A stretch of 64,000 nucleotides of DNA from contig JAHBYP010000001.1 of assembly GCA_019635875.1 (NCBI GenBank), positions 992,001 through 1,056,000 on the forward strand, read 5' to 3'. This document shows, one piece after another, positions 1 through 64,000 of the stretch; the first letter of the stretch is position 1, and each line of letters opens with the position of its first letter. Source of the stretch: Alphaproteobacteria bacterium (lineage in GTDB: Bacteria > Pseudomonadota > Alphaproteobacteria > Reyranellales > Reyranellaceae). Made by a program: the position numbers and the translations under genes. The notes beneath the pieces were generated by a model. The model made no database searches, was not told where the DNA came from, and saw only the letters and a list, made by a program, of their open reading frames with translations.

Positions 1-1400
<1,400 letters not shown>

Positions 1401-1575
1401 GATCGGGAACCGGAAGCGGTAGAGACGACGGAGCGACCAGGGCGCGGGCGCGCGCCCGACCGGCCTCAAAGGCCGGCGGCGATAAGTCGAAGGCTCCGCA
1501 GTCGCCAGATCATGGGCCGGCAAGCTAACGCCCGGCGCGTGAAAGTCAACCGCCGGGACACCGGCCGTTGGCAGC

Positions 1576-2253
1576 CTAGCGTGTGAAGCCCTCGATGAAC
1601 TGGGTGATCCAGGCCAGCGCCTGGCGGCTGTATTGGCCGTTGAACATCGCCTGGTCGAGGATGATGGCGCCGATCACGATCGGCAGCAGCGGGAAGCCGC
1701 CGCGCTTGCGCCTGGCCGGCTCGCTGGGCGGCACGTCGCGGATGGTGGTCGCCGAGGCGGCCGTGCCGGGCTGGCGCGCCCAGGGCCCGTTCGCCGTTCC
1801 GCCTGTGCCGACATGCTGGCCGCCAACCCAATGGCCGACCGGGTTGGTGGCGCTCATCTGGGCCATGGCCGCGCGGCGAACCCGGCGGATCCAGCTGACG
1901 ACGACGAGCACGATGATGCCGATGAATACGAGTGGAATGGCGGCGAAGACCAGCGGCAGCCATTCCGGCATGCCGCCGGCGCTCTGGGTCGGCCTGCTCG
2001 GGGTCGGTCTGCTCTGGCTTGGGCGCGTCGGCTGGGTCGAAGGGCTTGTCGATTGCGAGGGCCGGCTCCTGGTCGAGGGTTCGCCGGGCTTGGTCGGCGT
2101 CAGAACGATCGGCGCATTGGCGACATAGCGGTCGTAGGCGATGCCGCCGCCGATCGCGAGGACCGCGACGACCACGAACAGGACGATCGGCCAGCGCGAG
2201 CTGCGCTGGGTGTCGATCACGGGATTCGTCGGCGGACGTTGGTAGGTAGCCAT
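1576..2253 (-). CDS. hypothetical membrane protein with Pro/Ser/Thr-rich linker
   Basis: 225 residues, not recognised. A hydrophobic segment lies at about residues 22-40. A low-complexity linker rich in Pro, Ser, Thr, Arg and Gln follows (about 55-92), then a second membrane segment (about 99-121) followed by Arg residues, and a weaker hydrophobic stretch near 190-205. The layout suggests an inner-membrane protein with an extended periplasmic linker. It is divergent from the downstream MFS gene. The ATG at 2253 is preceded by a GGGCAGCGAGG purine stretch. Confidence 0.6.
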   Translation of the reverse strand: MATYQRPPTNPVIDTQRSSRWPIVLFVVVAVLAIGGGIAYDRYVANAPIVLTPTKPGEPSTRSRPSQSTSPSTQPTRPSQSRPTPSRPTQSAGGMPEWLPLVFAAIPLVFIGIIVLVVVSWIRRVRRAAMAQMSATNPVGHWVGGQHVGTGGTANGPWARQPGTAASATTIRDVPPSEPARRKRGGFPLLPIVIGAIILDQAMFNGQYSRQALAWITQFIEGFTR

Positions 2254-2356
2254 GGCCTCGCTGCCCTTTTCTTGGGGTTCGCCGTCAGCATCCTGCGCGT
2301 TGGCGGGTCCGCTGTCGACAGGTGACGCGCCATCGTCGACAGTCGACCCGCCCGAT

Positions 2357-3610
2357 ATGTCCCCGCCGCTGCTGCCCCGCCTGCTGATACCGCGCTTGCC
2401 CTTCTTTTATGGCTGGGTCGTGCTGGGCTGCGTCTGCCTCGCCGGCTTCGCCCGCCAGGGGCCGTCCGTGGCGGTGTTGTCGATCTTCGTCACGCCGATG
2501 ACCGAGCATTTCGGCTGGTCGCGCACGGCCATCGCCGGCGCGGTCTCCGTGGGCGGCGTGCTGGCGGCGGTGATCTCGCCGATCATCGGCCCGATGCTCG
2601 ACCGCCAGGGCGCGCGGCTCGTGCTGACGCTCGCCGTGCTGTTCTCCGGCATCGCCTGCATGGGGCTGTCGCTGATTCAGTCGCTGCCGGTGTTCTATCT
2701 GGTGTTCTGCTTCGCGCGCATGATCTGGGCCGGGCCGTTCGACCTCGGCCTCTACGGCGCGCTCAACGCCTGGTTTGTGGCCCATCGCGCCTTCGTCACC
2801 TCGATCGCCACAGTGGCGCAACTCGGCGGGCTGATCGCCTTGCCGCTGATCGCGCAGTTCGCCATCGGCGCTGGCGACTGGCGCGACGGCTGGATCGCGG
2901 TCGGTGCCACGGTACTGATCGTCGGCTTCGTGCCGAGCTGGCTGCTGCTGGTGCGGCGGCCGGAGGATGTCGGGCTGGTGCCCGACAGGCTGGCCTCGGC
3001 CGGCACCGCCGCGACACCGGCCGAACCGCGCTTCAGCCGCGTCCAGGCGATGCGCACGCCGGCCTTCTGGCTGCTGTCGCTGTACACCGTGCTGGTCTAT
3101 CCGGTGCAGGCCGGCGTCAGCCTGCACCAGGTGCCACACCTGATCGAGCGCGGGATCTCGCCGTTGGTCGCCGCCTCGGTGGTCGGCGTCTTCTCCTCGC
3201 TCTCGGCGGTGGCGACGATCGGCTTCGGCTATCTCGCGCGGCGCGGGCCGATCCGCTACTCGATGGCGCTGGCGGCGATCCTGCTGGCGGCGGGCAGTCT
3301 CGGCCTGATCTGGGTCCACGGCGCATGGGCTGCCTATCTCGCTGCCGGCGCCTTCGGCATGGGCATCGGCGGAGTCCTCACCCTGCTGCCGATCGCCTGG
3401 GCCGACTATTTCGGCCGCGAGAGTTACGGTGCGATCCGCGGCGTGGCCCTGTCGCTGCAGGTGCTGGCCCAGGCGGTGGGCCCGGTGCTGTCGGGCATGC
3501 TGCGCGACGGCAGCGGCGACTATGTGCGCTCGTTGATTGTCTTCGGAACGCTGTCGGCGCTTGCGGTCCTGGCGGCGCTGGCGGCGCAAAGGCCGCGCCT
3601 CGCGGGTTAG
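2357..3610 (+). CDS. MFS transporter
   Basis: 417-residue major facilitator with about 12 hydrophobic segments. It starts with an N-terminal FYGWVV segment and has the MFS loop-2 motif in the form GPMLDRQGARLVL, as in the monocarboxylate/oxalate-formate-like MFS branch. The frame is open from 2252, but that start would overlap the divergent gene start and adds a 35-residue hydrophilic extension, so ATG 2357 was chosen. The substrate cannot be told. It stands alone between a divergent membrane protein and a stress-protein gene. Confidence 0.85.
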   Translation: MSPPLLPRLLIPRLPFFYGWVVLGCVCLAGFARQGPSVAVLSIFVTPMTEHFGWSRTAIAGAVSVGGVLAAVISPIIGPMLDRQGARLVLTLAVLFSGIACMGLSLIQSLPVFYLVFCFARMIWAGPFDLGLYGALNAWFVAHRAFVTSIATVAQLGGLIALPLIAQFAIGAGDWRDGWIAVGATVLIVGFVPSWLLLVRRPEDVGLVPDRLASAGTAATPAEPRFSRVQAMRTPAFWLLSLYTVLVYPVQAGVSLHQVPHLIERGISPLVAASVVGVFSSLSAVATIGFGYLARRGPIRYSMALAAILLAAGSLGLIWVHGAWAAYLAAGAFGMGIGGVLTLLPIAWADYFGRESYGAIRGVALSLQVLAQAVGPVLSGMLRDGSGDYVRSLIVFGTLSALAVLAALAAQRPRLAG

Positions 3611-3779
3611 CCGCGACCTGACAAGGCAGAGGCGGTCGCCGAATCGTCATGGGGTGCAGCCGGCGAATTGACGCCCGGCGCGGCGCGCGTAGTGTGTAGT
3701 TGGGTGGACCCGGCACCAAGTCCGGGACGCCCACAGGGAGTACCAACGGCCGCCGAAGTGCGGCACAGGAGGCGTCGTC

Positions 3780-4622
3780 ATGAACACCATCCTCGCCCTG
3801 GCGTGGAGCGGCGATGATCTGTCGGCCTTCGAGGTCGCCGCCAATCTCGCGCACGACATGAGCAGCCATGTGATCGGGCTCGAGCCGCCGTCCTATCGCG
3901 CGGTCAGCGTGGCCTGGGCCGATGTCGGCATGGGTGGGCCATTCGACATGCCGATGGCCGACGACGAGGAGGACCGCAAGCGGGTCGAGGCGCTGCGAGA
4001 GGGCTTCTTCCGCGCCATGGACGCAGCCGGCGTGCCGCGGGCGGGCTCGGCCGAGGCGCAGGACGGTGCCTTATGGCGCGAGCTGAAGCAGGCTGCGCCG
4101 CTGGAGATCGGCTCGGTCGGCCGCGCCGCCGAGCTGATCGTCGTGCCGCAGCCTGGCGGACCGGCCAAGGTGCCGGAGAGCCTGTTCGAGGGTGCGCTGT
4201 TCGAGTCGGGCCGGCCGGTGCTGATGGTGCCGGCGGGCAAGCATCCCACGGTCGGCAAGCACATGGTGGTCGCCTGGAACGCCTCGACCGAGACGGCGCG
4301 CTGCGTGGCGATGGCCATGCCGCTGTTCCGCCGCGCCGAGAGCATCGAGGTGATCAGCGTCGACGGCGCCATGGTCGACGGGCCGAGCGGCGCCGACCTG
4401 GCTGTGTCGCTGAGGCGGCGCGGCCTGAAGGTGACGGCGCGACATCTGCCGGCCGGCAACAAGGCGCCCGGGCCGACGATCATCGAGGCGGCGCAGGCCT
4501 CAGGCGCCGACATGATCGTCAAGGGCGCCTATACGCAGAGCCGCTTGAGGCAGATGATCTTTGGCGGCCTGACCCGCCACCTCATCCTGTCGTCGCCGGT
4601 TCCGGTGCTGTTCTCGCATTGA
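3780..4622 (+). CDS. universal stress protein, two UspA-type domains
   Basis: 280 residues, about twice the length of a single Usp domain. The N-terminal half starts with a short strand (NTILALAWSG) and is diverged. The C-terminal half has a clearer Usp fold ending in a G-x2-G-x9-G-like nucleotide-binding stretch (residues about 243-268, VKGAYTQSRLRQMIFGGL). Usp proteins are cytoplasmic and linked to starvation and stress survival. A strong ribosome binding site (AGGAGG) precedes the ATG. The gene appears monocistronic; the 169-base gap upstream holds GC-rich sequence without a clear promoter. Confidence 0.85.
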   Translation: MNTILALAWSGDDLSAFEVAANLAHDMSSHVIGLEPPSYRAVSVAWADVGMGGPFDMPMADDEEDRKRVEALREGFFRAMDAAGVPRAGSAEAQDGALWRELKQAAPLEIGSVGRAAELIVVPQPGGPAKVPESLFEGALFESGRPVLMVPAGKHPTVGKHMVVAWNASTETARCVAMAMPLFRRAESIEVISVDGAMVDGPSGADLAVSLRRRGLKVTARHLPAGNKAPGPTIIEAAQASGADMIVKGAYTQSRLRQMIFGGLTRHLILSSPVPVLFSH

Positions 4623-4646
4623 GGCGAAGCCGGCGCCGACCCAGGG

Positions 4647-4934
4647 TCAGCGCAGCGGGATCACCGCGCCGAACGACAGCACCGGCCGGACGGGCACGGC
4701 ATAGACCGGCGCCGGGGCGTAATACACCGGAGCCGGAGCGTAGTAGATCGGCGCCGGGTAGTGGTGGACGTGGATGCGGCGTGGCGGCGCGTGGTGATAG
4801 TGGTGATGGACCTGCTTGTGGCCGCCGCGCCAATGCTTGTGACCCTTGTCGCGGGCCTCCGCGACGCCGGCGGTGCTGAGCGCGACAATGAAAGCGCCAG
4901 CCGCGGCAAGTGCCACCGAAGTCTTCGCCATCAT
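4647..4934 (-). CDS. small secreted His/Tyr/Pro-rich protein
   Basis: 95 residues. Residues 1-28 form a signal peptide with an Ala-rich core and a likely cleavage near VAEA. The mature part is rich in His (about a dozen between 33 and 58, e.g. HHHYHH) and ends with repeats of YYAPAPV. Similar short His/Tyr/Pro-rich exported proteins are common in alphaproteobacteria but uncharacterised; metal binding in the periplasm is a reasonable guess. AAGGAGG precedes ATG 4934, and a second ATG follows immediately at 4931. It is convergent with the Usp gene. Confidence 0.7.
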   Translation of the reverse strand: MMAKTSVALAAAGAFIVALSTAGVAEARDKGHKHWRGGHKQVHHHYHHAPPRRIHVHHYPAPIYYAPAPVYYAPAPVYAVPVRPVLSFGAVIPLR

Positions 4935-5033
4935 GGTTCGCCTCCTTGCTGGGAGCCGAACGTGGGTGCCGATTGAGGCAGAAAAAAGGGCACGGCCTGT
5001 GGCCGACTTGTGACTGGAGCGGGAGGTGGGGCG

Positions 5034-5405
5034 ATGGGCGAACGTCAGCGCCTGATGATCGAGCCGGCGGCCCGCGACCTGCAGGCGCGCAGCGGCGGCG
5101 ACGCGATCTGCACCTTCACGGCGACCAACGCCGCCGGCGAGGAGGTCTGGATCCAGCTGATCGAAGGCGGCTCGCTCAACACCCAGTATCCCCCCGACGA
5201 GGAGCCGATGAAGCGGCTGGGCATTCTGGGGGTCTTCGGCACCCTGAAGGCGCCGCTGATCGAGTGGGAGGCCGGCAATTTTGCGACATTCGATGTTTCG
5301 GGCATCGCCTCTTGGGACGTCGCCTTCGTCGTTGATCAGCTTTTCGTCAGATTGCTGAAGTGCGACGACGCCGGGTACGAGCCGGCGTCGTCTGTCGAGG
5401 CGTAG
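5034..5405 (+). CDS. conserved-looking hypothetical protein
   Basis: 123 residues, no family recognised. It is soluble, acidic and without a signal peptide. The middle contains EEVWIQLIEGGSLNTQYP, and an aromatic, beta-rich C-terminal half suggests a small beta domain. An earlier in-frame ATG exists at 5010; ATG 5034 is preferred because GGGAGGTGGGG lies just upstream. It faces the DUF2852 gene convergently with only a few bases between the stops. Confidence 0.5.
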   Translation: MGERQRLMIEPAARDLQARSGGDAICTFTATNAAGEEVWIQLIEGGSLNTQYPPDEEPMKRLGILGVFGTLKAPLIEWEAGNFATFDVSGIASWDVAFVVDQLFVRLLKCDDAGYEPASSVEA

Positions 5406-5412
5406 GTCGCGC

Positions 5413-5850
5413 TTACGACTGGGGCGCGGGTGGCGCGGGTGGCGGCGCCTGGGGCGGCTCGCTGGGCCGGTTGCGGCGGTCGGCCATGAACTGGTCGAAC
5501 TCGGCCTTGTCCTTGGCGGCACGCAGCTTGTCGAGGAAGTCGCGGAACTCGCGCTGGTCCTCCTCGAGGCGGCGCAGCGTCTCCTCGCGATACTCGTCGA
5601 AGGCGACGTTGCCGCTCGACTGGTAGGCACCCCAGCTGCGCTTCCACGCCCTGTAATGATCCTTGGCGCGCATGCCGTCCGGCATGTGCCAGCGGCCGGC
5701 GTGGCAGTGTCTCCAGCTACCCATGCGTCCACTTCCTTTCATGTAGAACAGGATGGCCAGCCCGATCGGCCAGAAGACAACGAAGCCGGCGACCATCAGG
5801 GCGATCCAGGCGGGCTTGCCCCAATCGTCGAGTTTCTGCACCAGGCCCAT
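5413..5850 (-). CDS. DUF2852 family membrane protein
   Basis: 145 residues. One membrane segment (about residues 14-36, IALMVAGFVVFWPIGLAILF) is followed by a GRMGSWRHC region, then a predicted coiled coil rich in Glu and Arg (FDEYREETLRRLEEDQREF), and a Pro-rich tail. This layout matches the alphaproteobacterial DUF2852 family, whose function is unknown. ATG 5850 with GGAGG upstream is preferred over the in-frame ATG at 5880, which lies inside the operator. The upstream operator matches that of the tetR gene, so it is probably a target of the TetR repressor. Confidence 0.75.
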   Translation of the reverse strand: MGLVQKLDDWGKPAWIALMVAGFVVFWPIGLAILFYMKGSGRMGSWRHCHAGRWHMPDGMRAKDHYRAWKRSWGAYQSSGNVAFDEYREETLRRLEEDQREFRDFLDKLRAAKDKAEFDQFMADRRNRPSEPPQAPPPAPPAPQS

Positions 5851-5861
5851 CGAGCCCCTCC

Positions 5862-5886
5862 ATGTTAATGTTAACGACATTTACAT
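5862..5886. promoter_or_regulatory. putative TetR operator in front of the DUF2852 gene
   Basis: ATGTTAA (5868-5874), five bases, TTTACAT (5880-5886) form an inverted repeat with one mismatch. An extra ATGTTAA half-site overlaps at 5862-5868. The same 19-base pattern occurs once more in this region, at the start of the tetR gene. The sequence is AT-rich in a GC-rich surrounding, as expected for a selected operator. It sits 12-36 bases upstream of the DUF2852 start codon. Confidence 0.7.
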
Positions 5887-5907
5887 TGGGGTAGCCGCTT
5901 GGGGATG

Positions 5908-6534
5908 TCAAGCCCTGCCCAGGCCCAGACCGTTCAAATAAACCAGCACCGCCGACTCCAGCAGCTCGTCGGCGTCCATCGGCAGCTTGCGTCGGCCCTG
6001 ATCGCCGCGGCCAAACAGCGAGGCGATGCCGTGGGCGATCGACCAGATGTGCAGGCTGACCATCAGCACCGGCGGCCGCTTGCCCGGCGGCAGAAGCGCG
6101 CAGAGCGTCTCGGCGGCCGCGCGCAGGACATTGAAGGCGCGGTCCCCGGCGGCGCGCAGCTCCGCCGTGGCGTCGGGCGACAGGCCCGATTCGAACATCG
6201 CAGAGTAGTAGGCGTGCTCGGTCCGGGCGAAGCGCAGATAGGCGCGGCCGAGATTGTTGAAGGCGATCATCGGCTCGGGCTTGCCGTCGTTCCACGCCTT
6301 GGCCAGCACCGTCTCGAAGCGCTCGAAGCCCTGGACCGCGACGTCGGCCATCAGCGCGTCGCGGTCGCGGAAATGCCGGTAGGGCGCTGCTGCACTGACG
6401 CCCGCCGCGCGCGCCGCCTCGGCGAAGGTGAAGCCCGCCGGGCCTTTCTCGCCGATCAGCGCGCGCGCCGCATCGATCAGCGCCTGACGCAGATTGCCGT
6501 GGTGATAGCCGCGCTCGCGGTCTTTCCAGCTCAT
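5908..6534 (-). CDS. TetR family transcriptional regulator
   Basis: 208 residues. The N-terminal helix-turn-helix (about residues 13-60) reads LIDAARALIGEKGPAGFTFAEAARAAGVSAAAPYRHF, split here by family helices. The C-terminal ligand and dimer domain is variable, so the inducer cannot be told. The ATG at 6534 lies inside the operator at 6533-6551, and no ribosome binding site is visible, so translation may be leaderless or start elsewhere. It probably represses itself, the DUF2852 gene downstream (57 bases away) and perhaps the divergent phosphotransferase gene. Confidence 0.9.
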   Translation of the reverse strand: MSWKDRERGYHHGNLRQALIDAARALIGEKGPAGFTFAEAARAAGVSAAAPYRHFRDRDALMADVAVQGFERFETVLAKAWNDGKPEPMIAFNNLGRAYLRFARTEHAYYSAMFESGLSPDATAELRAAGDRAFNVLRAAAETLCALLPPGKRPPVLMVSLHIWSIAHGIASLFGRGDQGRRKLPMDADELLESAVLVYLNGLGLGRA

Positions 6535-6551
6535 GTTAAGGGAGTTTACAT
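6533..6551. promoter_or_regulatory. putative TetR operator between tetR and the phosphotransferase gene
   Basis: ATGTTAA (6533-6539), GGGAG, TTTACAT (6545-6551), the same pattern and spacing as the site at 5868-5886. It covers the tetR start codon and lies 14 bases upstream of the divergent phosphotransferase ATG at 6565, so it could control both genes. Confidence 0.7.
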
Positions 6552-6564
6552 TGAAGCCGCCGCC

Positions 6565-7566
6565 ATGGATACGACGCTGCCCGACCGGCTGCTGGATTAC
6601 CTGCGCCAGACCCTGGGCGCGGCCATCGGCTACGCCGCGGCACCGGCGCGGCTGAACGGCGGCTTCGATACCACGATTCTGGCGTTCAGCCTCGCTGGCG
6701 CGCCGGCCGATTGGCAGGGCGGCCTGATCCTGCGCCTGATGGCACACCCCCGTCTGGCCGGTCGCGTGCGCCGTGAGGCGGCAACGCACGATGCGCTCAC
6801 CGGCGCGGGCTTCGCCGCGCCGCGCGTGCTGCGGGCCGAACCCGACCCCGCGCCGCTGGGCCGCCCCTTCCTGATCATGCGGCGGCTGGCTGGCGGCAAC
6901 ATGGGCGCCGGCGGGCCCGCTTCGATCCTGCGCGCGCCGCGCGTGCTGGCGACGGCGCAGGCGGCGCTGCATCGCGTGCCTGCCGCCGCCCTGCGCGAGA
7001 GCGCACGTCGGCACGGCGTCGATCCGGCGATATTCACGCTCGAGGGCGAGGTGCGGCGCCTGGCGGCGCGCATCGCCGAATCCGGCCTGTCCGGCCTGTC
7101 CGGCCTGGGCGCCGGCGCGGCGTGGCTCGTGCGTCACCGGCCGCCGCCGGCCGAGGCGGAGGTGATCTGCCACGGCGACTACCATCCGTTCAATGTGATG
7201 CTGGACGGCAAGCAGGTCTCGGGCGTGATCGACTGGTCGCAGGCGATCCTTGCCGAGCCGGCCTTCGACGTCGCCGCGACGCGGGTCGTCCTGCGCTTTC
7301 CCTATCTCGGCGAGCCGCGCTGGGCGCGCTGGCCCTTCGGCCTGGCGCGGACGGTCTTCCTGCGCAGCTACACGCGCGCCTATCGCGCCGCGCGGCCGTT
7401 CGAGGAGCGCAACCTCGGCTACTTCGAGGCCATGCGGGTGCTGCACGCGCTCGCGGTGGCCGGCGAAACGCCGCCCTCGCCGCGAGACCCGTGGAACCAG
7501 CCGCATACCCTGGCGGCGCTCTACCGCCACTTCGAGACCATCAGCGGCGTGCGGGTACGTATCTGA
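6565..7566 (+). CDS. APH-type phosphotransferase family protein
   Basis: 333 residues with the aminoglycoside phosphotransferase/choline kinase fold. The Brenner motif HGDYHPFNVM (about residues 204-213) carries the catalytic Asp, and VIDWSQA further on carries the metal-binding Asp. The N-lobe has FLIMRRLAGG in the hinge position. Most such proteins in alphaproteobacteria act on small hydroxylated substrates that are not antibiotics; the substrate is unknown. A perfect threefold 9-base tandem repeat at 7081-7107 encodes SGLSGLSGL in a loop. It is divergent from tetR with an operator in between. Confidence 0.8.
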   Translation: MDTTLPDRLLDYLRQTLGAAIGYAAAPARLNGGFDTTILAFSLAGAPADWQGGLILRLMAHPRLAGRVRREAATHDALTGAGFAAPRVLRAEPDPAPLGRPFLIMRRLAGGNMGAGGPASILRAPRVLATAQAALHRVPAAALRESARRHGVDPAIFTLEGEVRRLAARIAESGLSGLSGLGAGAAWLVRHRPPPAEAEVICHGDYHPFNVMLDGKQVSGVIDWSQAILAEPAFDVAATRVVLRFPYLGEPRWARWPFGLARTVFLRSYTRAYRAARPFEERNLGYFEAMRVLHALAVAGETPPSPRDPWNQPHTLAALYRHFETISGVRVRI

Positions 7567-7646
7567 GCCGAATCGACGTCCGACTTGGACACGGCGCGAG
7601 GCGAGCGTATACTCACTTCTGGCGAGACACGTCCAGGAGCAGATCA

Positions 7647-8297
7647 ATGGAAGCCCTCAATGCGCGACGCCGCTACGTCCTCGACGTGATCGTCCCGCAA
7701 GTCGTCCCCAGCAGCTACGGCGACGCGAAATTCAAGCTGATCGACGCCAACTGGGCCCCGGGCAAGGGCTACACGACCTGCGGCGGTTTGACCTCGCATA
7801 TCACCAACCAGCTCGGCGTGACCACAAAGCTGATCGCCGAGGGCATCATCGGATCGGGCCTCGCCAGCCTGCGCGACGCCGCCCTCAAGCAGAACGCCTG
7901 GGTCCATCACGACCTGACGCTGCGCTTCCTTGCCGGCGGCATGAACCTCGAAAGCTCGATGAACCGGCCCAAGCCCGGCGATCTCTACATGCTGTGCAGC
8001 GGCGAGGAGAGCTCGCACAAGACCTTCTGCAACTGCCTGTCGACCAAGGCCCATGGTCGTGTCGCCAAGATCGAGCATGTCGGCGTCATCGTCAGCTCGC
8101 AGGGCAACGTCTGGAAGACCGCCGACGCGGGCCAGCCGAACGGCAACGTGCAATGCGCCAAGTACTGCGACCGCACCTTCAACCCGGCCACGGGCCTGCT
8201 GACCGGCGAGTTCGACGGCAAGGGCGGCCGCCCGATGCGCCGGCTGTGCGGCTGGCTCGACATCGACAAGTATCCGTTCACGAAGTTCGCGAGCTAG
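7647..8297 (+). CDS. NlpC/P60- or CHAP-like cysteine peptidase/amidase (putative)
   Basis: 216 residues. A Cys in GYTTCGGLTSHI (Cys45), KPGDLYML (about 109-116), then EHVGVIVSS with His144 and a W-x-TADAGQ segment (156-163) follow the order of catalytic Cys, a PGD strand and catalytic His seen in papain-like NlpC/P60 and CHAP enzymes that cut peptidoglycan peptides. There is no signal peptide, so it would act in the cytoplasm or be exported by a specialised secretion system. A good AGGAG site precedes the ATG. Two broken copies of its 3' end lie downstream at 8334-8436 and 9143-9193. Confidence 0.5.
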   Translation: MEALNARRRYVLDVIVPQVVPSSYGDAKFKLIDANWAPGKGYTTCGGLTSHITNQLGVTTKLIAEGIIGSGLASLRDAALKQNAWVHHDLTLRFLAGGMNLESSMNRPKPGDLYMLCSGEESSHKTFCNCLSTKAHGRVAKIEHVGVIVSSQGNVWKTADAGQPNGNVQCAKYCDRTFNPATGLLTGEFDGKGGRPMRRLCGWLDIDKYPFTKFAS

Positions 8298-8333
8298 CAC
8301 GCGCTGCGCCCGAGCCTGCTCCTCCCGGCAAAC

Positions 8334-8436
8334 GGACTGCTGCGGCGAATTCGGCGGCAAGCGTGGCTGCCCTATGCGTTGCCTGTGCGGCTGGACGGGT
8401 GTCGACGAGCTTTCGATTCAGAAGTTCAGGGAGTGA
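8334..8436 (+). pseudogene. decayed second copy of the 3' end of the NlpC-like gene
   Basis: Translating 8347-8436 gives EFGGKRGCPMRCLCGW followed by a diverged tail and a stop. This matches residues 188-203 of the upstream protein (EFDGKGGRPMRRLCGW). Homology extends upstream into the CTGCTG-CGGCGA stretch with a 2-base deletion that breaks the frame. The stop overlaps the end of the opposite HEPN gene. Confidence 0.7.
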
Positions 8437-8806
8437 GCAAGCGTCGGCAAAGGGCGACGAAGGCTTCCGCATCGGCGAGAGCGGCTTCGGCGTCGTTGTG
8501 GTCGAATTGCGGCAGGTCGTCGTAGTCGGCCGCCAGCCGTCGTGCGAGCGAGGCACCAAGCAATCCGGCGATCTCGTGGTCGGTCGGCGCCTGGTCTTGC
8601 GCCAGGCGACTGAAGACCGAGATCAGTCCATCGTGGGTCTTCGGTCGAGCTCCGGTACGTTCCTCGACGAAAGCGCGCGCGACCCAGAACATCGCATAGT
8701 AGCTGCCGTGAATCGTTGTCTCCGGACGATTCAGGCGAAGCGTCACCCGACTGGTGGTCAACGCATCCGAGGCACGCGCAAGTGCCTGCGCTGATTTCGG
8801 CGTCAC
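8426..8806 (-). CDS. HEPN domain protein (toxin of a HEPN/MNT pair)
   Basis: 126 residues, all helical. It has the HEPN signature segment GSYYAMFWVARAFVEE (about residues 34-49), an upstream R-x5-H (Arg27 to His33), and a Glu/Asp/Ala-rich C-terminal helix. HEPN proteins paired with minimal nucleotidyltransferases form type VII toxin-antitoxin systems; the HEPN protein is usually an RNase silenced by AMPylation. It overlaps the upstream MNT gene by 4 bases (ATGA), so the two are translated together. Its target is unknown. Confidence 0.8.
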   Translation of the reverse strand: MTPKSAQALARASDALTTSRVTLRLNRPETTIHGSYYAMFWVARAFVEERTGARPKTHDGLISVFSRLAQDQAPTDHEIAGLLGASLARRLAADYDDLPQFDHNDAEAALADAEAFVALCRRLLTP

Positions 8807-9117
8807 GCCGCGATTCCGTCCTCGGCCACGCTGGTGGTCAGCGCGGAGCCGTCATTAATTCGCGCCAGCGGCAACAGGATGAACTGAACCAGCAGGCCGA
8901 CCTCGGCAGTCATGTCGAAGCTGATCAGGCCCAGCTTGCGCCAATCATTCGGCGTTGGCCTGTCGTGGACGAACACGGCGATGTCCCAGTCCGAGTCCGC
9001 ACGCGCATCGCCCCGGGCGCGAGAGCCGAACAGCACGACGTGCGCGATCCGTCCCGGCAGTGCCGCTTCGGCGCGTCGCTTGAACTCGCGGACGATTGAA
9101 AGATCGGGGCTAAGCAT
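8803..9117 (-). CDS. MNT-type minimal nucleotidyltransferase (antitoxin partner)
   Basis: 104 residues. The nucleotidyltransferase core GSRARGDARADSDWDIAVFV (residues about 31-50) holds the GSxxxG and DxD motifs. The family AMPylates and silences its HEPN partner. It is the first gene of the pair, with ATG 9117 and the second gene overlapping its stop. A decayed copy of the NlpC-like gene end lies just outside its start on the opposite strand. Confidence 0.85.
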   Translation of the reverse strand: MLSPDLSIVREFKRRAEAALPGRIAHVVLFGSRARGDARADSDWDIAVFVHDRPTPNDWRKLGLISFDMTAEVGLLVQFILLPLARINDGSALTTSVAEDGIAA

Positions 9118-9142
9118 AACTCAGTCTACCATAGTCCCTAGC

Positions 9143-9193
9143 ATGCTGATCGGCGAGTTCGACGGCAGAGGCAGTTGCCCGATGCGCCCGTAG
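9143..9193 (+). pseudogene. third, short copy of the 3' end of the NlpC-like gene
   Basis: The codons from 9143 read MLIGEFDGRGSCPMRP and stop. They align with residues 184-198 of the protein at 7647-8297 (LLTGEFDGKGGRPMR) and show near-identical DNA over GGCGAGTTCGACGGCA. Only about 50 bases remain. Confidence 0.65.
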
Positions 9194-9213
9194 CCGAATC
9201 TCAAGTATTGAGC

Positions 9214-10728
9214 CTAGGGAGTTAGATTCAGCGTCTCCCAAAGATTGTCTATCCGTCTGATTGTGGACTCCTCCATCGCGATCTTGGTGCCCCATTCGCG
9301 GTTGGTCTCGCCCGGCCATTTGTTGGTGGCGTCGAGGCCGATCTTCGACCCGAGCCCCGACACCGGGCTGGCGAAATCGAGATAGTCGATCGGCGTACTC
9401 TCGACCGTGGTGATGTCGCGTGCCGGATCCATGCGGGTGCTGATCGCCCACATCACGTCCTTCCAGTCGCGCGCGTCGATGTCGTCGTCCACGACGATCA
9501 CCCACTTGGTATACATGAACTGCCGGAGATAGCTCCAGGTGCCCATCATCACGCGCTTGGCGTGGCCGGCGTAGGCCTTCTTCATCGAGACGACGGCGAT
9601 GCGATAGGAGCAGCCCTCGGGCGGCAGCCAGAAATCGACGATCTCCGGGAATTGCTGGCGCAGCAGCGGGATGAAGACCTCGTTGAGCGCCTCGCCCAGC
9701 ACCGAGGGCTCGTCGGGCGGCCGGCCGGTGAAGGTCGAGAGATAGATCGGGTCGCGCCGCATGGTCATGGCGCTGATGGTGAAGACCGGGAACTGCTCGA
9801 CGCTGTTGTAGTAGCCGGTGTGGTCGCCGTAGGGCCCCTCGTCGCGATAGTCGTCGAGGCTGACATGGCCCTCGATCACGATCTCCGCTTCCGACGGCAC
9901 CTTCAGCGGCACGGTCTTGCAGTTGACCAGGTCGACCTTGCGCCCGCGCAGCAGGCCGGCGAACTGGTACTCCGACAGCGTGTCGGGCACCGGCGTCACG
10001 GCGGCGAGGATGGTGCCGGGGTCGGCGCCGATCACCACCGCCGCCGGCAGGGGCTCGCGCTTGCCCGCCTTCTGCCAGCGCTGATGGTGCTGCGCGCCGC
10101 CGCGATGCTTGAGCCAGCGCATCAGAGTCTGGTTACGGTTCAGCACTTGCATGCGATAGATGCCGAGGTTGAAGCTGTCCTGGCGGTCGCCCTTCGGGTT
10201 CGGGCCCTGCGTCACCACCAGCGGCCAGGTGATCAAGGGCGCCGGCTCGCCCGGCCAGCAGGTCTGCACCGGCAGGCGTGAGAGGTCGATGTCGTCGCCC
10301 TTGAGCACGATGTCCTGGCACGGCGCGCTGCCGCCCAGGATGCCTTCACCGATGGTGCGCGGCTTCATCGCCATCACGGTGCGCAGGAGCGGCAGCATGT
10401 CGAGCGCCTCGCGCCAGCCGCCCGGCGGCTCGGGCTGGCGCAGGAAGGCCAAGGTCTCGCCGACCTCGCGCAATTGGTGCGGCTCGCGATCCATGCCCCA
10501 GGCGACGCGCTCGACCGTGCCGAAGAGGTTGACGAGGACCGGCATGTCGTAGCGCGAGCCGTCGTCGCGCACGGCGTTCTCGAACAGCACCGCCGGGCCC
10601 TTGCGCGCCAGCAGGCGGCGATGGATCTCGGTCATCTCCAGCTTCGGCGACACCGGCGCCTTGACGCGCACCAGCCGGCCCTCGCGCTCGAGGCGGGCGA
10701 TGAAGTCGCGAAGCGAGGCGTAGGGCAT
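9214..10728 (-). CDS. ubiD: UbiD family prenyl-FMN-dependent decarboxylase
   Basis: 504 residues, the usual UbiD length. It decarboxylates 3-polyprenyl-4-hydroxybenzoate in ubiquinone synthesis using prenylated FMN supplied by UbiX. It starts [22 protein letters not shown], and conserved blocks include [22 protein letters not shown] and a late [21 protein letters not shown]. The frame extends upstream to 10797, but ATG 10728 matches the family start. A TATAAC box about 40 bases upstream on the minus strand may be its -10 element. ubiA lies 7 kb away, in keeping with a ubiquinone role. Confidence 0.92.
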
Positions 10729-10873
10729 GGTCGGGTCCGGCCGCTGTGTCGGGCTCGTTATAGCCGAGTGGTTTGCCGAGGGCTCAGGGAACCTCACACC
10801 GCCCCGGCGGTTCTAACCCATCGGCGAGGCGGGTTCTCCGCCGTCGCCCCGACCCGGCCACGGACGGAATCCC

Positions 10874-11185
10874 ATGTCGAGCGAGGACCTGCACGCGCCG
10901 CGCGAGCGGCTGAGCCCCAAGACCCTGGCGATGCACCAGGCGATCGTGTCGCTGATGGAGGAGCTCGAGGCCGCCGACTGGTATCGCCAACGCGCCGACG
11001 ACTGCGACGATGCGGCGCTGAAGGCCATTCTGCTGCACAACATGCGCGAGGAGATCGAGCACGCGGCCATGGCGCTGGAGTGGCTGCGCCGCAACGACGC
11101 CGACTTCGACAGGCAGCTCAGGACCTACCTGTTTTCCGAGGGCGACATCACCCGGATCGAAGAGAAGGACGAGAAGAGGGGGTAA
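10874..11185 (+). CDS. encapsulated-ferritin-like protein (EncFtn), no encapsulin gene beside it
   Basis: 103 residues, two long helices. The iron-site residues of the EncFtn family are present in order: Glu29, Glu30 and Glu32 in MEELEAADWY, Trp36-Tyr37, then Glu60 and His63 in REEIEHAAM, followed by EWLRRNDADF and LRTYLFSEGDI. EncFtn oxidises ferrous iron and normally feeds an encapsulin shell through a C-terminal LGIGxL-type targeting peptide. Here the protein ends in EEKDEKRG, no targeting peptide exists in any frame, and the next genes are not encapsulin. A GC-rich hairpin at about 10831-10857 precedes the gene. Confidence 0.85.
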   Translation: MSSEDLHAPRERLSPKTLAMHQAIVSLMEELEAADWYRQRADDCDDAALKAILLHNMREEIEHAAMALEWLRRNDADFDRQLRTYLFSEGDITRIEEKDEKRG

Positions 11186-11229
11186 TCACGGTGGTATAGT
11201 GCCCCGGCGCCACGTCACGGGGATTGTCT

Positions 11230-11970
11230 ATGCCGGTCCTGCTCGGCCTCATGTACGCGCTGAACATCGCCTGCATCGTCCATTCGATCCGCTCCGGACG
11301 GGCCAACTACTGGATCTACATCCTCGTGCTGGTGCCGGGCGTCGGCTCGCTCTGCTACCTCTTCATGGAGCTCCTGCCCTCGGCCCGCGGCACGCGCACG
11401 GGACGGACGGTGGAAGTCGGCCTGCGCCGTGCCATGGATCCCGATCGGGCGCTGCGCGAGCGCCAACTCGAATGGGATCGCACCGGGACGGCCAAGGCCG
11501 GCATGGAGCTGGCCGAGGAACAGGCGGCGCGCGGCAACCACGCGGCGGCGCGTCTGCTCTACGCGCAGATCATGACCGGGATGTACGAGTTCGATCCGGC
11601 GATGCTGATCGGTCGCGCCCGGGCGGAGTTCGCGGCCGGCGACTTCGCCGCGGCGCGCCGCTCGCTCGAGCTGGTGCAGCAGCACAATCCCGGCCATGTA
11701 TCGCGCACGGGCCATCTGCTGTACGCCCGCGCGCTCGAGGCGCTGGGCGAGATCGGCAAGGCGACCGAGGAATACGAGGCGCTGGTGCCGATCTACCCGG
11801 GCCCCGAGGCCAAGGCGCGTTTCGCGTTGATGCTGGAGGCCAACGGCCAGGCGAGCCGTGCGCGGACGCTGTTCGCCGAGCTGGTGCGCACGCAGGACCA
11901 GTGGCGGCAGAGCCTGCTGCCGGAGGACCGCGAGTGGTTCGACCTGGCGCGGCGCAAGGTGGGCCAGTAG
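11230..11970 (+). CDS. TPR-like membrane protein
   Basis: 246 residues. Two N-terminal hydrophobic segments (about 3-15 and 24-45) resemble the PLDc_N-type membrane hairpin. From about residue 85 the protein is helical with TPR-like repeats (AARLLYAQIMTGMYEFDPAM, GHLLYARALEALGEIGKATEEYEAL). It is probably a membrane-anchored scaffold of unknown partner. The TTG at 11224 is also in frame; ATG 11230 was chosen because GGGG lies at the right distance. It starts 44 bases after the EncFtn gene, so the two may be co-transcribed. Confidence 0.7.
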   Translation: MPVLLGLMYALNIACIVHSIRSGRANYWIYILVLVPGVGSLCYLFMELLPSARGTRTGRTVEVGLRRAMDPDRALRERQLEWDRTGTAKAGMELAEEQAARGNHAAARLLYAQIMTGMYEFDPAMLIGRARAEFAAGDFAAARRSLELVQQHNPGHVSRTGHLLYARALEALGEIGKATEEYEALVPIYPGPEAKARFALMLEANGQASRARTLFAELVRTQDQWRQSLLPEDREWFDLARRKVGQ

Positions 11971-12038
11971 CTGTCATCCCGAGCGCAGCGAGGAATCCAT
12001 GGCCGGCCTGGATCACTCGCTGCGCTCGGGATGACAGC
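11970..12038. repeat. dispersed hairpin repeat, copy 1
   Basis: Perfect 22-base inverted arms (GCTGTCATCCCGAGCGCAGC plus GA, and its complement at 12017-12038) enclose about 25 bases. The left arm begins inside the stop codon of the TPR gene. Related copies lie at 13221-13291 and 15526-15556. The ATCCCGAGCGCAGCGAGG core is a common intergenic hairpin motif in bacterial genomes. Confidence 0.85.
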
Positions 12039-12073
12039 GAGGCTATGTTGCGGTTCCGGACTAGGACGAGGGC

Positions 12074-12478
12074 ATGAAACGCTACTGGGTCGTCGGCGGC
12101 GAGTACGTCGATACGAGCTTCACCACGCTGGCGCCGGGCAAGCGCGAGGAGCGGCTCGGTCCCTTCGACAGCTACAACGAGGCGCTGAAGGCATGGTCGG
12201 GCCGCGCCTGGTCGACCGTCGACAGCGCCCAGACGCGCTACGTGCTGCTGACCGAGGATGTCGGCACCCAGGCCGAGACGCTCTACTGGGTGGTCGGCGG
12301 CGAGTTCGCCGACACGTCCTTCAGCAAGCCCGCGGCGGGCAAGCGGCTAGAGCGCATCGGCCCGTTCCGGACGCGGCAGGAGGCGCACAAGGTGTGGCAG
12401 GGCAAGGCCTGGTCGACCGTCGACGACGCGCTCTGCCAGTACCGCATCGAGATCGAGACGCACGTCGAGGACGATTGA
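12074..12478 (+). CDS. tandem DUF4170 protein
   Basis: 134 residues made of two copies of one domain. Copy 1 (about 4-58) has YWVVGGEYVDTSF, GKREERLGPF and AWSTVDSAQTRYVL. Copy 2 (about 71-125) has YWVVGGEFADTSF, GKRLERIGPF and AWSTVDDALCQYRI. DUF4170 proteins in alphaproteobacteria are usually single-domain and of unknown function. The stop overlaps the TTG start of the next gene, which suggests translational coupling. Confidence 0.8.
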   Translation: MKRYWVVGGEYVDTSFTTLAPGKREERLGPFDSYNEALKAWSGRAWSTVDSAQTRYVLLTEDVGTQAETLYWVVGGEFADTSFSKPAAGKRLERIGPFRTRQEAHKVWQGKAWSTVDDALCQYRIEIETHVEDD

Positions 12479-13200
12479 AAGCCCCGGCCGAGTTCGAGGA
12501 CCTGCTAACGCGCGAGGGACGGCGCGTGCTGGCCGGCACGCATGCGCTTGTCGGTGCGCTCGCCGATCCGCGAACGCGCTTCCTGTCGATCGACGGACTG
12601 ATCGATCGCAGCAAGGCAGCGCGACTGCGCACGCTCCTGGACCGGACGCTGACGCCTGCGCTGCAGCGCATCGACCGGCCGATCCCGCCCGACACGATCT
12701 GGAGGATGCGCGAGGACTACGCCGAGATGCTGCCGAAGGCGACGCGCGCCTCGACCGTGTATTTCGATCGGGATGACGAGCCCGGCGTGCGCGTCGCGCG
12801 GCGCATCGGCCTGGACGCGCTGCTGCGCTCCGGCAGTTTCCGCGCCTTTGCCCAGGCTCTGGCCGGCCGCGCGCTGGCGACGAAATTCGGCCGGCAGGTG
12901 CTGTGCTACGGCCCCGGCGACTATGCCGGTCCGCACAACGATCATCACCCCGGCAACGCCCGGGCACGATCGGGCTACATCGACCTGCATCTGTCGCTGT
13001 CGAGTCCGGCGGTCGCGCATCAATGGCTGGTCCACGCCAGATCGGGGCATCTCAGCGAGATCGTGCCGGTGCACGGCGCGGCCACGCTGACGGCCTATCG
13101 CCTGCCGTTCTGGCACTACACCACGCCGCTGGTCGCGAAGCCGGGCCAGGGTGCGAAGGCGCGCCGCTGGGTGCTGCTCGGCACGTTCCTGTTCAGGTGA
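12475..13200 (+). CDS. putative 2-oxoglutarate/Fe(II)-dependent oxygenase-like protein
   Basis: 241 residues if it starts at TTG 12475, inside TTGA overlapping the DUF4170 stop, with GAGG eight bases upstream; no ATG gives a sensible start. The C-terminal half looks like a double-stranded beta-helix: LCYGPGDYAGPHNDHHPG carries an H-x-D iron motif, YRLPFWHYTTPL the second His, and ARRWVLLGTFLF a final strand with an Arg placed for 2-oxoglutarate. The substrate is unknown. The helical N-terminal half matches nothing recognised. Confidence 0.55.
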   Translation: MKAPAEFEDLLTREGRRVLAGTHALVGALADPRTRFLSIDGLIDRSKAARLRTLLDRTLTPALQRIDRPIPPDTIWRMREDYAEMLPKATRASTVYFDRDDEPGVRVARRIGLDALLRSGSFRAFAQALAGRALATKFGRQVLCYGPGDYAGPHNDHHPGNARARSGYIDLHLSLSSPAVAHQWLVHARSGHLSEIVPVHGAATLTAYRLPFWHYTTPLVAKPGQGAKARRWVLLGTFLFR

Positions 13201-13220
13201 TCCAGGGATGATCGCTTTAA

Positions 13221-13291
13221 CCTGCAATCCCGAGCGCAGCGAGGGGTCCAGGGAAGCTGCCTGAATTCCTCGCTGCGCTCGGGATGACAGG
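13221..13291. repeat. dispersed hairpin repeat, copy 2
   Basis: The left arm 13221-13244 and the right arm 13268-13291 (CCTCGCTGCGCTCGGGATGA, then CAGG) pair over 24 bases with two mismatches. It is the same family as 11970-12038 and sits between converging genes, where it could also terminate transcription. Confidence 0.85.
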
Positions 13292-13317
13292 GCGGTGCCG
13301 AATTCGGGCTCGTCGCT

Positions 13318-14064
13318 CTAGTCGTACTCGTTGATGATCGTCTGGAGCTGCTTCGTGTCGACCGAGCGGCGCGTGTCGAAGGTCTGGCCCTTGCTGTCCC
13401 TGCCGATCGCGATCAGCGCAATATCGGCCCGGCCCATGCTGTCGATATCGAGGATCGCCTGGCGCGCCGCCTCGATGATGCGCACCGTGGCGTCGTCAGT
13501 CTCGCAATCCCCTGGCGGCATGTCCTCGAACACCTGGTCCTCGAGCCATGCCGCCAGCGTGCGTACGCGCGGCGCGTCGCGGCGCCATTCGGTCATCTCG
13601 AGCACGTCGTAGTCGCTCAGATGAGCAACGGCACGCTCGAGCTGGGGAATATCGACCTCGCGCCGGAAGTCGCGCGAGCCGGCGGCGTCGACGACGAGTG
13701 CGGGCAGATCGACCACGCCACGCCCCTGCGCGAGAATCACCGGCATGACGGCGCGCGCGGCGTCGGCGATGCGTCGTGCCGGCCCGGGCGCTTCGACAGC
13801 GACGCCGATCTCCTCCGACGCCTCCGCTTCCAGCCAGTCGGCGAAGTGCTGGAGGGGTTCCTCCACGCCTTCCGCCTTGAGCATGTCGCCGGCGCTCAGA
13901 TCGTAGGTCGTGTCGGGCTGCGCCGCCGCCGCCGTCCGCGCGGCGGACGACGACAGAGCCTGCCGCGGCGCGTCGATGACGATGCCGCGGCGCCGGTTCA
14001 GCAATGAGAACACCGCAACCGCCGACACGACCACGACGCCGGCGATGAGCCAGACCTCCATCAT
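13318..14064 (-). CDS. membrane-anchored protein with two degenerate Hsp70 lobe-IIB-like repeats
   Basis: 248 residues. An N-terminal membrane anchor (about 5-22) is followed by a short linker and two copies of a roughly 75-residue domain. Copy 1 (70-145): FADWLEAEASEEIGVAV, IADAARAVMP, VVDLPALVVDAAG. Copy 2 (168-246): AAWLEDQVFED, IIEAARQAI, ADIALIAIGRD. The pattern follows the domain in the overlapping upstream gene, which resembles DnaK subdomain IIB. The ATPase residues of Hsp70 are absent. The start overlaps the upstream stop by 4 bases (ATGA). Function unknown. Confidence 0.6.
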   Translation of the reverse strand: MMEVWLIAGVVVVSAVAVFSLLNRRRGIVIDAPRQALSSSAARTAAAAQPDTTYDLSAGDMLKAEGVEEPLQHFADWLEAEASEEIGVAVEAPGPARRIADAARAVMPVILAQGRGVVDLPALVVDAAGSRDFRREVDIPQLERAVAHLSDYDVLEMTEWRRDAPRVRTLAAWLEDQVFEDMPPGDCETDDATVRIIEAARQAILDIDSMGRADIALIAIGRDSKGQTFDTRRSVDTKQLQTIINEYD

Positions 14065-14516
14065 GCCCTCCAGTGGCGCGCGGCCTCGACGAGCGTGGCG
14101 CCGTCAACGGTGAGGTCGATATGCCGGGGCCCCTCACGGTCGGCGGCGATGTAGGGCAGGGTGATGCGGGCGCGACCCTGTTCCTGCAGCTCCGGCCAGG
14201 CCTTGCCGGCGGCCTCGGCGATGCGCGTGACGGCCATGCGGTCGGCGGCGAGATCGATGCCGGTGTCCTTCGTGGCGCGTCGGATCAGCCATTCCGCGAG
14301 CGCGCCAATCTGCGCGTTGCGCGTGGTGTCGGCGGCGTAGCGGCCGGCGCTCACGCCCTCAGGCGCCATGTCCCAGCGCTTCTCGCCGCCGGGCGGCGCA
14401 GGTGCCTTGGGCGGCGCCGCCGCCACAACCTCGTTCCTGGGCCGGCGCAGGGCACGCAAAGCCATGGCGGCGGCGACGACAACGACAGCGGCGAGGATGA
14501 GCCAGATCAGTCCCAT
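14061..14516 (-). CDS. membrane-anchored protein carrying one Hsp70 (DnaK) lobe-IIB-like domain
   Basis: 151 residues. One membrane segment (2-20), an Ala/Pro linker, then at about 70-146 a stretch that follows DnaK around its residues 230-310. It has KDTGIDL (83-89; DnaK KDQGIDL), R-x2-EAA-x-KA (98-106), LPYIAAD (120-126; DnaK LPYITAD) and GPRH (129-132; DnaK GPKH). Only this lobe of the nucleotide-binding domain is present, with no phosphate-binding loops and no substrate-binding domain. In DnaK this lobe contacts the exchange factor GrpE. It lies in an apparent operon creA - this gene - 13318..14064. Confidence 0.7.
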   Translation of the reverse strand: MGLIWLILAAVVVVAAAMALRALRRPRNEVVAAAPPKAPAPPGGEKRWDMAPEGVSAGRYAADTTRNAQIGALAEWLIRRATKDTGIDLAADRMAVTRIAEAAGKAWPELQEQGRARITLPYIAADREGPRHIDLTVDGATLVEAARHWRA

Positions 14517-14525
14517 CCGCCCAGT

Positions 14526-15005
14526 CTACAACGGGCGGTTCACCGGCACGACACTGATCGAGTTGCGCGGCTGGCCGTCGACCACCTTGTCGGTATAGGT
14601 CAGGTAGACCAGCACGTTGCGCTTGGCGTCGTAGAACCGCACGACCTGGGTGCGCTTGAAGATCAGCGAGGCGCTGGCGCTGAAGACCTCGCGGCCGTTC
14701 TTCAGCTTCTTGACCTTCTCGAGGTCGATGGCACCGACCTGACGGCAGGCGATCGAGGCTTCGCCGGGATCCTCGGCAAGGCCCAGCGCCCCCTTTATGC
14801 CGCCGAGCTCGGCGCGCGAGAGGTAGCAGGCGACGCCCGGCACCTCGGGATCGTCGAACACCTCGACCTTGATCCTGTCGTTGGGCCCGACCCATTTGAA
14901 GCGATAGCTGGCGGCGCCGATGTCCTCGGCGGCGACGTCCAGCGCGACCGACCCGAACGCCATTCCGGCGAGGGCGGCAGCGAGGCGGACGAGGCGGCGA
15001 TTCAT
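14526..15005 (-). CDS. creA: CreA family periplasmic protein
   Basis: 159 residues, matching E. coli CreA length. A signal peptide (1-25, cleavage near VAAED) is followed by [22 protein letters not shown], which is typical of CreA, then [14 protein letters not shown] and [12 protein letters not shown]. The role of CreA is unknown despite its name. ATG 15005 with AGGGAG upstream was chosen; the open frame runs on to 15086. Only 9 bases separate it from the next gene, so it probably leads the operon with the two Hsp70-lobe proteins. Confidence 0.9.
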
Positions 15006-15084
15006 GACGGACTCCCTGTGGGCGCGCGGACTGGGCGCTGTCAGGATATGTGCGCGGTGCTCAGTGGCGGCAAGGGAGGCGCGC

Positions 15085-15510
15085 ATGCGCGGGATGGTCG
15101 GGGCGATGCTGGCCGGCTGGCTCTGCCTGGTGGATGGCGCCGTGGCCCAGGAGCCGCGTTTCGACGTCGCCGCCGAGCAATGCCGGCCCTACCGCAAGGG
15201 AGTGATCGACCGGCAATGGCAGGTCAGCGCGCCGCGCTCGCAGCAGCGCATCGGCCAGACGATGACGCTGGGGCTGCGCGACAAGCACGGCGAGGCCGCG
15301 CAGCGGGTCGTCGTGCGTGCCCGTATCGTCGGCGCCGCCACCCGTCTCGACTCGAAGCCGGTCGCCGTCGTCGCCGACAATTTCGCCGACGTCGAGTTTC
15401 CGCGCGATTTCCCGCCGACACAGCCGCTGCCGCCGGGGGCCTACACGGTCTTGTGGCTGCTGGCCGAGACCGGCGGCTTCCTCGCCTGCGACGGCTTCGT
15501 CGTTCGGTAG
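15085..15510 (+). CDS. secreted hypothetical protein
   Basis: 141 residues. A signal peptide ends near AVAQE (about residue 21). The rest is beta-rich with two or three Cys residues, among them [10 protein letters not shown] and [10 protein letters not shown], and may be an Ig-like periplasmic domain. No family was recognised. ATG 15085 has GGGAGGCGCGC upstream; an open frame extends further to 14920 but overlaps the divergent creA start. The gene is followed by a hairpin repeat and a palindromic terminator. Confidence 0.6.
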
Positions 15511-15525
15511 AGGAAGATGCTTCCT

Positions 15526-15556
15526 CTGTCATCCCGAGCGCCGCGAGGGATGACAG
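15526..15556. repeat. dispersed hairpin repeat, copy 3 (short form)
   Basis: CTGTCATCC (15526-15534) and GGATGACAG (15548-15556) are perfect arms around GCCGCGA-type core sequence. It is a collapsed version of the longer repeats at 11970 and 13221. Confidence 0.75.
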
Positions 15557-15564
15557 CATTGATC

Positions 15565-15594
15565 CTTTCTGGGACCGCCGGCGGTCCCAGAAAG
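15565..15594. terminator. perfect 30-base palindrome between converging genes
   Basis: CTTTCTGGGACCGCC is followed directly by its exact complement GGCGGTCCCAGAAAG. It lies between the stop of the secreted protein gene (15510) and that of sodC (15606), so it is placed as a bidirectional terminator. The A/T arms are short and no full U-run is present. Confidence 0.6.
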
Positions 15595-15605
15595 ACGGCC
15601 GTGGC

Positions 15606-16127
15606 CTATTCGGTGATGATCCCGCAGACGATCCGGTCTCCGGCGTTGCCGGCGGGATCGCTCTTGTGGTCGTCGGGACCGGCGTGGATCACGATCGCCG
15701 AGCCGTCGGCGTCGAACACGGAGTTCGGCCGGCCTTTGACCAGCGAGATCGCCGTGTTCAGGACATCCACGGTCAGTTCACCATTGGCGGGAATGTGAAG
15801 GTTCGGCATGTCGCCGGCGTGGGCGCCGTCGGCGGCCGCGAGACCATGCTTCTTGCCGCCGGGATTGAAGTGGCCGCCCGCCGAGGTGAAGGGCGGTTCG
15901 CACTTGCCGACGGCATGGATGTGGAAGGCGCGTTCGCCCGGCGGCAGGCCCTTCACCGACAGCCTGATCAGCACGCCGTTGCCGGTCTGCGCGAGATTGA
16001 CGGTGCCGACTTCCTTTCCGGCGGCATCCTTGAGCGTCGCCTTGGCGACCTGCGCCGCAGCGGGGAGCGCGAGACATGCCGGGGCGAGTAGCGCTGCGGT
16101 GGCGAGCGCCAAGCGAACAACTCTCAT
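15606..16127 (-). CDS. sodC: periplasmic Cu/Zn superoxide dismutase
   Basis: 173 residues. A signal peptide (1-25, ALPAAA) precedes a Cu/Zn SOD domain with the copper ligand motif AFHIHAVGKC, the zinc region GGHFNPGGKKHG and the C-terminal GPDDHKSDPAGNAGDRIVCG. It dismutates superoxide in the periplasm. Both disulfide Cys residues are present. AGGGAG lies upstream of ATG 16127. Single gene, followed by the palindrome at 15565-15594. Confidence 0.95.
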   Translation of the reverse strand: MRVVRLALATAALLAPACLALPAAAQVAKATLKDAAGKEVGTVNLAQTGNGVLIRLSVKGLPPGERAFHIHAVGKCEPPFTSAGGHFNPGGKKHGLAAADGAHAGDMPNLHIPANGELTVDVLNTAISLVKGRPNSVFDADGSAIVIHAGPDDHKSDPAGNAGDRIVCGIITE

Positions 16128-16234
16128 GGAATCTCCCTGCGCCAGTGTTGAAGCGGCAATCGCCGCCCACCATTGCCCGAGGCGCCGGCCGGATCAAGCC
16201 GCGCGACGTGGCGACGGCGCAATGACGCGCGCGC

Positions 16235-16975
16235 TCAAACGGGCTTAAGGCCTTCCTTGGGAACTTCGCCGCCGGCCTCTTTCACGGCGGCGCGGTAGTG
16301 CGCCTCGCTGTCGAAGGGCTCGTACTTCGGGTAGTCGCGCGGCGCGCGCTTCGCCGGCTCGCCGGTCGAGGGATCCAGGAACATCGGCTTGCCGTCGCGG
16401 CCGATCACCGGGATGACGCGGCCCCAGCGGCTGAAGACGCGGCGCATCGAGGCCGAGAAATCGACATAAGTGTCGAACTCGAGCTGGTCCTTGGCGAAGA
16501 TCGCCTCGAAGGTCGCCATGAACTCGTCGACGAAGGGCTTCTCGACCAGGCCCATGTTCGAGATCATCCAGCAACGATCCTCGAACACCCAGTAGACGCT
16601 CAGCCCGATGAACTCCTTCTGCCGCGTGAAATAGGGGAAGAACGGGAAGGCGCGGCACGCCAACGTGCGGTTGTGGCGCTCGCAGAAGGCCGCGCCCTTG
16701 CACTCAACGGCGCAGGCGCCGTTGTGCAGGTCGGCGACGATCTGGCGCGTAGCGGCGTCGTAGGGCTTGAAGCGGTGCCACAGATCGGTGCGGGTCTTGA
16801 GGAAGGCGAACTCGCTCTTCTCGACCACTGGCACGGCCATCTGCGTCGAGCAGCAATAGGGCGAGCCGTTGTTGAGCGGCGAGCATTTCTTGCCGCAGTC
16901 GAATCGCGATACCGGCGCCTCGAAGCCCTCGTAGAGCTTGGCGAAATCCTCGGGCTTCAGCTTCGGTGACGGCAT
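16235..16975 (-). CDS. Cys-cluster (YkgJ-like) protein
   Basis: 246 residues. Two Cys groups, FDCGKKCSPLNNGSPYCCS (about 25-43) and GACAVECKGAAFCERHNRTLAC (about 86-107), followed by RAFPFFPYF, resemble proteins with a zinc or iron-sulfur Cys cluster of the YkgJ type. The C-terminal third is charged and lacks a recognised domain. It is probably cytoplasmic, function unknown. ATG 16975 is the family-like start. No operon partner: sodC ends upstream of it and the methyltransferase gene is about 100 bases away. Confidence 0.6.
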   Translation of the reverse strand: MPSPKLKPEDFAKLYEGFEAPVSRFDCGKKCSPLNNGSPYCCSTQMAVPVVEKSEFAFLKTRTDLWHRFKPYDAATRQIVADLHNGACAVECKGAAFCERHNRTLACRAFPFFPYFTRQKEFIGLSVYWVFEDRCWMISNMGLVEKPFVDEFMATFEAIFAKDQLEFDTYVDFSASMRRVFSRWGRVIPVIGRDGKPMFLDPSTGEPAKRAPRDYPKYEPFDSEAHYRAAVKEAGGEVPKEGLKPV

Positions 16976-17071
16976 GCGGCTCTGGATGTGTTGGGCGGAA
17001 CGCGGCTCGCTTGTAGCGCTTCCGATTGTTAAGAACCAGTTACGGATTTATTGCCCATGCGGTGCGAATGG

Positions 17072-17737
17072 TCATGGAAGCACGCGCCACACCATAGTTT
17101 CGCGCAGACCCCGGTTCTCGAGCTGCAGCGAGGTGGGGATATCATAGCGTGCCAGCTCCTCGAGCCGGTCGGCCGTGAAATAGTTTCGGCCAGGATCGCC
17201 CAACAGCACCAGCCGGCCCTTGGACGCGTGGCCGCGCAGCCAGTCCATGGCCCGCGCCGTCATCTCGCGCTCGTAGCAGACGTCGCCGGCAATCACGATC
17301 TCGGCCTCGGGCAACCCTGAAGGTCCCTGCAGCCAGTCGCTGTCGCTGGTCTCGATGCCGAGCGCGTTGGCTTCGGCGTTCAGCCGCATGGCGGCGATCG
17401 CCACTGGATCGATCTCGTTGGCGACGACGCGCGCCGCGCCGCAGCGTGCGGCGGCCAGGCTGGCCACGCCGCAGCCGGCGGCGAAATCGATCACGTGCCT
17501 GCCCTGCACCATCCCCGGATGGTCAAGCAGATAGCGTGCCATGGCCTGCCCGCCGGGCCAGCAGAACGCCCAGTAGGGCGGATCGACGTTCTGCTTCTCC
17601 AGCCAGTCCTCGGTGGCCTGCCAGATCGGCAGGTACTCCGCCGCCAGCCACAGCCTCAGCTCCGGCACCATCGCCGGCGTGCCGAGCGCGGTGTAGGTGC
17701 GGATGAAGGCGGCGGGATCCCCGGGCGCGCGCGCCAT
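17072..17737 (-). CDS. SAM-dependent methyltransferase, ETFB-lysine-methyltransferase-like
   Basis: 221 residues. The N-terminal segment DPPYWAFCWPGGQAMARYL is followed by motif I VIDFAAGCGVASLAAA and NEIDPVAIAAM, then DVCYEREMTARAMDWL. This pattern is shared with the METTL20/ETFB lysine methyltransferases and related Prm-like enzymes, which modify lysines of the electron-transfer flavoprotein; a protein lysine substrate is likely. The start at 17737 shares a base with the ubiA stop (TGATG), so translation is coupled to ubiA. Confidence 0.75.
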   Translation of the reverse strand: MARAPGDPAAFIRTYTALGTPAMVPELRLWLAAEYLPIWQATEDWLEKQNVDPPYWAFCWPGGQAMARYLLDHPGMVQGRHVIDFAAGCGVASLAAARCGAARVVANEIDPVAIAAMRLNAEANALGIETSDSDWLQGPSGLPEAEIVIAGDVCYEREMTARAMDWLRGHASKGRLVLLGDPGRNYFTADRLEELARYDIPTSLQLENRGLRETMVWRVLP

Positions 17738-18660
17738 CAGAAGCGTGCCGCGAGAATGCCGATCAGCAGGATCCAGCCCAGCCAGCGATTGGACCGGAAC
17801 TTGTGCAGGCAGTCGGCGGGATCGTGCGGCTTCACCGTGCCGACCTGCCAGGCGAGGTGCGCGGCCACGCCGGCCAGGCCAAGCCAGTACGGCCAGTCGA
17901 TCCCGGCCAGCCAGCCGGCGATGCCGAAGCAGGTCACGGTGACGGCGGCGAACAGGGTCAGCCAGGCTTGCGGCGCATCCTGGAAGCGGCGCGCGGTGGA
18001 GCGCACGCCGACGATGGCGTCGTCGCGCTGGTCCTGCATGGCGTAGATCGTGTCGTAGACCAGCGTCCAGGCGATGCCGCCGGCATAGAGCGCCAGCGCC
18101 GCCGGCGAGACGCGCGCATTGGCCACCACGTCGCCCATCAGCGCGCCCCAGTTGAAGGCGAGACCCAGCACGACCTGCGGCCACGAGGTCACGCGCTTCA
18201 TCAGCGGATAGATGGCGATGACCAGCAGCGAGGCAAGGCCGACGACGATGGCGTTGAGGTTGAACGAGGCGAGCACGGCGGCGCCGATGGCCGCCTGCAG
18301 CACCAGCCAGGCGAGCGCCTGCTTCGGCGTGGCCTCGCCGGCGGGCAGCGGCCTGTCGCGCGTGCGCTCGACCTGGGCGTCGATGTCGCGGTCGAGCAGG
18401 TCGTTCCAGGTGCAGCCGGCGCCGCGCATGGCGATGGCGCCGATCAGGAACAGCGCCATCCAGGTCGCCCAGGCGAGGATCTGCTCGCGCGTCTGCAGCG
18501 GCGCGAACAGGCTGATCGACCACCAGCAGGGTGCCAGCAGCAATCGCCAGCCGATCGGCCGGTCCCAGCGTGCCAGCCTGCCGTAGGGCCGTGCCCAGGC
18601 CGGCAGCAGGCGCAGGGTCCAGTGCTGTGGCCTGATGTCGGTGAAGCCGCCGGCGGTCAT
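17737..18660 (-). CDS. ubiA: 4-hydroxybenzoate polyprenyltransferase
   Basis: 307 residues, about nine membrane segments. It attaches the polyprenyl tail to 4-hydroxybenzoate in ubiquinone synthesis at the inner membrane. The two Asp-rich motifs are visible: NDLLDRDIDAQVERTRDRPL and YDTIYAMQDQRDDAIVGV. Family length and order are normal. The start lies 80 bases from the divergent rsmE start. It is in the same ubiquinone pathway as ubiD upstream in the window. Confidence 0.95.
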   Translation of the reverse strand: MTAGGFTDIRPQHWTLRLLPAWARPYGRLARWDRPIGWRLLLAPCWWSISLFAPLQTREQILAWATWMALFLIGAIAMRGAGCTWNDLLDRDIDAQVERTRDRPLPAGEATPKQALAWLVLQAAIGAAVLASFNLNAIVVGLASLLVIAIYPLMKRVTSWPQVVLGLAFNWGALMGDVVANARVSPAALALYAGGIAWTLVYDTIYAMQDQRDDAIVGVRSTARRFQDAPQAWLTLFAAVTVTCFGIAGWLAGIDWPYWLGLAGVAAHLAWQVGTVKPHDPADCLHKFRSNRWLGWILLIGILAARF

Positions 18661-18740
18661 GTCGCCATCATGGTGAGCGGCAGTGCTATGCTCAATCGTT
18701 CAAACCCGGTGAAGCCCGTGATGCGTCGTTCGGTCCCGAG

Positions 18741-19544
18741 ATGACTCCGCGCCTGTATGTCGAAGACGACCTCGCCCAGGGCGCGAATGTCGCGCTCGAC
18801 GGCCCGCGCGCGCACTACCTGCGCGACGTGCTGCGGCTGGCCGTCGGATCCGACGTGGTGCTGTTCAACGGCCGCGACGGCGAGTGGCTGGCTGAAGTCA
18901 CGGCGATGACCCGGCGATCGCTCGATCTCGGCATCGTGATGCAGACGGGCCGCCAGGTCGCCGGGCCGGATCTGTGGCTGTGCTTCGCGCCGGTGAAGAA
19001 GGCGCGCATCGACTTCATCGCCGAGAAGGCGACCGAGCTCGGCGTCTCGGCGCTGGTGCCGGTGGTCACGCGGCGCACCCATGTCGGGCGTGTCAACGTC
19101 GAGCGGCTGCGCGCCAACGCCGTCGAGGCGGCCGAGCAGACCGAGCGGCTGACCATACCCGAGGTGCGCGCGCCGGTGACGCTGGAGCGGCTGCTGCGGG
19201 GCTGGCCGGCTGGGCGGCGGCTGCTGGTCGCCGACGAGACCGGCGGCGGCCGGCCGATCCTCGATGCCTTGCGCGACGCGCAGCCGGGACCCTGGGCGGT
19301 GCTGATCGGCCCCGAAGGCGGCTTCACGCGCGAGGAACTCGATCGCGTCGCGGCCCTGCCCGGCGTGCTGCCGGTCGGGCTGGGCCCGCGCATCCTGCGC
19401 GCCGACACCGCCGCGCTCGCCGCGCTCGCCTGCCTGCAGGCGGCGATCGGCGACTGGCGCGACTCCACCCCCAGGCGTTACCCGGACTATGAGGCGAGCC
19501 TCGAACGAGGAAACCTTATGCGAGGCAGCGGCGAGCAAGGTTGA
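18741..19544 (+). CDS. rsmE: 16S rRNA m3U1498 methyltransferase
   Basis: 267 residues, SPOUT class. The N-terminal PUA-like part (ARAHYLRDVLRL, VVLFNGRDGEWLAEV) leads to the SAM knot with KKARIDFIAEKATELGVS, EQTERLTIPEV and LIGPEGGFTREELD, then LGPRILRADTAALAAL. It methylates U1498 of 16S rRNA. The rsmE-gshA order is common in alphaproteobacteria. Confidence 0.95.
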   Translation: MTPRLYVEDDLAQGANVALDGPRAHYLRDVLRLAVGSDVVLFNGRDGEWLAEVTAMTRRSLDLGIVMQTGRQVAGPDLWLCFAPVKKARIDFIAEKATELGVSALVPVVTRRTHVGRVNVERLRANAVEAAEQTERLTIPEVRAPVTLERLLRGWPAGRRLLVADETGGGRPILDALRDAQPGPWAVLIGPEGGFTREELDRVAALPGVLPVGLGPRILRADTAALAALACLQAAIGDWRDSTPRRYPDYEASLERGNLMRGSGEQG

Positions 19545-19642
19545 GCGCGGCCTCAGGGCTTGCTAGCTACGTCGTCGACCACGACAACACCAACACGTCG
19601 GCAGGCGCGACCAAACGCGACGCCGGCAGGGGGAAGCACCTT

Positions 19643-21004
19643 ATGTCGGCACCGCCCAGTGGCGGAGGCGCGCCCATCACGGACCGCCGCCAGCTCGTCG
19701 AGTATTTCGAGTCCGGCTGCAAGCCCGCCGAGCGCTGGCGCGCCGGCACCGAGCACGAGAAATTCGGTTTCGTGCGCGCCACCCGCGCACCGCTGCGTTA
19801 CGAAGGCGGCGTCAAGGCGATGCTCGACGGCCTGGCCGACCGCTTCGGCTGGGAGCGCGCGCTGGAGAACGGCAAGGTCATCGCGCTCACCCGCGGCGCC
19901 GCCAACATCACGCTCGAGCCGGGCGGCCAGCTCGAGCTGAGCGGCGCGCCGCTCGCCACCGTGCACGAATGCGCCGCCGAGACCGACAACCATCTCGACG
20001 AGGTCCGGGCGGTCGCCGGGCCGCTCGGCGCCGGCTTCACCGGGCAGGGCTTCACGCCGACCTGGCGGCGCGAGGATTTCGACTGGATGCCCAAGGGCCG
20101 CTACAAGATCATGCGGTCCTACATGCCCAGGAAGGGCACGATGGGCCTCGACATGATGCTGCGCACCTGCACGGTGCAGACCAATGTCGATTACGGCTCG
20201 GAAGCCGACATGGTGAAGAAGTTCCGCGTGTCGCTGGCGCTGCAGCCGCTGGCCACCGCGCTGTACGCCAACTCGCCCTTCGTCGAATCGCACGACACCG
20301 GCTTCCAGAGCCGGCGCAGCCACGTCTGGACCGACACCGATCCCGACCGCTGCGGCATGCTGCCCTTCGTCTTCGAGGACGGTTTCGGCTTCGAGCGCTA
20401 CACCGACTACATCCTCGGCGTGCCGATGTATTTCGTCTATCGCGACGGCAGGTACATCGACGTCAGCGGCAAGTCGTTCCGCGATTTCATGGCCGGCCGC
20501 CTGCACAACGACGTCGGCGACATCGCCCGCGTCACCGACTGGAGCGATCATGTCACCACCGCCTTCCCCGAGGTCAGGCTGAAGCGCTACCTCGAGATGC
20601 GGGGCTGTGACTCAGGCCCGCGCGACATGATCGTGGCGCTGCCGGCGCTGTGGATGGGTCTGCTCTACGACGCCTCGGCGCTCGACGCGGCGTGGGACCT
20701 GGTGAAGGGCTGGACCGTCGTCGAGCAGCAGTCTTTGCGCGACCAGTCCCCGCGCGAAGGCCTGAAGACGGTCATGAGCGGCCACACGCTGCTGACGCTC
20801 GCGCGCGAGGTGCTGAAGATCGCTGAGTCCGGCCTGAAGGCGCGGGCGAGGCTCGATGCGCAGGGTCGCGACGAGACGATGTACCTCGATCCGCTCAGGC
20901 GCATCGCCGACAGCGGCATCACACTGGCCGACGAGAAGCGCACCCGTCTGTCCGAGTCGCTGAAGGGCGACTACGGCGCGCTGTACGAGGCCTATTCCTA
21001 TTAG
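19643..21004 (+). CDS. gshA: glutamate-cysteine ligase, plant/alphaproteobacterial type
   Basis: 453 residues. It makes gamma-glutamylcysteine, the first step of glutathione synthesis. The motifs [10 protein letters not shown] near the N-terminus, [14 protein letters not shown], and [15 protein letters not shown] with [11 protein letters not shown] mark the class shared with plants and alphaproteobacteria. ATG 19643 (GGGGGAAG upstream) is preferred to TTG 19541, which overlaps rsmE. Normal length, no missing motif. Confidence 0.95.
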
Positions 21005-21005
21005 C

Positions 21006-22004
21006 ATGCGGCCGCTGCTCGGCGCGGAGATGGCGGGACGAGCCGGCAGCCGCTACAGTCCGCCGACACGGGACAGCGACGGGCCGGGAATGGGTGTCGA
21101 GCAGGATGTCGGACTGACGCCGGAAGAAACCTCGTTTGGCGCGCACGCTTCCGCCGCGGCACCGCCATCCGGCGCGCTGCCCTACCGCTCCAGGCGCTGC
21201 CGGCACGGCACCTTCATCTACAACACGCGCGACCGCTTCATCGGCCGCAGCCTCGACCTTTACGGCGAGTACGCCGAGCTCGAGCTGCAGCTGCTGCTGC
21301 GCCTGATCAAGCCGGGCGACATCGTGGTCGACGCCGGCGCCAGTATCGGCGCGTTCAGCGTGCCGATGGCGCGGCGCGTCGGGCCGGACGGTTGGGTGCT
21401 GGCGGCCGAGCCGCAGCGCCTGGTGCACCAGATGCTGTGCGCCAACGTCGCCGTCAACGGCCTGGCCAACGTCGTGGCGCATTGGTGCGGGCTGGGCGCG
21501 GCACCGGGCGAGGCCGTCGTGCCGCCGCTCGACCACGGCCAGGAGCACAATTACGGCGGCATCGGCCTGCGCGCCGGCGGCGCCGGCGAGCGCGTGCCCG
21601 TGGTGAGTGTCGATTCGCTCGACCTGCCGGGCTGCGCGCTGATCAAGGTCGACGTCGAGGGCATGGAGCTCGACGTGCTGCGCGGCGCGGCCGATACCAT
21701 TCGCCGTCGTCAGCCGCGGCTCTTCGTCGAGAACAACGGCACCGAGCGCTCGCCGCCGCTGATCGGCTGGCTGCTGGAGCAAGGCTACCGGCTCTATTGG
21801 CACGTGACGCCGCTGTTCAATCCGCGCAACTTCGCCAATGCCGCCGAGGATGCCTTTGCCAACCTGAACGCGACCAACATGCTCTGCCTGCCGCCGCGCG
21901 ACACGTCCGAGGTGCGCGGCCTGCGCGCTGTCAGCGGCCCAGAGGACACCGCGCTCGAATCGCAGCGCCGCCGCCGCGAGGCGGCCGCGGCTGCGCGATC
22001 GTAG
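21006..22004 (+). CDS. FkbM family methyltransferase
   Basis: 332 residues. The SAM-binding region starts DIVVDAGASIGAFSVPMAR (about 100-118), and the FkbM pattern ALIKVDVEGMELDVLRGA follows, with a late FVENNG. The first 70 residues have no counterpart, so the true start may be ATG 21090. The family O-methylates sugars or small molecules. The C-terminal 30 residues are Arg/Ala-rich and disordered. Confidence 0.85.
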   Translation: MRPLLGAEMAGRAGSRYSPPTRDSDGPGMGVEQDVGLTPEETSFGAHASAAAPPSGALPYRSRRCRHGTFIYNTRDRFIGRSLDLYGEYAELELQLLLRLIKPGDIVVDAGASIGAFSVPMARRVGPDGWVLAAEPQRLVHQMLCANVAVNGLANVVAHWCGLGAAPGEAVVPPLDHGQEHNYGGIGLRAGGAGERVPVVSVDSLDLPGCALIKVDVEGMELDVLRGAADTIRRRQPRLFVENNGTERSPPLIGWLLEQGYRLYWHVTPLFNPRNFANAAEDAFANLNATNMLCLPPRDTSEVRGLRAVSGPEDTALESQRRRREAAAAARS

Positions 22005-22011
22005 GCGTACG

Positions 22012-22695
22012 ATGCGGCGCGCGACGTTCCTCTTCCTCGTCATGCTGCTGGCGGCGCCGGGTGCGCGCGCCCAGCTCGACCCGGTGCCGCCGCCGGAGCG
22101 TTGGCGCGATTACGACGGCGGCTCGGACAACTTCACCATCCGCGTGCCGGGCATCGTGCAGAAGCGGCCATGGAGCGACGGCGGTTTCCCTGCGGTGCAC
22201 TACCTGACCGGCAGCGTCGAGGAGGCGTTCAGCGTAACCGTCGTGTTCTATCCTCCCTCGATCCGCGGCAGCGCCGGCGCGCCCCTGATCGCGCAGCGGT
22301 TCGCCACCCTGATGCTGGCGCGCACCAGCGCCGACAAGCCGACGCGCAATGAGCCCGATACCTGCGGTGGCGACGCGCCGGGTCACGTGGTCGAAGCGCC
22401 GCTGCCCGACGAGCTCGACTATTTCGCGCGCGTCTGCGTCACGGCCGAGACCGTCTACAAGATCGAGGCGGTGGTGAACCGCGAGAAGCTGCCGGCGGTG
22501 CTGCCGCACGTGCGCGCCTTCGTCGACTCGTTCCGCACCCGCGCACGCCTGGCGCCGGCCGCGGTCGTTCCGGCACCGCCATCGGCGCCGGCCGCGGCAC
22601 CGGCGCTGGAACCGCCGAAGCCGGCCGAGCCGCCGCCACCACCGCCCGCGTTGGCGCCGAAGGTGACCGTGCCGATGCCGTCGCTGACCAAATAG
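22012..22695 (+). CDS. secreted protein with Pro-rich tail
   Basis: 227 residues, family unknown. A signal peptide ends near ARAQ (residue 20). A roughly 160-residue domain includes RWRDYDGGSDNFTIRVPG and Cys residues near 118 and 143. The tail from about 180 is almost only Ala, Pro and Lys with a run of prolines, suggesting a wall- or membrane-spanning linker. It starts 8 bases after the FkbM gene and is probably co-transcribed. Confidence 0.6.
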   Translation: MRRATFLFLVMLLAAPGARAQLDPVPPPERWRDYDGGSDNFTIRVPGIVQKRPWSDGGFPAVHYLTGSVEEAFSVTVVFYPPSIRGSAGAPLIAQRFATLMLARTSADKPTRNEPDTCGGDAPGHVVEAPLPDELDYFARVCVTAETVYKIEAVVNREKLPAVLPHVRAFVDSFRTRARLAPAAVVPAPPSAPAAAPALEPPKPAEPPPPPPALAPKVTVPMPSLTK

Positions 22696-22715
22696 CGCGA
22701 GACGAGGGAACGACC

Positions 22716-23573
22716 ATGCTGGATCGCTGCGATCGGGTGCAGGTCGCGGTCGCCGACCGCAAGGCGGTGGCCGGGCGCTACCACCGGCTGCTGGGCGCCG
22801 AGATCACGCGCGAGGACCGCAGCGCCCATCTTGGCGCGCATCGGCTGGTGCTGGCGGTGGGCGAGAGCGAGATCGAGCTCTGCGAGCCCGACGGCGCCGG
22901 CCGCACGCATGATTTCCTGTCGAAGTGGGGCGAGTCGATCATGACCGCCGGCTATTCGACGGTGGACGTCGTCGCGCTGGCGCGCCGCCTCGACGGGCTG
23001 GGCGTGTCCCATACCTATGACGGTCCGCAGCTGCATCTTGGACCACCGCACACGCCGGGCTTCCCGATGGTGATCACGCCCAGCACCTATCGCGTGCGCG
23101 TCGGCCTGGCCTCGTTCCTCTACGAGACCACCAGCGTGCTGGTCACCGACTGGCGTCAGGCGGCGGCCGCCTTCACCAGCCTGTTCGACCTCGACCCGAC
23201 GCGCTTCTCGAAGATCGGCTCAAAGCGCTTCGGCTACGAGGGCACGCTGACCCTGTTCGATCCGCCCAACCGGCTTGATCGCATCGAACTGTCGCAGGTC
23301 ACCGGCCCCGACAGCGCCATGGCGCGCTTCACCAGGCGGCGCGGTGGCGACGGGCTCTACATGGCGTACATCGAGACGCACGACTGGCCGGGCATCCGCG
23401 CGCGGCTGCTGGAAAGCGGCGCGAAATGGACGTCGCGCGGCAAGGACGCCGTCAGCGAAGCCGATGGCGGCTGGATCCATCCCCGCGAGCTGGGCGGCCT
23501 GCTGCTGGGAGTCTCCCGCACCGGCCAGGCGTGGGAGTGGTCGGGCCGGAAGGACCTGGTCCCGCCGGCCTGA
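22716..23573 (+). CDS. VOC (glyoxalase/bleomycin-resistance) family protein
   Basis: 285 residues with two beta-alpha-beta-beta-beta modules of the vicinal-oxygen-chelate fold. Module 1 (about 5-105) begins DRVQVAVADRKAVAGRYHRLLG, and module 2 starts near SVLVTDWRQAAAAFTSLFDL. The metal ligands are not conserved enough to predict a reaction. It has its own ribosome binding site (GAGGGAACG). Confidence 0.75.
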   Translation: MLDRCDRVQVAVADRKAVAGRYHRLLGAEITREDRSAHLGAHRLVLAVGESEIELCEPDGAGRTHDFLSKWGESIMTAGYSTVDVVALARRLDGLGVSHTYDGPQLHLGPPHTPGFPMVITPSTYRVRVGLASFLYETTSVLVTDWRQAAAAFTSLFDLDPTRFSKIGSKRFGYEGTLTLFDPPNRLDRIELSQVTGPDSAMARFTRRRGGDGLYMAYIETHDWPGIRARLLESGAKWTSRGKDAVSEADGGWIHPRELGGLLLGVSRTGQAWEWSGRKDLVPPA

Positions 23574-23576
23574 GGC

Positions 23577-25010
23577 TCAGGTGGCGGTGCCGCCCACGGT
23601 CAGGCCGTCGAGCCTGAGCGTCGGCTGGCCGACGCCCACCGGCACGCCCTGGCCGTCCTTGCCGCAGGTGCCGACGCCGAGATCCATCTCCAGGTCGTTG
23701 CCGACCATGCCGATCTTCAGGAGCGCCTCGCTGCCCGAGCCGATCAGGGTGGCGCCCTTGACGGGGGCGGCCACCTTGCCGTTCTCGATCAGGTAGGCCT
23801 CGGTGCAGCTGAAGACGAACTTGCCGTTGGTGATGTCGACCTGGCCGCCGCCGAAATTCACCGCGTACAGGCCGCGCTTCACCGACGCCATGATCTCCTG
23901 CGGATCCCTGTCGCCGGCCAGCATGATGGTGTTGGTCATGCGCGGCATCGGGCTGTGAGCATGGCTCTGGCGCCGTCCGTTTCCGGTGGGCGCCACGCCC
24001 ATCAACCGCGCGTTCATCCGGTCCTGCATCAGGCCGACCAGCTTGCCGTCCTCGATCAGCACCGTGCGCTGGCTGGGCGTGCCCTCGTCGTCGACGGTGA
24101 GCGAGCCGCGCCGGTCGCGCATCGTGCCGTCGTCGACCACGGTGACGCCGGGCGAGGCAATGCGCTGGTTCATCAGATGGGTGAAGACCGAGGTCTTGCG
24201 GCGATGGAAGTCGCCCTCCAGGCCGTGCCCGATGGCTTCGTGCCAGAGGATGCCCGACCAGCCCGAACCCAGCACCACGGGCATCTCGCCGGCCGGCGCG
24301 TCGACCGACTGGAGGTTGACCAGCGCCTGGCGGATCGCCTCGTCGGTCTGCTTCTTCCAGTACTCGGGCTCGAACAGACCGCTGTAGCCGATGCGCCCGC
24401 CCGAGCCGGACGAGCCGCTTTCCATGCGGTCGCCCTTGCCGGCAACCACCGACACGTTGAGCCGCACCATCGGCCGCACGTCGGCGACCTTCCTGCCGTC
24501 GGCACGCACGATCTCGATCACCTGCCAGGAGGCGGCGATCGAGGCCGAGACCTGCTTCAGCAGAGGCTCCTTGCCGCGGGCATAGGCGTCGATCTCCTCC
24601 AAGAGCTTCACCTTGCGCTCGAAGGCGATGCCGTCGAGCGGGTTGGCGTCGGTGTAGAGGATCGAATTGGTGCCGCGCGGCCCCTCGGCTGCCGTGCCGC
24701 CCTTGCCGCTGGCCACGGCGCGCACGGTGGCGGCGGCGCGCTTGAGCGCCTGCTCGTCCAGGGACGAGGCATGGGCATAGCCCACCGTCTCGCCCTTCAC
24801 GGCGCGCAGGCCGAAGCCCTGGGACACGTCGAACGAGGCGCTTTTCAGCTTGCCGTCGTCCCAGGCCAGCATCTCGCTCTGGGCATACTCAAGAAACAGC
24901 TCGCCATCGTCGGTCCCAGCCAGCGCCTCGCGCACGATGCGCTCGGTGCGGCCCTCGTCGAGGCCGGCGCGCTTGAAGAACAGGTCGTTGGCGGTGGCGA
25001 GATGGGACAT
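23577..25010 (-). CDS. tldD: metalloprotease TldD
   Basis: 477 residues. The zinc motif is HEAIGHGLEGD (HExxxH), and conserved GWSGILWHEA and MQDRMNARLMGVAPTGNGRRQSH blocks are present. TldD forms a heterodimer with TldE and degrades small, often modified peptides. No tldE is in the window. The GTG two codons upstream is in frame; ATG 25010 has GGAG upstream. Divergent placement against coxB is typical in alphaproteobacteria. Confidence 0.95.
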   Translation of the reverse strand: MSHLATANDLFFKRAGLDEGRTERIVREALAGTDDGELFLEYAQSEMLAWDDGKLKSASFDVSQGFGLRAVKGETVGYAHASSLDEQALKRAAATVRAVASGKGGTAAEGPRGTNSILYTDANPLDGIAFERKVKLLEEIDAYARGKEPLLKQVSASIAASWQVIEIVRADGRKVADVRPMVRLNVSVVAGKGDRMESGSSGSGGRIGYSGLFEPEYWKKQTDEAIRQALVNLQSVDAPAGEMPVVLGSGWSGILWHEAIGHGLEGDFHRRKTSVFTHLMNQRIASPGVTVVDDGTMRDRRGSLTVDDEGTPSQRTVLIEDGKLVGLMQDRMNARLMGVAPTGNGRRQSHAHSPMPRMTNTIMLAGDRDPQEIMASVKRGLYAVNFGGGQVDITNGKFVFSCTEAYLIENGKVAAPVKGATLIGSGSEALLKIGMVGNDLEMDLGVGTCGKDGQGVPVGVGQPTLRLDGLTVGGTAT

Positions 25011-25107
25011 GGGCACTCCGCAGGCTCAGGCCTGAACATAGGTGTTCGGCGGCGCCAAATCCATGCCGGCCCGACGGGCGCCAACCGGCTGACGCTGCGG
25101 GGCTTTT

Positions 25108-25130
25108 CGCCTGCCGGAGTGCGGCAGGCG
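25108..25130. promoter_or_regulatory. 9-bp inverted repeat in the tldD-coxB divergent region
   Basis: CGCCTGCCG, five bases, CGGCAGGCG. It lies near the centre of the 226-base gap between two divergent starts, where control sites of both genes must lie. It has no U-run, so it is more likely an operator or RNA hairpin than a terminator. Confidence 0.4.
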
Positions 25131-25236
25131 GACGCATCGCGGCGGTGGGCGAATTGGAGTGACCGGGCTTTACGTCCTCTGCTAGATACCGCCATCATCC
25201 GCGTGGATATTGCGGCAAGCGGCAAGGAGTGGGGGC

Positions 25237-27820
<2,584 letters not shown>

Positions 27821-27828
27821 GGCTATCC

Positions 27829-27848
27829 GGGGGCGCTGCGGCGCCCCC
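27829..27848 (+). promoter_or_regulatory. GC hairpin between coxA and ctaB
   Basis: GGGGGCGC, loop TGCG, GCGCCCCC, eight bases after the coxA stop and 20 bases before ctaB. It lacks a U-run. It may shield the 3' end of the coxA message or partly end transcription, which would raise subunit over assembly-factor levels. Confidence 0.5.
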
Positions 27849-27867
27849 TGAACCGTAACGGCAAACG

Positions 27868-28791
27868 ATGACCGATCTGTCCGCGACCACGCTGCACGAC
27901 ACCGGCGCCACCGCCGCGCGGTCCCCGTCGCGCGTGGCCGACTACGTCGCGCTGCTGAAGCCCAGGGTGATGTCGCTGGTGGTCTTCACCGGCATGGTCG
28001 GTCTGTGGCTGGCGCCGGGACACATCAACCCGGTGCTGGGTGCCGTGGCCATCCTGGCGATCGCGCTGGGCGCCGGCGCCTCGGGCGCGATCAACATGTG
28101 GTACGACCGCGACATCGATGCAGTCATGACCCGCACGCGCAACCGGCCGATCCCCGCCGGTGCCGTCGCGCCCGACGATGCCCTGGGCTTCGGCGTGCTG
28201 CTGTCGATCTTCTCCGTGGCGCTGATGACGGTGGCGACCAACGCCGTCGCCGGCGGAATGCTGGCGCTCACCATCCTGTTCTACGTGTTCGTCTACACGG
28301 TGTGGCTGAAGCGGCGCACGCCGCACAACATCGTCATCGGCGGCGCCGCCGGCGCCTTCCCGCCGATGATCGGCTGGGCGGCGGTCAGCGGCGACGTGTC
28401 GTGGGCCAGCGTCTCGCTGTTCCTGCTGATCTTCTTCTGGACCCCGCCGCATTTCTGGGCGCTGTCGCTGTACTGCGACGACGACTACCGCCGCGCCCGC
28501 GTGCCGATGCTGCCGGTGGTCGCCGGCGTGCGCCACACCAGGCTGCAGATGCTGGCCTATTGCCTGCTGCTCTTGCCGGTCGGCCTGCTGCCGACGCTGA
28601 CCGGCGCGGTGAGCTGGGGCTACGGGGCCTACTCGCTGGTCGCCGGCGTCGTGTTCGTCGGCCACGCGCTGCGCGTGCTGCGCGCGCCCGAGGGCGACGT
28701 GAGCACGGCGCGCTCGATGTTCCGCTATTCGCTGGGCTATCTCTTCCTGCTGTTCGTGGCCATGGTCGCGGACCGGCTGGCCTTCGGTTGA
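27868..28791 (+). CDS. ctaB: heme O synthase (protoheme IX farnesyltransferase)
   Basis: 307 residues, multi-helix UbiA-type prenyltransferase. Asp-rich motif NMWYDRDIDAVMTRTRNRPI and second motif YCDDDYRRARVPM are present. It makes heme O, the precursor of heme A of the oxidase. The position between coxA and coxF/ctaG is the usual one. Confidence 0.96.
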   Translation: MTDLSATTLHDTGATAARSPSRVADYVALLKPRVMSLVVFTGMVGLWLAPGHINPVLGAVAILAIALGAGASGAINMWYDRDIDAVMTRTRNRPIPAGAVAPDDALGFGVLLSIFSVALMTVATNAVAGGMLALTILFYVFVYTVWLKRRTPHNIVIGGAAGAFPPMIGWAAVSGDVSWASVSLFLLIFFWTPPHFWALSLYCDDDYRRARVPMLPVVAGVRHTRLQMLAYCLLLLPVGLLPTLTGAVSWGYGAYSLVAGVVFVGHALRVLRAPEGDVSTARSMFRYSLGYLFLLFVAMVADRLAFG

Positions 28792-28801
28792 GGGCGGGAG
28801 C

Positions 28802-28981
28802 ATGGCGATGGCGGCCCCCGATCCGCGCAAACCCTATCTCAGCGAGCGCCACGTCCAGCAGCGCGGCAAGAACCGCGTCGTGCTCGGCGTGATCATCGGC
28901 ATCTGCCTGCTGTTCTTCGTCATCACCATCATCAAGTTCGGCGGCGCCGGCGTGCTGCCGGGCAGCGGAGGCTTCAAGTGA
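28802..28981 (+). CDS. small CoxF-like membrane protein of the oxidase operon
   Basis: 59 residues, ATG 28802 (GGGAGC upstream; a second ATG at 28808). One membrane helix (about 27-47, VVLGVIIGICLLFFVITIIK) follows a basic N-terminus. Short single-helix proteins at this place are called CoxF in alphaproteobacterial operons; the role is unclear. Its TGA overlaps the GTG start of ctaG. Confidence 0.75.
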   Translation: MAMAAPDPRKPYLSERHVQQRGKNRVVLGVIIGICLLFFVITIIKFGGAGVLPGSGGFK

Positions 28982-29580
28982 GCGCCGCGAACGATCTCGC
29001 GCGGCGCAACCGGCGCGTCGGCCTGATGGTCGCGACGGGCGCCGCCGCCATGCTCGGCCTGGCCTTCGCCTCGGTGCCGCTCTACGAGCTGTTCTGCAGG
29101 GTCACCGGCTTCGGCGGCACCACCCAGGTGGCGACCTCGGCGCCCGATCGCGTGCTGGAGCGCACGATGCGCGTGCGCTTCGACGCCAGCATGGACGGCA
29201 ACCTGCCGTGGAAGTTCGAGCCGCTGCAGCGCGAGGTCACGGTGCGGCTGGGCGAGGAGAAGCTGGTCTTCTACCGTGCCACCAACGTCTCGCAACGTCC
29301 GATCGTCGGCACCTCGACCTACAACGTGTTGCCCGATATCGCCGGCCAGTGGTTCAACAAGATCCAGTGCTTCTGCTTCACCGAGCAACTGCTGATGCCG
29401 GGTCAGAGCATAGAGATGCCGGTGGTGTTCTTCGTCGATCCCGACATGGCGAAGGAACGCCGCTACGACGGCGTCAGCACGATCACCTTGTCCTATACGT
29501 TCTTCGAGGCGCGCACCGACAAGGCGCGCGACATCCTGAGCCGGCTACCGGCCGCTGCTGATGTAAAAAGGGGTGGGTAA
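28978..29580 (+). CDS. ctaG: cytochrome c oxidase assembly protein CtaG/Cox11
   Basis: 200 residues. One N-terminal membrane helix, then a periplasmic beta domain with the copper-binding CFCFTEQ motif. It delivers copper to CuB of subunit I. The start is GTG 28978 in a GTGA overlap with the small gene upstream, pointing to translational coupling. Confidence 0.95.
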   Translation: MSAANDLARRNRRVGLMVATGAAAMLGLAFASVPLYELFCRVTGFGGTTQVATSAPDRVLERTMRVRFDASMDGNLPWKFEPLQREVTVRLGEEKLVFYRATNVSQRPIVGTSTYNVLPDIAGQWFNKIQCFCFTEQLLMPGQSIEMPVVFFVDPDMAKERRYDGVSTITLSYTFFEARTDKARDILSRLPAAADVKRGG

Positions 29581-29581
29581 G

Positions 29582-30454
29582 ATGGCCGCAGAAGCCCAGA
29601 AGCATCCGTATCACCTGGTCGATCCCAGCATCTGGCCGCTGGTCGGCACCGTGGGCGGCATCGCGCTGGCGTTCGGCGGCGTCATGTTCATGCATCCGGA
29701 CATCTTCGGCCAGGGATCCGCCGCCAGCATCAAGGCGCTGGGTGCCTGGAAGATCGCGCCCGGGCTGGCGCTGATCTTCATCACCATGTGGTTCTGGTGG
29801 CGCGACGTGATCCGCGAATCGCGCGTCAACCACACGCCTGTTGTGCAACTCGGCCTGCGCTACGGCATGATCCTGTTCATCTGCTCGGAAGTGTTCTTCT
29901 TCCTCGCCTTCTTCTGGGCTTTCTTTGACGCCTCGCTGTTCCCCGGCGCCGAGAACATGCCGGGCCGCACCAAGGTCACCGGCGGTATCTGGCCGCCCCA
30001 GGGCGTGCTGCCGTTCGACCCGTTCGACCTGCCGCTGATCAACACGCTGATCCTGCTGCTTTCGGGCACCACGGTGACCTGGGCGCACCACGCGATCCTC
30101 GAGGGCGACCAGAAGAACGCGGTGCGCGGCCTGCTGCTGACCGTTGTGCTGGGCATTTTCTTCACCGCCGTGCAGGCCTACGAGTACGCCCACGCCGCCT
30201 TCGGCTTCCGCGACGGCATCTACTCCTCGACCTTCTACCTGGCGACCGGCTTCCACGGCTTCCATGTGCTGGTCGGCACGATCTTCCTGATCGTCTGCCT
30301 GTTCCGGGCGATGGCCAACCATTTCAAGCCCGAGCAGCATTTCGGCTTCGAGGCGGCTGCCTGGTACTGGCACTTCGTCGACGTGGTCTGGCTGTTCCTG
30401 TTCTTCGCCATCTACTGGTGGGGACTGGGCAAGGCGATCCCGGCGGCGCACTGA
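29582..30454 (+). CDS. ctaE: cytochrome c oxidase subunit III
   Basis: 290 residues, seven helices. Characteristic runs include MILFICSEVFFFLAFFWAFF, TVTWAHHAI, and near the end GFEAAAWYWHFVDVVWLFLF. ATG 29582 sits one base after the ctaG stop, with a GGGGTGGG site upstream. A strong terminator follows. Confidence 0.97.
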   Translation: MAAEAQKHPYHLVDPSIWPLVGTVGGIALAFGGVMFMHPDIFGQGSAASIKALGAWKIAPGLALIFITMWFWWRDVIRESRVNHTPVVQLGLRYGMILFICSEVFFFLAFFWAFFDASLFPGAENMPGRTKVTGGIWPPQGVLPFDPFDLPLINTLILLLSGTTVTWAHHAILEGDQKNAVRGLLLTVVLGIFFTAVQAYEYAHAAFGFRDGIYSSTFYLATGFHGFHVLVGTIFLIVCLFRAMANHFKPEQHFGFEAAAWYWHFVDVVWLFLFFAIYWWGLGKAIPAAH

Positions 30455-30477
30455 CGCGCCGCGCTATCGGCAACGCG

Positions 30478-30508
30478 ACGACGCCGGCCGCGAGGCCGGC
30501 GTCGTTTT
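30478..30508 (+). terminator. rho-independent terminator after ctaE
   Basis: A perfect 12-bp stem (30478-30489 with 30494-30505), a GCGA tetraloop of the GNRA kind, then TTTT. It ends the structural part of the oxidase operon or attenuates into DUF983 and surf1. Confidence 0.9.
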
Positions 30509-30551
30509 CATTTCTGCCTTCTCCCTCGGGGGGAAGTGTAGGAGGAACCAG

Positions 30552-30926
30552 ATGTCCGACGACTGGCCACCATTGTCGCCTCTCTCGACCGGCCTTGCCG
30601 GGCGCTGCCCGCGCTGCGGCAAGGGCGGCCTGTTCGACGGCGTCCTGAAGATTCGCGATGCCTGTCCCGAATGCGGCCTCGACCTGCGCGGCCACGATGC
30701 CGGCGACGGCCCGGCGGTGTTCGTGATCCTCGGCCTGGGCGCGGTGATGATGGGCCTGGTGCTGTGGGTCGAGTTCCGCTTCGAGCCGCCGGTCTGGGTG
30801 CATCTCGTGCTGTGGACGCCGCTGGTGATCGCGCTGACCATCCTGCCGCTGCGGCTGATCAAGGGCGTCCTTGTGGCGCAGCAGTACCACCACCGCTCGA
30901 CGGCGGGCGAGGATGGCCCTACATGA
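30552..30926 (+). CDS. DUF983 family protein
   Basis: 124 residues. An N-terminal zinc-ribbon-like CPRCGKGGLFDG ... CPECGLDL (four Cys) is followed by two membrane helices. DUF983 genes sit by oxidase operons in alphaproteobacteria; function unknown, possibly assembly. AGGAGGAACCAG precedes the ATG. The stop overlaps the surf1 start (ATGA). Confidence 0.9.
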   Translation: MSDDWPPLSPLSTGLAGRCPRCGKGGLFDGVLKIRDACPECGLDLRGHDAGDGPAVFVILGLGAVMMGLVLWVEFRFEPPVWVHLVLWTPLVIALTILPLRLIKGVLVAQQYHHRSTAGEDGPT

Positions 30927-31684
30927 GCCTCATGCGCGATTTCAAGCCGTCCCTTTGGCCCACGATCTTCAGCGTCCCGGCCTTCCTGATCATGCTCGGG
31001 CTCGGCGTCTGGCAGCTGCAGCGCATGGAGTGGAAGAACGACCTGATCGCGCGCCTGCAGAGCCGCATGACCATGGCGCCGCTCGATGTGGCCGGGGTCG
31101 GCGCCGATCCGAAGGCCGCCGAGTACCGCAAGGTCCGGCTCACCGGCACCTTCCTGCACGACAAGGAACTGCACCTGCTGGCGCGCAGCCTGAACCGCAA
31201 CGTCGGCCTGCAGATCGTCACCCCGCTGCGCCTGGAGTCGGGCGAGGTCGTGCTGTTCAACCGCGGCTGGATACCGGAGCGCCTGAAGGATCCGGCGCAG
31301 CGCGCGGCCGGTCAGGTGCCCGGCGTGGTCACCGTCGAGGGTGTCGTGCGCCTGAGCGAAGCCGGCCTGCAGAGCTGGTTCGTCCCCGAGAACAAGCCCG
31401 AGCGCAATGTCTGGCTGACCATGGATGTCGCCACGATGCGGCGAGCCGCGGGTCTCGCCGAGGCGCCGTCCGTGAAGGCCGATGCCTGGTTCGTCGCCGC
31501 CGATGCCGCGGCCAACCCCGGCGGCTTCCCGATCGGCGGCCAGACGCGGGTCAACCTGCCTAACGACCACCTGCAGTACTCGATCACCTGGTTCCTGCTG
31601 GCGCTGACCCTGGTCGGCGTCTACATCGCCTACCATTGGCGCCGCGGCCGACCCACGCCGCCGCCGGTGCCGGAACGTGGGTGA
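30923..31684 (+). CDS. surf1: SURF1 family oxidase assembly protein
   Basis: 253 residues with a helix at each end (about 13-31 and 218-238) and a periplasmic domain between. Typical pieces are LGVWQLQRMEWKNDLI, RKVRLTGTF and FNRGWIPE. SURF1 assists heme A insertion into subunit I. It overlaps DUF983 by 4 bases. In many alphaproteobacteria thrC follows closely; here an 8.5-kb block intervenes. Confidence 0.95.
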   Translation: MSLMRDFKPSLWPTIFSVPAFLIMLGLGVWQLQRMEWKNDLIARLQSRMTMAPLDVAGVGADPKAAEYRKVRLTGTFLHDKELHLLARSLNRNVGLQIVTPLRLESGEVVLFNRGWIPERLKDPAQRAAGQVPGVVTVEGVVRLSEAGLQSWFVPENKPERNVWLTMDVATMRRAAGLAEAPSVKADAWFVAADAAANPGGFPIGGQTRVNLPNDHLQYSITWFLLALTLVGVYIAYHWRRGRPTPPPVPERG

Positions 31685-31686
31685 GA

Positions 31687-31711
31687 ATCGCTGCCTCGTG
31701 GCGGCAGCGCG
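31687..31711. terminator. weak hairpin between surf1 and the converging ABC operon
   Basis: CGCTGCC (31689-31695), a 7-base loop, GGCAGCG (31703-31709). It lies 5 bases after the surf1 stop and 16 before the ABC gene stop. No U-run, so the terminator call is tentative. Confidence 0.35.
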
Positions 31712-31724
31712 ATCGTGTCGCCGC

Positions 31725-32687
31725 TCAGGCGGTCAGCGGGAAGTGGCACGCCACCTGGTGGCCTGGCGCGATCTCGGTCGGCTCCGGCACCTCGGCGGCG
31801 CAGCGGGCCTCGGCCCGCGGACAGCGTGTGCGAAAGCGGCAGCCGCTCGGCGGGGCCATCGGTGAGGGCAGGTCGGAGGCGGTGAGCCTGACCTGCTTGA
31901 CCGGCTGCGTCGGATCCGGCACCGGAATCGCGCTCAGCAGCGCAGCCGTGTAGGGGTGCGCCGGAGCCCGGTACAGCGCCTCGGACGGCGCCAGCTCGCA
32001 GATCCGGCCGAGATACATCACCGCGACCCGGTCGGAGACGTTCTTCACCACAGCCAGATCGTGCGAGATGAACAGCATGGTGAGCCCCATGCGCGCCTTC
32101 ATCTCGCGCAGGAGGTTGAGGATCTGCGCCTGCACCGAGACATCGAGCGCCGATACCGGCTCGTCGCAGATCAGCAGCGACGGTTCCAGGATCAGCGCCC
32201 GGGCGATCGAGATGCGCTGGCATTGCCCGCCGGAGAACTCGTGCGGCCGGCGATCGAGCGCCAGCGCCGGCTCCAGGCCGACCGCCTCGAGCATCGCCGC
32301 GACCCGCGGGCCGATCTCCGGTTTTGGCAGCAGGCGGTTCACGCGCAGCGGCGCGGCGACGATGTCGGCGACATCGTGGCGCGGATTGAGCGAGGCGATC
32401 GGGTCCTGGAAGATCATCTGCAGCTTGGGCCGCAGGCGGCGCAGCGCCGCTCCCGATTGCCGCGCAAGGTCGGTGCCCTCGAACCACACCTCGCCGCCGG
32501 TCGGCGGCGGCAGCTGCATCAGGGCGCGCGCCGCCGACGACTTGCCGCAGCCGGACTCGCCGACCAGTCCCAGCGTCTCGCCGCGAAGGATGTCGAAGCT
32601 GATGCCGGAGACGGCATGCACGGTGCGTCCGTCCGGCACGCCGAACTCGACGGTGAGCTCGCGTACGCTGAGCAGCGGCGCGGTCAC
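31725..32687 (-). CDS. peptide ABC transporter ATP-binding protein (DppF/OppF type)
   Basis: 320 residues. Walker [10 protein letters not shown], signature SGGQCQRISIARAL (Cys in place of the usual Arg), Walker B LLICDEPVSALD, and the C-terminal oligopeptide-type domain with a Cys group (GCRFRTRCPRAEARC ... ACHFP). The start is GTG 32687 in a GTGA overlap with the upstream ATPase gene, so the two are coupled. Last gene of a five-gene importer operon. Confidence 0.93.
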   Translation of the reverse strand: MTAPLLSVRELTVEFGVPDGRTVHAVSGISFDILRGETLGLVGESGCGKSSAARALMQLPPPTGGEVWFEGTDLARQSGAALRRLRPKLQMIFQDPIASLNPRHDVADIVAAPLRVNRLLPKPEIGPRVAAMLEAVGLEPALALDRRPHEFSGGQCQRISIARALILEPSLLICDEPVSALDVSVQAQILNLLREMKARMGLTMLFISHDLAVVKNVSDRVAVMYLGRICELAPSEALYRAPAHPYTAALLSAIPVPDPTQPVKQVRLTASDLPSPMAPPSGCRFRTRCPRAEARCAAEVPEPTEIAPGHQVACHFPLTA

Positions 32688-33655
32688 GACGCAGCCCCGA
32701 GCGGGTGCCAGCAGGCGAAGGCATGCCCATCGCCGGTCAGCGCCGGCGCCCGCTGGCGGCAATCGTCGGCGGCGTAGCGGCAGCGCGGAGCGAAACGGCA
32801 GCCGGGCGGCGGGTCGATCAGCTCCGGCGGCCGCCCGGCGATGGTCTCGAGCGGCGTGTGCGGCGGATCGGCGAGGCGCGGGATCGAGCGCAGCAGCGCC
32901 TCGGTGTAGGGCATGCGGGTGTCGGCGAACAGCGTCGTCGTCGCGGCGCGCTCGACGATGCGCCCGGCATACATCACCGCCACCTCGTCGGTATGGCCGG
33001 CGACGACGCCGAGATCGTGGGTGATCAGGATCATGGCCATGTGGCGCTCGCGCTGCTGGCGTGCAAGCAGGTCGAGGATCTCGGCCTGCACGGTCACGTC
33101 GAGCGCCGTGGTCGGCTCGTCGGCGATCAGCAGGGCGGGCTCGCAGCTGATGGCGATGGCGATGGCGACGCGCTGGCGCATGCCGCCCGAAAGCTGGTGC
33201 GGGTAGTGGTCGACGCGCCGGGCCGGCTCCGGGATGCCCACCGCGGTGCACAGCTCGACGGCGCGATCGCGCGCGGCGCGTCGGGTCAATCCCATGTGCC
33301 AGGTCAGCGACTCGACGATCTGCGCGCCGCAGGTCATCACCGGGTTCAGCGACGTCATCGGATCCTGGAAGATCATCGCCATGTGGCGGCCACGCACCTG
33401 GCGCAGCTGGCGCTCGGAGAGGCGGCGCAGGTCGCGGCCGTCGAACAGCACGCGGCTGTCGGGCGGCACCTGGGCGTTGGACGGCAGCAGGCTCATGATG
33501 GTGCGCGACAGCACCGACTTGCCGCAGCCGCTCTCGCCGACGATGCCCAGGGTCCGTCCGCGCTCGAGCGAGAAGGAGACGCCGTCGACCGCCCGCACCC
33601 GGCCGCGTGGCGTATGGAAGTGCGTGTGCAGGTCTTCGACCGCGAGCAGCGGCAT
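32684..33655 (-). CDS. peptide ABC transporter ATP-binding protein (DppD/OppD type)
   Basis: 323 residues. Walker [12 protein letters not shown], signature [15 protein letters not shown], Walker [13 protein letters not shown], and the C-terminal Cys-containing domain ([15 protein letters not shown]). ATG 33655 is chosen over the longer frame (to 33739), which would overlap the permease gene deeply. It starts 5 bases after the permease stop. Confidence 0.93.
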
Positions 33656-33660
33656 GGAAC

Positions 33661-34590
33661 TCACAGCCTGCTCTCGCGGGGATCGATCAGGCTGCGCAAG
33701 CGGTCGCCGATCAGGTTGAAGGACAGCACCGTGAGGCACATCGCGGCCGCCGGGATCATGGTGACGTGCGGCGCCTGGTCGAGCAGCTCGCGGCCTTCCT
33801 CGATCATCGTGCCCCAGCTCGGCGTCGGCGGCGGCACCGACAGGCCGAGGAAGCTCAGCGTGCCCTCGGCGACGATCAGGACGGCGACCAGAAGCATGGC
33901 GAAGACCAGCAGCGGCATCAGCACGTTGGGCACGATCTCGCGCACCAGGATATAGAGGTCGGAGGCGCCCATCGCCTTGGCCGCGAGCACGAACTCCCGG
34001 CCCGCCAGGCTGAGCGTATTGGCGCGCGCGACGCGGGCCGAGGCCGGCACGGACAGGAAGCCGAGCGCGAGGATCAGGTTCAAGAGCGACGGGCCGAGGT
34101 AGAAGGTGATCGCCAGCAGCAGCACCAGCGCCGGGAAGGCCAGGATGATGTCCATCGCGGCCACCACCGCGCCCTCGACCCGGCCACGATAGTAGCCGGC
34201 GAGCACGCCGAGCGCGCCGCCGACCAGCAGGCCGATCAGCGGCGACAGCAGGCCGATCAGCAGCGAGACGCGGGCGCCGTGCACCAGCCTCGAGAGAATG
34301 TCGCGGCCGAGATTGTCGGTGCCGAGCAGGTAGCGGAACTCGCTGAACTCGGTTTCGCCGGAGAGCTCGATCTCGCCGACCGTGCCGGGCATCGCCGCCC
34401 GGTTGATGAAGTCGATGGTCTCGGGTGCCGGCATCGGCCAGAAGTCCGCGGTCGCCGCGCCGAACGCGACCAGGCCGATCCAGAACACCGGCAACCAGAA
34501 GCGCAGTCCGAGGCCCCGGCGGCGTCGACGGCGCACGGCCAGCCCCTCGGCCTCGCCGCTGGCGATCCGGTCGATGGCCGCCTCAACCAT
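33661..34590 (-). CDS. peptide ABC transporter permease (DppC type)
   Basis: 309 residues, about six membrane helices. The binding-protein-dependent transport loop is EFVLAAKAMGASDLYILVREIVPN, and GTDNLGRDILSRLVHGARVSL is typical of DppC. It overlaps the DppB gene by 8 bases. The Arg-rich N-terminus (RRRRRRG) is on the cytoplasmic side. Confidence 0.93.
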   Translation of the reverse strand: MVEAAIDRIASGEAEGLAVRRRRRRGLGLRFWLPVFWIGLVAFGAATADFWPMPAPETIDFINRAAMPGTVGEIELSGETEFSEFRYLLGTDNLGRDILSRLVHGARVSLLIGLLSPLIGLLVGGALGVLAGYYRGRVEGAVVAAMDIILAFPALVLLLAITFYLGPSLLNLILALGFLSVPASARVARANTLSLAGREFVLAAKAMGASDLYILVREIVPNVLMPLLVFAMLLVAVLIVAEGTLSFLGLSVPPPTPSWGTMIEEGRELLDQAPHVTMIPAAAMCLTVLSFNLIGDRLRSLIDPRESRL

Positions 34591-35536
34591 CGCGCCCGCC
34601 CACCCGGATGCGCGGGTCGAGGAAGCTGTAGGTCAGGTCGACCAGGAAGTTGATCACCACGTAGGCGACGGCGATGAACAGGATGCAGCCCTGGACCACC
34701 ACGTAGTCGCGGCTGAAGATCCCCGTCAGGAGCAGCCGGCCGATGCCGGGCAGGGCGAAGATCGACTCGATGATCAGCGTGCCGCCGATCAGCGCACCGA
34801 TCTGCAGGCCGAGAATCGTGATCAGGCTGAACGACGACGGCCGCAGCGCATGGCGCAACAGGATGCGCCAGGCTGGCAGGCCCTTGGCCCGGGCCATGGC
34901 GATGAAATCCTCCTGCAGCGTCATGATCATGTCGTTGCGCAGCAGCCGCATCAGCGTCACCCATTCGATCAGCGCGATCGACAGCGCCGGCAGGGCGAAG
35001 GTGCGCAGATTGCCCCACAGGCTCTCGGACAGCGGCACGTAGCCGGTCGCCGGCAGCCAGCCGAGCCGCAGCGCGACGGTGAAGATCAGCACCAGCGCCA
35101 TGACGAAGGGAGGGATCGAGATCATGGCGAAGCCGGCCAGGGTGACGGCGTTGTCGATCCAGCGGTTCTGCCGGTAGGCGCACAGCACGCCGAGCGGCAC
35201 CGCCAGCGCCACGGCGATCACCTGCGCCAGCACCATCAGCTCGATGGTCACCGGCAGGCGACCGAGGATCGCCTCGCCGACCGGTTCCGAGGTACGCAGC
35301 GAGATGCCGAGGTCGCCCTGCGCCAGCGCCGCCAGCCAGTCGCCGTAGCGCACCAGGATCGGCCGATCGAGGCCGAGCTGCTGGCGCACCGCCTCGACCT
35401 CGGCCGGGCTCGCCGTGTCGCCGACGATCAGATAGGCGATGTCGCCCGGCAGCAGGGCCACGAGCAGGAAGGTCAATGTCGTCACCGCGGCGACGACAAA
35501 GACCAGCCTGAGCAGCTTGCGGCCCAGATAGCGCAT
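34583..35536 (-). CDS. peptide ABC transporter permease (DppB type)
   Basis: 317 residues, six membrane helices. The N-terminal MRYLGRKLLRLVFVVAAVTTLTF and the EAA-type loop FIAMARAKGLPAWRILLRHALR place it as DppB. It starts 31 bases downstream of the binding-protein gene. Confidence 0.94.
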   Translation of the reverse strand: MRYLGRKLLRLVFVVAAVTTLTFLLVALLPGDIAYLIVGDTASPAEVEAVRQQLGLDRPILVRYGDWLAALAQGDLGISLRTSEPVGEAILGRLPVTIELMVLAQVIAVALAVPLGVLCAYRQNRWIDNAVTLAGFAMISIPPFVMALVLIFTVALRLGWLPATGYVPLSESLWGNLRTFALPALSIALIEWVTLMRLLRNDMIMTLQEDFIAMARAKGLPAWRILLRHALRPSSFSLITILGLQIGALIGGTLIIESIFALPGIGRLLLTGIFSRDYVVVQGCILFIAVAYVVINFLVDLTYSFLDPRIRVGGRDG

Positions 35537-35567
35537 GCGCGGGTGCGGCCTCGGCCTGCCGGGGCGG

Positions 35568-37103
35568 CTATTCGAACCAGGCGAACCGAACGTCCACGAT
35601 GCCCTGGTACAGCGGCCTCAGTCCCTTGAGGTTCTTCTTGGCGATGGCGTTGTGGGTGCGCCCCGATGCCCACAGGATCGGCGCATCCTGGTTCATCTTG
35701 CGCACCACTGCGCACATCGTCGTCTTGCGCGCCTCCGGCGTCGCAGCGGTGCGCATGGCGAGCAGCAGCTTGTCCATCTCCTCGTTCTTGTAGTGCGCCA
35801 GGTTGTACGGGCTCTTCGAGTGGAGCAGCGCGAAGAGCTGCGGGCCGATGTCGCCGGCGTCGGCGATGCGCCAGCCGGCCATCTGATAGTCGTTCTTGAA
35901 CACGGTGCCGACGAAGGCGAGCTGGTCCATCGGCTTCAGCTTGACGGTGATGCCGGCGCGCTTGGCCAGCTGCTGCCACAGCAGGCCGTACTCGCGACCG
36001 CGCTGCGTCGCGGTGTGCATCAGCTCGACCTCGATCGGCTTGCCGATCTCGCCGACCAGCTTCCTGGCGTCGGCGAACTTGCCATCGCCGAGATAGCCGG
36101 CATCGCACTTGCCTTCGTCGTTGAAGCCGGTCCGGGTGACCACCTGCGTGTTCTGCAGCTGCGATTCGACGTAGTACTTCTGGTCCCACACCATGCTGAG
36201 TGCGCGGCGCACGCGCACATCGTCGAGCGGCGGCTTGGAGTTGTTGAGGAAGAGGATGCCGCCGCCCTCGCCGTTGCGGCTGTACACCGTCAGCTTCGGA
36301 TCGCTCCTCGCCTGGACGATGGAATGGCCACGGTCGGTCCAGGTGACGTCGATCTCGCCGGACTGCAGCGCGGCGAAGCGGGTCTGCTGGTCGGGCAACA
36401 GCTTGAAGACGATCTGGTCGAAGTGGACCTTGGCGTCCTTGTTCCAGTAGTTCGGGTTGCGCTCGACGACCACCTTGTCGCCGCCGCGCCACTCCTTGAA
36501 GCGGTACGGGCCGGTGCCGACCGGATGGCGATTCATGGTGTCGGCGGCGACCGCCTTGGCTGACGGGACGAAGCAGCACAGGGCGAAGGCCGACAGGCCG
36601 TCGCGCATCGGCAGCCAGCGGTGCCTCAGGTTGAGCCGCACGGTGTGGTCGTCGACCTTCACCGCCTCCTTGATCGGTGCAATGAACTGCAGGCCGACAT
36701 ACTTGCTGGCCGGATCGAGGATGCGGTTGTAGTGCGTGACCACGTCGTCGGCGGTGAAGTCGCTGCCGTCGTGGAACTTGACGCCCTTGCGCAACTTGAA
36801 GGTGTAGGAGAGGCCGTCTTCCGCCTCGGTCATCGACTCGGCCAGTTCGCCGACCAGCTTGCCGTCGGCGTCATAGGACATCAGCCGGTCGACCATGGTC
36901 AGCATGACGGAGGCCGGCGCCTCGCCGAGCACCCGGCCCTTGACCGCGTCGAAGCCGGTCGGCTCCTGCTCGATGCCGACCGTCAGGACCTTGTCGGCCG
37001 CCTGGGCCGCTCCGGCCGTCAGCGCCGCCGCACCGGCCAGCAAGGCGCCGATCGTCACCACGCGACCGACTCGCACCACTCGAATCCAAGTGTTCAACAT
37101 CAT
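35568..37103 (-). CDS. periplasmic peptide-binding protein of the ABC importer
   Basis: 511 residues, SBP family 5. A Sec signal ends near AQAADK (about residue 37), then VGIEQEPTGFDAV and the FNNSKPPLDDVRVRRALSM block of the peptide/nickel binding family. It delivers a peptide or similar ligand to the permeases. Start ATG 37103 with GGGAGGACGACC (a second ATG follows). First gene of the operon; an M32 carboxypeptidase gene is divergent from it, in line with peptide use. Confidence 0.93.
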   Translation of the reverse strand: MMLNTWIRVVRVGRVVTIGALLAGAAALTAGAAQAADKVLTVGIEQEPTGFDAVKGRVLGEAPASVMLTMVDRLMSYDADGKLVGELAESMTEAEDGLSYTFKLRKGVKFHDGSDFTADDVVTHYNRILDPASKYVGLQFIAPIKEAVKVDDHTVRLNLRHRWLPMRDGLSAFALCCFVPSAKAVAADTMNRHPVGTGPYRFKEWRGGDKVVVERNPNYWNKDAKVHFDQIVFKLLPDQQTRFAALQSGEIDVTWTDRGHSIVQARSDPKLTVYSRNGEGGGILFLNNSKPPLDDVRVRRALSMVWDQKYYVESQLQNTQVVTRTGFNDEGKCDAGYLGDGKFADARKLVGEIGKPIEVELMHTATQRGREYGLLWQQLAKRAGITVKLKPMDQLAFVGTVFKNDYQMAGWRIADAGDIGPQLFALLHSKSPYNLAHYKNEEMDKLLLAMRTAATPEARKTTMCAVVRKMNQDAPILWASGRTHNAIAKKNLKGLRPLYQGIVDVRFAWFE

Positions 37104-37292
37104 GGTCGTCCTCCCTGGTGTCCGCGGTCATGGCCCTGACCGTCGGTCTTGATTGGCGTCGATCATACGGTGCTTGTAGGGTCGACGCAAAGCCGCCACG
37201 GGCACTGACACAAAGGTGATGGTCGTTCAGCGACCGCCCCTGGCCCCAGCATCCTGGCCGGCAGGCGTGGTAGCGACTGAACCGGAGTGCCC

Positions 37293-38792
37293 ATGACACC
37301 GTCGAATTCCTACACCCAGCTCGAAGCGCGCTTCCGGCGCCTGTCGCTGATCGGCGGGGCGCAGGCGATCCTCGGCTGGGATCGCTCGGTGATGATGCCG
37401 ACCGGCAGCGCTGAAGACCGCGCCGAGCAATCCGCCGCGCTGGGCGTGATCGCGCACGAGCTGATCTCGGCGCCCGAGGTCGGCGATCTGCTGGCCTCGG
37501 CCGAGCAGCGCACGGCCGATCTCGACGCCTGGCAGCTCGCCAACCTGCGCGAGATGCGCCGGCAATGGGTGCACGGCACGGCGCTGACCGCCGATCTCGT
37601 CGAGCGGCGCACGCGGGCGATCTCGCGCGCCGAGATGGCGTGGCGCGAGGCCAAGGCCCGGAACGACTACGCCGCGCTGCTGCCGCACCTGCAGGCCGTG
37701 CTCGACGTCACGCGCGAGGCGGGGCAGGCGAAGGCGGCCAGGCTCGGCTGCTCGCTCTACGAGGCGCTGCTCGACGAGTACGAGCCCGATGGCCGCACGG
37801 CGCGCATCGATGCGCTGTTCGCCGATCTCGAGGCCTTCCTGCCGCCGCTGCTCGGCGAGGTGCTGGAGCGCCAGGCCGCGCGGCCGGCGCCGCTGCCGCT
37901 CGAAGGCCCGTTCCCGATCGAGACGCAGCGCGCGCTCGGCCTGGAGATGATGAAGGCGGTGGGCTTCGACTTCGCCCGCGGCCGCCTCGACGTCTCGGCG
38001 CATCCCTTCACCGGCGGCACGCCCGACGACGTGCGCATCACCACGCGCTACGACGAGGCCGACTTCGCCCGTGCCCTGATGGGCGTGCTGCACGAGACCG
38101 GCCACGCGATGTACGAGGCCGGCCTGCCGGCGCACTGGCGGCACCAGCCGGTGGGCGCCTCGCGCGGCATGGCGATCCACGAATCGCAGTCGCTGCTGCT
38201 GGAGATGCAGGCCTGCCGCGGCCGCGCCTTCATCGACTTCGCCGCCCCGCGCATGGCCGCCGCCTTCGGCGGCAAAGGCGCGGCGTGGAGCGCCGACAAC
38301 ATCCATCGGCTCTACACCGTGGTGAAGCCCGGCTTCATCCGCGTGGACGCCGACGAGGTGACGTATCCGCTGCACGTGATCCTGCGCTACCGGCTCGAGC
38401 GCGCGATGATCGCCGGCGACCTCAAGCTCGCCGACCTGCCCGGCGCGTGGAACGAGGGCATGGAGAAATCGCTGGGCGTGCGGCCCCCCACCGACACCCT
38501 GGGCTGCCTGCAGGACATCCACTGGCCCGACGGCGGCTGGGGCTATTTTCCAACCTACACCATGGGCGCGCTGGCCGCGGCCCAGCTGTTCGCCGCCGCC
38601 CGGGCGGCCGATCCCGACATCGAGCCCGGCCTGGCGCGCGGCGACTTCGCGCCGCTCTACCGCTGGCTGCGCGAAACCGTGCACAGCCAGGGCTCGCTGC
38701 TGTCGACCGATGCACTGCTGGAACAGGCCACAGGCGCGCCGCTGGGCACGGCGGCGTTCAAGGCGCATCTGAAGACGCGGTATCTGCCTTAG
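37293..38792 (+). CDS. M32 family carboxypeptidase (Taq type)
   Basis: 499 residues. Zinc motif LHETGHAMYEAG (HExxH), then HESQSLLLEMQ with the third ligand and DADEVTYPLHVILRY. It removes residues from peptide C-termini in the cytoplasm. ATG 37293 has CCGGAG upstream; GTG 37287 is also in frame. It is divergent from the peptide importer, which fits a peptide catabolism unit. The last 190 bases are repeated in broken form at 39004-39193. Confidence 0.95.
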   Translation: MTPSNSYTQLEARFRRLSLIGGAQAILGWDRSVMMPTGSAEDRAEQSAALGVIAHELISAPEVGDLLASAEQRTADLDAWQLANLREMRRQWVHGTALTADLVERRTRAISRAEMAWREAKARNDYAALLPHLQAVLDVTREAGQAKAARLGCSLYEALLDEYEPDGRTARIDALFADLEAFLPPLLGEVLERQAARPAPLPLEGPFPIETQRALGLEMMKAVGFDFARGRLDVSAHPFTGGTPDDVRITTRYDEADFARALMGVLHETGHAMYEAGLPAHWRHQPVGASRGMAIHESQSLLLEMQACRGRAFIDFAAPRMAAAFGGKGAAWSADNIHRLYTVVKPGFIRVDADEVTYPLHVILRYRLERAMIAGDLKLADLPGAWNEGMEKSLGVRPPTDTLGCLQDIHWPDGGWGYFPTYTMGALAAAQLFAAARAADPDIEPGLARGDFAPLYRWLRETVHSQGSLLSTDALLEQATGAPLGTAAFKAHLKTRYLP

Positions 38793-38823
38793 CGGCGTTC
38801 ACTTCTTTCCCTGAACGCTGCGG

Positions 38824-39006
38824 TCAGGTTTGGCTTTCAACGTCACCGGCGTGGTCGGCCCGCTCGGCCGCCGCACGACGTTCACCTACGCCAACGGCAT
38901 CGACCTGCTCGCCGTCAGCCAGATCACCGAGGGCGGCTTCGCCACGGTGCTGGGTCAGTACACCTACAACTACCTGCACCGGCCGCTGACGTACACCGAC
39001 GCGGCG
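38824..39006 (+). pseudogene. YD/Rhs-repeat fragment
   Basis: The frame contains VVGPLGRRTTFTYANGIDLL, then VSQITEGGFATVLGQYTYNY and LHRPLTYTDAAG, which is the RHS/YD-repeat pattern of large surface or polymorphic-toxin proteins. Only about 55 residues exist, without a start region, and the frame runs into the duplicated peptidase tail. It is a scrap of an Rhs-like gene not otherwise present in the window. Confidence 0.7.
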
Positions 39007-39193
39007 GGCGGCCGATCCCGACATCGAGCCCGGCCTGGCGCGCGGCGACTTCGCGCCGCTCTATCGCTGGCTGTGCGACCGTGCACAACCAGAGCGCGCT
39101 GCTGTCGACCGACGCGCTGCTCGAGCAGGCGACCGGCAGCCCGCTGGGCACAGCGGCATTCAAGACGCATCTGAAGGCGCGGTACCTGCCTTA
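39004..39193 (+). pseudogene. second, frameshifted copy of the M32 carboxypeptidase 3' end
   Basis: Nearly identical to 38603-38792: GGCGGCCGATCCCGACATCG opens both, and both end in CTGCCTTAG. Two bases are lost near 39077 (CTGTGCGACCG against CTGCGCGAAACCG), which breaks the frame. It follows the YD fragment directly. Confidence 0.85.
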
Positions 39194-39281
39194 GTGGCCG
39201 AATCCGACACGCGTAGGGGTGGAAATCGCCAGCGCCGTCGGGCTGGGTTACGCTACCGGCATCGACAATCCGGAGACCGCC

Positions 39282-39539
39282 ATGCTCGACCTGCGACCGA
39301 ATTGCGAGTGCTGCGACAAGGACCTGCCCAACGGCGCGCCCGACGCGCTGATCTGCACCTTCGAGTGCACCTTCTGCGTGGCCTGCGCCGAGGCGCGGCT
39401 GGGCGGGCGCTGCCCGAATTGCGGCGGCGACCTGGTGAAGCGGCCGACGCGGCCGGCCGACAGGCTCGGCCGCTTTCCGGCCTCGACCCGGCGGGTGAGG
39501 AAGGACCATGCCGGCTGCCTCGACCGTGCCGCCGCCTGA
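39282..39539 (+). CDS. DUF1272 family protein
   Basis: 85 residues. Cys pairs in the order CECCDKDLP, CTFECTFCVACAE and GRCPNCGGDL make a small zinc-binding protein; this is the DUF1272 pattern. Function unknown. Start ATG 39282 with GGAG upstream. The last 32 bases overlap the start of the following methyltransferase gene. Confidence 0.85.
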   Translation: MLDLRPNCECCDKDLPNGAPDALICTFECTFCVACAEARLGGRCPNCGGDLVKRPTRPADRLGRFPASTRRVRKDHAGCLDRAAA

Positions 39540-40146
39540 GCGGCCGCGCCGCGTCAGTGGCACCGAAGGCTATGGCGAGACGGCCGCGACGCTCGTCGGG
39601 CCATATGAAACCATAGCATTCGAGGACGTGCATGCCGACGTGCTGCACCTGTTTCCGGCCGCGCCGCGCGCCGTGCTCGACATCGGCGCCGGCACCGGCC
39701 GGGACGCGGCGGCGCTGGCCAGGCGGGGCTACGACGTCACCGCCGTCGAGCCGACGCCGGAGCTGCGCGACCATGGCAAACCATTGCATGCCGACGTGCC
39801 GATCGCCTGGATCGACGACGCGCTACCCGACCTCGACGTCGTGCATGCGCTTCGCCGGCAGTTCGACCTCATCCTGCTGACGGCGGTCTGGATGCACCTC
39901 GACCCGGCGCAGCGCCGGCGCGCCATGCCCCGGGTGGCGAGCCTGCTGGCGCCCGGCGGCGTGATGCCGATGCGGCTGCGGCACGGGCCGGTGCCCGCCG
40001 GCCGGCGCATGTTCGACGTCTCGATCGAGGAGACCGCCGGGCTGGCCGGGGCCAGCGGGCTCAGCACCATCCATCGCGGCCGGCGCCCGGGCCTGCACGG
40101 CGTGCCCGGCGTGCACTGGAGCGTCGTGGTCTTCCGCCGGGATTGA
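39508..40146 (+). CDS. class I SAM-dependent methyltransferase
   Basis: 212 residues. Motif I VLDIGAGTGRDAAALARRGYDV, acidic end VEPTPEL, and LILLTAVWMHLDPAQRR. Substrate unknown. The start overlaps the DUF1272 gene, with GAGGAAGG upstream, so the two are coupled. Confidence 0.85.
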   Translation: MPAASTVPPPERPRRVSGTEGYGETAATLVGPYETIAFEDVHADVLHLFPAAPRAVLDIGAGTGRDAAALARRGYDVTAVEPTPELRDHGKPLHADVPIAWIDDALPDLDVVHALRRQFDLILLTAVWMHLDPAQRRRAMPRVASLLAPGGVMPMRLRHGPVPAGRRMFDVSIEETAGLAGASGLSTIHRGRRPGLHGVPGVHWSVVVFRRD

Positions 40147-40190
40147 CCGCCTTGCCCGCTCCTGCCCCCGCCGTTATGGTCCGCGCCCTC

Positions 40191-41612
40191 ATGTCCGATA
40201 TCCGTTACATCAGCACGCGCGGCGGCTCGCAGAACATGGCCGAGCGGCTCACCTTCGAGGAGGTGATGCTCTCGGGCCTGGCGCGCGACGGCGGCCTCTA
40301 TCTGCCCGAGAGCTGGCCGGCCTTCACCGCCGAGGATCTCGCGGCCTATCGCACCATGCCCTATGCCGACATGGCCGCGCGCATCGTCGCGCCCTTCGTC
40401 GGCACTGCCTTCTCGGCCGAGGAGCTGCTGCGCCTGTCGCGCGCCGCCTACGCCACCTTCGACCATCCCGAGGTGGTGCCGATCAAGCCGTTGGCGGTCG
40501 ACAATCTGCACCTGATGGAGCTGTTCCACGGCCCGACGCTCGCCTTCAAGGACGTGGCGCTGCAGCTGCTCGGCCGCATGCTCGAGGAGATCCTGACCCG
40601 CTCGGGCAGGCGCGCGCGCATCGTCGGCGCGACCTCGGGCGACACCGGCTCGGCGGCGATCGAGGCGGTACGCGGCAGCCGGCGCGTCGACATCTTCATG
40701 CTGCATCCGCAGGGCCGCACCTCGGAGGTGCAGCGCCGGCAGATGACCACGGTGCTGTCGCCCAACGTGCACAACGTGGCGATCGACGGCACCTTCGACG
40801 ACTGCCAGGATCTCGCCAAGGCCTGCTTCAACGATCTCGCCTTCCGCGACCATCACCGGCTCACGGCGGTGAACTCGATCAACTGGGCGCGGGTGATGGC
40901 GCAGATCGTCTACTACACCGCCGCCGCGGCGCGCCTGGGCTCGGCCGAGCGGCCGGTGTCGTTCTGCGTGCCGACGGGCAATTTCGGCAACATCTACGCC
41001 GCCTACGCCGCCAAGCAGATGGGTGCGCCGATCGGCCGGCTGATCATAGCAACCAATAGCAACGACATCCTGGCGCGCTTCATCGAGAGCGGCGCGCAGA
41101 GCATGGCCGCCGTCGAGGCGACGCTGTCGCCCAGCATGGACATTCAGGTGTCGAGCAATTTCGAGCGCCTGCTGTTCGACCTGTTCGACCGCGACGGCCG
41201 CGCGCTGGCCAAGGCGATGGCCGCGTTCCGCGCCACCGGCACGATGCGCGCCAGCGCCGCGCAGCTCCTGCGCGCGCGCGGCATCTTCGACGCCGGCCGC
41301 CTCGACGATGCCGGCACCTTGCGCGTCATCGCCGAGGCGCTGCGCGACACCGGCGAGCTGCTCGATCCGCACACCGCGATCGGCTACGCCGTGGCGCGCC
41401 AGAAGCGCGGCGATCCGTCCCTGCCGATGGTCGTGCTCGGCACCGCGCATCCCGCGAAGTTCCCCGACGCCGTCGAGAAAGCGGTGGGCAAGCGGCCGGA
41501 GCTGCCCGAGCGGCTGGCGGATCTCTACAAGCGTCCCGAACGTTGTACGGTGCTGGGCAACGACCTGCAGGCGCTGCAGCAGCTGATGGACACCACCCCG
41601 GTGCCGCGATGA
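40191..41612 (+). CDS. thrC: threonine synthase
   Basis: 473 residues, the long-chain class. N-terminal YISTRGG and LARDGGLYLPE, PLP-lysine segment HGPTLAFKDVALQLLG and the phosphate-binding GATSGDTGSAA. It converts O-phosphohomoserine to threonine. Start ATG 40191 is chosen over 40143 by family length. Its stop overlaps the M16 gene start. Confidence 0.96.
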   Translation: MSDIRYISTRGGSQNMAERLTFEEVMLSGLARDGGLYLPESWPAFTAEDLAAYRTMPYADMAARIVAPFVGTAFSAEELLRLSRAAYATFDHPEVVPIKPLAVDNLHLMELFHGPTLAFKDVALQLLGRMLEEILTRSGRRARIVGATSGDTGSAAIEAVRGSRRVDIFMLHPQGRTSEVQRRQMTTVLSPNVHNVAIDGTFDDCQDLAKACFNDLAFRDHHRLTAVNSINWARVMAQIVYYTAAAARLGSAERPVSFCVPTGNFGNIYAAYAAKQMGAPIGRLIIATNSNDILARFIESGAQSMAAVEATLSPSMDIQVSSNFERLLFDLFDRDGRALAKAMAAFRATGTMRASAAQLLRARGIFDAGRLDDAGTLRVIAEALRDTGELLDPHTAIGYAVARQKRGDPSLPMVVLGTAHPAKFPDAVEKAVGKRPELPERLADLYKRPERCTVLGNDLQALQQLMDTTPVPR

Positions 41613-42871
41613 GCGTCCGCCTCACCACGCTCGACAACGGATTGCGTGTCGTGACCGACACCATGGACTCGGTCGAGACCGTGGCGCTGGGCGTGTGGAT
41701 CGCCGCCGGCGCGCGGCACGAGAGCGGGGAGCGCAACGGGCTGGCGCACATGCTCGAGCACATGGCGTTCAAGGGCACCAGGCGGCGCACCGCGCGCGGC
41801 ATCGCCGAGGAGATCGAGACCGTCGGCGGCAGCCTCAACGCCTATACCGGCCGCGAGACCACGGCCTATCACGCCACCATCCTCAAGGAGGACGTGGCGC
41901 TGGCCGTCGACCTGATCGCCGACATTCTCCTCGATTCGACCTTCGTCGAGGAGGAGATGAGCCGCGAGCGCGGCGTGATCCTGCAGGAGATCGGCCAGGC
42001 GCACGACACGCCCGACGACATCATCTTCGATCGCTTCCAGGAGGTCGCGTTCCCCGGCCAGCCGCTCGGCCGGCCGGTGCTCGGAACCGAAAAGACGGTG
42101 ACGGCGATCTCGCGCGAGGACCTCCTCGCCTGGCTCAGCACGCGCTATCACGGCGGGCGCATGGTGCTGTCGGCCGCCGGCGCGATCGAGCACGAGCGCT
42201 TCGTCGAGCTCGCGGCCAAGGCCTTCGCGCGCGTGCCGCGATCGGGCGGCGGCGTCCAGCCCGTGGCTGCGCAGTACATCGGCGGCGACCGCCGGGACGA
42301 AGACGAGCTGGAGCAGGTGCACCTGCTGATCGGCACCGAGGGCTTCTCGTATCACGACCCCGACCACCACGCGCTGGCGGTGTTCTCGACCCTGTTCGGC
42401 GGCGGCATGTCCTCGCGCCTGTTCCAGCGCATCCGCGAGGAGCGCGGGCTGGTCTACAGCATCTCGTCCTTCACCTCGTCCTATCGCGACGGCGGGCTGT
42501 TCGGCATCTACGCCGGCACCGGCGCGGAAAGCCTGGCCGAGCTGGTGCCGATGGTCTGCGCCGAGTTCACCACGATCGCCGATACGGTGCAGGACAGCGA
42601 GATCGCCCGTGCCCGCGCCCAGCTCAAGGCCGGCGTGCTGATGGCCCTGGAGTCGACCCATGCCCGCTGCGAGCAGGCGGCGCGGCATCTGTTGACCTAT
42701 GACCGGGTGATTCCCGCGGCCGAGACCGTGGCGCGCATCGAGGCCGTCGACCGTGCCGCCGTGCAGCGGGTCGCCCGTCGGCTGCTGGCCGGCAAGCCCA
42801 GCGTCTGCGCTCTCGGGCCGGTCGGCGGGCTGGAGACCTACGACTCGATCACGGCTCGCCTGCGCGCGTAG
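41609..42871 (+). CDS. M16 family zinc peptidase (mitochondrial processing peptidase-like)
   Basis: 420 residues. The inverted zinc motif HMLEHMAFKGT (HxxEH) with the downstream Glu in LNAYTGRETTAYHA region, then a second, inactive-type half (GGGMSSRLFQRIREERGLVYS). Cytoplasmic or periplasmic peptidase of unclear substrate. ATGA overlap with thrC, the standard alphaproteobacterial arrangement. Confidence 0.94.
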   Translation: MSVRLTTLDNGLRVVTDTMDSVETVALGVWIAAGARHESGERNGLAHMLEHMAFKGTRRRTARGIAEEIETVGGSLNAYTGRETTAYHATILKEDVALAVDLIADILLDSTFVEEEMSRERGVILQEIGQAHDTPDDIIFDRFQEVAFPGQPLGRPVLGTEKTVTAISREDLLAWLSTRYHGGRMVLSAAGAIEHERFVELAAKAFARVPRSGGGVQPVAAQYIGGDRRDEDELEQVHLLIGTEGFSYHDPDHHALAVFSTLFGGGMSSRLFQRIREERGLVYSISSFTSSYRDGGLFGIYAGTGAESLAELVPMVCAEFTTIADTVQDSEIARARAQLKAGVLMALESTHARCEQAARHLLTYDRVIPAAETVARIEAVDRAAVQRVARRLLAGKPSVCALGPVGGLETYDSITARLRA

Positions 42872-42943
42872 CGGATCCGGGCCATGGGCAAAGATTGGAA
42901 ATCGTGTAAAATATCCGATGGACCCTAGGGAGAGTCATCCGGG

Positions 42944-43549
42944 ATGTTCCGCCTTTCCGACGTGCCACTCGCGCTGGCCTCGACGCCGCGCCTGCCGTCG
43001 GAGCGCGTCTTCCTGCGCATGCCTAACCTCGACGACTGGCGCGAATGGGCGGAGTTGCGCGCCGCCAGCCGCGCCTTCCTGACGCCGTGGGAACCTTCGT
43101 GGACGGAGGACGCGCTGACGCGCGATTCCTATCGCCGCCGCCTGCGCCACTACATGCAGGAATGGCGCGCGGGCGAGGGTTACACCTTCTTCATCTTCCT
43201 CAACGACACGCGCCGGCTGACCGGCGGCATCTCGGTGTCCAACGTGCGCCGCGGCGTCGCCCAGAGCGCAAGCATCGGCTACTGGATGGGCCAGCGCTAT
43301 GCCGGCCATGGCTACATGACCGAGGGCCTGGCGGCGCTGCTGCCCTTCATGTTCGACGAGGTGCGCCTGCGCCGCCTCGAAGCCGCCTGCCTGCCGAGCA
43401 ACGAGCCCAGCAAGTCGGTGCTGCGCAAGGTCGGCTTCCGCGAGGAAGGGCTGGCGCGTCAGTACCTTAAGATCAATGGCATATGGCACGACCACGTGCT
43501 GTTCGCGCTGCTCGCCGAGGATTGGCGCCGGCAGTTCGCCGAGCGCTGA
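42944..43549 (+). CDS. GNAT N-acetyltransferase, RimJ-like
   Basis: 201 residues. SERVFLRMPNLDDWREWAEL at the start, the acetyl-CoA region GYWMGQRYAGHGYMTEGL, and NEPSKSVLRKVGFREEGLARQYL. The family acetylates ribosomal protein N-termini or other amines. A TAAAAT box about 35 bases upstream may be part of its own promoter. Confidence 0.9.
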   Translation: MFRLSDVPLALASTPRLPSERVFLRMPNLDDWREWAELRAASRAFLTPWEPSWTEDALTRDSYRRRLRHYMQEWRAGEGYTFFIFLNDTRRLTGGISVSNVRRGVAQSASIGYWMGQRYAGHGYMTEGLAALLPFMFDEVRLRRLEAACLPSNEPSKSVLRKVGFREEGLARQYLKINGIWHDHVLFALLAEDWRRQFAER

Positions 43550-44028
43550 GCGTCCCTGCTGGCCGACGCTTTCCTTGATGCCGTGCGCCCGCGCGACCAC
43601 CGATGAGCGTGGTGGTGTGCGCCAATCGACGGCCGTTGCGCGCAGGTCTGACCTCGGTGGAAAATATCAGGTTATTTCAAGGGCATAGCGCGTGGGAGCC
43701 GCCTTCGGGGCCCCGCCAGGTTATCGCGGCCAGCACCGCCCAGACCACAGTGTCACACCCTCGGTGCCGACGGATGGCCTGGTGTCGATGCCGCTTGCGA
43801 AATCCCGGGTTCGCAGGCGGCGGAGGCCCTGCCCCTGGGCGATTCGCCATGTATTCCTGCATGAGAATGGAGTAAAATCCTGCAATTGAAGTTGGTCGCT
43901 CATTCGAGCCGCCAGAAGACATAAGACCAAAGAGCATATGAGGGACCGCTGCTTGGCGGACGTGCCGTGACCTGTGTGGCCGGAGGTGGCCTCCAGGCCG
44001 GCGACGAAGAGGGGAATGGGGGACACCG
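43550..44028. other. 479-base gap without a gene
   Basis: No coding frame is convincing. An inverted repeat ACCACC/GGTGGT (about 43596-43616) could end the GNAT transcript. Near the right end GGAGG-TGG-CCTCC forms a small hairpin. The middle part is less GC-rich than the surroundings and marks the left edge of the accessory patch that follows. Confidence 0.5.
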
Positions 44029-45792
44029 TTGAACTGGCCTGACCCGAAGACTTTCTGCGCCTTGCCTTTCGAGCATCTGTGCATTGGACCCGAGGGCACA
44101 GCGCGCGTCTGCTGCGTGGCGCACGACAATGTGAGCCAGCACGGCGCACCGATGTCTCTCAACGTCAACACGATGGACGAGATCTGGAACTCCGCCTACA
44201 TGCGCAATATCCGGCGCGGCATGATGCGGGGTGAGCGGGTATCGGCGTGCGAGGTGTGCTACGAAAGCGAGGCCGCGAGCGGCCAAAGCTATCGTACGCA
44301 TACCGGCCTCGAGCCCATCATGGGGCGCAAACGCACGGCGGCGTCGCTGAGCCACTACGGTGCGGACGCGAACTACCGCGTCGATCGCGCGCCCAGCTTC
44401 ATCAAGCTCGAGATCAGCAATCTCTGCAATCTGAAGTGCCGCATGTGCTACGGCGCCGCCAGCTCGCAGATCGAGCGCGATCCGGTGCACAGCAGGTGGA
44501 GCGGCGGCGTCGATCCGCTGCATGCGATCTGGCGCGGAGCCAGTGCCCGGCTGGGGCCGGAGCCACGCATTGGCGTGCGGACGTCGGGCCTTCATCCGCA
44601 CGAGTACTACGACGGGATCGTGCGGTCGTGGACCGACGGGCACGCGACCATGAACGTGCCGCTGCCGGCCGATATACGGCTGCACAGCCTGGAGATCGGG
44701 TTCCACCACGCGGGGAGAAGGGGGCAACACTACCGCATCGTCATCAACGGCCGCCCCATGGCGAGCGGCGCACTGAACGAGGGCGACGCGCCTGTCGTGA
44801 TCGACCTGAACGGCTTCGAGGGCGGTCGCGAACTGATCGTCGAGTTCATAAGCAACCGCATCATCGAGAAGGCGGGCGAGGTCGAGCGCGGCGTTCCGCT
44901 GACACACGTGATGCTGAATCGTCACACGCACGAAGCCTCGGTAGCGCATCCGCAGTTGCTCTCGCCGCCGACGGACAGGGACGAACCTTGGTACATGAAC
45001 GATGACAAGGTGTTCGGCGATGCGCTGAAATCGATTGACTCGCTGGAGCGGCTGTACATCACCGGTGGCGAGCCTCTGATCAACGATCGAGTGGCCGACA
45101 TCCTGGGCTATCTCGTCGACACGGGCGCCGCCAGCCGCATCCACCTCGAGCTGTCGACCAACTGCACCAGCGTCAACCCGCGCTACATCGAGCGCATCAA
45201 GAAGTTCCGTCACGTCGAGATGCTGCTCAGCCTCGATGCGGTCGGAGACATCTACGAGTACATCCGCTATCCGGCGCGCTGGAGCACGGTCGAAGCCAAT
45301 GTGCGGAAGCTGAAATACGAGCACGGCCTGCTGTGCAAGGTGCCGCCGGTCATCCAGGTCTACAACGTGCTCAACCTGGTCGAGATCTTCCGGTTCTGTG
45401 ACTCGATGGACATGGATATCACCATGAACATCCTGCACATGCCCGACAGACTGGCGATCCACCACCTGCCGCCGCGGGTGCGCAAGGCCGCTGCGGCCAA
45501 GCTGCGTGCCTACCACGACAGCGACTGCCGCGATCTCACCAAGCCGCAGGTCATGTCGCTGGTTCGCTATCTCGACACGATGGACACGCCATTCAAGCCC
45601 GACGTGGTCCGCGAGCTGATGCTGTTCTCCAACGATCTCGACGCGACGCGCGGGCAGAGCTTCCGCAAAACCCACGCGGAGATGGTCCAGTTGCTGGCCG
45701 AAGATGGCTTCGAGTGGACCGACGAGACGCGATTCGTGAGCGGCGAGACCAAGATGCGGCCCGCGAGCGAGCGCGACTACGCCTGGCTTTGA
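44029..45792 (+). CDS. radical SAM protein with twitch-type Cys motif and a large inserted domain
   Basis: 587 residues from TTG 44029 (GGGGGA upstream; no ATG fits). The N-terminal FCALPFEHLCIGPEGTARVCC and CEVCYES form an auxiliary Cys region. The SAM cluster is CNLKCRMC (Cys133, 137, 140). GGEP lies only at 346-349, about 206 residues later; the gap is filled by a beta-rich insert (about 165-310) with RLHSLEIGFHHAG, YRIVINGRPMASG and GGRELIVEFISN. Then NCTSVN and SLDAVGD continue the radical SAM barrel. A glycosyltransferase gene follows by 70 bases. The reaction is unknown. Confidence 0.75.
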   Translation: MNWPDPKTFCALPFEHLCIGPEGTARVCCVAHDNVSQHGAPMSLNVNTMDEIWNSAYMRNIRRGMMRGERVSACEVCYESEAASGQSYRTHTGLEPIMGRKRTAASLSHYGADANYRVDRAPSFIKLEISNLCNLKCRMCYGAASSQIERDPVHSRWSGGVDPLHAIWRGASARLGPEPRIGVRTSGLHPHEYYDGIVRSWTDGHATMNVPLPADIRLHSLEIGFHHAGRRGQHYRIVINGRPMASGALNEGDAPVVIDLNGFEGGRELIVEFISNRIIEKAGEVERGVPLTHVMLNRHTHEASVAHPQLLSPPTDRDEPWYMNDDKVFGDALKSIDSLERLYITGGEPLINDRVADILGYLVDTGAASRIHLELSTNCTSVNPRYIERIKKFRHVEMLLSLDAVGDIYEYIRYPARWSTVEANVRKLKYEHGLLCKVPPVIQVYNVLNLVEIFRFCDSMDMDITMNILHMPDRLAIHHLPPRVRKAAAAKLRAYHDSDCRDLTKPQVMSLVRYLDTMDTPFKPDVVRELMLFSNDLDATRGQSFRKTHAEMVQLLAEDGFEWTDETRFVSGETKMRPASERDYAWL

Positions 45793-45862
45793 ACAGCGGC
45801 CTGCAGCGCCTCAACATGCCGGCAGATGCTGATCGGTCGGACAATTCATATTGGGACTGGTC

Positions 45863-47044
45863 ATGCGCATCCTAGTTTCTCTGGATCACGGCGCGCCCGC
45901 CGAGCTCATTCGGGACGCCTTGGCCGTCGGTGCCGCCCTGGAGGCGAAGGGGCACAAGACGATCTACGTCGTCGGCGAGCCGGTCGCCTTCGTCGATCAG
46001 GCGGGGAGTCGGACGCCGAGCGAGCTGCATCAGGCGCCCGTGCTGTCCGCGATGCCGCAGCTTGTCATGAAGCGGCCGCCGGTGGACGGATTTGCCGACC
46101 AGATGGCCGTGGCGGGCTACGACAACAGGCAGTCGCTGCTGACTTTGGCGTCGATCTGGAACCGGCAGCTCGAGGCGCTGAAGCCGGATATGATCGTGGG
46201 ATTTCGAACGCCCGTCCTGTGGCTGATCGGCCAGTACCATGCGCCGACGGTCGCCATCGGCAACGGCTTCGCCATGCCGCCGATTCTCGGCACCTCGTTT
46301 CCGCGACTGTCGGTCAATTCGACCCCGCTGGCTGAGGAGAGCATCATGCTGGCCAACGCCAATGCGGTGCTGGCGCGCTTCGGCAAGCCGGCGCTGGCGT
46401 CGCTGTCGGAGGTCCTCCAGGGCTGCACGTCGATCCTCTACGGGCCGCCGCCTCTCGATCCGTATCTGCAGCTGCGTCGGACCCTGACGATCGGCCTGCT
46501 AGGCGAGAATCCGCAGCCGTCAAATCCGCCGACGAGGCCGCGCCTTGCGGTGTTCCTCGACGTCCGGTGTCCGGGCGTCGAGACGATTGTGCTGGCGGTC
46601 AGCGGATTGGGCACGATCCCGGTCGATATCCATATCAGCGGCGTGACGACCGGCATGCGACGCTTCCTCGAGCAGCAACCGCACATCAAGGTCTGGAACG
46701 ATCACGCCGCCCTCCTGGCGCAGGTCGAAACAGCCAGCGCGCTTGTCCATCACGGCGTGCACGATGTGGCGCAGCGCTGCCTGACGAAGGGCCGCCCGCA
46801 GCTCATGATCCCCTGGACGCGCGAGCAGGAGATGCTGACCTACATGGTCGGCTGGATGTCCTTCTCCTGGACGAAGCCGTCGACGACCGAGGTCGCCGAG
46901 ATGTCCACGACGTTGCGCGACCTGCTGCGCGACAACTCGCTGGTGGTCGCCGCCCAGCATCATGCGCGGCAGTTCGCCGACACCAACCTGCCGAACGCCT
47001 TGCCGGCGATCGTCGGCCAGCTGGAAAAGCTGGTGAAGGCCTGA
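45863..47044 (+). CDS. GT-B type glycosyltransferase (GT1/GT28-like)
   Basis: 393 residues. The N-terminal MRILVSLDHGAPAELIRDALA and the C-terminal donor-site segment SALVHHGVHDVAQRCLTKGRPQLMIPWTREQE (read here in parts) match the GT1/MurG-like pattern of a His-Gly turn, Gly-Pro-x-Leu-hydrophobic-Pro and Gln/Glu. The acceptor is unknown. ATG 45863 is preferred over TTG 45851. It is probably co-transcribed with the radical SAM gene. Confidence 0.7.
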   Translation: MRILVSLDHGAPAELIRDALAVGAALEAKGHKTIYVVGEPVAFVDQAGSRTPSELHQAPVLSAMPQLVMKRPPVDGFADQMAVAGYDNRQSLLTLASIWNRQLEALKPDMIVGFRTPVLWLIGQYHAPTVAIGNGFAMPPILGTSFPRLSVNSTPLAEESIMLANANAVLARFGKPALASLSEVLQGCTSILYGPPPLDPYLQLRRTLTIGLLGENPQPSNPPTRPRLAVFLDVRCPGVETIVLAVSGLGTIPVDIHISGVTTGMRRFLEQQPHIKVWNDHAALLAQVETASALVHHGVHDVAQRCLTKGRPQLMIPWTREQEMLTYMVGWMSFSWTKPSTTEVAEMSTTLRDLLRDNSLVVAAQHHARQFADTNLPNALPAIVGQLEKLVKA

Positions 47045-47058
47045 CGGCAAGGCGTCGG

Positions 47059-48000
47059 TCAGTCCGCGCGGTACAGTCGCTTGTTGGCGAGAACCCACTT
47101 CAGCCGCTGGACCCGCTCCTTCATCGAGTGTTCCGGGCACCGCAGGCTGGCCCAGACGACATCCCACAGCGAGACGCGCCCCAGCCAATAGAGATTGGTG
47201 ACTCGCCACTCGTTGCGGTCGAGCTCTACGTTGAACTTGCCGCCGTCGCGCTCGATCACCTGTCGCAGGCAGAACATGCGCCACTCGATGCGGCGGACAT
47301 CGGCCTCGCGGGTCTCCTTCGACCGGTACGACCGGTCATCTCGGCCCGACGCGTAGAGATTGGAGCCGTGCAGCAGCCGGTTGGTGAGCGTATCCGGCAC
47401 CGACGCGATCTCGCCCGTCAGGGCGCAGAAATCGGTGAGCAGCGTGTCGGCGCCCTCGCGCAATGCGTAGGTCGGGATTGGCAGGGCGCGCTTGATGTGC
47501 TGGGTCCGCACCGTCAGCACCGACGTGATCGGGCTCCACCACGAGCCGCCGGAGCGGATGTACTTCCTGCGATAATTGCCGTCGGTCAGCGCATGCGGCT
47601 GCGGCGCTCCCAGCTTGTCGCCGTTGGGACCGACGTTCTGGAAGCGGTGGTAGAGCATGACCGCCTCAGGACGCTGGCCCGCGACCTCGACCATGCGCTC
47701 GACCTTCTTCGGCAGCCATGTGTCGTCGGCGTCCAGCATCATGACAAGCTCGCCTGAAGCGAGCGGAATTCCGATGTTGAAGGCGTGCCCCTGTCCGCCA
47801 TTCTCCGTGCGGATCCAGCGGACCTTGTCCTTGTATCCCGTCAGTACATCGGCCGTGTGATCCGTCGAGCCGTCGTCGATGACGATGATCTCGATGTTCG
47901 GATAGGACTGATCCAGGACGCTGTTGATCGCGAAAGGAAGGTATCGGCCATAATTGTAGGAATTGATCAGGGCCGTAACGAGCGGGCGGGCGCTGGGCAT
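47059..48000 (-). CDS. glycosyltransferase family 2 protein
   Basis: 313 residues. VTALINSYNYGRYLPFAINS, IIVIDDGSTDHTADVL, and the DxD motif VMMLDADDTWLPKK. It transfers a sugar from a nucleotide donor, probably at the inner membrane face. Convergent with the GT-B gene; ATG 48000 is preferred over TTG 48009. Confidence 0.9.
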   Translation of the reverse strand: MPSARPLVTALINSYNYGRYLPFAINSVLDQSYPNIEIIVIDDGSTDHTADVLTGYKDKVRWIRTENGGQGHAFNIGIPLASGELVMMLDADDTWLPKKVERMVEVAGQRPEAVMLYHRFQNVGPNGDKLGAPQPHALTDGNYRRKYIRSGGSWWSPITSVLTVRTQHIKRALPIPTYALREGADTLLTDFCALTGEIASVPDTLTNRLLHGSNLYASGRDDRSYRSKETREADVRRIEWRMFCLRQVIERDGGKFNVELDRNEWRVTNLYWLGRVSLWDVVWASLRCPEHSMKERVQRLKWVLANKRLYRAD

Positions 48001-48114
48001 GGAAGGCAAAGGCCGGGCAGAACAATATTGAACGCAGGTTACTCCAGACGGCCTTCGGGCGAAAGCAGCGATCGCCCCGGATCGAGCCTCGGTTTGAGCC
48101 CGTTCCGGTGGCCG

Positions 48115-48438
48115 CTAGGAGCCGGAGGCCGCATCGCGCGCGCTCTTCAGGAGTGCCGCGACCTCGACCACATGCCAGTCGGCGCGCCATGCGTTGATCT
48201 GACCGGATTGGTCGCGCCCCATCAGATCGGCGAGCAGGCGCACCAGGACGCGCATCTGCGGATCAGGGATGCTCTCCAGGGCTTCGCTTGCCGCGGCCTG
48301 AGCTTCCCTGAGCGCTTTCTCGGCCGCTTCCTTGGACCGACGGGTCAGCTCACGGCGATGCTCCTCGAGCCAATCCTGTTCCTCGGCGATCGCCATCATC
48401 TCCTCCACCCGTGCACGTGCAACGACATCGGCCTGCAT
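48115..48438 (-). CDS. hypothetical coiled-coil protein
   Basis: 107 residues from ATG 48438. Residues about 8-55 are Glu/Arg/Ala-rich and should form a coiled coil (EEMMAIAEEQDWLEEHRREL, EAAEKALREAQAAASEALE). The C-terminus holds RLLADLMGRDQSGQINAWRADWHV. No family recognised. A longer frame to 48552 has an unlikely basic N-terminus. Confidence 0.5.
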   Translation of the reverse strand: MQADVVARARVEEMMAIAEEQDWLEEHRRELTRRSKEAAEKALREAQAAASEALESIPDPQMRVLVRLLADLMGRDQSGQINAWRADWHVVEVAALLKSARDAASGS

Positions 48439-48590
48439 CCCCAGCTTACGCGATGTGGAGCACGGACGCGCGGGCCGGACTTCGATGGGGCGCATCGGTC
48501 GCGTTGGCGCGGTCTTCCATCGACCGCAGCCTTCGGTGACCGCGGCGGCCATCCGCGGTCAGTCGCCTGCGCGGGATTCGTGGGCCAGTA

Positions 48591-49859
48591 TCAGCCGTCA
48601 GGACTCGTCGTTTCCGCTTCTTCCGGGTCAGGACCGGCGCGCAGCACCTGGATCATCAGGATGATGGCGGCGAAGGTGCCGGCAGCCAGCAGGCCGAAAC
48701 CCCAGGCATAGGATCCGGTCACGACGAGCGCGATGCTGAACAGCGCCGGGCTGACCAGCGGGCCGGCGAAGGTGAAGACCACGGTGCCGCCGGTGATCTC
48801 GCCGGCGCGCCCCGGCGGCGCCAGTCGCGCGATCTCCGCGACGTAGACGCCGGTCCAGCTGATGGCCGTCAGTCCGAGGAAGACCACCAGCGCATAGTAG
48901 GTGACCAGTGGCCAGCTCGGCTGCGCCAGCGCCAGCGCGACGAGGCCGATGGTCATCGACACGGCAAAGCCCAGCAGCACGTGACGCGGCTTGCGCGTGA
49001 CCTCGGCGATGATGCCCCAGGCGATGCGGCCGATGATGCCCGACAGGGCCAGCATCGAGGCAAGCGCCCCCGCCTTGACCAGCGACATATGCAGGTGATT
49101 GACGCCGTAGATCACGATGAACGCCGATAGCGCGCCCTGTGTCGCCGAGAAGAAGGTCGAGGCCATTGCCAGGCGGCGCAGCTGCGGACGGCGCCAGACT
49201 TCACGCACCGGCCTGAGGAAGTCGCGCAACCGGGGTGTCGGCATGTGGGCGTTGAGCTTGCCCTCGATGTCGTAGACTTGCCGCATCGGCTGCAGCGCGA
49301 ATGCCAGCACTACGCAGGCCATCGACACCACGAAGGCGGCGATCTGCCAGCCCCACAGACGCTCGACCCACGGGATGGTCGCACCCGCCAGCACGCCGCC
49401 CAACGGAATGCCGGTCTGCTTGATCGAGAACACGACATTTGCCAGGCGCGGCGGCGTGACGCGCGCCAGCACCTGCGAGCTGGCCGGGGTCGGCGGGCCG
49501 TAGCCGCAGCCGATCAGCACGCCGACGAAGATGATGGTCCAGTAGCTGCCAACTCCGAACAGCAGCGCGCCGATGGCGCAGCAGAGCAGTGCCCGCTGGC
49601 TCACCGTGATCGCGCCAAAATGCGTCGCCATCGAACCGCCGACCAGGGCGGAGATCATGGCGAACAGGTAGACCAGCGAGGTGAGGAAGCCGATGTACTC
49701 GTCACCGATGCCGTAGCTGGCGCTGGCGGCCGGCGCCAGGACCGGGATCGCCTGCCAGGCGAAAGCGGTCAGCGTCTGCGCCGCCAGCATCGCACTGGCG
49801 ACCGCAACGAAGGCCCGTTCTCCGGATTGGGGTGTCGGATTCGCGTCGGAGGCGACCAT
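48591..49859 (-). CDS. MFS transporter (paralog 1)
   Basis: 422 residues, 12 helices. Conserved ASSQVLARVTPPRLANVVFS and KQTGIPLGGVLAG are shared with the next MFS protein upstream. ATG 49859 is chosen over a longer frame to 49961. Substrate unknown. Confidence 0.88.
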   Translation of the reverse strand: MVASDANPTPQSGERAFVAVASAMLAAQTLTAFAWQAIPVLAPAASASYGIGDEYIGFLTSLVYLFAMISALVGGSMATHFGAITVSQRALLCCAIGALLFGVGSYWTIIFVGVLIGCGYGPPTPASSQVLARVTPPRLANVVFSIKQTGIPLGGVLAGATIPWVERLWGWQIAAFVVSMACVVLAFALQPMRQVYDIEGKLNAHMPTPRLRDFLRPVREVWRRPQLRRLAMASTFFSATQGALSAFIVIYGVNHLHMSLVKAGALASMLALSGIIGRIAWGIIAEVTRKPRHVLLGFAVSMTIGLVALALAQPSWPLVTYYALVVFLGLTAISWTGVYVAEIARLAPPGRAGEITGGTVVFTFAGPLVSPALFSIALVVTGSYAWGFGLLAAGTFAAIILMIQVLRAGPDPEEAETTSPDG

Positions 49860-50177
49860 AGACAACGTCAGGTAGAGCCTTGTTGTGGACTTCGTTCTAT
49901 ACCAAACGACCCATGGCCGAGCGCGTGAAAAGCGCGTTAGGGGGTGCACGCACCATAACACAGTTCGCGGCGCGCGTGAATTGTTTCGTCAATCATTAAT
50001 TGCCGTCGCCGCGCCTGCCACTTGTCTTCTCGACAGTACAAGTGGGCCGCCCTTGGCCGCTAAGTTCAGGCCCTGCGCTGTCATATTCCGCGCGGATCGC
50101 CGGCAGTTGTCTACTGATGCGTTCAGGCGGGCGCCACTGTGCCCAATACGCGTTGGTGGGAAATACTACCAGTGGTA
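49860..50177. other. 318-base gap with an 8-bp inverted repeat
   Basis: No gene seen. CCACTTGT (50018-50025) and ACAAGTGG (50038-50045) pair around 12 bases and may be an operator for the downstream MFS gene or an end structure of the upstream one. The stretch 49970-50000 (GTGAATTGTTTCGTCAATCA) is AT-rich and may hold promoter elements. Confidence 0.45.
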
Positions 50178-51400
50178 TCAGGGGTCGTCGCACCGGATTC
50201 GTCGAAGGATCGCGAGTGCACACAACCCGGCGCATGCCGCCATCAGCGCGTAGCCCAGCGGATAGGACTGGGTGAAGTAGAGCAACTGGCGAAACAGCAT
50301 CGGCCACAGCACCGGCCCGAGGAAGACGAAGAATGACGTGGCACCGACGAACTCGCCGGCTCGACCCGGCGGCGCGCGGCGCGCGCACTCCGAGATGTAG
50401 ACACCGTTCCAGCCGACCGCCGTGCCGCCCAGTACGACGGCGATGCCGTAGACCAGCCAGCGTGGCCAGTCCGGTTGGGCCAGCGCGAGCGCCACGCCGA
50501 AGGTCGCCATGATCGCGCCCAGCGCCGCGAGCACCGCAAGCGGTCGGCGCAGCGCGTCGGCCAGCGCTCCCCAGCCGATTCGACCGACGATGCCGGCGAG
50601 GCTGGCAGCCGAAAGCAGGGCGCCGGCGGCGACATAGTCGAGCCGCAGATGGTCCATGCCGTAGTTGACGATGAAGTTTGTCACCGTCGCCTGCGTCGCG
50701 GAGTAGGCCATGCCGACCAGGCACAGCAGGCGCAGCGGCGGATCGCGCCAGCACATCGCCAACGGCTCGATGATGGTGGCAATGCTCGGGAAGATGCGAC
50801 CAGCCACAGCGCGCTCATCGTCGTAAAGCCGGCGCAGTGGATGAATGGCGATCGCCATCGCCGCGGCGAGCAGCGCGATCGTCAACGCCGCATGGCGCCA
50901 GCCGGCGGCTTCGACGATCGAGGGCAATGCCGCGCCGGACAGTGCGAAGCCAAGCGGCACGCCACTCTGCTTGATCGAGAAGGTGACGTTCGACAGGCGC
51001 GCGGGCGTCACGCGCGCGAGGATCTGCGAGCTGGCCACCGTCACGGGTCCGCCTCCCAGACCGATCAGCATCGCCGCGGCGATGGCGGCCGCGATGTGAC
51101 CCACGCTCAGCAGCGCGACGCCGGCGGCGGAGACGAGCAGGGCGATCTGGGTGAATCGGATCGGCCCCAGCCGCCGGGTTATCGCGCCGGCGGAGATCAC
51201 GGCGACGATCGACACCGCGTAGACGACGGCGACGAAGTAGGCGACGTCGTCCTTGGTCGCGCCCATGACCGGCGCCGCGGCCGGCGCCAGCACGGCACCT
51301 GTGTTGAACGCCATGGTCGACAGCGCCTGCACCGCCGCCAGCGACAGCAGCGCGGTGAGGTACAGCGAGCGCGACGTTCCGGCTGGCGCCGGCTGGTTCA

Positions 51401-51401
<1 letters not shown>
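50178..51401 (-). CDS. MFS transporter (paralog 2), coupled to uvrB
   Basis: 407 residues, 12 helices. ASSQILARVTPARLSNVTFS and KQSGVPLGFALSG align with paralog 1, so the pair arose by duplication. Its ATG shares one base with the uvrB stop (TGATG). Substrate unknown; drug export is possible but not shown. Confidence 0.88.
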
Positions 51402-53602
<2,201 letters not shown>

Positions 53603-53663
53603 GCGGCGAATATAGGGGTGGTCGCGGCGGTGGGGGAGGCCGGGTTGTCCCCATCAATTTTCC

Positions 53664-53692
53664 TTGAAAGGATAAAAGTACTCCTTTATAGT
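53664..53692 (+). promoter_or_regulatory. strong sigma70-type promoter with overlapping inverted repeat
   Basis: TTGAAA (53664-53669), 17 bases, TATAGT (53687-53692). The expected transcription start falls at about 53699-53700, which is the A of the ATG at 53700, so the message would be leaderless. AAAGGA (53667-53672) and TCCTTT (53682-53687) form a perfect inverted repeat between the two boxes and would block the promoter if bound. Confidence 0.75.
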
Positions 53693-53699
53693 ATTGCCC

Positions 53700-54191
53700 A
53701 TGGCGAGGAGTCGCAAAACCTCTGGCGCCGGGTTTGCCCGGCTGCGGCTGGATCCCGCTCCGGAAGCTGCCGAGGCGCTGGCGCGGCTGGTCGAGACCTA
53801 CGATGTATTGGCCAGTTGGCTGGACGCCACGATTCCCGCAGGTCATCCGGCGGACCAGGTCGCCCTGCATCGTGCCTTTTACGAGCCGGCGCGGCGCCAA
53901 TGCGGACTGCCGGCGCAGCTCACGACGCTCGCGCTGCGCGACTGGGCGATGCGCCGGCGCGGAGACGACGTCGATGGCGTGCCACTCGACGAGCGGCTGT
54001 ACAGCATCAGGGGAATCTCCACCGTTTCGCTGGCCACGGTCGACGGGCGGGTCAGCGTGCCGTTCGCGGTCGCGGGTTATGGCCAGCGTTGGGGCGGCAG
54101 CGCGCCGGCGCGCCTGAGGTGGTCTGCGGGTCAATGGGAACTGCATATCGAAGCGGGGGCACAGGTCACCCGCCTTTTCCAGGAGGGTACG
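53700..54191 (+). CDS. TnpB-like N-terminal (WED/REC) lobe, open in frame into pspA
   Basis: 164 codons with no stop before PspA. FARLRLDPAPEAAEALARLV, then AFYEPARRQCGLPAQLTTLA and ISTVSLATVDGRVSVPF, ending QWELHIEA, follow the order seen in the N-terminal half of IS605-type TnpB proteins. The match ends where TnpB would begin its first RuvC motif; no RuvC or zinc finger follows. It is either a domesticated nucleic-acid-binding lobe fused to PspA (382 residues in total) or a transposase remnant that happens to be in frame. The leaderless ATG at 53700 is set by the promoter. Confidence 0.55.
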
Positions 54192-54848
54192 ATGGCGACG
54201 GAAACAGTCCTGACGCGGATCGGCCGGGTGATCGCCGGCATGACGCACGCCGCGGTCGACGCGGCGGAGAACGCCGGCTCGGAGGCGGTGCTGGCCCAAG
54301 CGCTACGCGAGATCGATGCCGCGGCCGACGAGGTGCGCGGCGAGCTCGGCAAGGCGATGGCCGAGCGCACGCGACTGGAGCTGCGGCGCAAGGAGCTCGA
54401 CCGCGAGCGCGACGACCTCGACGCCAAGACCAAGGTGGCGGTCGAGAAGGGTCGCGACGACCTCGCCGAGGCGGGTATCGCGCGTCAGCTCGACATCGAG
54501 GCGCAGATCGGCGTGCTCGACCGCATGCTGAAGGATTCGCAGGACAGCATCGACCAGCTCGGCCAGACCCTGGGCGCCGTGCGCGCCAGTCGGCGCGAGG
54601 CGGAGAGCCGCCTGGCCGACCTGCGGCGCACGGCGAGCACCAATCCCTCGGGCGCCGCGGTGGGCGCGGCGCGCGTTGATCGCGCGCTGGACAAGGTCGA
54701 ACGCGCCCAGTCGGCGGTCGAACGCCTGACCGGCGTTCCCGCCGGCGACGCGCCGGCCGACGGCAAGGCGATCGACGAGCTCAACGATCTCGCCCGCAAG
54801 CATGCGGTCGCCGAGCGACTCGCGCGCTTGAAAGCTGGCCGCAACTAG
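54192..54848 (+). CDS. pspA: PspA/IM30 family membrane-stress protein
   Basis: 218 residues, long coiled coil: TRIGRVIAGMTHAAVDAAEN, LREIDAAADEVRGELGKAMA and ERTRLELRRKELDRERDDLD. PspA-type proteins form ESCRT-III-like assemblies on damaged inner membrane. ATG 54192 has an AGGAGG site at the right distance, so it can be made alone; the frame is also open to 53700. It is followed by yqiJ and yqiK, its usual partners. The C-terminal EELND/AVAERLARLKAG part is normal. Confidence 0.9.
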   Translation: MATETVLTRIGRVIAGMTHAAVDAAENAGSEAVLAQALREIDAAADEVRGELGKAMAERTRLELRRKELDRERDDLDAKTKVAVEKGRDDLAEAGIARQLDIEAQIGVLDRMLKDSQDSIDQLGQTLGAVRASRREAESRLADLRRTASTNPSGAAVGAARVDRALDKVERAQSAVERLTGVPAGDAPADGKAIDELNDLARKHAVAERLARLKAGRN

Positions 54849-54866
54849 GGCCAACTGAGTGAGCCG

Positions 54867-55562
54867 ATGCTCGACTTTCTTGCCCTTCCCCAGGTAGCAC
54901 CGTTCTCGATCGCCGCCCTCGTGCTGATCGGGCTGACGATGTTCGAGATCCTGACCCTGCTGGTCGGCAAGCCGATCTCCGCCGTGCTCGACCACGCGAT
55001 CCCGCTGGACAGCACGGCGGGCGACGGCTTCGGCGGCAAGGAGGCGCTCGAGGGCAAGACCGGGCTGTTCGGCTCCGCCTTCGACTGGCTCAATCTCGGC
55101 CGGGTGCCGATCTTCATCCTGCTGATCGTGATGCTCGCCGCGTTCTCGATCAGCGGCCTGGCGCTGCAGATCGGCATGGCGCGGATCTTCGCGCCGCTGC
55201 CGACGATCGTCGCCGTTCTCGCGGTGCTGGTTCCGACAGCGTACTTCACGCGCTGGCTGACACGCGCCATCTCCAGGATCGTGCCGCGCGACGAGACCTA
55301 TGCCCAGGCAAGCGCCGACTTCGTCGGACTGGTGGGTGTCGTGACGCTCGGGCCGGTGCGCGCCGGCGTCGTGGCGCGCGCCAAGATCCTCGATCGTCAC
55401 GGCAACGCGCACTTCCCCCGCATCGAGCCGGCCGATCCGGTCGCCGTGATCGCGGAGGGCACGACGGTCCTGGTCATCGACAGCCGCAAGGGCGTGCTCG
55501 CGGTCGCACCCGCCGATCCCGCTCTGATCGCCGATCCGCCGGCCGGACCAACCGGCTCCTAA
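54867..55562 (+). CDS. yqiJ: YqiJ-like membrane protein with OB-fold
   Basis: 231 residues. Membrane segments near 13-33, 82-104 and 113-133, then a beta-rich OB-like part (FVGLVGVVTLGPVRAGVVAR, TTVLVIDSRKGVLAV). In E. coli yqiJ precedes the flotillin gene yqiK. It starts 18 bases after pspA. Confidence 0.88.
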   Translation: MLDFLALPQVAPFSIAALVLIGLTMFEILTLLVGKPISAVLDHAIPLDSTAGDGFGGKEALEGKTGLFGSAFDWLNLGRVPIFILLIVMLAAFSISGLALQIGMARIFAPLPTIVAVLAVLVPTAYFTRWLTRAISRIVPRDETYAQASADFVGLVGVVTLGPVRAGVVARAKILDRHGNAHFPRIEPADPVAVIAEGTTVLVIDSRKGVLAVAPADPALIADPPAGPTGS

Positions 55563-55581
55563 TCGCCGCCTGGAGACCGCC

Positions 55582-57303
55582 ATGTTCAGCCAGCTCTACG
55601 ATCTCGCCGTCCCGGCCATCATTGTCATCGTGGCGCTGCTGGCGCTGGGTCTCGTCGTCGCGCGGCTCTATACCCGCGCCGAGAAGGACCGGGCCTATGT
55701 GCGCACCGGCCTGGGCGGCCAGAAGGTCGTGCTCGACGGCGGCTCGGTCGTGCTGCCGGTGTTCCAGAGCATCGCCTGGGTGAACCTGCAGACCCTGCGG
55801 CTCGAGGTCCGGCGCGACAACGCCGATGCGATGATCACGCGCGACCGCATGCGCGCCGATATCGGCGTCGAGTTCTACGTGCGCGTCAAGCCGGATGGGC
55901 CGTCGATCGCACTAGCGGCGCAGACCCTGGGCAATCGCACCAACGATGCCGAGCAGCTGCGCGCACTGGTCGAGGCGAAGTTCGTCGACGCACTGCGCAG
56001 CGTCGCCGCGACCATGGCGCTGGCCGAGCTGCAGGAGCAGCGCGCGATCTTCGTTCAGTCCGTGCAGACCGCGGTGGCGCGCGACCTCGAGCTCAACGGC
56101 CTCGAGCTGGAAAGCGCCTCGCTCACCAAGCTCGACCAGACGGACACCAAGTTCTTCAACCCCAACAACGCCTTCGACGCCGAGGGCCTGACGGCGCTGA
56201 CCAAGATCACCGAAACGCGCCGGCAGGAGCGCAACCTGACGGTGCGCAATACCGAGGTGGCGATCGCCCAGACCGACCTCGAGGCACGCCAGCGTACGCT
56301 GGACATCGAGCGGCAGAAGAAGGAAGCCGAGCTCACCCAGGAGCGCGACATCGTCAACAAGACGGCGGAGACGCGTGCGGCGGCGGCGCAGAAGGAAGCC
56401 GAGGCGCGCCAGGCCGAGGAGCAGGCGCGCATCGCCGCCGACCAGGTGATCGCCCAACGCAGCGCGACGGCCAAGCAGGCGCAGGAGACGGCGCGCATCG
56501 AGGCCGAGCTCGCCATCCGCCAGCGGCAGATCGAGAGCGAGCGCGCCGCCGAGACGCTGGCGATCGGCAAGAAGCGCGACATCGAGATCGCCGATCAGGA
56601 TCGCGCTATCGCCGTCGCGGACAAGAGCCGCGCCGAGAGCGAGGCACGGGCGAAGGCCGAGGAAGCGCGCGCGCTGGCGACGGCGGCGACCGAGGGCGTC
56701 GAGACGGCGCGGCAGATCGCCATCGCCGAGCGCACGCGGCAGGCCGCCGTCATCGACGCGCGCCAGGACGCCGAGCGGGACGCCGCCAAGGTGACCATCG
56801 CTGCACAGGCCGAGCGCGAGGCGGCTGAGAACAAGGCAGCGGCGATCCGCACCGAGGCGCAGGCCGACGCCGACGCGGCCAAGATCCGCGCCGAGGCGCA
56901 GGCCAAGACCTACGAGGTCGAGGCCGACGGCCAACGCAAGATCAACGAGGCGCGCAACGCCATGTCGGCGGCGATCATCGAGCTGGAGATCACCAAGGAA
57001 CGTCTGCGCGTGATCCCGCTGGCGCTGGCCGAGGCGGTGAAACCGCTGGAAAAGATCGGCGACGTGAAGATCATCGACATGGGCGGCGGCCTGCCCGGCC
57101 GCAACGGCGCTGCGCACGACGGCGGGGCGGCCGGCGCCACGCCCAGCGACTCGCTGCTCAACGCCCTGCTGGCCTACCGCGCGCAGTCGCCGGTGATCGA
57201 CAAGCTGCTTGTCGAGGCCGGATTCGACACCTCGGGCAATCCCGTGCGCGCGCTGGTCGACGGGGTCGGCGGCACGCCCGCCAAGCCCCGTTCGGAGTCG
57301 TGA
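55582..57303 (+). CDS. yqiK: flotillin YqiK
   Basis: 573 residues. One N-terminal helix (about 7-27), an SPFH/band 7 domain (about 30-210), then a very long Ala/Glu/Arg-rich coiled coil (about 210-480) and a C-terminal tail. Flotillins organise membrane microdomains and work with PspA and YqiJ in membrane stress. Own ribosome binding site TGGAG. Confidence 0.95.
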   Translation: MFSQLYDLAVPAIIVIVALLALGLVVARLYTRAEKDRAYVRTGLGGQKVVLDGGSVVLPVFQSIAWVNLQTLRLEVRRDNADAMITRDRMRADIGVEFYVRVKPDGPSIALAAQTLGNRTNDAEQLRALVEAKFVDALRSVAATMALAELQEQRAIFVQSVQTAVARDLELNGLELESASLTKLDQTDTKFFNPNNAFDAEGLTALTKITETRRQERNLTVRNTEVAIAQTDLEARQRTLDIERQKKEAELTQERDIVNKTAETRAAAAQKEAEARQAEEQARIAADQVIAQRSATAKQAQETARIEAELAIRQRQIESERAAETLAIGKKRDIEIADQDRAIAVADKSRAESEARAKAEEARALATAATEGVETARQIAIAERTRQAAVIDARQDAERDAAKVTIAAQAEREAAENKAAAIRTEAQADADAAKIRAEAQAKTYEVEADGQRKINEARNAMSAAIIELEITKERLRVIPLALAEAVKPLEKIGDVKIIDMGGGLPGRNGAAHDGGAAGATPSDSLLNALLAYRAQSPVIDKLLVEAGFDTSGNPVRALVDGVGGTPAKPRSES

Positions 57304-57398
57304 TCGGCGGCCGGCGATGATGTCCGATTTCCGCCAGAAAAGCTGATTGGAGACTGCCACATCGGGGCCATCGCTTCCGCCTTTCACGGAGACAACCG

Positions 57399-57800
57399 AT
57401 GGCCACGATCCGCAACAACATCACGATCGACCGCCCTGCCGATGCCGTGTGGGACGCCCTGCGCGACTTCCAGGCCGTGCATCGCCGCGTCGCGCCGGGC
57501 TTTCTCAGCGATTCGCAGCCGGACGGCGAGGACGTGCGCGTCGTTCACTTCGCCAACGGCACGACGGCGCGCGAGACGCTGGTGTCGGCCGACGACGAGC
57601 GCCGCCGGCTGGTCTATGCCATCATCGGCGGCCGTGCCGCGCATTACAACGCGTCGGTCCAGGTCATCGCCGAGGACGCCGGACGCTGCCGCGTCGAATG
57701 GATCATCGACCTGATGCCCGACGCGATCGCCGAATACGTCCGCGGCCAGACGAAGCTGGCGGTCGGCGACATGCAACGCACCATGGGAGGCGTCTCATGA
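57399..57800 (+). CDS. SRPBCC family protein
   Basis: 133 residues. NNITIDRPADAVWDALRDFQ at the start and EWIIDLMPDAIAEYVRGQTK at the end fit the START/polyketide-cyclase fold, which binds lipids or other hydrophobic ligands. The stop overlaps the next start (ATGA). It lies 95 bases after yqiK and may belong to the same operon. Confidence 0.75.
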   Translation: MATIRNNITIDRPADAVWDALRDFQAVHRRVAPGFLSDSQPDGEDVRVVHFANGTTARETLVSADDERRRLVYAIIGGRAAHYNASVQVIAEDAGRCRVEWIIDLMPDAIAEYVRGQTKLAVGDMQRTMGGVS

Positions 57801-58354
57801 CGGCGATCATCACCGCCCGCTGGCGCGACTGGAGCGGCGAGAGCCTGCAGCATCTGGTGCTGAGCGAAGGGCCGGATGCGATCGTCGCCGAGGCAGTCGT
57901 CGTCGGCGCGGAGGAGGGCGCGCGCTTCGGCGCCCGCTTCCGCATCACCTGCGATGTCGACTGGCGCACGCGCAGGGTCGAGGTCGACATGGCGGGCACG
58001 GCCCGCCGTCTCGATCTGCACGGCGATGGCGCCGGCCACTGGCGGGACGGCGGCGGAAGGTCCCTGCCCGAGCTCGATGGAGCCATCGACGTCGATCTGC
58101 CGCTGACACCGTTTACCAACACGTTGCCGATCCGTCGTCTGAACCTCGGCGCGGGCCAGTCCGCCGATCTGCGCATGGTCTACATCGTGCTGCCGGGCTT
58201 CACGGTCACGGTCGATCCGCAGCGCTACATCTGCCTTGAGCCGCTCCGACGCTACCGTTACGAATCGCTCGACAGCGACTTCGTGCGCGAGATCGAGGTC
58301 GATTCCGATGGGCTGGTGATGGTCTATCCCGACCTGTACCGCCGGATCAGCTGA
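57797..58354 (+). CDS. putative glycolipid-binding family protein
   Basis: 185 residues. The pattern of ARWRDWSGESLQHLVLSE at the start, a central DVDWRTRRVEV and GHWRDGGGRSLPELDGAIDVDL, then FTNTLPIRRL and VDPQRYICLEPLRRYRYESL matches the putative glycolipid-binding family PF06475. Coupled to the SRPBCC gene by ATGA. Confidence 0.8.
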   Translation: MTAIITARWRDWSGESLQHLVLSEGPDAIVAEAVVVGAEEGARFGARFRITCDVDWRTRRVEVDMAGTARRLDLHGDGAGHWRDGGGRSLPELDGAIDVDLPLTPFTNTLPIRRLNLGAGQSADLRMVYIVLPGFTVTVDPQRYICLEPLRRYRYESLDSDFVREIEVDSDGLVMVYPDLYRRIS

Positions 58355-58485
58355 TGGCCGTCGGGCTGCCACGAATCCCGTCATGGTGGTGACCGCGGGG
58401 CCAGAAACCGGCATGGGCTCCAGCGCCACACGCCCCGAGCAAGGGCCAATCGGGAGCGGGTCGGCTCGGCTATAAGACAGCCGCG

Positions 58486-59217
58486 ATGCCCGAGCTTCTC
58501 GTCCTCCCCGCCATGATCTGCGCCGCCACCGCCGTTCTCGCCGGCGTGGTGCGCGGCTTTGCGGGATTCGGCGCGGCGATGATCCTCACGCCGGTGTTCT
58601 CCGCGTTCTACGGTCCGACGGTGGGCGTGCCGGTGTGCCTGCTGGTCGAGTTCTGCATCTCGTTTCCGTTGCTGCGGCAGGCCTGGCCTCTGGTCGACTG
58701 GCGGCAGATCGCGACACTGCTGGTCGCTGCCGCCCTCGGTGTGCCGCTCGGCGTGTGGCTGCTGGCCTGGGCCGATCCCACGGTGATGCGCTGGGCGATT
58801 TCCGGCATCGTGCTGGGTGCCGTGCTGCTGCTGGCGAGCGGCTGGCGCTATACCGGCGAGCCCTTGCTCGCCGGCACTTTGGCCGCGGGCGCCGCCAGCG
58901 GATTCCTCAACGGTCTGGCGGGCATGGCAGGGCCTCCGGTCGCCTTCTACTACCTCGCGGGCGCCAGCGCGGCGGCGACCATCCGCGCCAGCTTCATCGT
59001 CTATTTTGCCGCCGTCGATCTTGTGGCGCTGCTCGGGCTCGCCGCGCGCGGACTGATGACCCTGCAGGCATTGCTGCTCGCGGCGATCTTCGTGCTGCCG
59101 TACATCGGCGGTGGCCTGGTCGGAGAGAGGCTGTTCAGCTTGGCCAGCGAGACGTTCTTCCGCCGGCTTGCGCTGGCGATCCTCACAGTGGTCGCCGTGG
59201 CGGCCCCTTTCCTTTGA
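58486..59217 (+). CDS. TauE/SafE family anion exporter
   Basis: 243 residues, eight helices. VVRGFAGFGAAMILTPVFSA near the start and GFLNGLAGMAGPPVAFYYLA in the second half are the paired motifs. Family members export sulfite, sulfoacetate or related anions. Single gene with about 130 bases on each side. Confidence 0.85.
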   Translation: MPELLVLPAMICAATAVLAGVVRGFAGFGAAMILTPVFSAFYGPTVGVPVCLLVEFCISFPLLRQAWPLVDWRQIATLLVAAALGVPLGVWLLAWADPTVMRWAISGIVLGAVLLLASGWRYTGEPLLAGTLAAGAASGFLNGLAGMAGPPVAFYYLAGASAAATIRASFIVYFAAVDLVALLGLAARGLMTLQALLLAAIFVLPYIGGGLVGERLFSLASETFFRRLALAILTVVAVAAPFL

Positions 59218-59349
59218 CGCAACTCGGGCGCCGTCGCCGTGATCGCCACGCTGCCATGACCTCGGCGGGCGGCCCCGCAGTGGCGCCGGGCGCGAAAACC
59301 GTGTGATGCTCACCGTGACGACGGCCAACGTCGCGGCGGAGGAAACATC

Positions 59350-60090
59350 ATGCGGTTGAAGGACAAGGTGGCGATCGTCACCGGCGGCGCCGGCGGCATG
59401 GGCGCCTGCACAGCGAAGCTGTTCGCGAAGGAAGGCGCCCGGGTCGCCATCGCCGACGTAATTGACGCCGACGGACAGGCGGTGGTGCGCGAGATCGGCA
59501 ACACCGCGTTCTACCAGCATCTCGACGTGACGAAGGAAGCGGACTGGCAGGCGCTGACCGCCGCAACGGTCAAGGCCTTCGGCAAGCTCGACATCTTGGT
59601 CAATAATGCCGGCATCAGCGGCAGCGACCCCGATCTGTTCGACACCGACATCTGGGACCGGCTGATGGACATCAACGCCAAGGGCGTTTTCCTTGGCATG
59701 AAGATGGCCGTCCCGGAGATGCGCAAGAATGGCGGCGGCTCGATCGTCAACATCTCCTCGATCTCGGGCTTCGTCGGCCAGCGCGTGGTGCACATGGGCT
59801 ACAACGCGTCGAAGGGCGCGGTGCGGCTGATGACCAAGGCGGTGGCGGTGCAGTTCGCGCGCGAGAACATTCGCGTGAATTCGGTGCATCCCGGCGTCAT
59901 GCCACCGATGCGCACCTCCAAGCTCACCGGCGATCCCGAGGTGCGCAAGAAGCTGATCAGCGCCATCCCGATGGGCCGCGCCGGACGCATCGAGGAGGTC
60001 GCCAACGCCTCGCTGTTCCTCGCCTCCGACGAAGCCTCCTACATCACTGGCACGGAGCTGGTGGTCGACGGCGGCTACCTGGCGCAGTAA
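59350..60090 (+). CDS. short-chain dehydrogenase/reductase
   Basis: 246 residues. Cofactor motif TGGAGGMGACTAKLF, NNAG at about 84, catalytic Ser in ISSISGF and YNASK, then HPGVMPP. Asp after the second strand (IADVIDADG) suggests NAD. AGGAGG-like site upstream. An enoyl-CoA hydratase gene follows by 26 bases, so both may act on a CoA-linked or alicyclic substrate. Confidence 0.92.
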   Translation: MRLKDKVAIVTGGAGGMGACTAKLFAKEGARVAIADVIDADGQAVVREIGNTAFYQHLDVTKEADWQALTAATVKAFGKLDILVNNAGISGSDPDLFDTDIWDRLMDINAKGVFLGMKMAVPEMRKNGGGSIVNISSISGFVGQRVVHMGYNASKGAVRLMTKAVAVQFARENIRVNSVHPGVMPPMRTSKLTGDPEVRKKLISAIPMGRAGRIEEVANASLFLASDEASYITGTELVVDGGYLAQ

Positions 60091-60116
60091 AGACGGACGC
60101 AGGGAGGGAGGAGACG

Positions 60117-60953
60117 ATGGCTGCTTACAGGACGCTGACCTGGGAGCGCTTCGACAACGTGCTGCGCATCACCACCAACCGCCCGCACGTGCTCAATGCG
60201 CAAAGCCGGGTGATGCTGCACGAGCTCGACGCCGCCTTCAAACGCGCCGCCGACGACAAGGGCGTGCGGGTGATCATCGTCGCCGGCGCCGGCAAGCACT
60301 TCTCTGCCGGCCACGACCTCGGCAGTCCGGAGGAGATTGAGGACGCGAAGCAACACCCGGTCGATCCCGGCTTCGCCGGCGAGTACCAGCGCCTCTCCGA
60401 GCTCTTCCTCGACATCACGTTGCGCTGGCGCGACGTGCCCAAGCCTACCATCGCGCAGGTCCAGGGCTACTGCATCATGGGCGGGCTGATGCTCGCCTCG
60501 TCCTGCGATCTGATCGTCGCCAGCGAGGACGCGCTGTTCGCCGACCGCGCCATCAGATGGGGCGGCGCGCATGTGCAGTATTTCTCGATGCCGTGGGATC
60601 TCGGGCCGCGCAAGGCCAAGGAATACATCTTCACCGGCGAGTTCTTCACCGCGGCCGACGCCGAGCGCATGGGCCTGGTCAACCGCGTGGTCGGGCGCGA
60701 GGTGCTGGAGAGCGAGACCATGGCGCTGGCGCGGAGCATCGCCGTGCACGATCCTTTCTCGCTGCGCATGGCCAAGCGATCGGTCAACGACACGCTTGAC
60801 GCCCAGGGCCAGCGCCAGGCGATCGAGATCGCCTTCAAGAACTACATGATGACGATCCCCGGGCGCATCGAGCGCGGCACCTACGGCGCCGCCGCGCGCG
60901 AGAAGAATCCCAAGGACCGTTTCGCCATTCTCAACAAGAAGGCGGCGGACTGA
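60117..60953 (+). CDS. enoyl-CoA hydratase/isomerase family protein
   Basis: 278 residues. Crotonase motifs AGKHFSAGHDLG (oxyanion loop) and GYCIMGGLMLASSCDLIVAS, then ADRAIRWGGAHV. The hydratase catalytic Glu pair is not obvious, so the reaction is open. Probably an operon with the SDR gene; GGGAGGGAGGAG upstream. Confidence 0.88.
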   Translation: MAAYRTLTWERFDNVLRITTNRPHVLNAQSRVMLHELDAAFKRAADDKGVRVIIVAGAGKHFSAGHDLGSPEEIEDAKQHPVDPGFAGEYQRLSELFLDITLRWRDVPKPTIAQVQGYCIMGGLMLASSCDLIVASEDALFADRAIRWGGAHVQYFSMPWDLGPRKAKEYIFTGEFFTAADAERMGLVNRVVGREVLESETMALARSIAVHDPFSLRMAKRSVNDTLDAQGQRQAIEIAFKNYMMTIPGRIERGTYGAAAREKNPKDRFAILNKKAAD

Positions 60954-60979
60954 CCGGGGCCGCCGTCGTCTGCAGCCGA

Positions 60980-62146
60980 TCAGGCCGGCACCGCTTCGGC
61001 GTCGTGGTGCAAGGCGGCCCGCTCGGGGGTATCGATCGTCGCCGCCACGAGCCAGCGCACGACTGCGCGCAGCGATTCGGCGCGCGGCGCGTCGTGCCGC
61101 GCGCCCTGGTAGATGTCGAGCTGCCGATCGGCGCTGGTGCCGCGCGAGAGGATGCCCAGTGTCGAGCGCACCGAGGCGGCGCAGTCCAGAATCTCGGCCT
61201 CGGGCATCACCTCCTCGACCAGCCGCGCGATCACGGTGCGCGCGTCGATCGGTTCGAGCGTGAACGGATCGATCATCTCGCAGTCCAGGCCGTAGCGCTG
61301 GGCGCGCCACTTGTTCTCCTCGATCAGCGCGTAGCGGGTGGCGTCGACCGCCACCGGCGGGCCCGGCCGTTCGACAATCCGCTTGGCCAGCGCGCGGTAG
61401 AGCGAGGCGATGGCCACGCCGTCGCCGACGGAGGTGCAGCAATCGGCGATGCGCAGCTCCAGCGTCGGGTGCTTCAGCGACGGCCGCGCCCCCCACCAGG
61501 TGAAGCTCGAATCGGGAATGACGCCGGCACCCACCAAGGCAGCGATGTAGGTGTCGTAGTGCGCCTGGCTGGCGAAGGCCGGCGGCAGGCCGGTGCGCGG
61601 CAACTCGTCGTAGGCGGCTAGGCGATAGCCCTTCAGCCCGGAACGCTGGCGGTTCCAGAACGGCGAAGACGTGCTGAGCGCCAGAAGCTGCGGCAGGTAG
61701 GGGATCAGTCGCGTCATGACATCGACGCGTCGGTCGGCGTTGGGCAGCTGCACATGCACATGCATGCCGCACAGCATGTTGCGCTGGGCCAGCATGCCGA
61801 GGTCGCGACCCAGCGCCGCGTAGCGCCGCTTGTCCGTCGGCACCTGCTCGCGCCACTCGCCCAGCGGGTTGGTGCCGGCCGCCAGGATCGACAGGCCGAA
61901 GCGGCGGCCGGCCGCGTCGATCGCCGCGCGGGAGGCGCTGAGGTGGGCCAGCGCCTCGTCCGGCGTGCGGCACACCGGCGTCATCACCTCGATCTGCGAC
62001 TGCAGGAGCTCGACTGTGACGCGCTCGCCCAGCGCGGCGCGGCAGGCGGCAAAGAACGGCCGGGGCATGCGGCGCACCGGCGCCAGACTGTCGCGGCGGA
62101 TCAGGAAGTATTCTTCCTCGATGCCGAAGGTGTAGGCCTCGGTCAT
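60980..62146 (-). CDS. carboxylate-amine ligase, GCS2/YbdK type
   Basis: 388 residues. YTFGIEEEYFLI at the start, MHVHVQLPNADRRVDVM and HPTLELRIADCC are signature pieces. YbdK-like enzymes are weak glutamate-cysteine ligases, true substrate unknown. It is distinct from the gshA in this window. ATG 62146 is preferred to the longer frame to 62221. Confidence 0.88.
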   Translation of the reverse strand: MTEAYTFGIEEEYFLIRRDSLAPVRRMPRPFFAACRAALGERVTVELLQSQIEVMTPVCRTPDEALAHLSASRAAIDAAGRRFGLSILAAGTNPLGEWREQVPTDKRRYAALGRDLGMLAQRNMLCGMHVHVQLPNADRRVDVMTRLIPYLPQLLALSTSSPFWNRQRSGLKGYRLAAYDELPRTGLPPAFASQAHYDTYIAALVGAGVIPDSSFTWWGARPSLKHPTLELRIADCCTSVGDGVAIASLYRALAKRIVERPGPPVAVDATRYALIEENKWRAQRYGLDCEMIDPFTLEPIDARTVIARLVEEVMPEAEILDCAASVRSTLGILSRGTSADRQLDIYQGARHDAPRAESLRAVVRWLVAATIDTPERAALHHDAEAVPA

Positions 62147-62319
62147 GGTCCGCTCCGTCGACGATGGGCACGTCACTGAAGAGGCATGGAGTCGGGTCGG
62201 TCTCCGGCCGGCGGGGTTCAACGCGCGGACGCTCGCCGCGTTGCCGCCGAGCGGGACTGTGGCTCGAATGTGACGGCATCAGGTTGTGTGTCGGCCGCAC
62301 TCCGGTTAGAGGTGCGCCG

Positions 62320-63060
62320 ATGAGCATCTGGGGCAAGATTCTCGGCGGCACCGCCGGCATCGTGATTGGGGGACCGATCGGCACGCTTCTCGGGGCCGGC
62401 GGACGGAGTCTCGACTCTGCCGACGCTGAGACAGAGGGGCCGCCCGAGGCGACGCAGCAGATCGCCTTCACCATCGGTGTGATTGCGCTGGGCGCCAAGC
62501 TGGCGCGGGTCGACGGCCAGGTGACGCGGCGCGAGATCGACGCCTTCCGCTCGTTCTTCCACGTGCCGCCGGAGGAGGTCGAGAACGTCGGCCGCTTCTT
62601 CGACGTCGCCCAGCGCGACACGTACGGCTTCGAGACCTATGCGCGCCAGGTCGCCGGCCTGTTTCCCGACGATCCCCACGTGCTGGAGCAGGTTCTTGTC
62701 GGACTGTGCCTGATCGCCGGCGCCGATGGTTCGGCCTCGCCGCCCGAGGTCGAGTATCTGCGCGTCGTTGCGGCGATCTTCGGCATGGGGGAGGTGCGCC
62801 TGCGCCGCGCCTTCGCCGCCGCCGGCGTCGAGCTGCGCGACGATCCCTGGGCGATTCTCGGCGTCATGCCCGACGCCGACGCGGAGGAGCTCAAGCGCGC
62901 CCATCGCCAGCTGGCGCTCGAGTACCATCCCGACCGCCTGATGGCGCGCGGCCTGCCGGCGGAGGCGATCCAGCTCGCCAATCGCAAGTTCGCTGCGATC
63001 AACGCCGCCTACGACAGAGCTCGCGCTGCGCTGCCAGGCGGATCCACCGACACGCAATGA
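62320..63060 (+). CDS. DjlA-like TerB/J-domain protein
   Basis: 246 residues. A Gly-rich membrane anchor (about 6-28), a TerB-like helical domain (about 45-160, FTIGVIALGAKLARVDGQVT), and a C-terminal J domain with the YHPDRL (HPD) motif. It should recruit DnaK to the inner membrane. Four-base overlap with the following acyltransferase gene. Confidence 0.9.
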   Translation: MSIWGKILGGTAGIVIGGPIGTLLGAGGRSLDSADAETEGPPEATQQIAFTIGVIALGAKLARVDGQVTRREIDAFRSFFHVPPEEVENVGRFFDVAQRDTYGFETYARQVAGLFPDDPHVLEQVLVGLCLIAGADGSASPPEVEYLRVVAAIFGMGEVRLRRAFAAAGVELRDDPWAILGVMPDADAEELKRAHRQLALEYHPDRLMARGLPAEAIQLANRKFAAINAAYDRARAALPGGSTDTQ

Positions 63061-64000
63061 CCTATCTGCCGGCGCTCGACGGGCTGCGGGCGCTGGCGGC
63101 GCTGTGGGTCGTGGCCTTCCACGCCACCGCCTTCACGGGCGTCGCGCCGCCGGTGATCCGTCACGGCTATCTCGGCGTCGACCTGTTCTTCGTCCTTTCC
63201 GGCTTCGTGCTGGCGCATGTCTATGCCCCGGTCTTCGCCCGCGACGGCATGCCCTTCTATGCGCGCTATCTGTACCGGCGCGTGGCGCGGCTTTGGCCGG
63301 TCTGGCTGGCCGTGCTGGCGCTGTTCGCGCTCAAGGCCGAGATCGGAAGCTGGAGCGGACTGGGCGGCGGCGGCCTGCGCCTTGCCGACGATCCGGGTCT
63401 GTGGTCGCTCTACGCGCTGCTGATGCAGAGCTGGGGCTGGGCCGATCCCGAGCGCATCAATCCGCCGGGCTGGAGCCTCAGCTACGAGTGGGCGGCCTCG
63501 CTGCTGCTGCCGCTGGCGCTCGCTGCCGCGGTGCGGCTGCGTTCGCCGCTCATCTGCCTGGCGTTGGTGCTGCTGAGCGTGGCGGCACACACGCTATACA
63601 CGCACCTCAACGGCCTGCCGTCGCTGCATACCGCGGCGGCCCATGGCGGCGCGCGCGTCGCGGCGGAGTTCCTCGCCGGGGTCCTCATGTGGCGCTGCTG
63701 GCATCAGACCGACTGCGCGCCGGCGTCCGCGGGGCTGCTCGCCGGCCTGTGCGCGTTGCTGGCGATCGCGGCGATGGCTGCCTTCGGCCCGGCTCTGTGG
63801 CTCGATCATCTCCTGATCGTGCTGGCCGCCGGTGTGATCGGCGGCGTGGCCGCGGGCCGGGGCAGGCTGGCCGTCCTGCTGTCAAGTCGGGCGCTACGGA
63901 TGGTCGGTGCGGCGTCCTATGCGCTCTACGTTGTGCACTGGCTGGTCTTCGAAAGCCTGTGGTGGGCCTTCGACCGGCTCGGGCTGGTCGTCGGAACGGC
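63057..64000 (+). CDS. acyltransferase family 3 protein, 3' end cut by window edge
   Basis: About 314 residues are visible, open to the window end. YLPALDGLRALAALWVVAFH with the catalytic His, GYLGVDLFFVLSGFVLAHVY, then several membrane helices. The family acylates surface sugars, such as polysaccharide or lipid-linked glycans. ATGA overlap with the J-protein gene. Confidence 0.9.
   Translation, partial: MTYLPALDGLRALAALWVVAFHATAFTGVAPPVIRHGYLGVDLFFVLSGFVLAHVYAPVFARDGMPFYARYLYRRVARLWPVWLAVLALFALKAEIGSWSGLGGGGLRLADDPGLWSLYALLMQSWGWADPERINPPGWSLSYEWAASLLLPLALAAAVRLRSPLICLALVLLSVAAHTLYTHLNGLPSLHTAAAHGGARVAAEFLAGVLMWRCWHQTDCAPASAGLLAGLCALLAIAAMAAFGPALWLDHLLIVLAAGVIGGVAAGRGRLAVLLSSRALRMVGAASYALYVVHWLVFESLWWAFDRLGLVVGT

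Follow-up and report, generated by a model that had tools for sequence, protein, structure and literature searches.

A TnpB-like lobe without RuvC is fused to PspA and co-varies with a promoter palindrome: a candidate DNA-binding autoregulator in Alphaproteobacteria

In Enterobacteria, the phage-shock protein PspA works with PspF, and the DNA-binding part of that system is a separate sigma-54 activator that is held by PspA. RNA-guided nucleases, by comparison, locate DNA by a guide RNA together with a short TAM/PAM that is read by the protein. In the TnpB of ISDra2, residues K76, F77 and Q80 of a REC helix contact the TAM, K76 forming a bidentate bond with a G, as described in the available part of PMC10097598. 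The TnpB-derived regulator TldR has kept an inactivated RuvC and uses a guide RNA, according to the portion of PMC13418256 drawn on here, which agrees with the statement of the initial annotation that known regulators of this origin keep an inactive RuvC and are RNA-guided. Operons of PspA with YqiJ and flotillin were described in a 2024 survey of PSP systems, in the sections consulted (PMC11237479); fusions and repeats of PspA homologues (NlpC/P60, PspAA, tandem) account there for less than 2%, and the words TnpB and transposase have no occurrence in its main text.

The locus described here has the same gene order, pspA-yqiJ-flotillin, as those operons. With TnpB and Cas12f (IS200/IS605 OrfB) it appears to share the WED-REC lobe, but RuvC is absent, the TNB zinc finger is not matched, PspA is fused to the lobe and a palindromic predicted site lies at its own promoter. 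Like TldR, the lobe would be TnpB-derived and likely controls a promoter, whereas the RuvC fold is missing altogether, PspA follows the lobe and a guide RNA was not found by Rfam in nt 53000–58000. As in the PspA-PspF system, PspA would control the expression of its own operon, but here PspA itself would carry the DNA-binding lobe, and the promoter looks sigma-70-like. If, as is likely, they bind a palindrome in their own promoter without a guide RNA, RuvC-less TnpB-lobe-PspA proteins would represent a novel type of DNA-binding switch in bacteria; among the matches listed from open-licence PMC literature, no title reports such a regulator.

Within the window (the whole 64,000-nt stretch of DNA analysed), a single open frame (nt 53700–54845, stop codon TAG at 54846–54848) specifies 382 residues (Table 1). 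Residues 166–382 are PspA (PspA_IM30, PF04012, 47.3 bits against a cut-off of 33.9), while residues 1–164 match a TnpB nuclease in its WED-REC lobe, the RuvC half being absent. The TnpB-like N-terminal lobe that the initial annotation had placed in frame with PspA, in one gene, was confirmed. It had also been claimed that the lobe stops where RuvC would begin, and the lobe does end at the point where GVDLG follows in TnpB; RuvC with its catalytic acidic residues is absent, as the frame runs straight into PspA. The full-length model (mean pLDDT 71.2, pTM 0.43) is confident for most of the lobe and the coiled coil, and of low confidence at the junction (residues 163–193).

Table 1. Features of the lobe-pspA locus (positions in the window).
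Feature	Position (nt)	Strand	Basis
-35 box TTGAAA	53664..53669	+	Consensus scan
21-bp palindrome AAAGGATAAAAGTACTCCTTT, predicted operator over the -35/-10 spacer	53667..53687	+	Near-unique in genome; arms co-vary between lineages
-10 box TATAGT	53687..53692	+	Consensus scan; 7 nt 5' of ATG
Lobe matching TnpB-type WED-REC, residues 1-164, no RuvC	53700..54191	+	Profile and fold evidence; dN/dS 0.07-0.15 in 13/13 pairs
Gln73 codon; residue co-varying with operator base pair 5/17	53916..53918	+	39/39 loci by right half-site
Internal Shine-Dalgarno AGGAGG	54181..54186	+	Read from sequence; SD-like 4-mer at junction Met in 36/37 loci
PspA/IM30 half and predicted separate product from ATG 54192	54192..54848	+	PF04012 over cut-off
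YqiJ-like membrane protein with OB fold	54867..55562	+	PF21001 and PF07290 above cut-off
Flotillin-like SPFH protein, YqiK type	55582..57303	+	PF15975 and PF01145 above cut-off

Structural similarity to TnpB had been set beforehand as a check, and the predicted fold of the lobe is TnpB-like, with Foldseek E-values of only 0.02–0.64. The lobe profile matched a TnpB clade that stands nearer to it and that itself matches ISDra2 (97.7%); direct alignment (hhalign) of the lobe profile with an ISDra2-like TnpB set failed (0.7%). No Pfam or NCBIfam model, including helix-turn-helix and named transcription-factor families, matched residues 1–164 at E-values up to 1, neither OrfB_IS605 nor Cas12f1-like_TNB (zinc finger) was matched in the fusion frame, and a PDB sequence search with the lobe profile returned chance matches only. 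At E 0.01 the lobe has no second copy in its own genome, which also contains no match to OrfB_IS605. Plasmid gene clusters in Thermobacillus composti (L053:1411-1941) and Paenibacillus rhizovicinus (L098:2489-3031) encode stand-alone RuvC-less TnpB-like lobes (176 and 180 aa, respectively) that share 53.5% identity across 154 residues, the former lobe overlapping the start of an S-layer gene by 4 nt. These are possibly a second, independent domestication, or else truncated TnpBs.

The sequence TTGAAA-17-TATAGT at nt 53664–53692 is the only sigma-70-like site in 53550–54300, with 10 of 12 consensus matches, and shuffled sequences gave a mean of 0.1. Because the -10 box lies only 7 nt before the ATG, a leaderless mRNA is predicted. 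In its own genome, read on both strands, the palindrome pattern AAAGNANNANNNNNNTNCTTT matches one place only, at this promoter. Among 24 genomes searched, it occurs at this promoter in 11 of the 12 that carry the lobe (the exception is G013) and in 0 of the 12 that do not, and elsewhere at three places in two Dongia-group genomes; a backwards control pattern gave 12 matches across the same 24. As these loci supplied the pattern, its presence there is by construction, and only the near-uniqueness and the absence elsewhere are informative.

Of 39 loci, 31 have a strict AAAG-N13-CTTT motif before the lobe, and the remaining eight carry variants of one or both arms. The arms differ by lineage and change jointly, base pair 5/17, which lies outside AAAG-N13-CTTT, being complementary in 28 of the 31 strict loci. 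Over all 39 sites, each chosen as the most palindromic AAAG-like 21-mer of its locus (which inflates arm pairing), this pair is C:G in 23, G:C in nine, T:A in four and unpaired in three; the half-sites are unequal at position 5 in three loci (L013, L072, L083). The same picker applied further upstream found 5/17 complementary in 23/39 loci compared with 36/39 at the real sites, and a mean score of 6.2 compared with 10.2. The 39-locus set excludes repeat fetches (L010, L011, L017–L029, L031–L033, L071, L090–L092, L094), the dropped L015 and L016, pattern loci L056–L069 and six of 11 fusion-bearing plasmid records, five being taken; L034 is truncated by a contig end. Some loci are more elaborate. 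In all six of L014 and L072–L076, a third half-site (AGTGCTTT or AGTGCTTAT) lies downstream of the palindrome and immediately precedes the start codon; in L008, the two palindromes GGTGCTTTTATATTAAAGCACC and AAAGCACCAATCGGGTGCTTT overlap each other. In L080 and L089, position 4/18 is also altered on both sides (T:A and A:T, respectively, instead of G:C), and from these changes a further specificity residue may exist.

We consider it probable that the lobe of the PspA fusion is a guide-free DNA-binding autoregulator, which would bind the 21-bp palindrome as a dimer and repress the pspA-yqiJ-flotillin operon. The two half-sites, symmetrical to each other, are the most conserved parts of the palindrome, and its centre drifts, even between the close relatives L004–L007, so a guide RNA would not be needed. 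The dimer, without RNA, would block the promoter of its own operon; repression is favoured over activation because the site lies between the promoter boxes. One alternative, although unlikely, is that the lobe binds the operator and activates, or mainly brings PspA to the chromosome. Spacer-binding activators of the MerR type exist, and by eye the palindrome of L013/L033 lies upstream of the likely -35 box; the spacer in the window, however, has a near-optimal 17 nt, which favours repression, and about one site per genome is unsuited to tethering. Also by eye, only 2 nt separate the palindrome of L008 from the start codon, and the palindrome of L014 and L072–L076 is not followed by a clear -10 box. 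Since the position of the site relative to the boxes varies among all these loci, a single geometry of repression does not fit every one of them.

Where the right half-site has C at position 5, residue 73 is Arg (25/25 loci), and where it has G or T the residue is Gln (14/14); in the left half-site, two of the Arg loci (L072, L083) carry T. Residue 73, which was noticed by eye before the columns were ranked, is the only perfect predictor of operator state among 364 fusion columns (with at most five gaps), and other columns follow that state with 95–97% accuracy, through phylogeny. In a tree built without column 73, there are three or more changes of the residue, all of them accompanied by a change of operator class. 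The best tree, in which several long branches make the topology unsure, has three such co-changes, but strong branch support is limited to two independent pairs, too few for significance (sign test, p 0.5). A single origin of Arg73 was rejected (p-AU 2.1e-6) in a clade test named after the tree had been seen, while a separate switch in L088 was not secured (p-AU 0.17). A search for more independent switches of residue 73 returned no new loci. By ungapped helix register, to within about one position, residue 73 may correspond to F77 of ISDra2, although this assignment is uncertain. Taken at sequence level, the co-variation suggests that the lobe binds the palindrome, and residue 73 would recognise pair 5/17 in the way that TnpB recognises its TAM, with Arg making contact with G and Gln accepting other bases.

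One genome separates the two halves of the protein. In G801 (L093/L095, G801:C21), which shares a genus code with the Dongia-group genomes G112 and G336, the lobe starts at a GTG behind the palindrome and ends after 159 residues, with yqiJ and flotillin directly next. The operon is without PspA, yet the palindrome AAAGCACCCGATCGGTGCTTT and Arg73 are kept. Because this operon lost PspA but kept lobe and palindrome, it fits a pairing of the operator with the lobe rather than with PspA. The same genome bears on the idea that an unlinked regulator binds the palindrome, the lobe doing something else (such as binding RNA) and the link to residue 73 reflecting shared ancestry. The small number of independent co-changes, the first notice of residue 73 by eye and the accuracy that other columns reach through phylogeny would all allow it. 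We nevertheless regard it as distinctly unlikely: residue 73 alone is perfect and falls in the TAM-reading helix, the Arg73 loci are not one clade, lobe and site stay together where PspA is lost, and such a regulator would serve one promoter, its site being almost unique in the scanned genomes.

Another possibility is that the lobe regulates the promoter but, like TldR, depends on RNA: a small RNA, serving as guide or scaffold, would position it on DNA, and the palindrome would represent two TAMs. The WED domain of TnpB also binds the omega-RNA scaffold (in the part of PMC10097598 available), and the TnpB-derived regulators covered in the available text of PMC13418256 are RNA-guided. Against this, RuvC, the other scaffold-binding surface, is missing, and Rfam returned nothing over threshold in nt 53000–58000, the one sub-threshold match (E 0.39) lying within the flotillin gene. 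The drift of the site centre among L004–L007 also means that no match to a guide is seemingly under selection, and we judge a requirement for RNA to be improbable.

The lobe has a patchy distribution. The lobe was detected in 9/193 genomes of the relatives search and 6/385 genomes of the class (own genome included in both, and two chance matches removed from the latter), in 20/347 genomes of the order of G432 and in 4/17 of the order of G112, one of these four being without PspA. Altogether, the lobe-bearing genomes represent ten family codes and include Vineibacter terrae and a Dongia mobilis MAG; the lobe is also plasmid-borne in Rhizobium, Shinella, Agrobacterium and Bosea, and is absent from most listed genomes of the window's own family. 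Candidates in G183 and G407 (L015, L016; E 5e-4 and 0.003) showed no lobe-like sequence on reading, one having an internal TGA, and were excluded from the counts. A 177-aa gene just before pspA in a Vitreoscilla operon (L055) was likewise rejected, as it is not lobe-like and has no Pfam match over cut-off; PspA is unfused there, and no such palindrome was seen by eye in the 150 nt examined. With the PspA half as query against 16 genomes, 7/7 lobe carriers were positive, all with the fusion, and 0/9 non-carriers at E 1e-5. At least 427 relatives of the PspA half were found, and among 120 of these PspA is preceded by more than 140 residues in 99, by 61–140 in eight, by 11–60 in four and by none in nine, these nine starting at the PspA Met, where choice of the internal start by the gene caller is possible (the cut PspA of the own genome, P0003, is not counted).

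In 13/13 chosen close pairs, the dN/dS of the lobe is 0.07–0.15, and that of the PspA half is 0.05–0.14. Other genomes thus share the upstream frame under purifying selection, which the initial annotation had proposed to look for, and its reading of a nucleic-acid-binding lobe fused to a membrane-stress protein is supported by conservation and selection. It had further named stops or frameshifts in the lobes of relatives as contrary evidence; no stop codon occurs within the lobe across the genome matches (relatives search, orders of G432 and G112), and only the fragment on the 566-base metagenomic contig P0020 is frameshifted, after about residue 104, by decay or sequencing error. Its other suggestion, a TnpB remnant in frame with pspA by chance and a mere translated leader, could draw on P0020, on the internal start of PspA and on the lack of a shown function for the lobe, but it is excluded for practical purposes by the dN/dS values, the stop-free lobes, the conserved predicted operator and the keeping of the lobe without PspA in G801. 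In the window's genus (L001, L002, L003), the dS of the lobe is 0.70–0.82 and that of the PspA half of the same gene is 0.31–0.35 (nt 53700–54191 and 54192–54848), a more than twofold excess that is not seen in all other lineages.

Two products are predicted from the locus: a lobe-PspA fusion translated from the leaderless start, and a PspA whose N-terminus is free, translated from the ATG behind the internal Shine-Dalgarno. The second, proposed earlier from AGGAGG/ATG 54192, gained support from the junction Met (PspA start), which is kept in 37/37 loci that reach PspA and is preceded by an SD-like 4-mer in 36/37, compared with 9/177 other in-frame Met codons. The internal-start PspA would be the bulk effector. 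Under membrane stress, the PspA part of the fusion might polymerise on the membrane and pull the lobe off the operator, opening the operon; this coupling is a guess based on what is known of PspA. If a membrane-bound PspA part does draw the lobe off the operator, sensor and repressor would be one molecule, in place of which E. coli has PspA plus PspF.

The earlier term 'nucleic-acid-binding' can be sharpened, through the palindrome and the way it co-varies with the lobe, into a specific hypothesis of promoter binding, and the rule linking residue 73 to base 5 is directly testable. We give about even chances to the full proposal, namely that the DNA-reading lobe of TnpB became a stand-alone, guide-free transcription-factor domain, dropping RuvC, keeping the TAM-reading helix, binding as a dimer to inverted TAM-like half-sites with specificity set by Gln or Arg73, and doing so within PspA, with the result that a membrane-stress effector acts as the direct repressor of its own gene and frees that gene on assembling on the membrane. 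If true, the TAM-reading half of an RNA-guided nuclease would be shown to work without RNA or nuclease, bacterial transcription factors would gain a DNA-binding domain of new origin, and alphaproteobacteria would have a one-protein phage-shock circuit.
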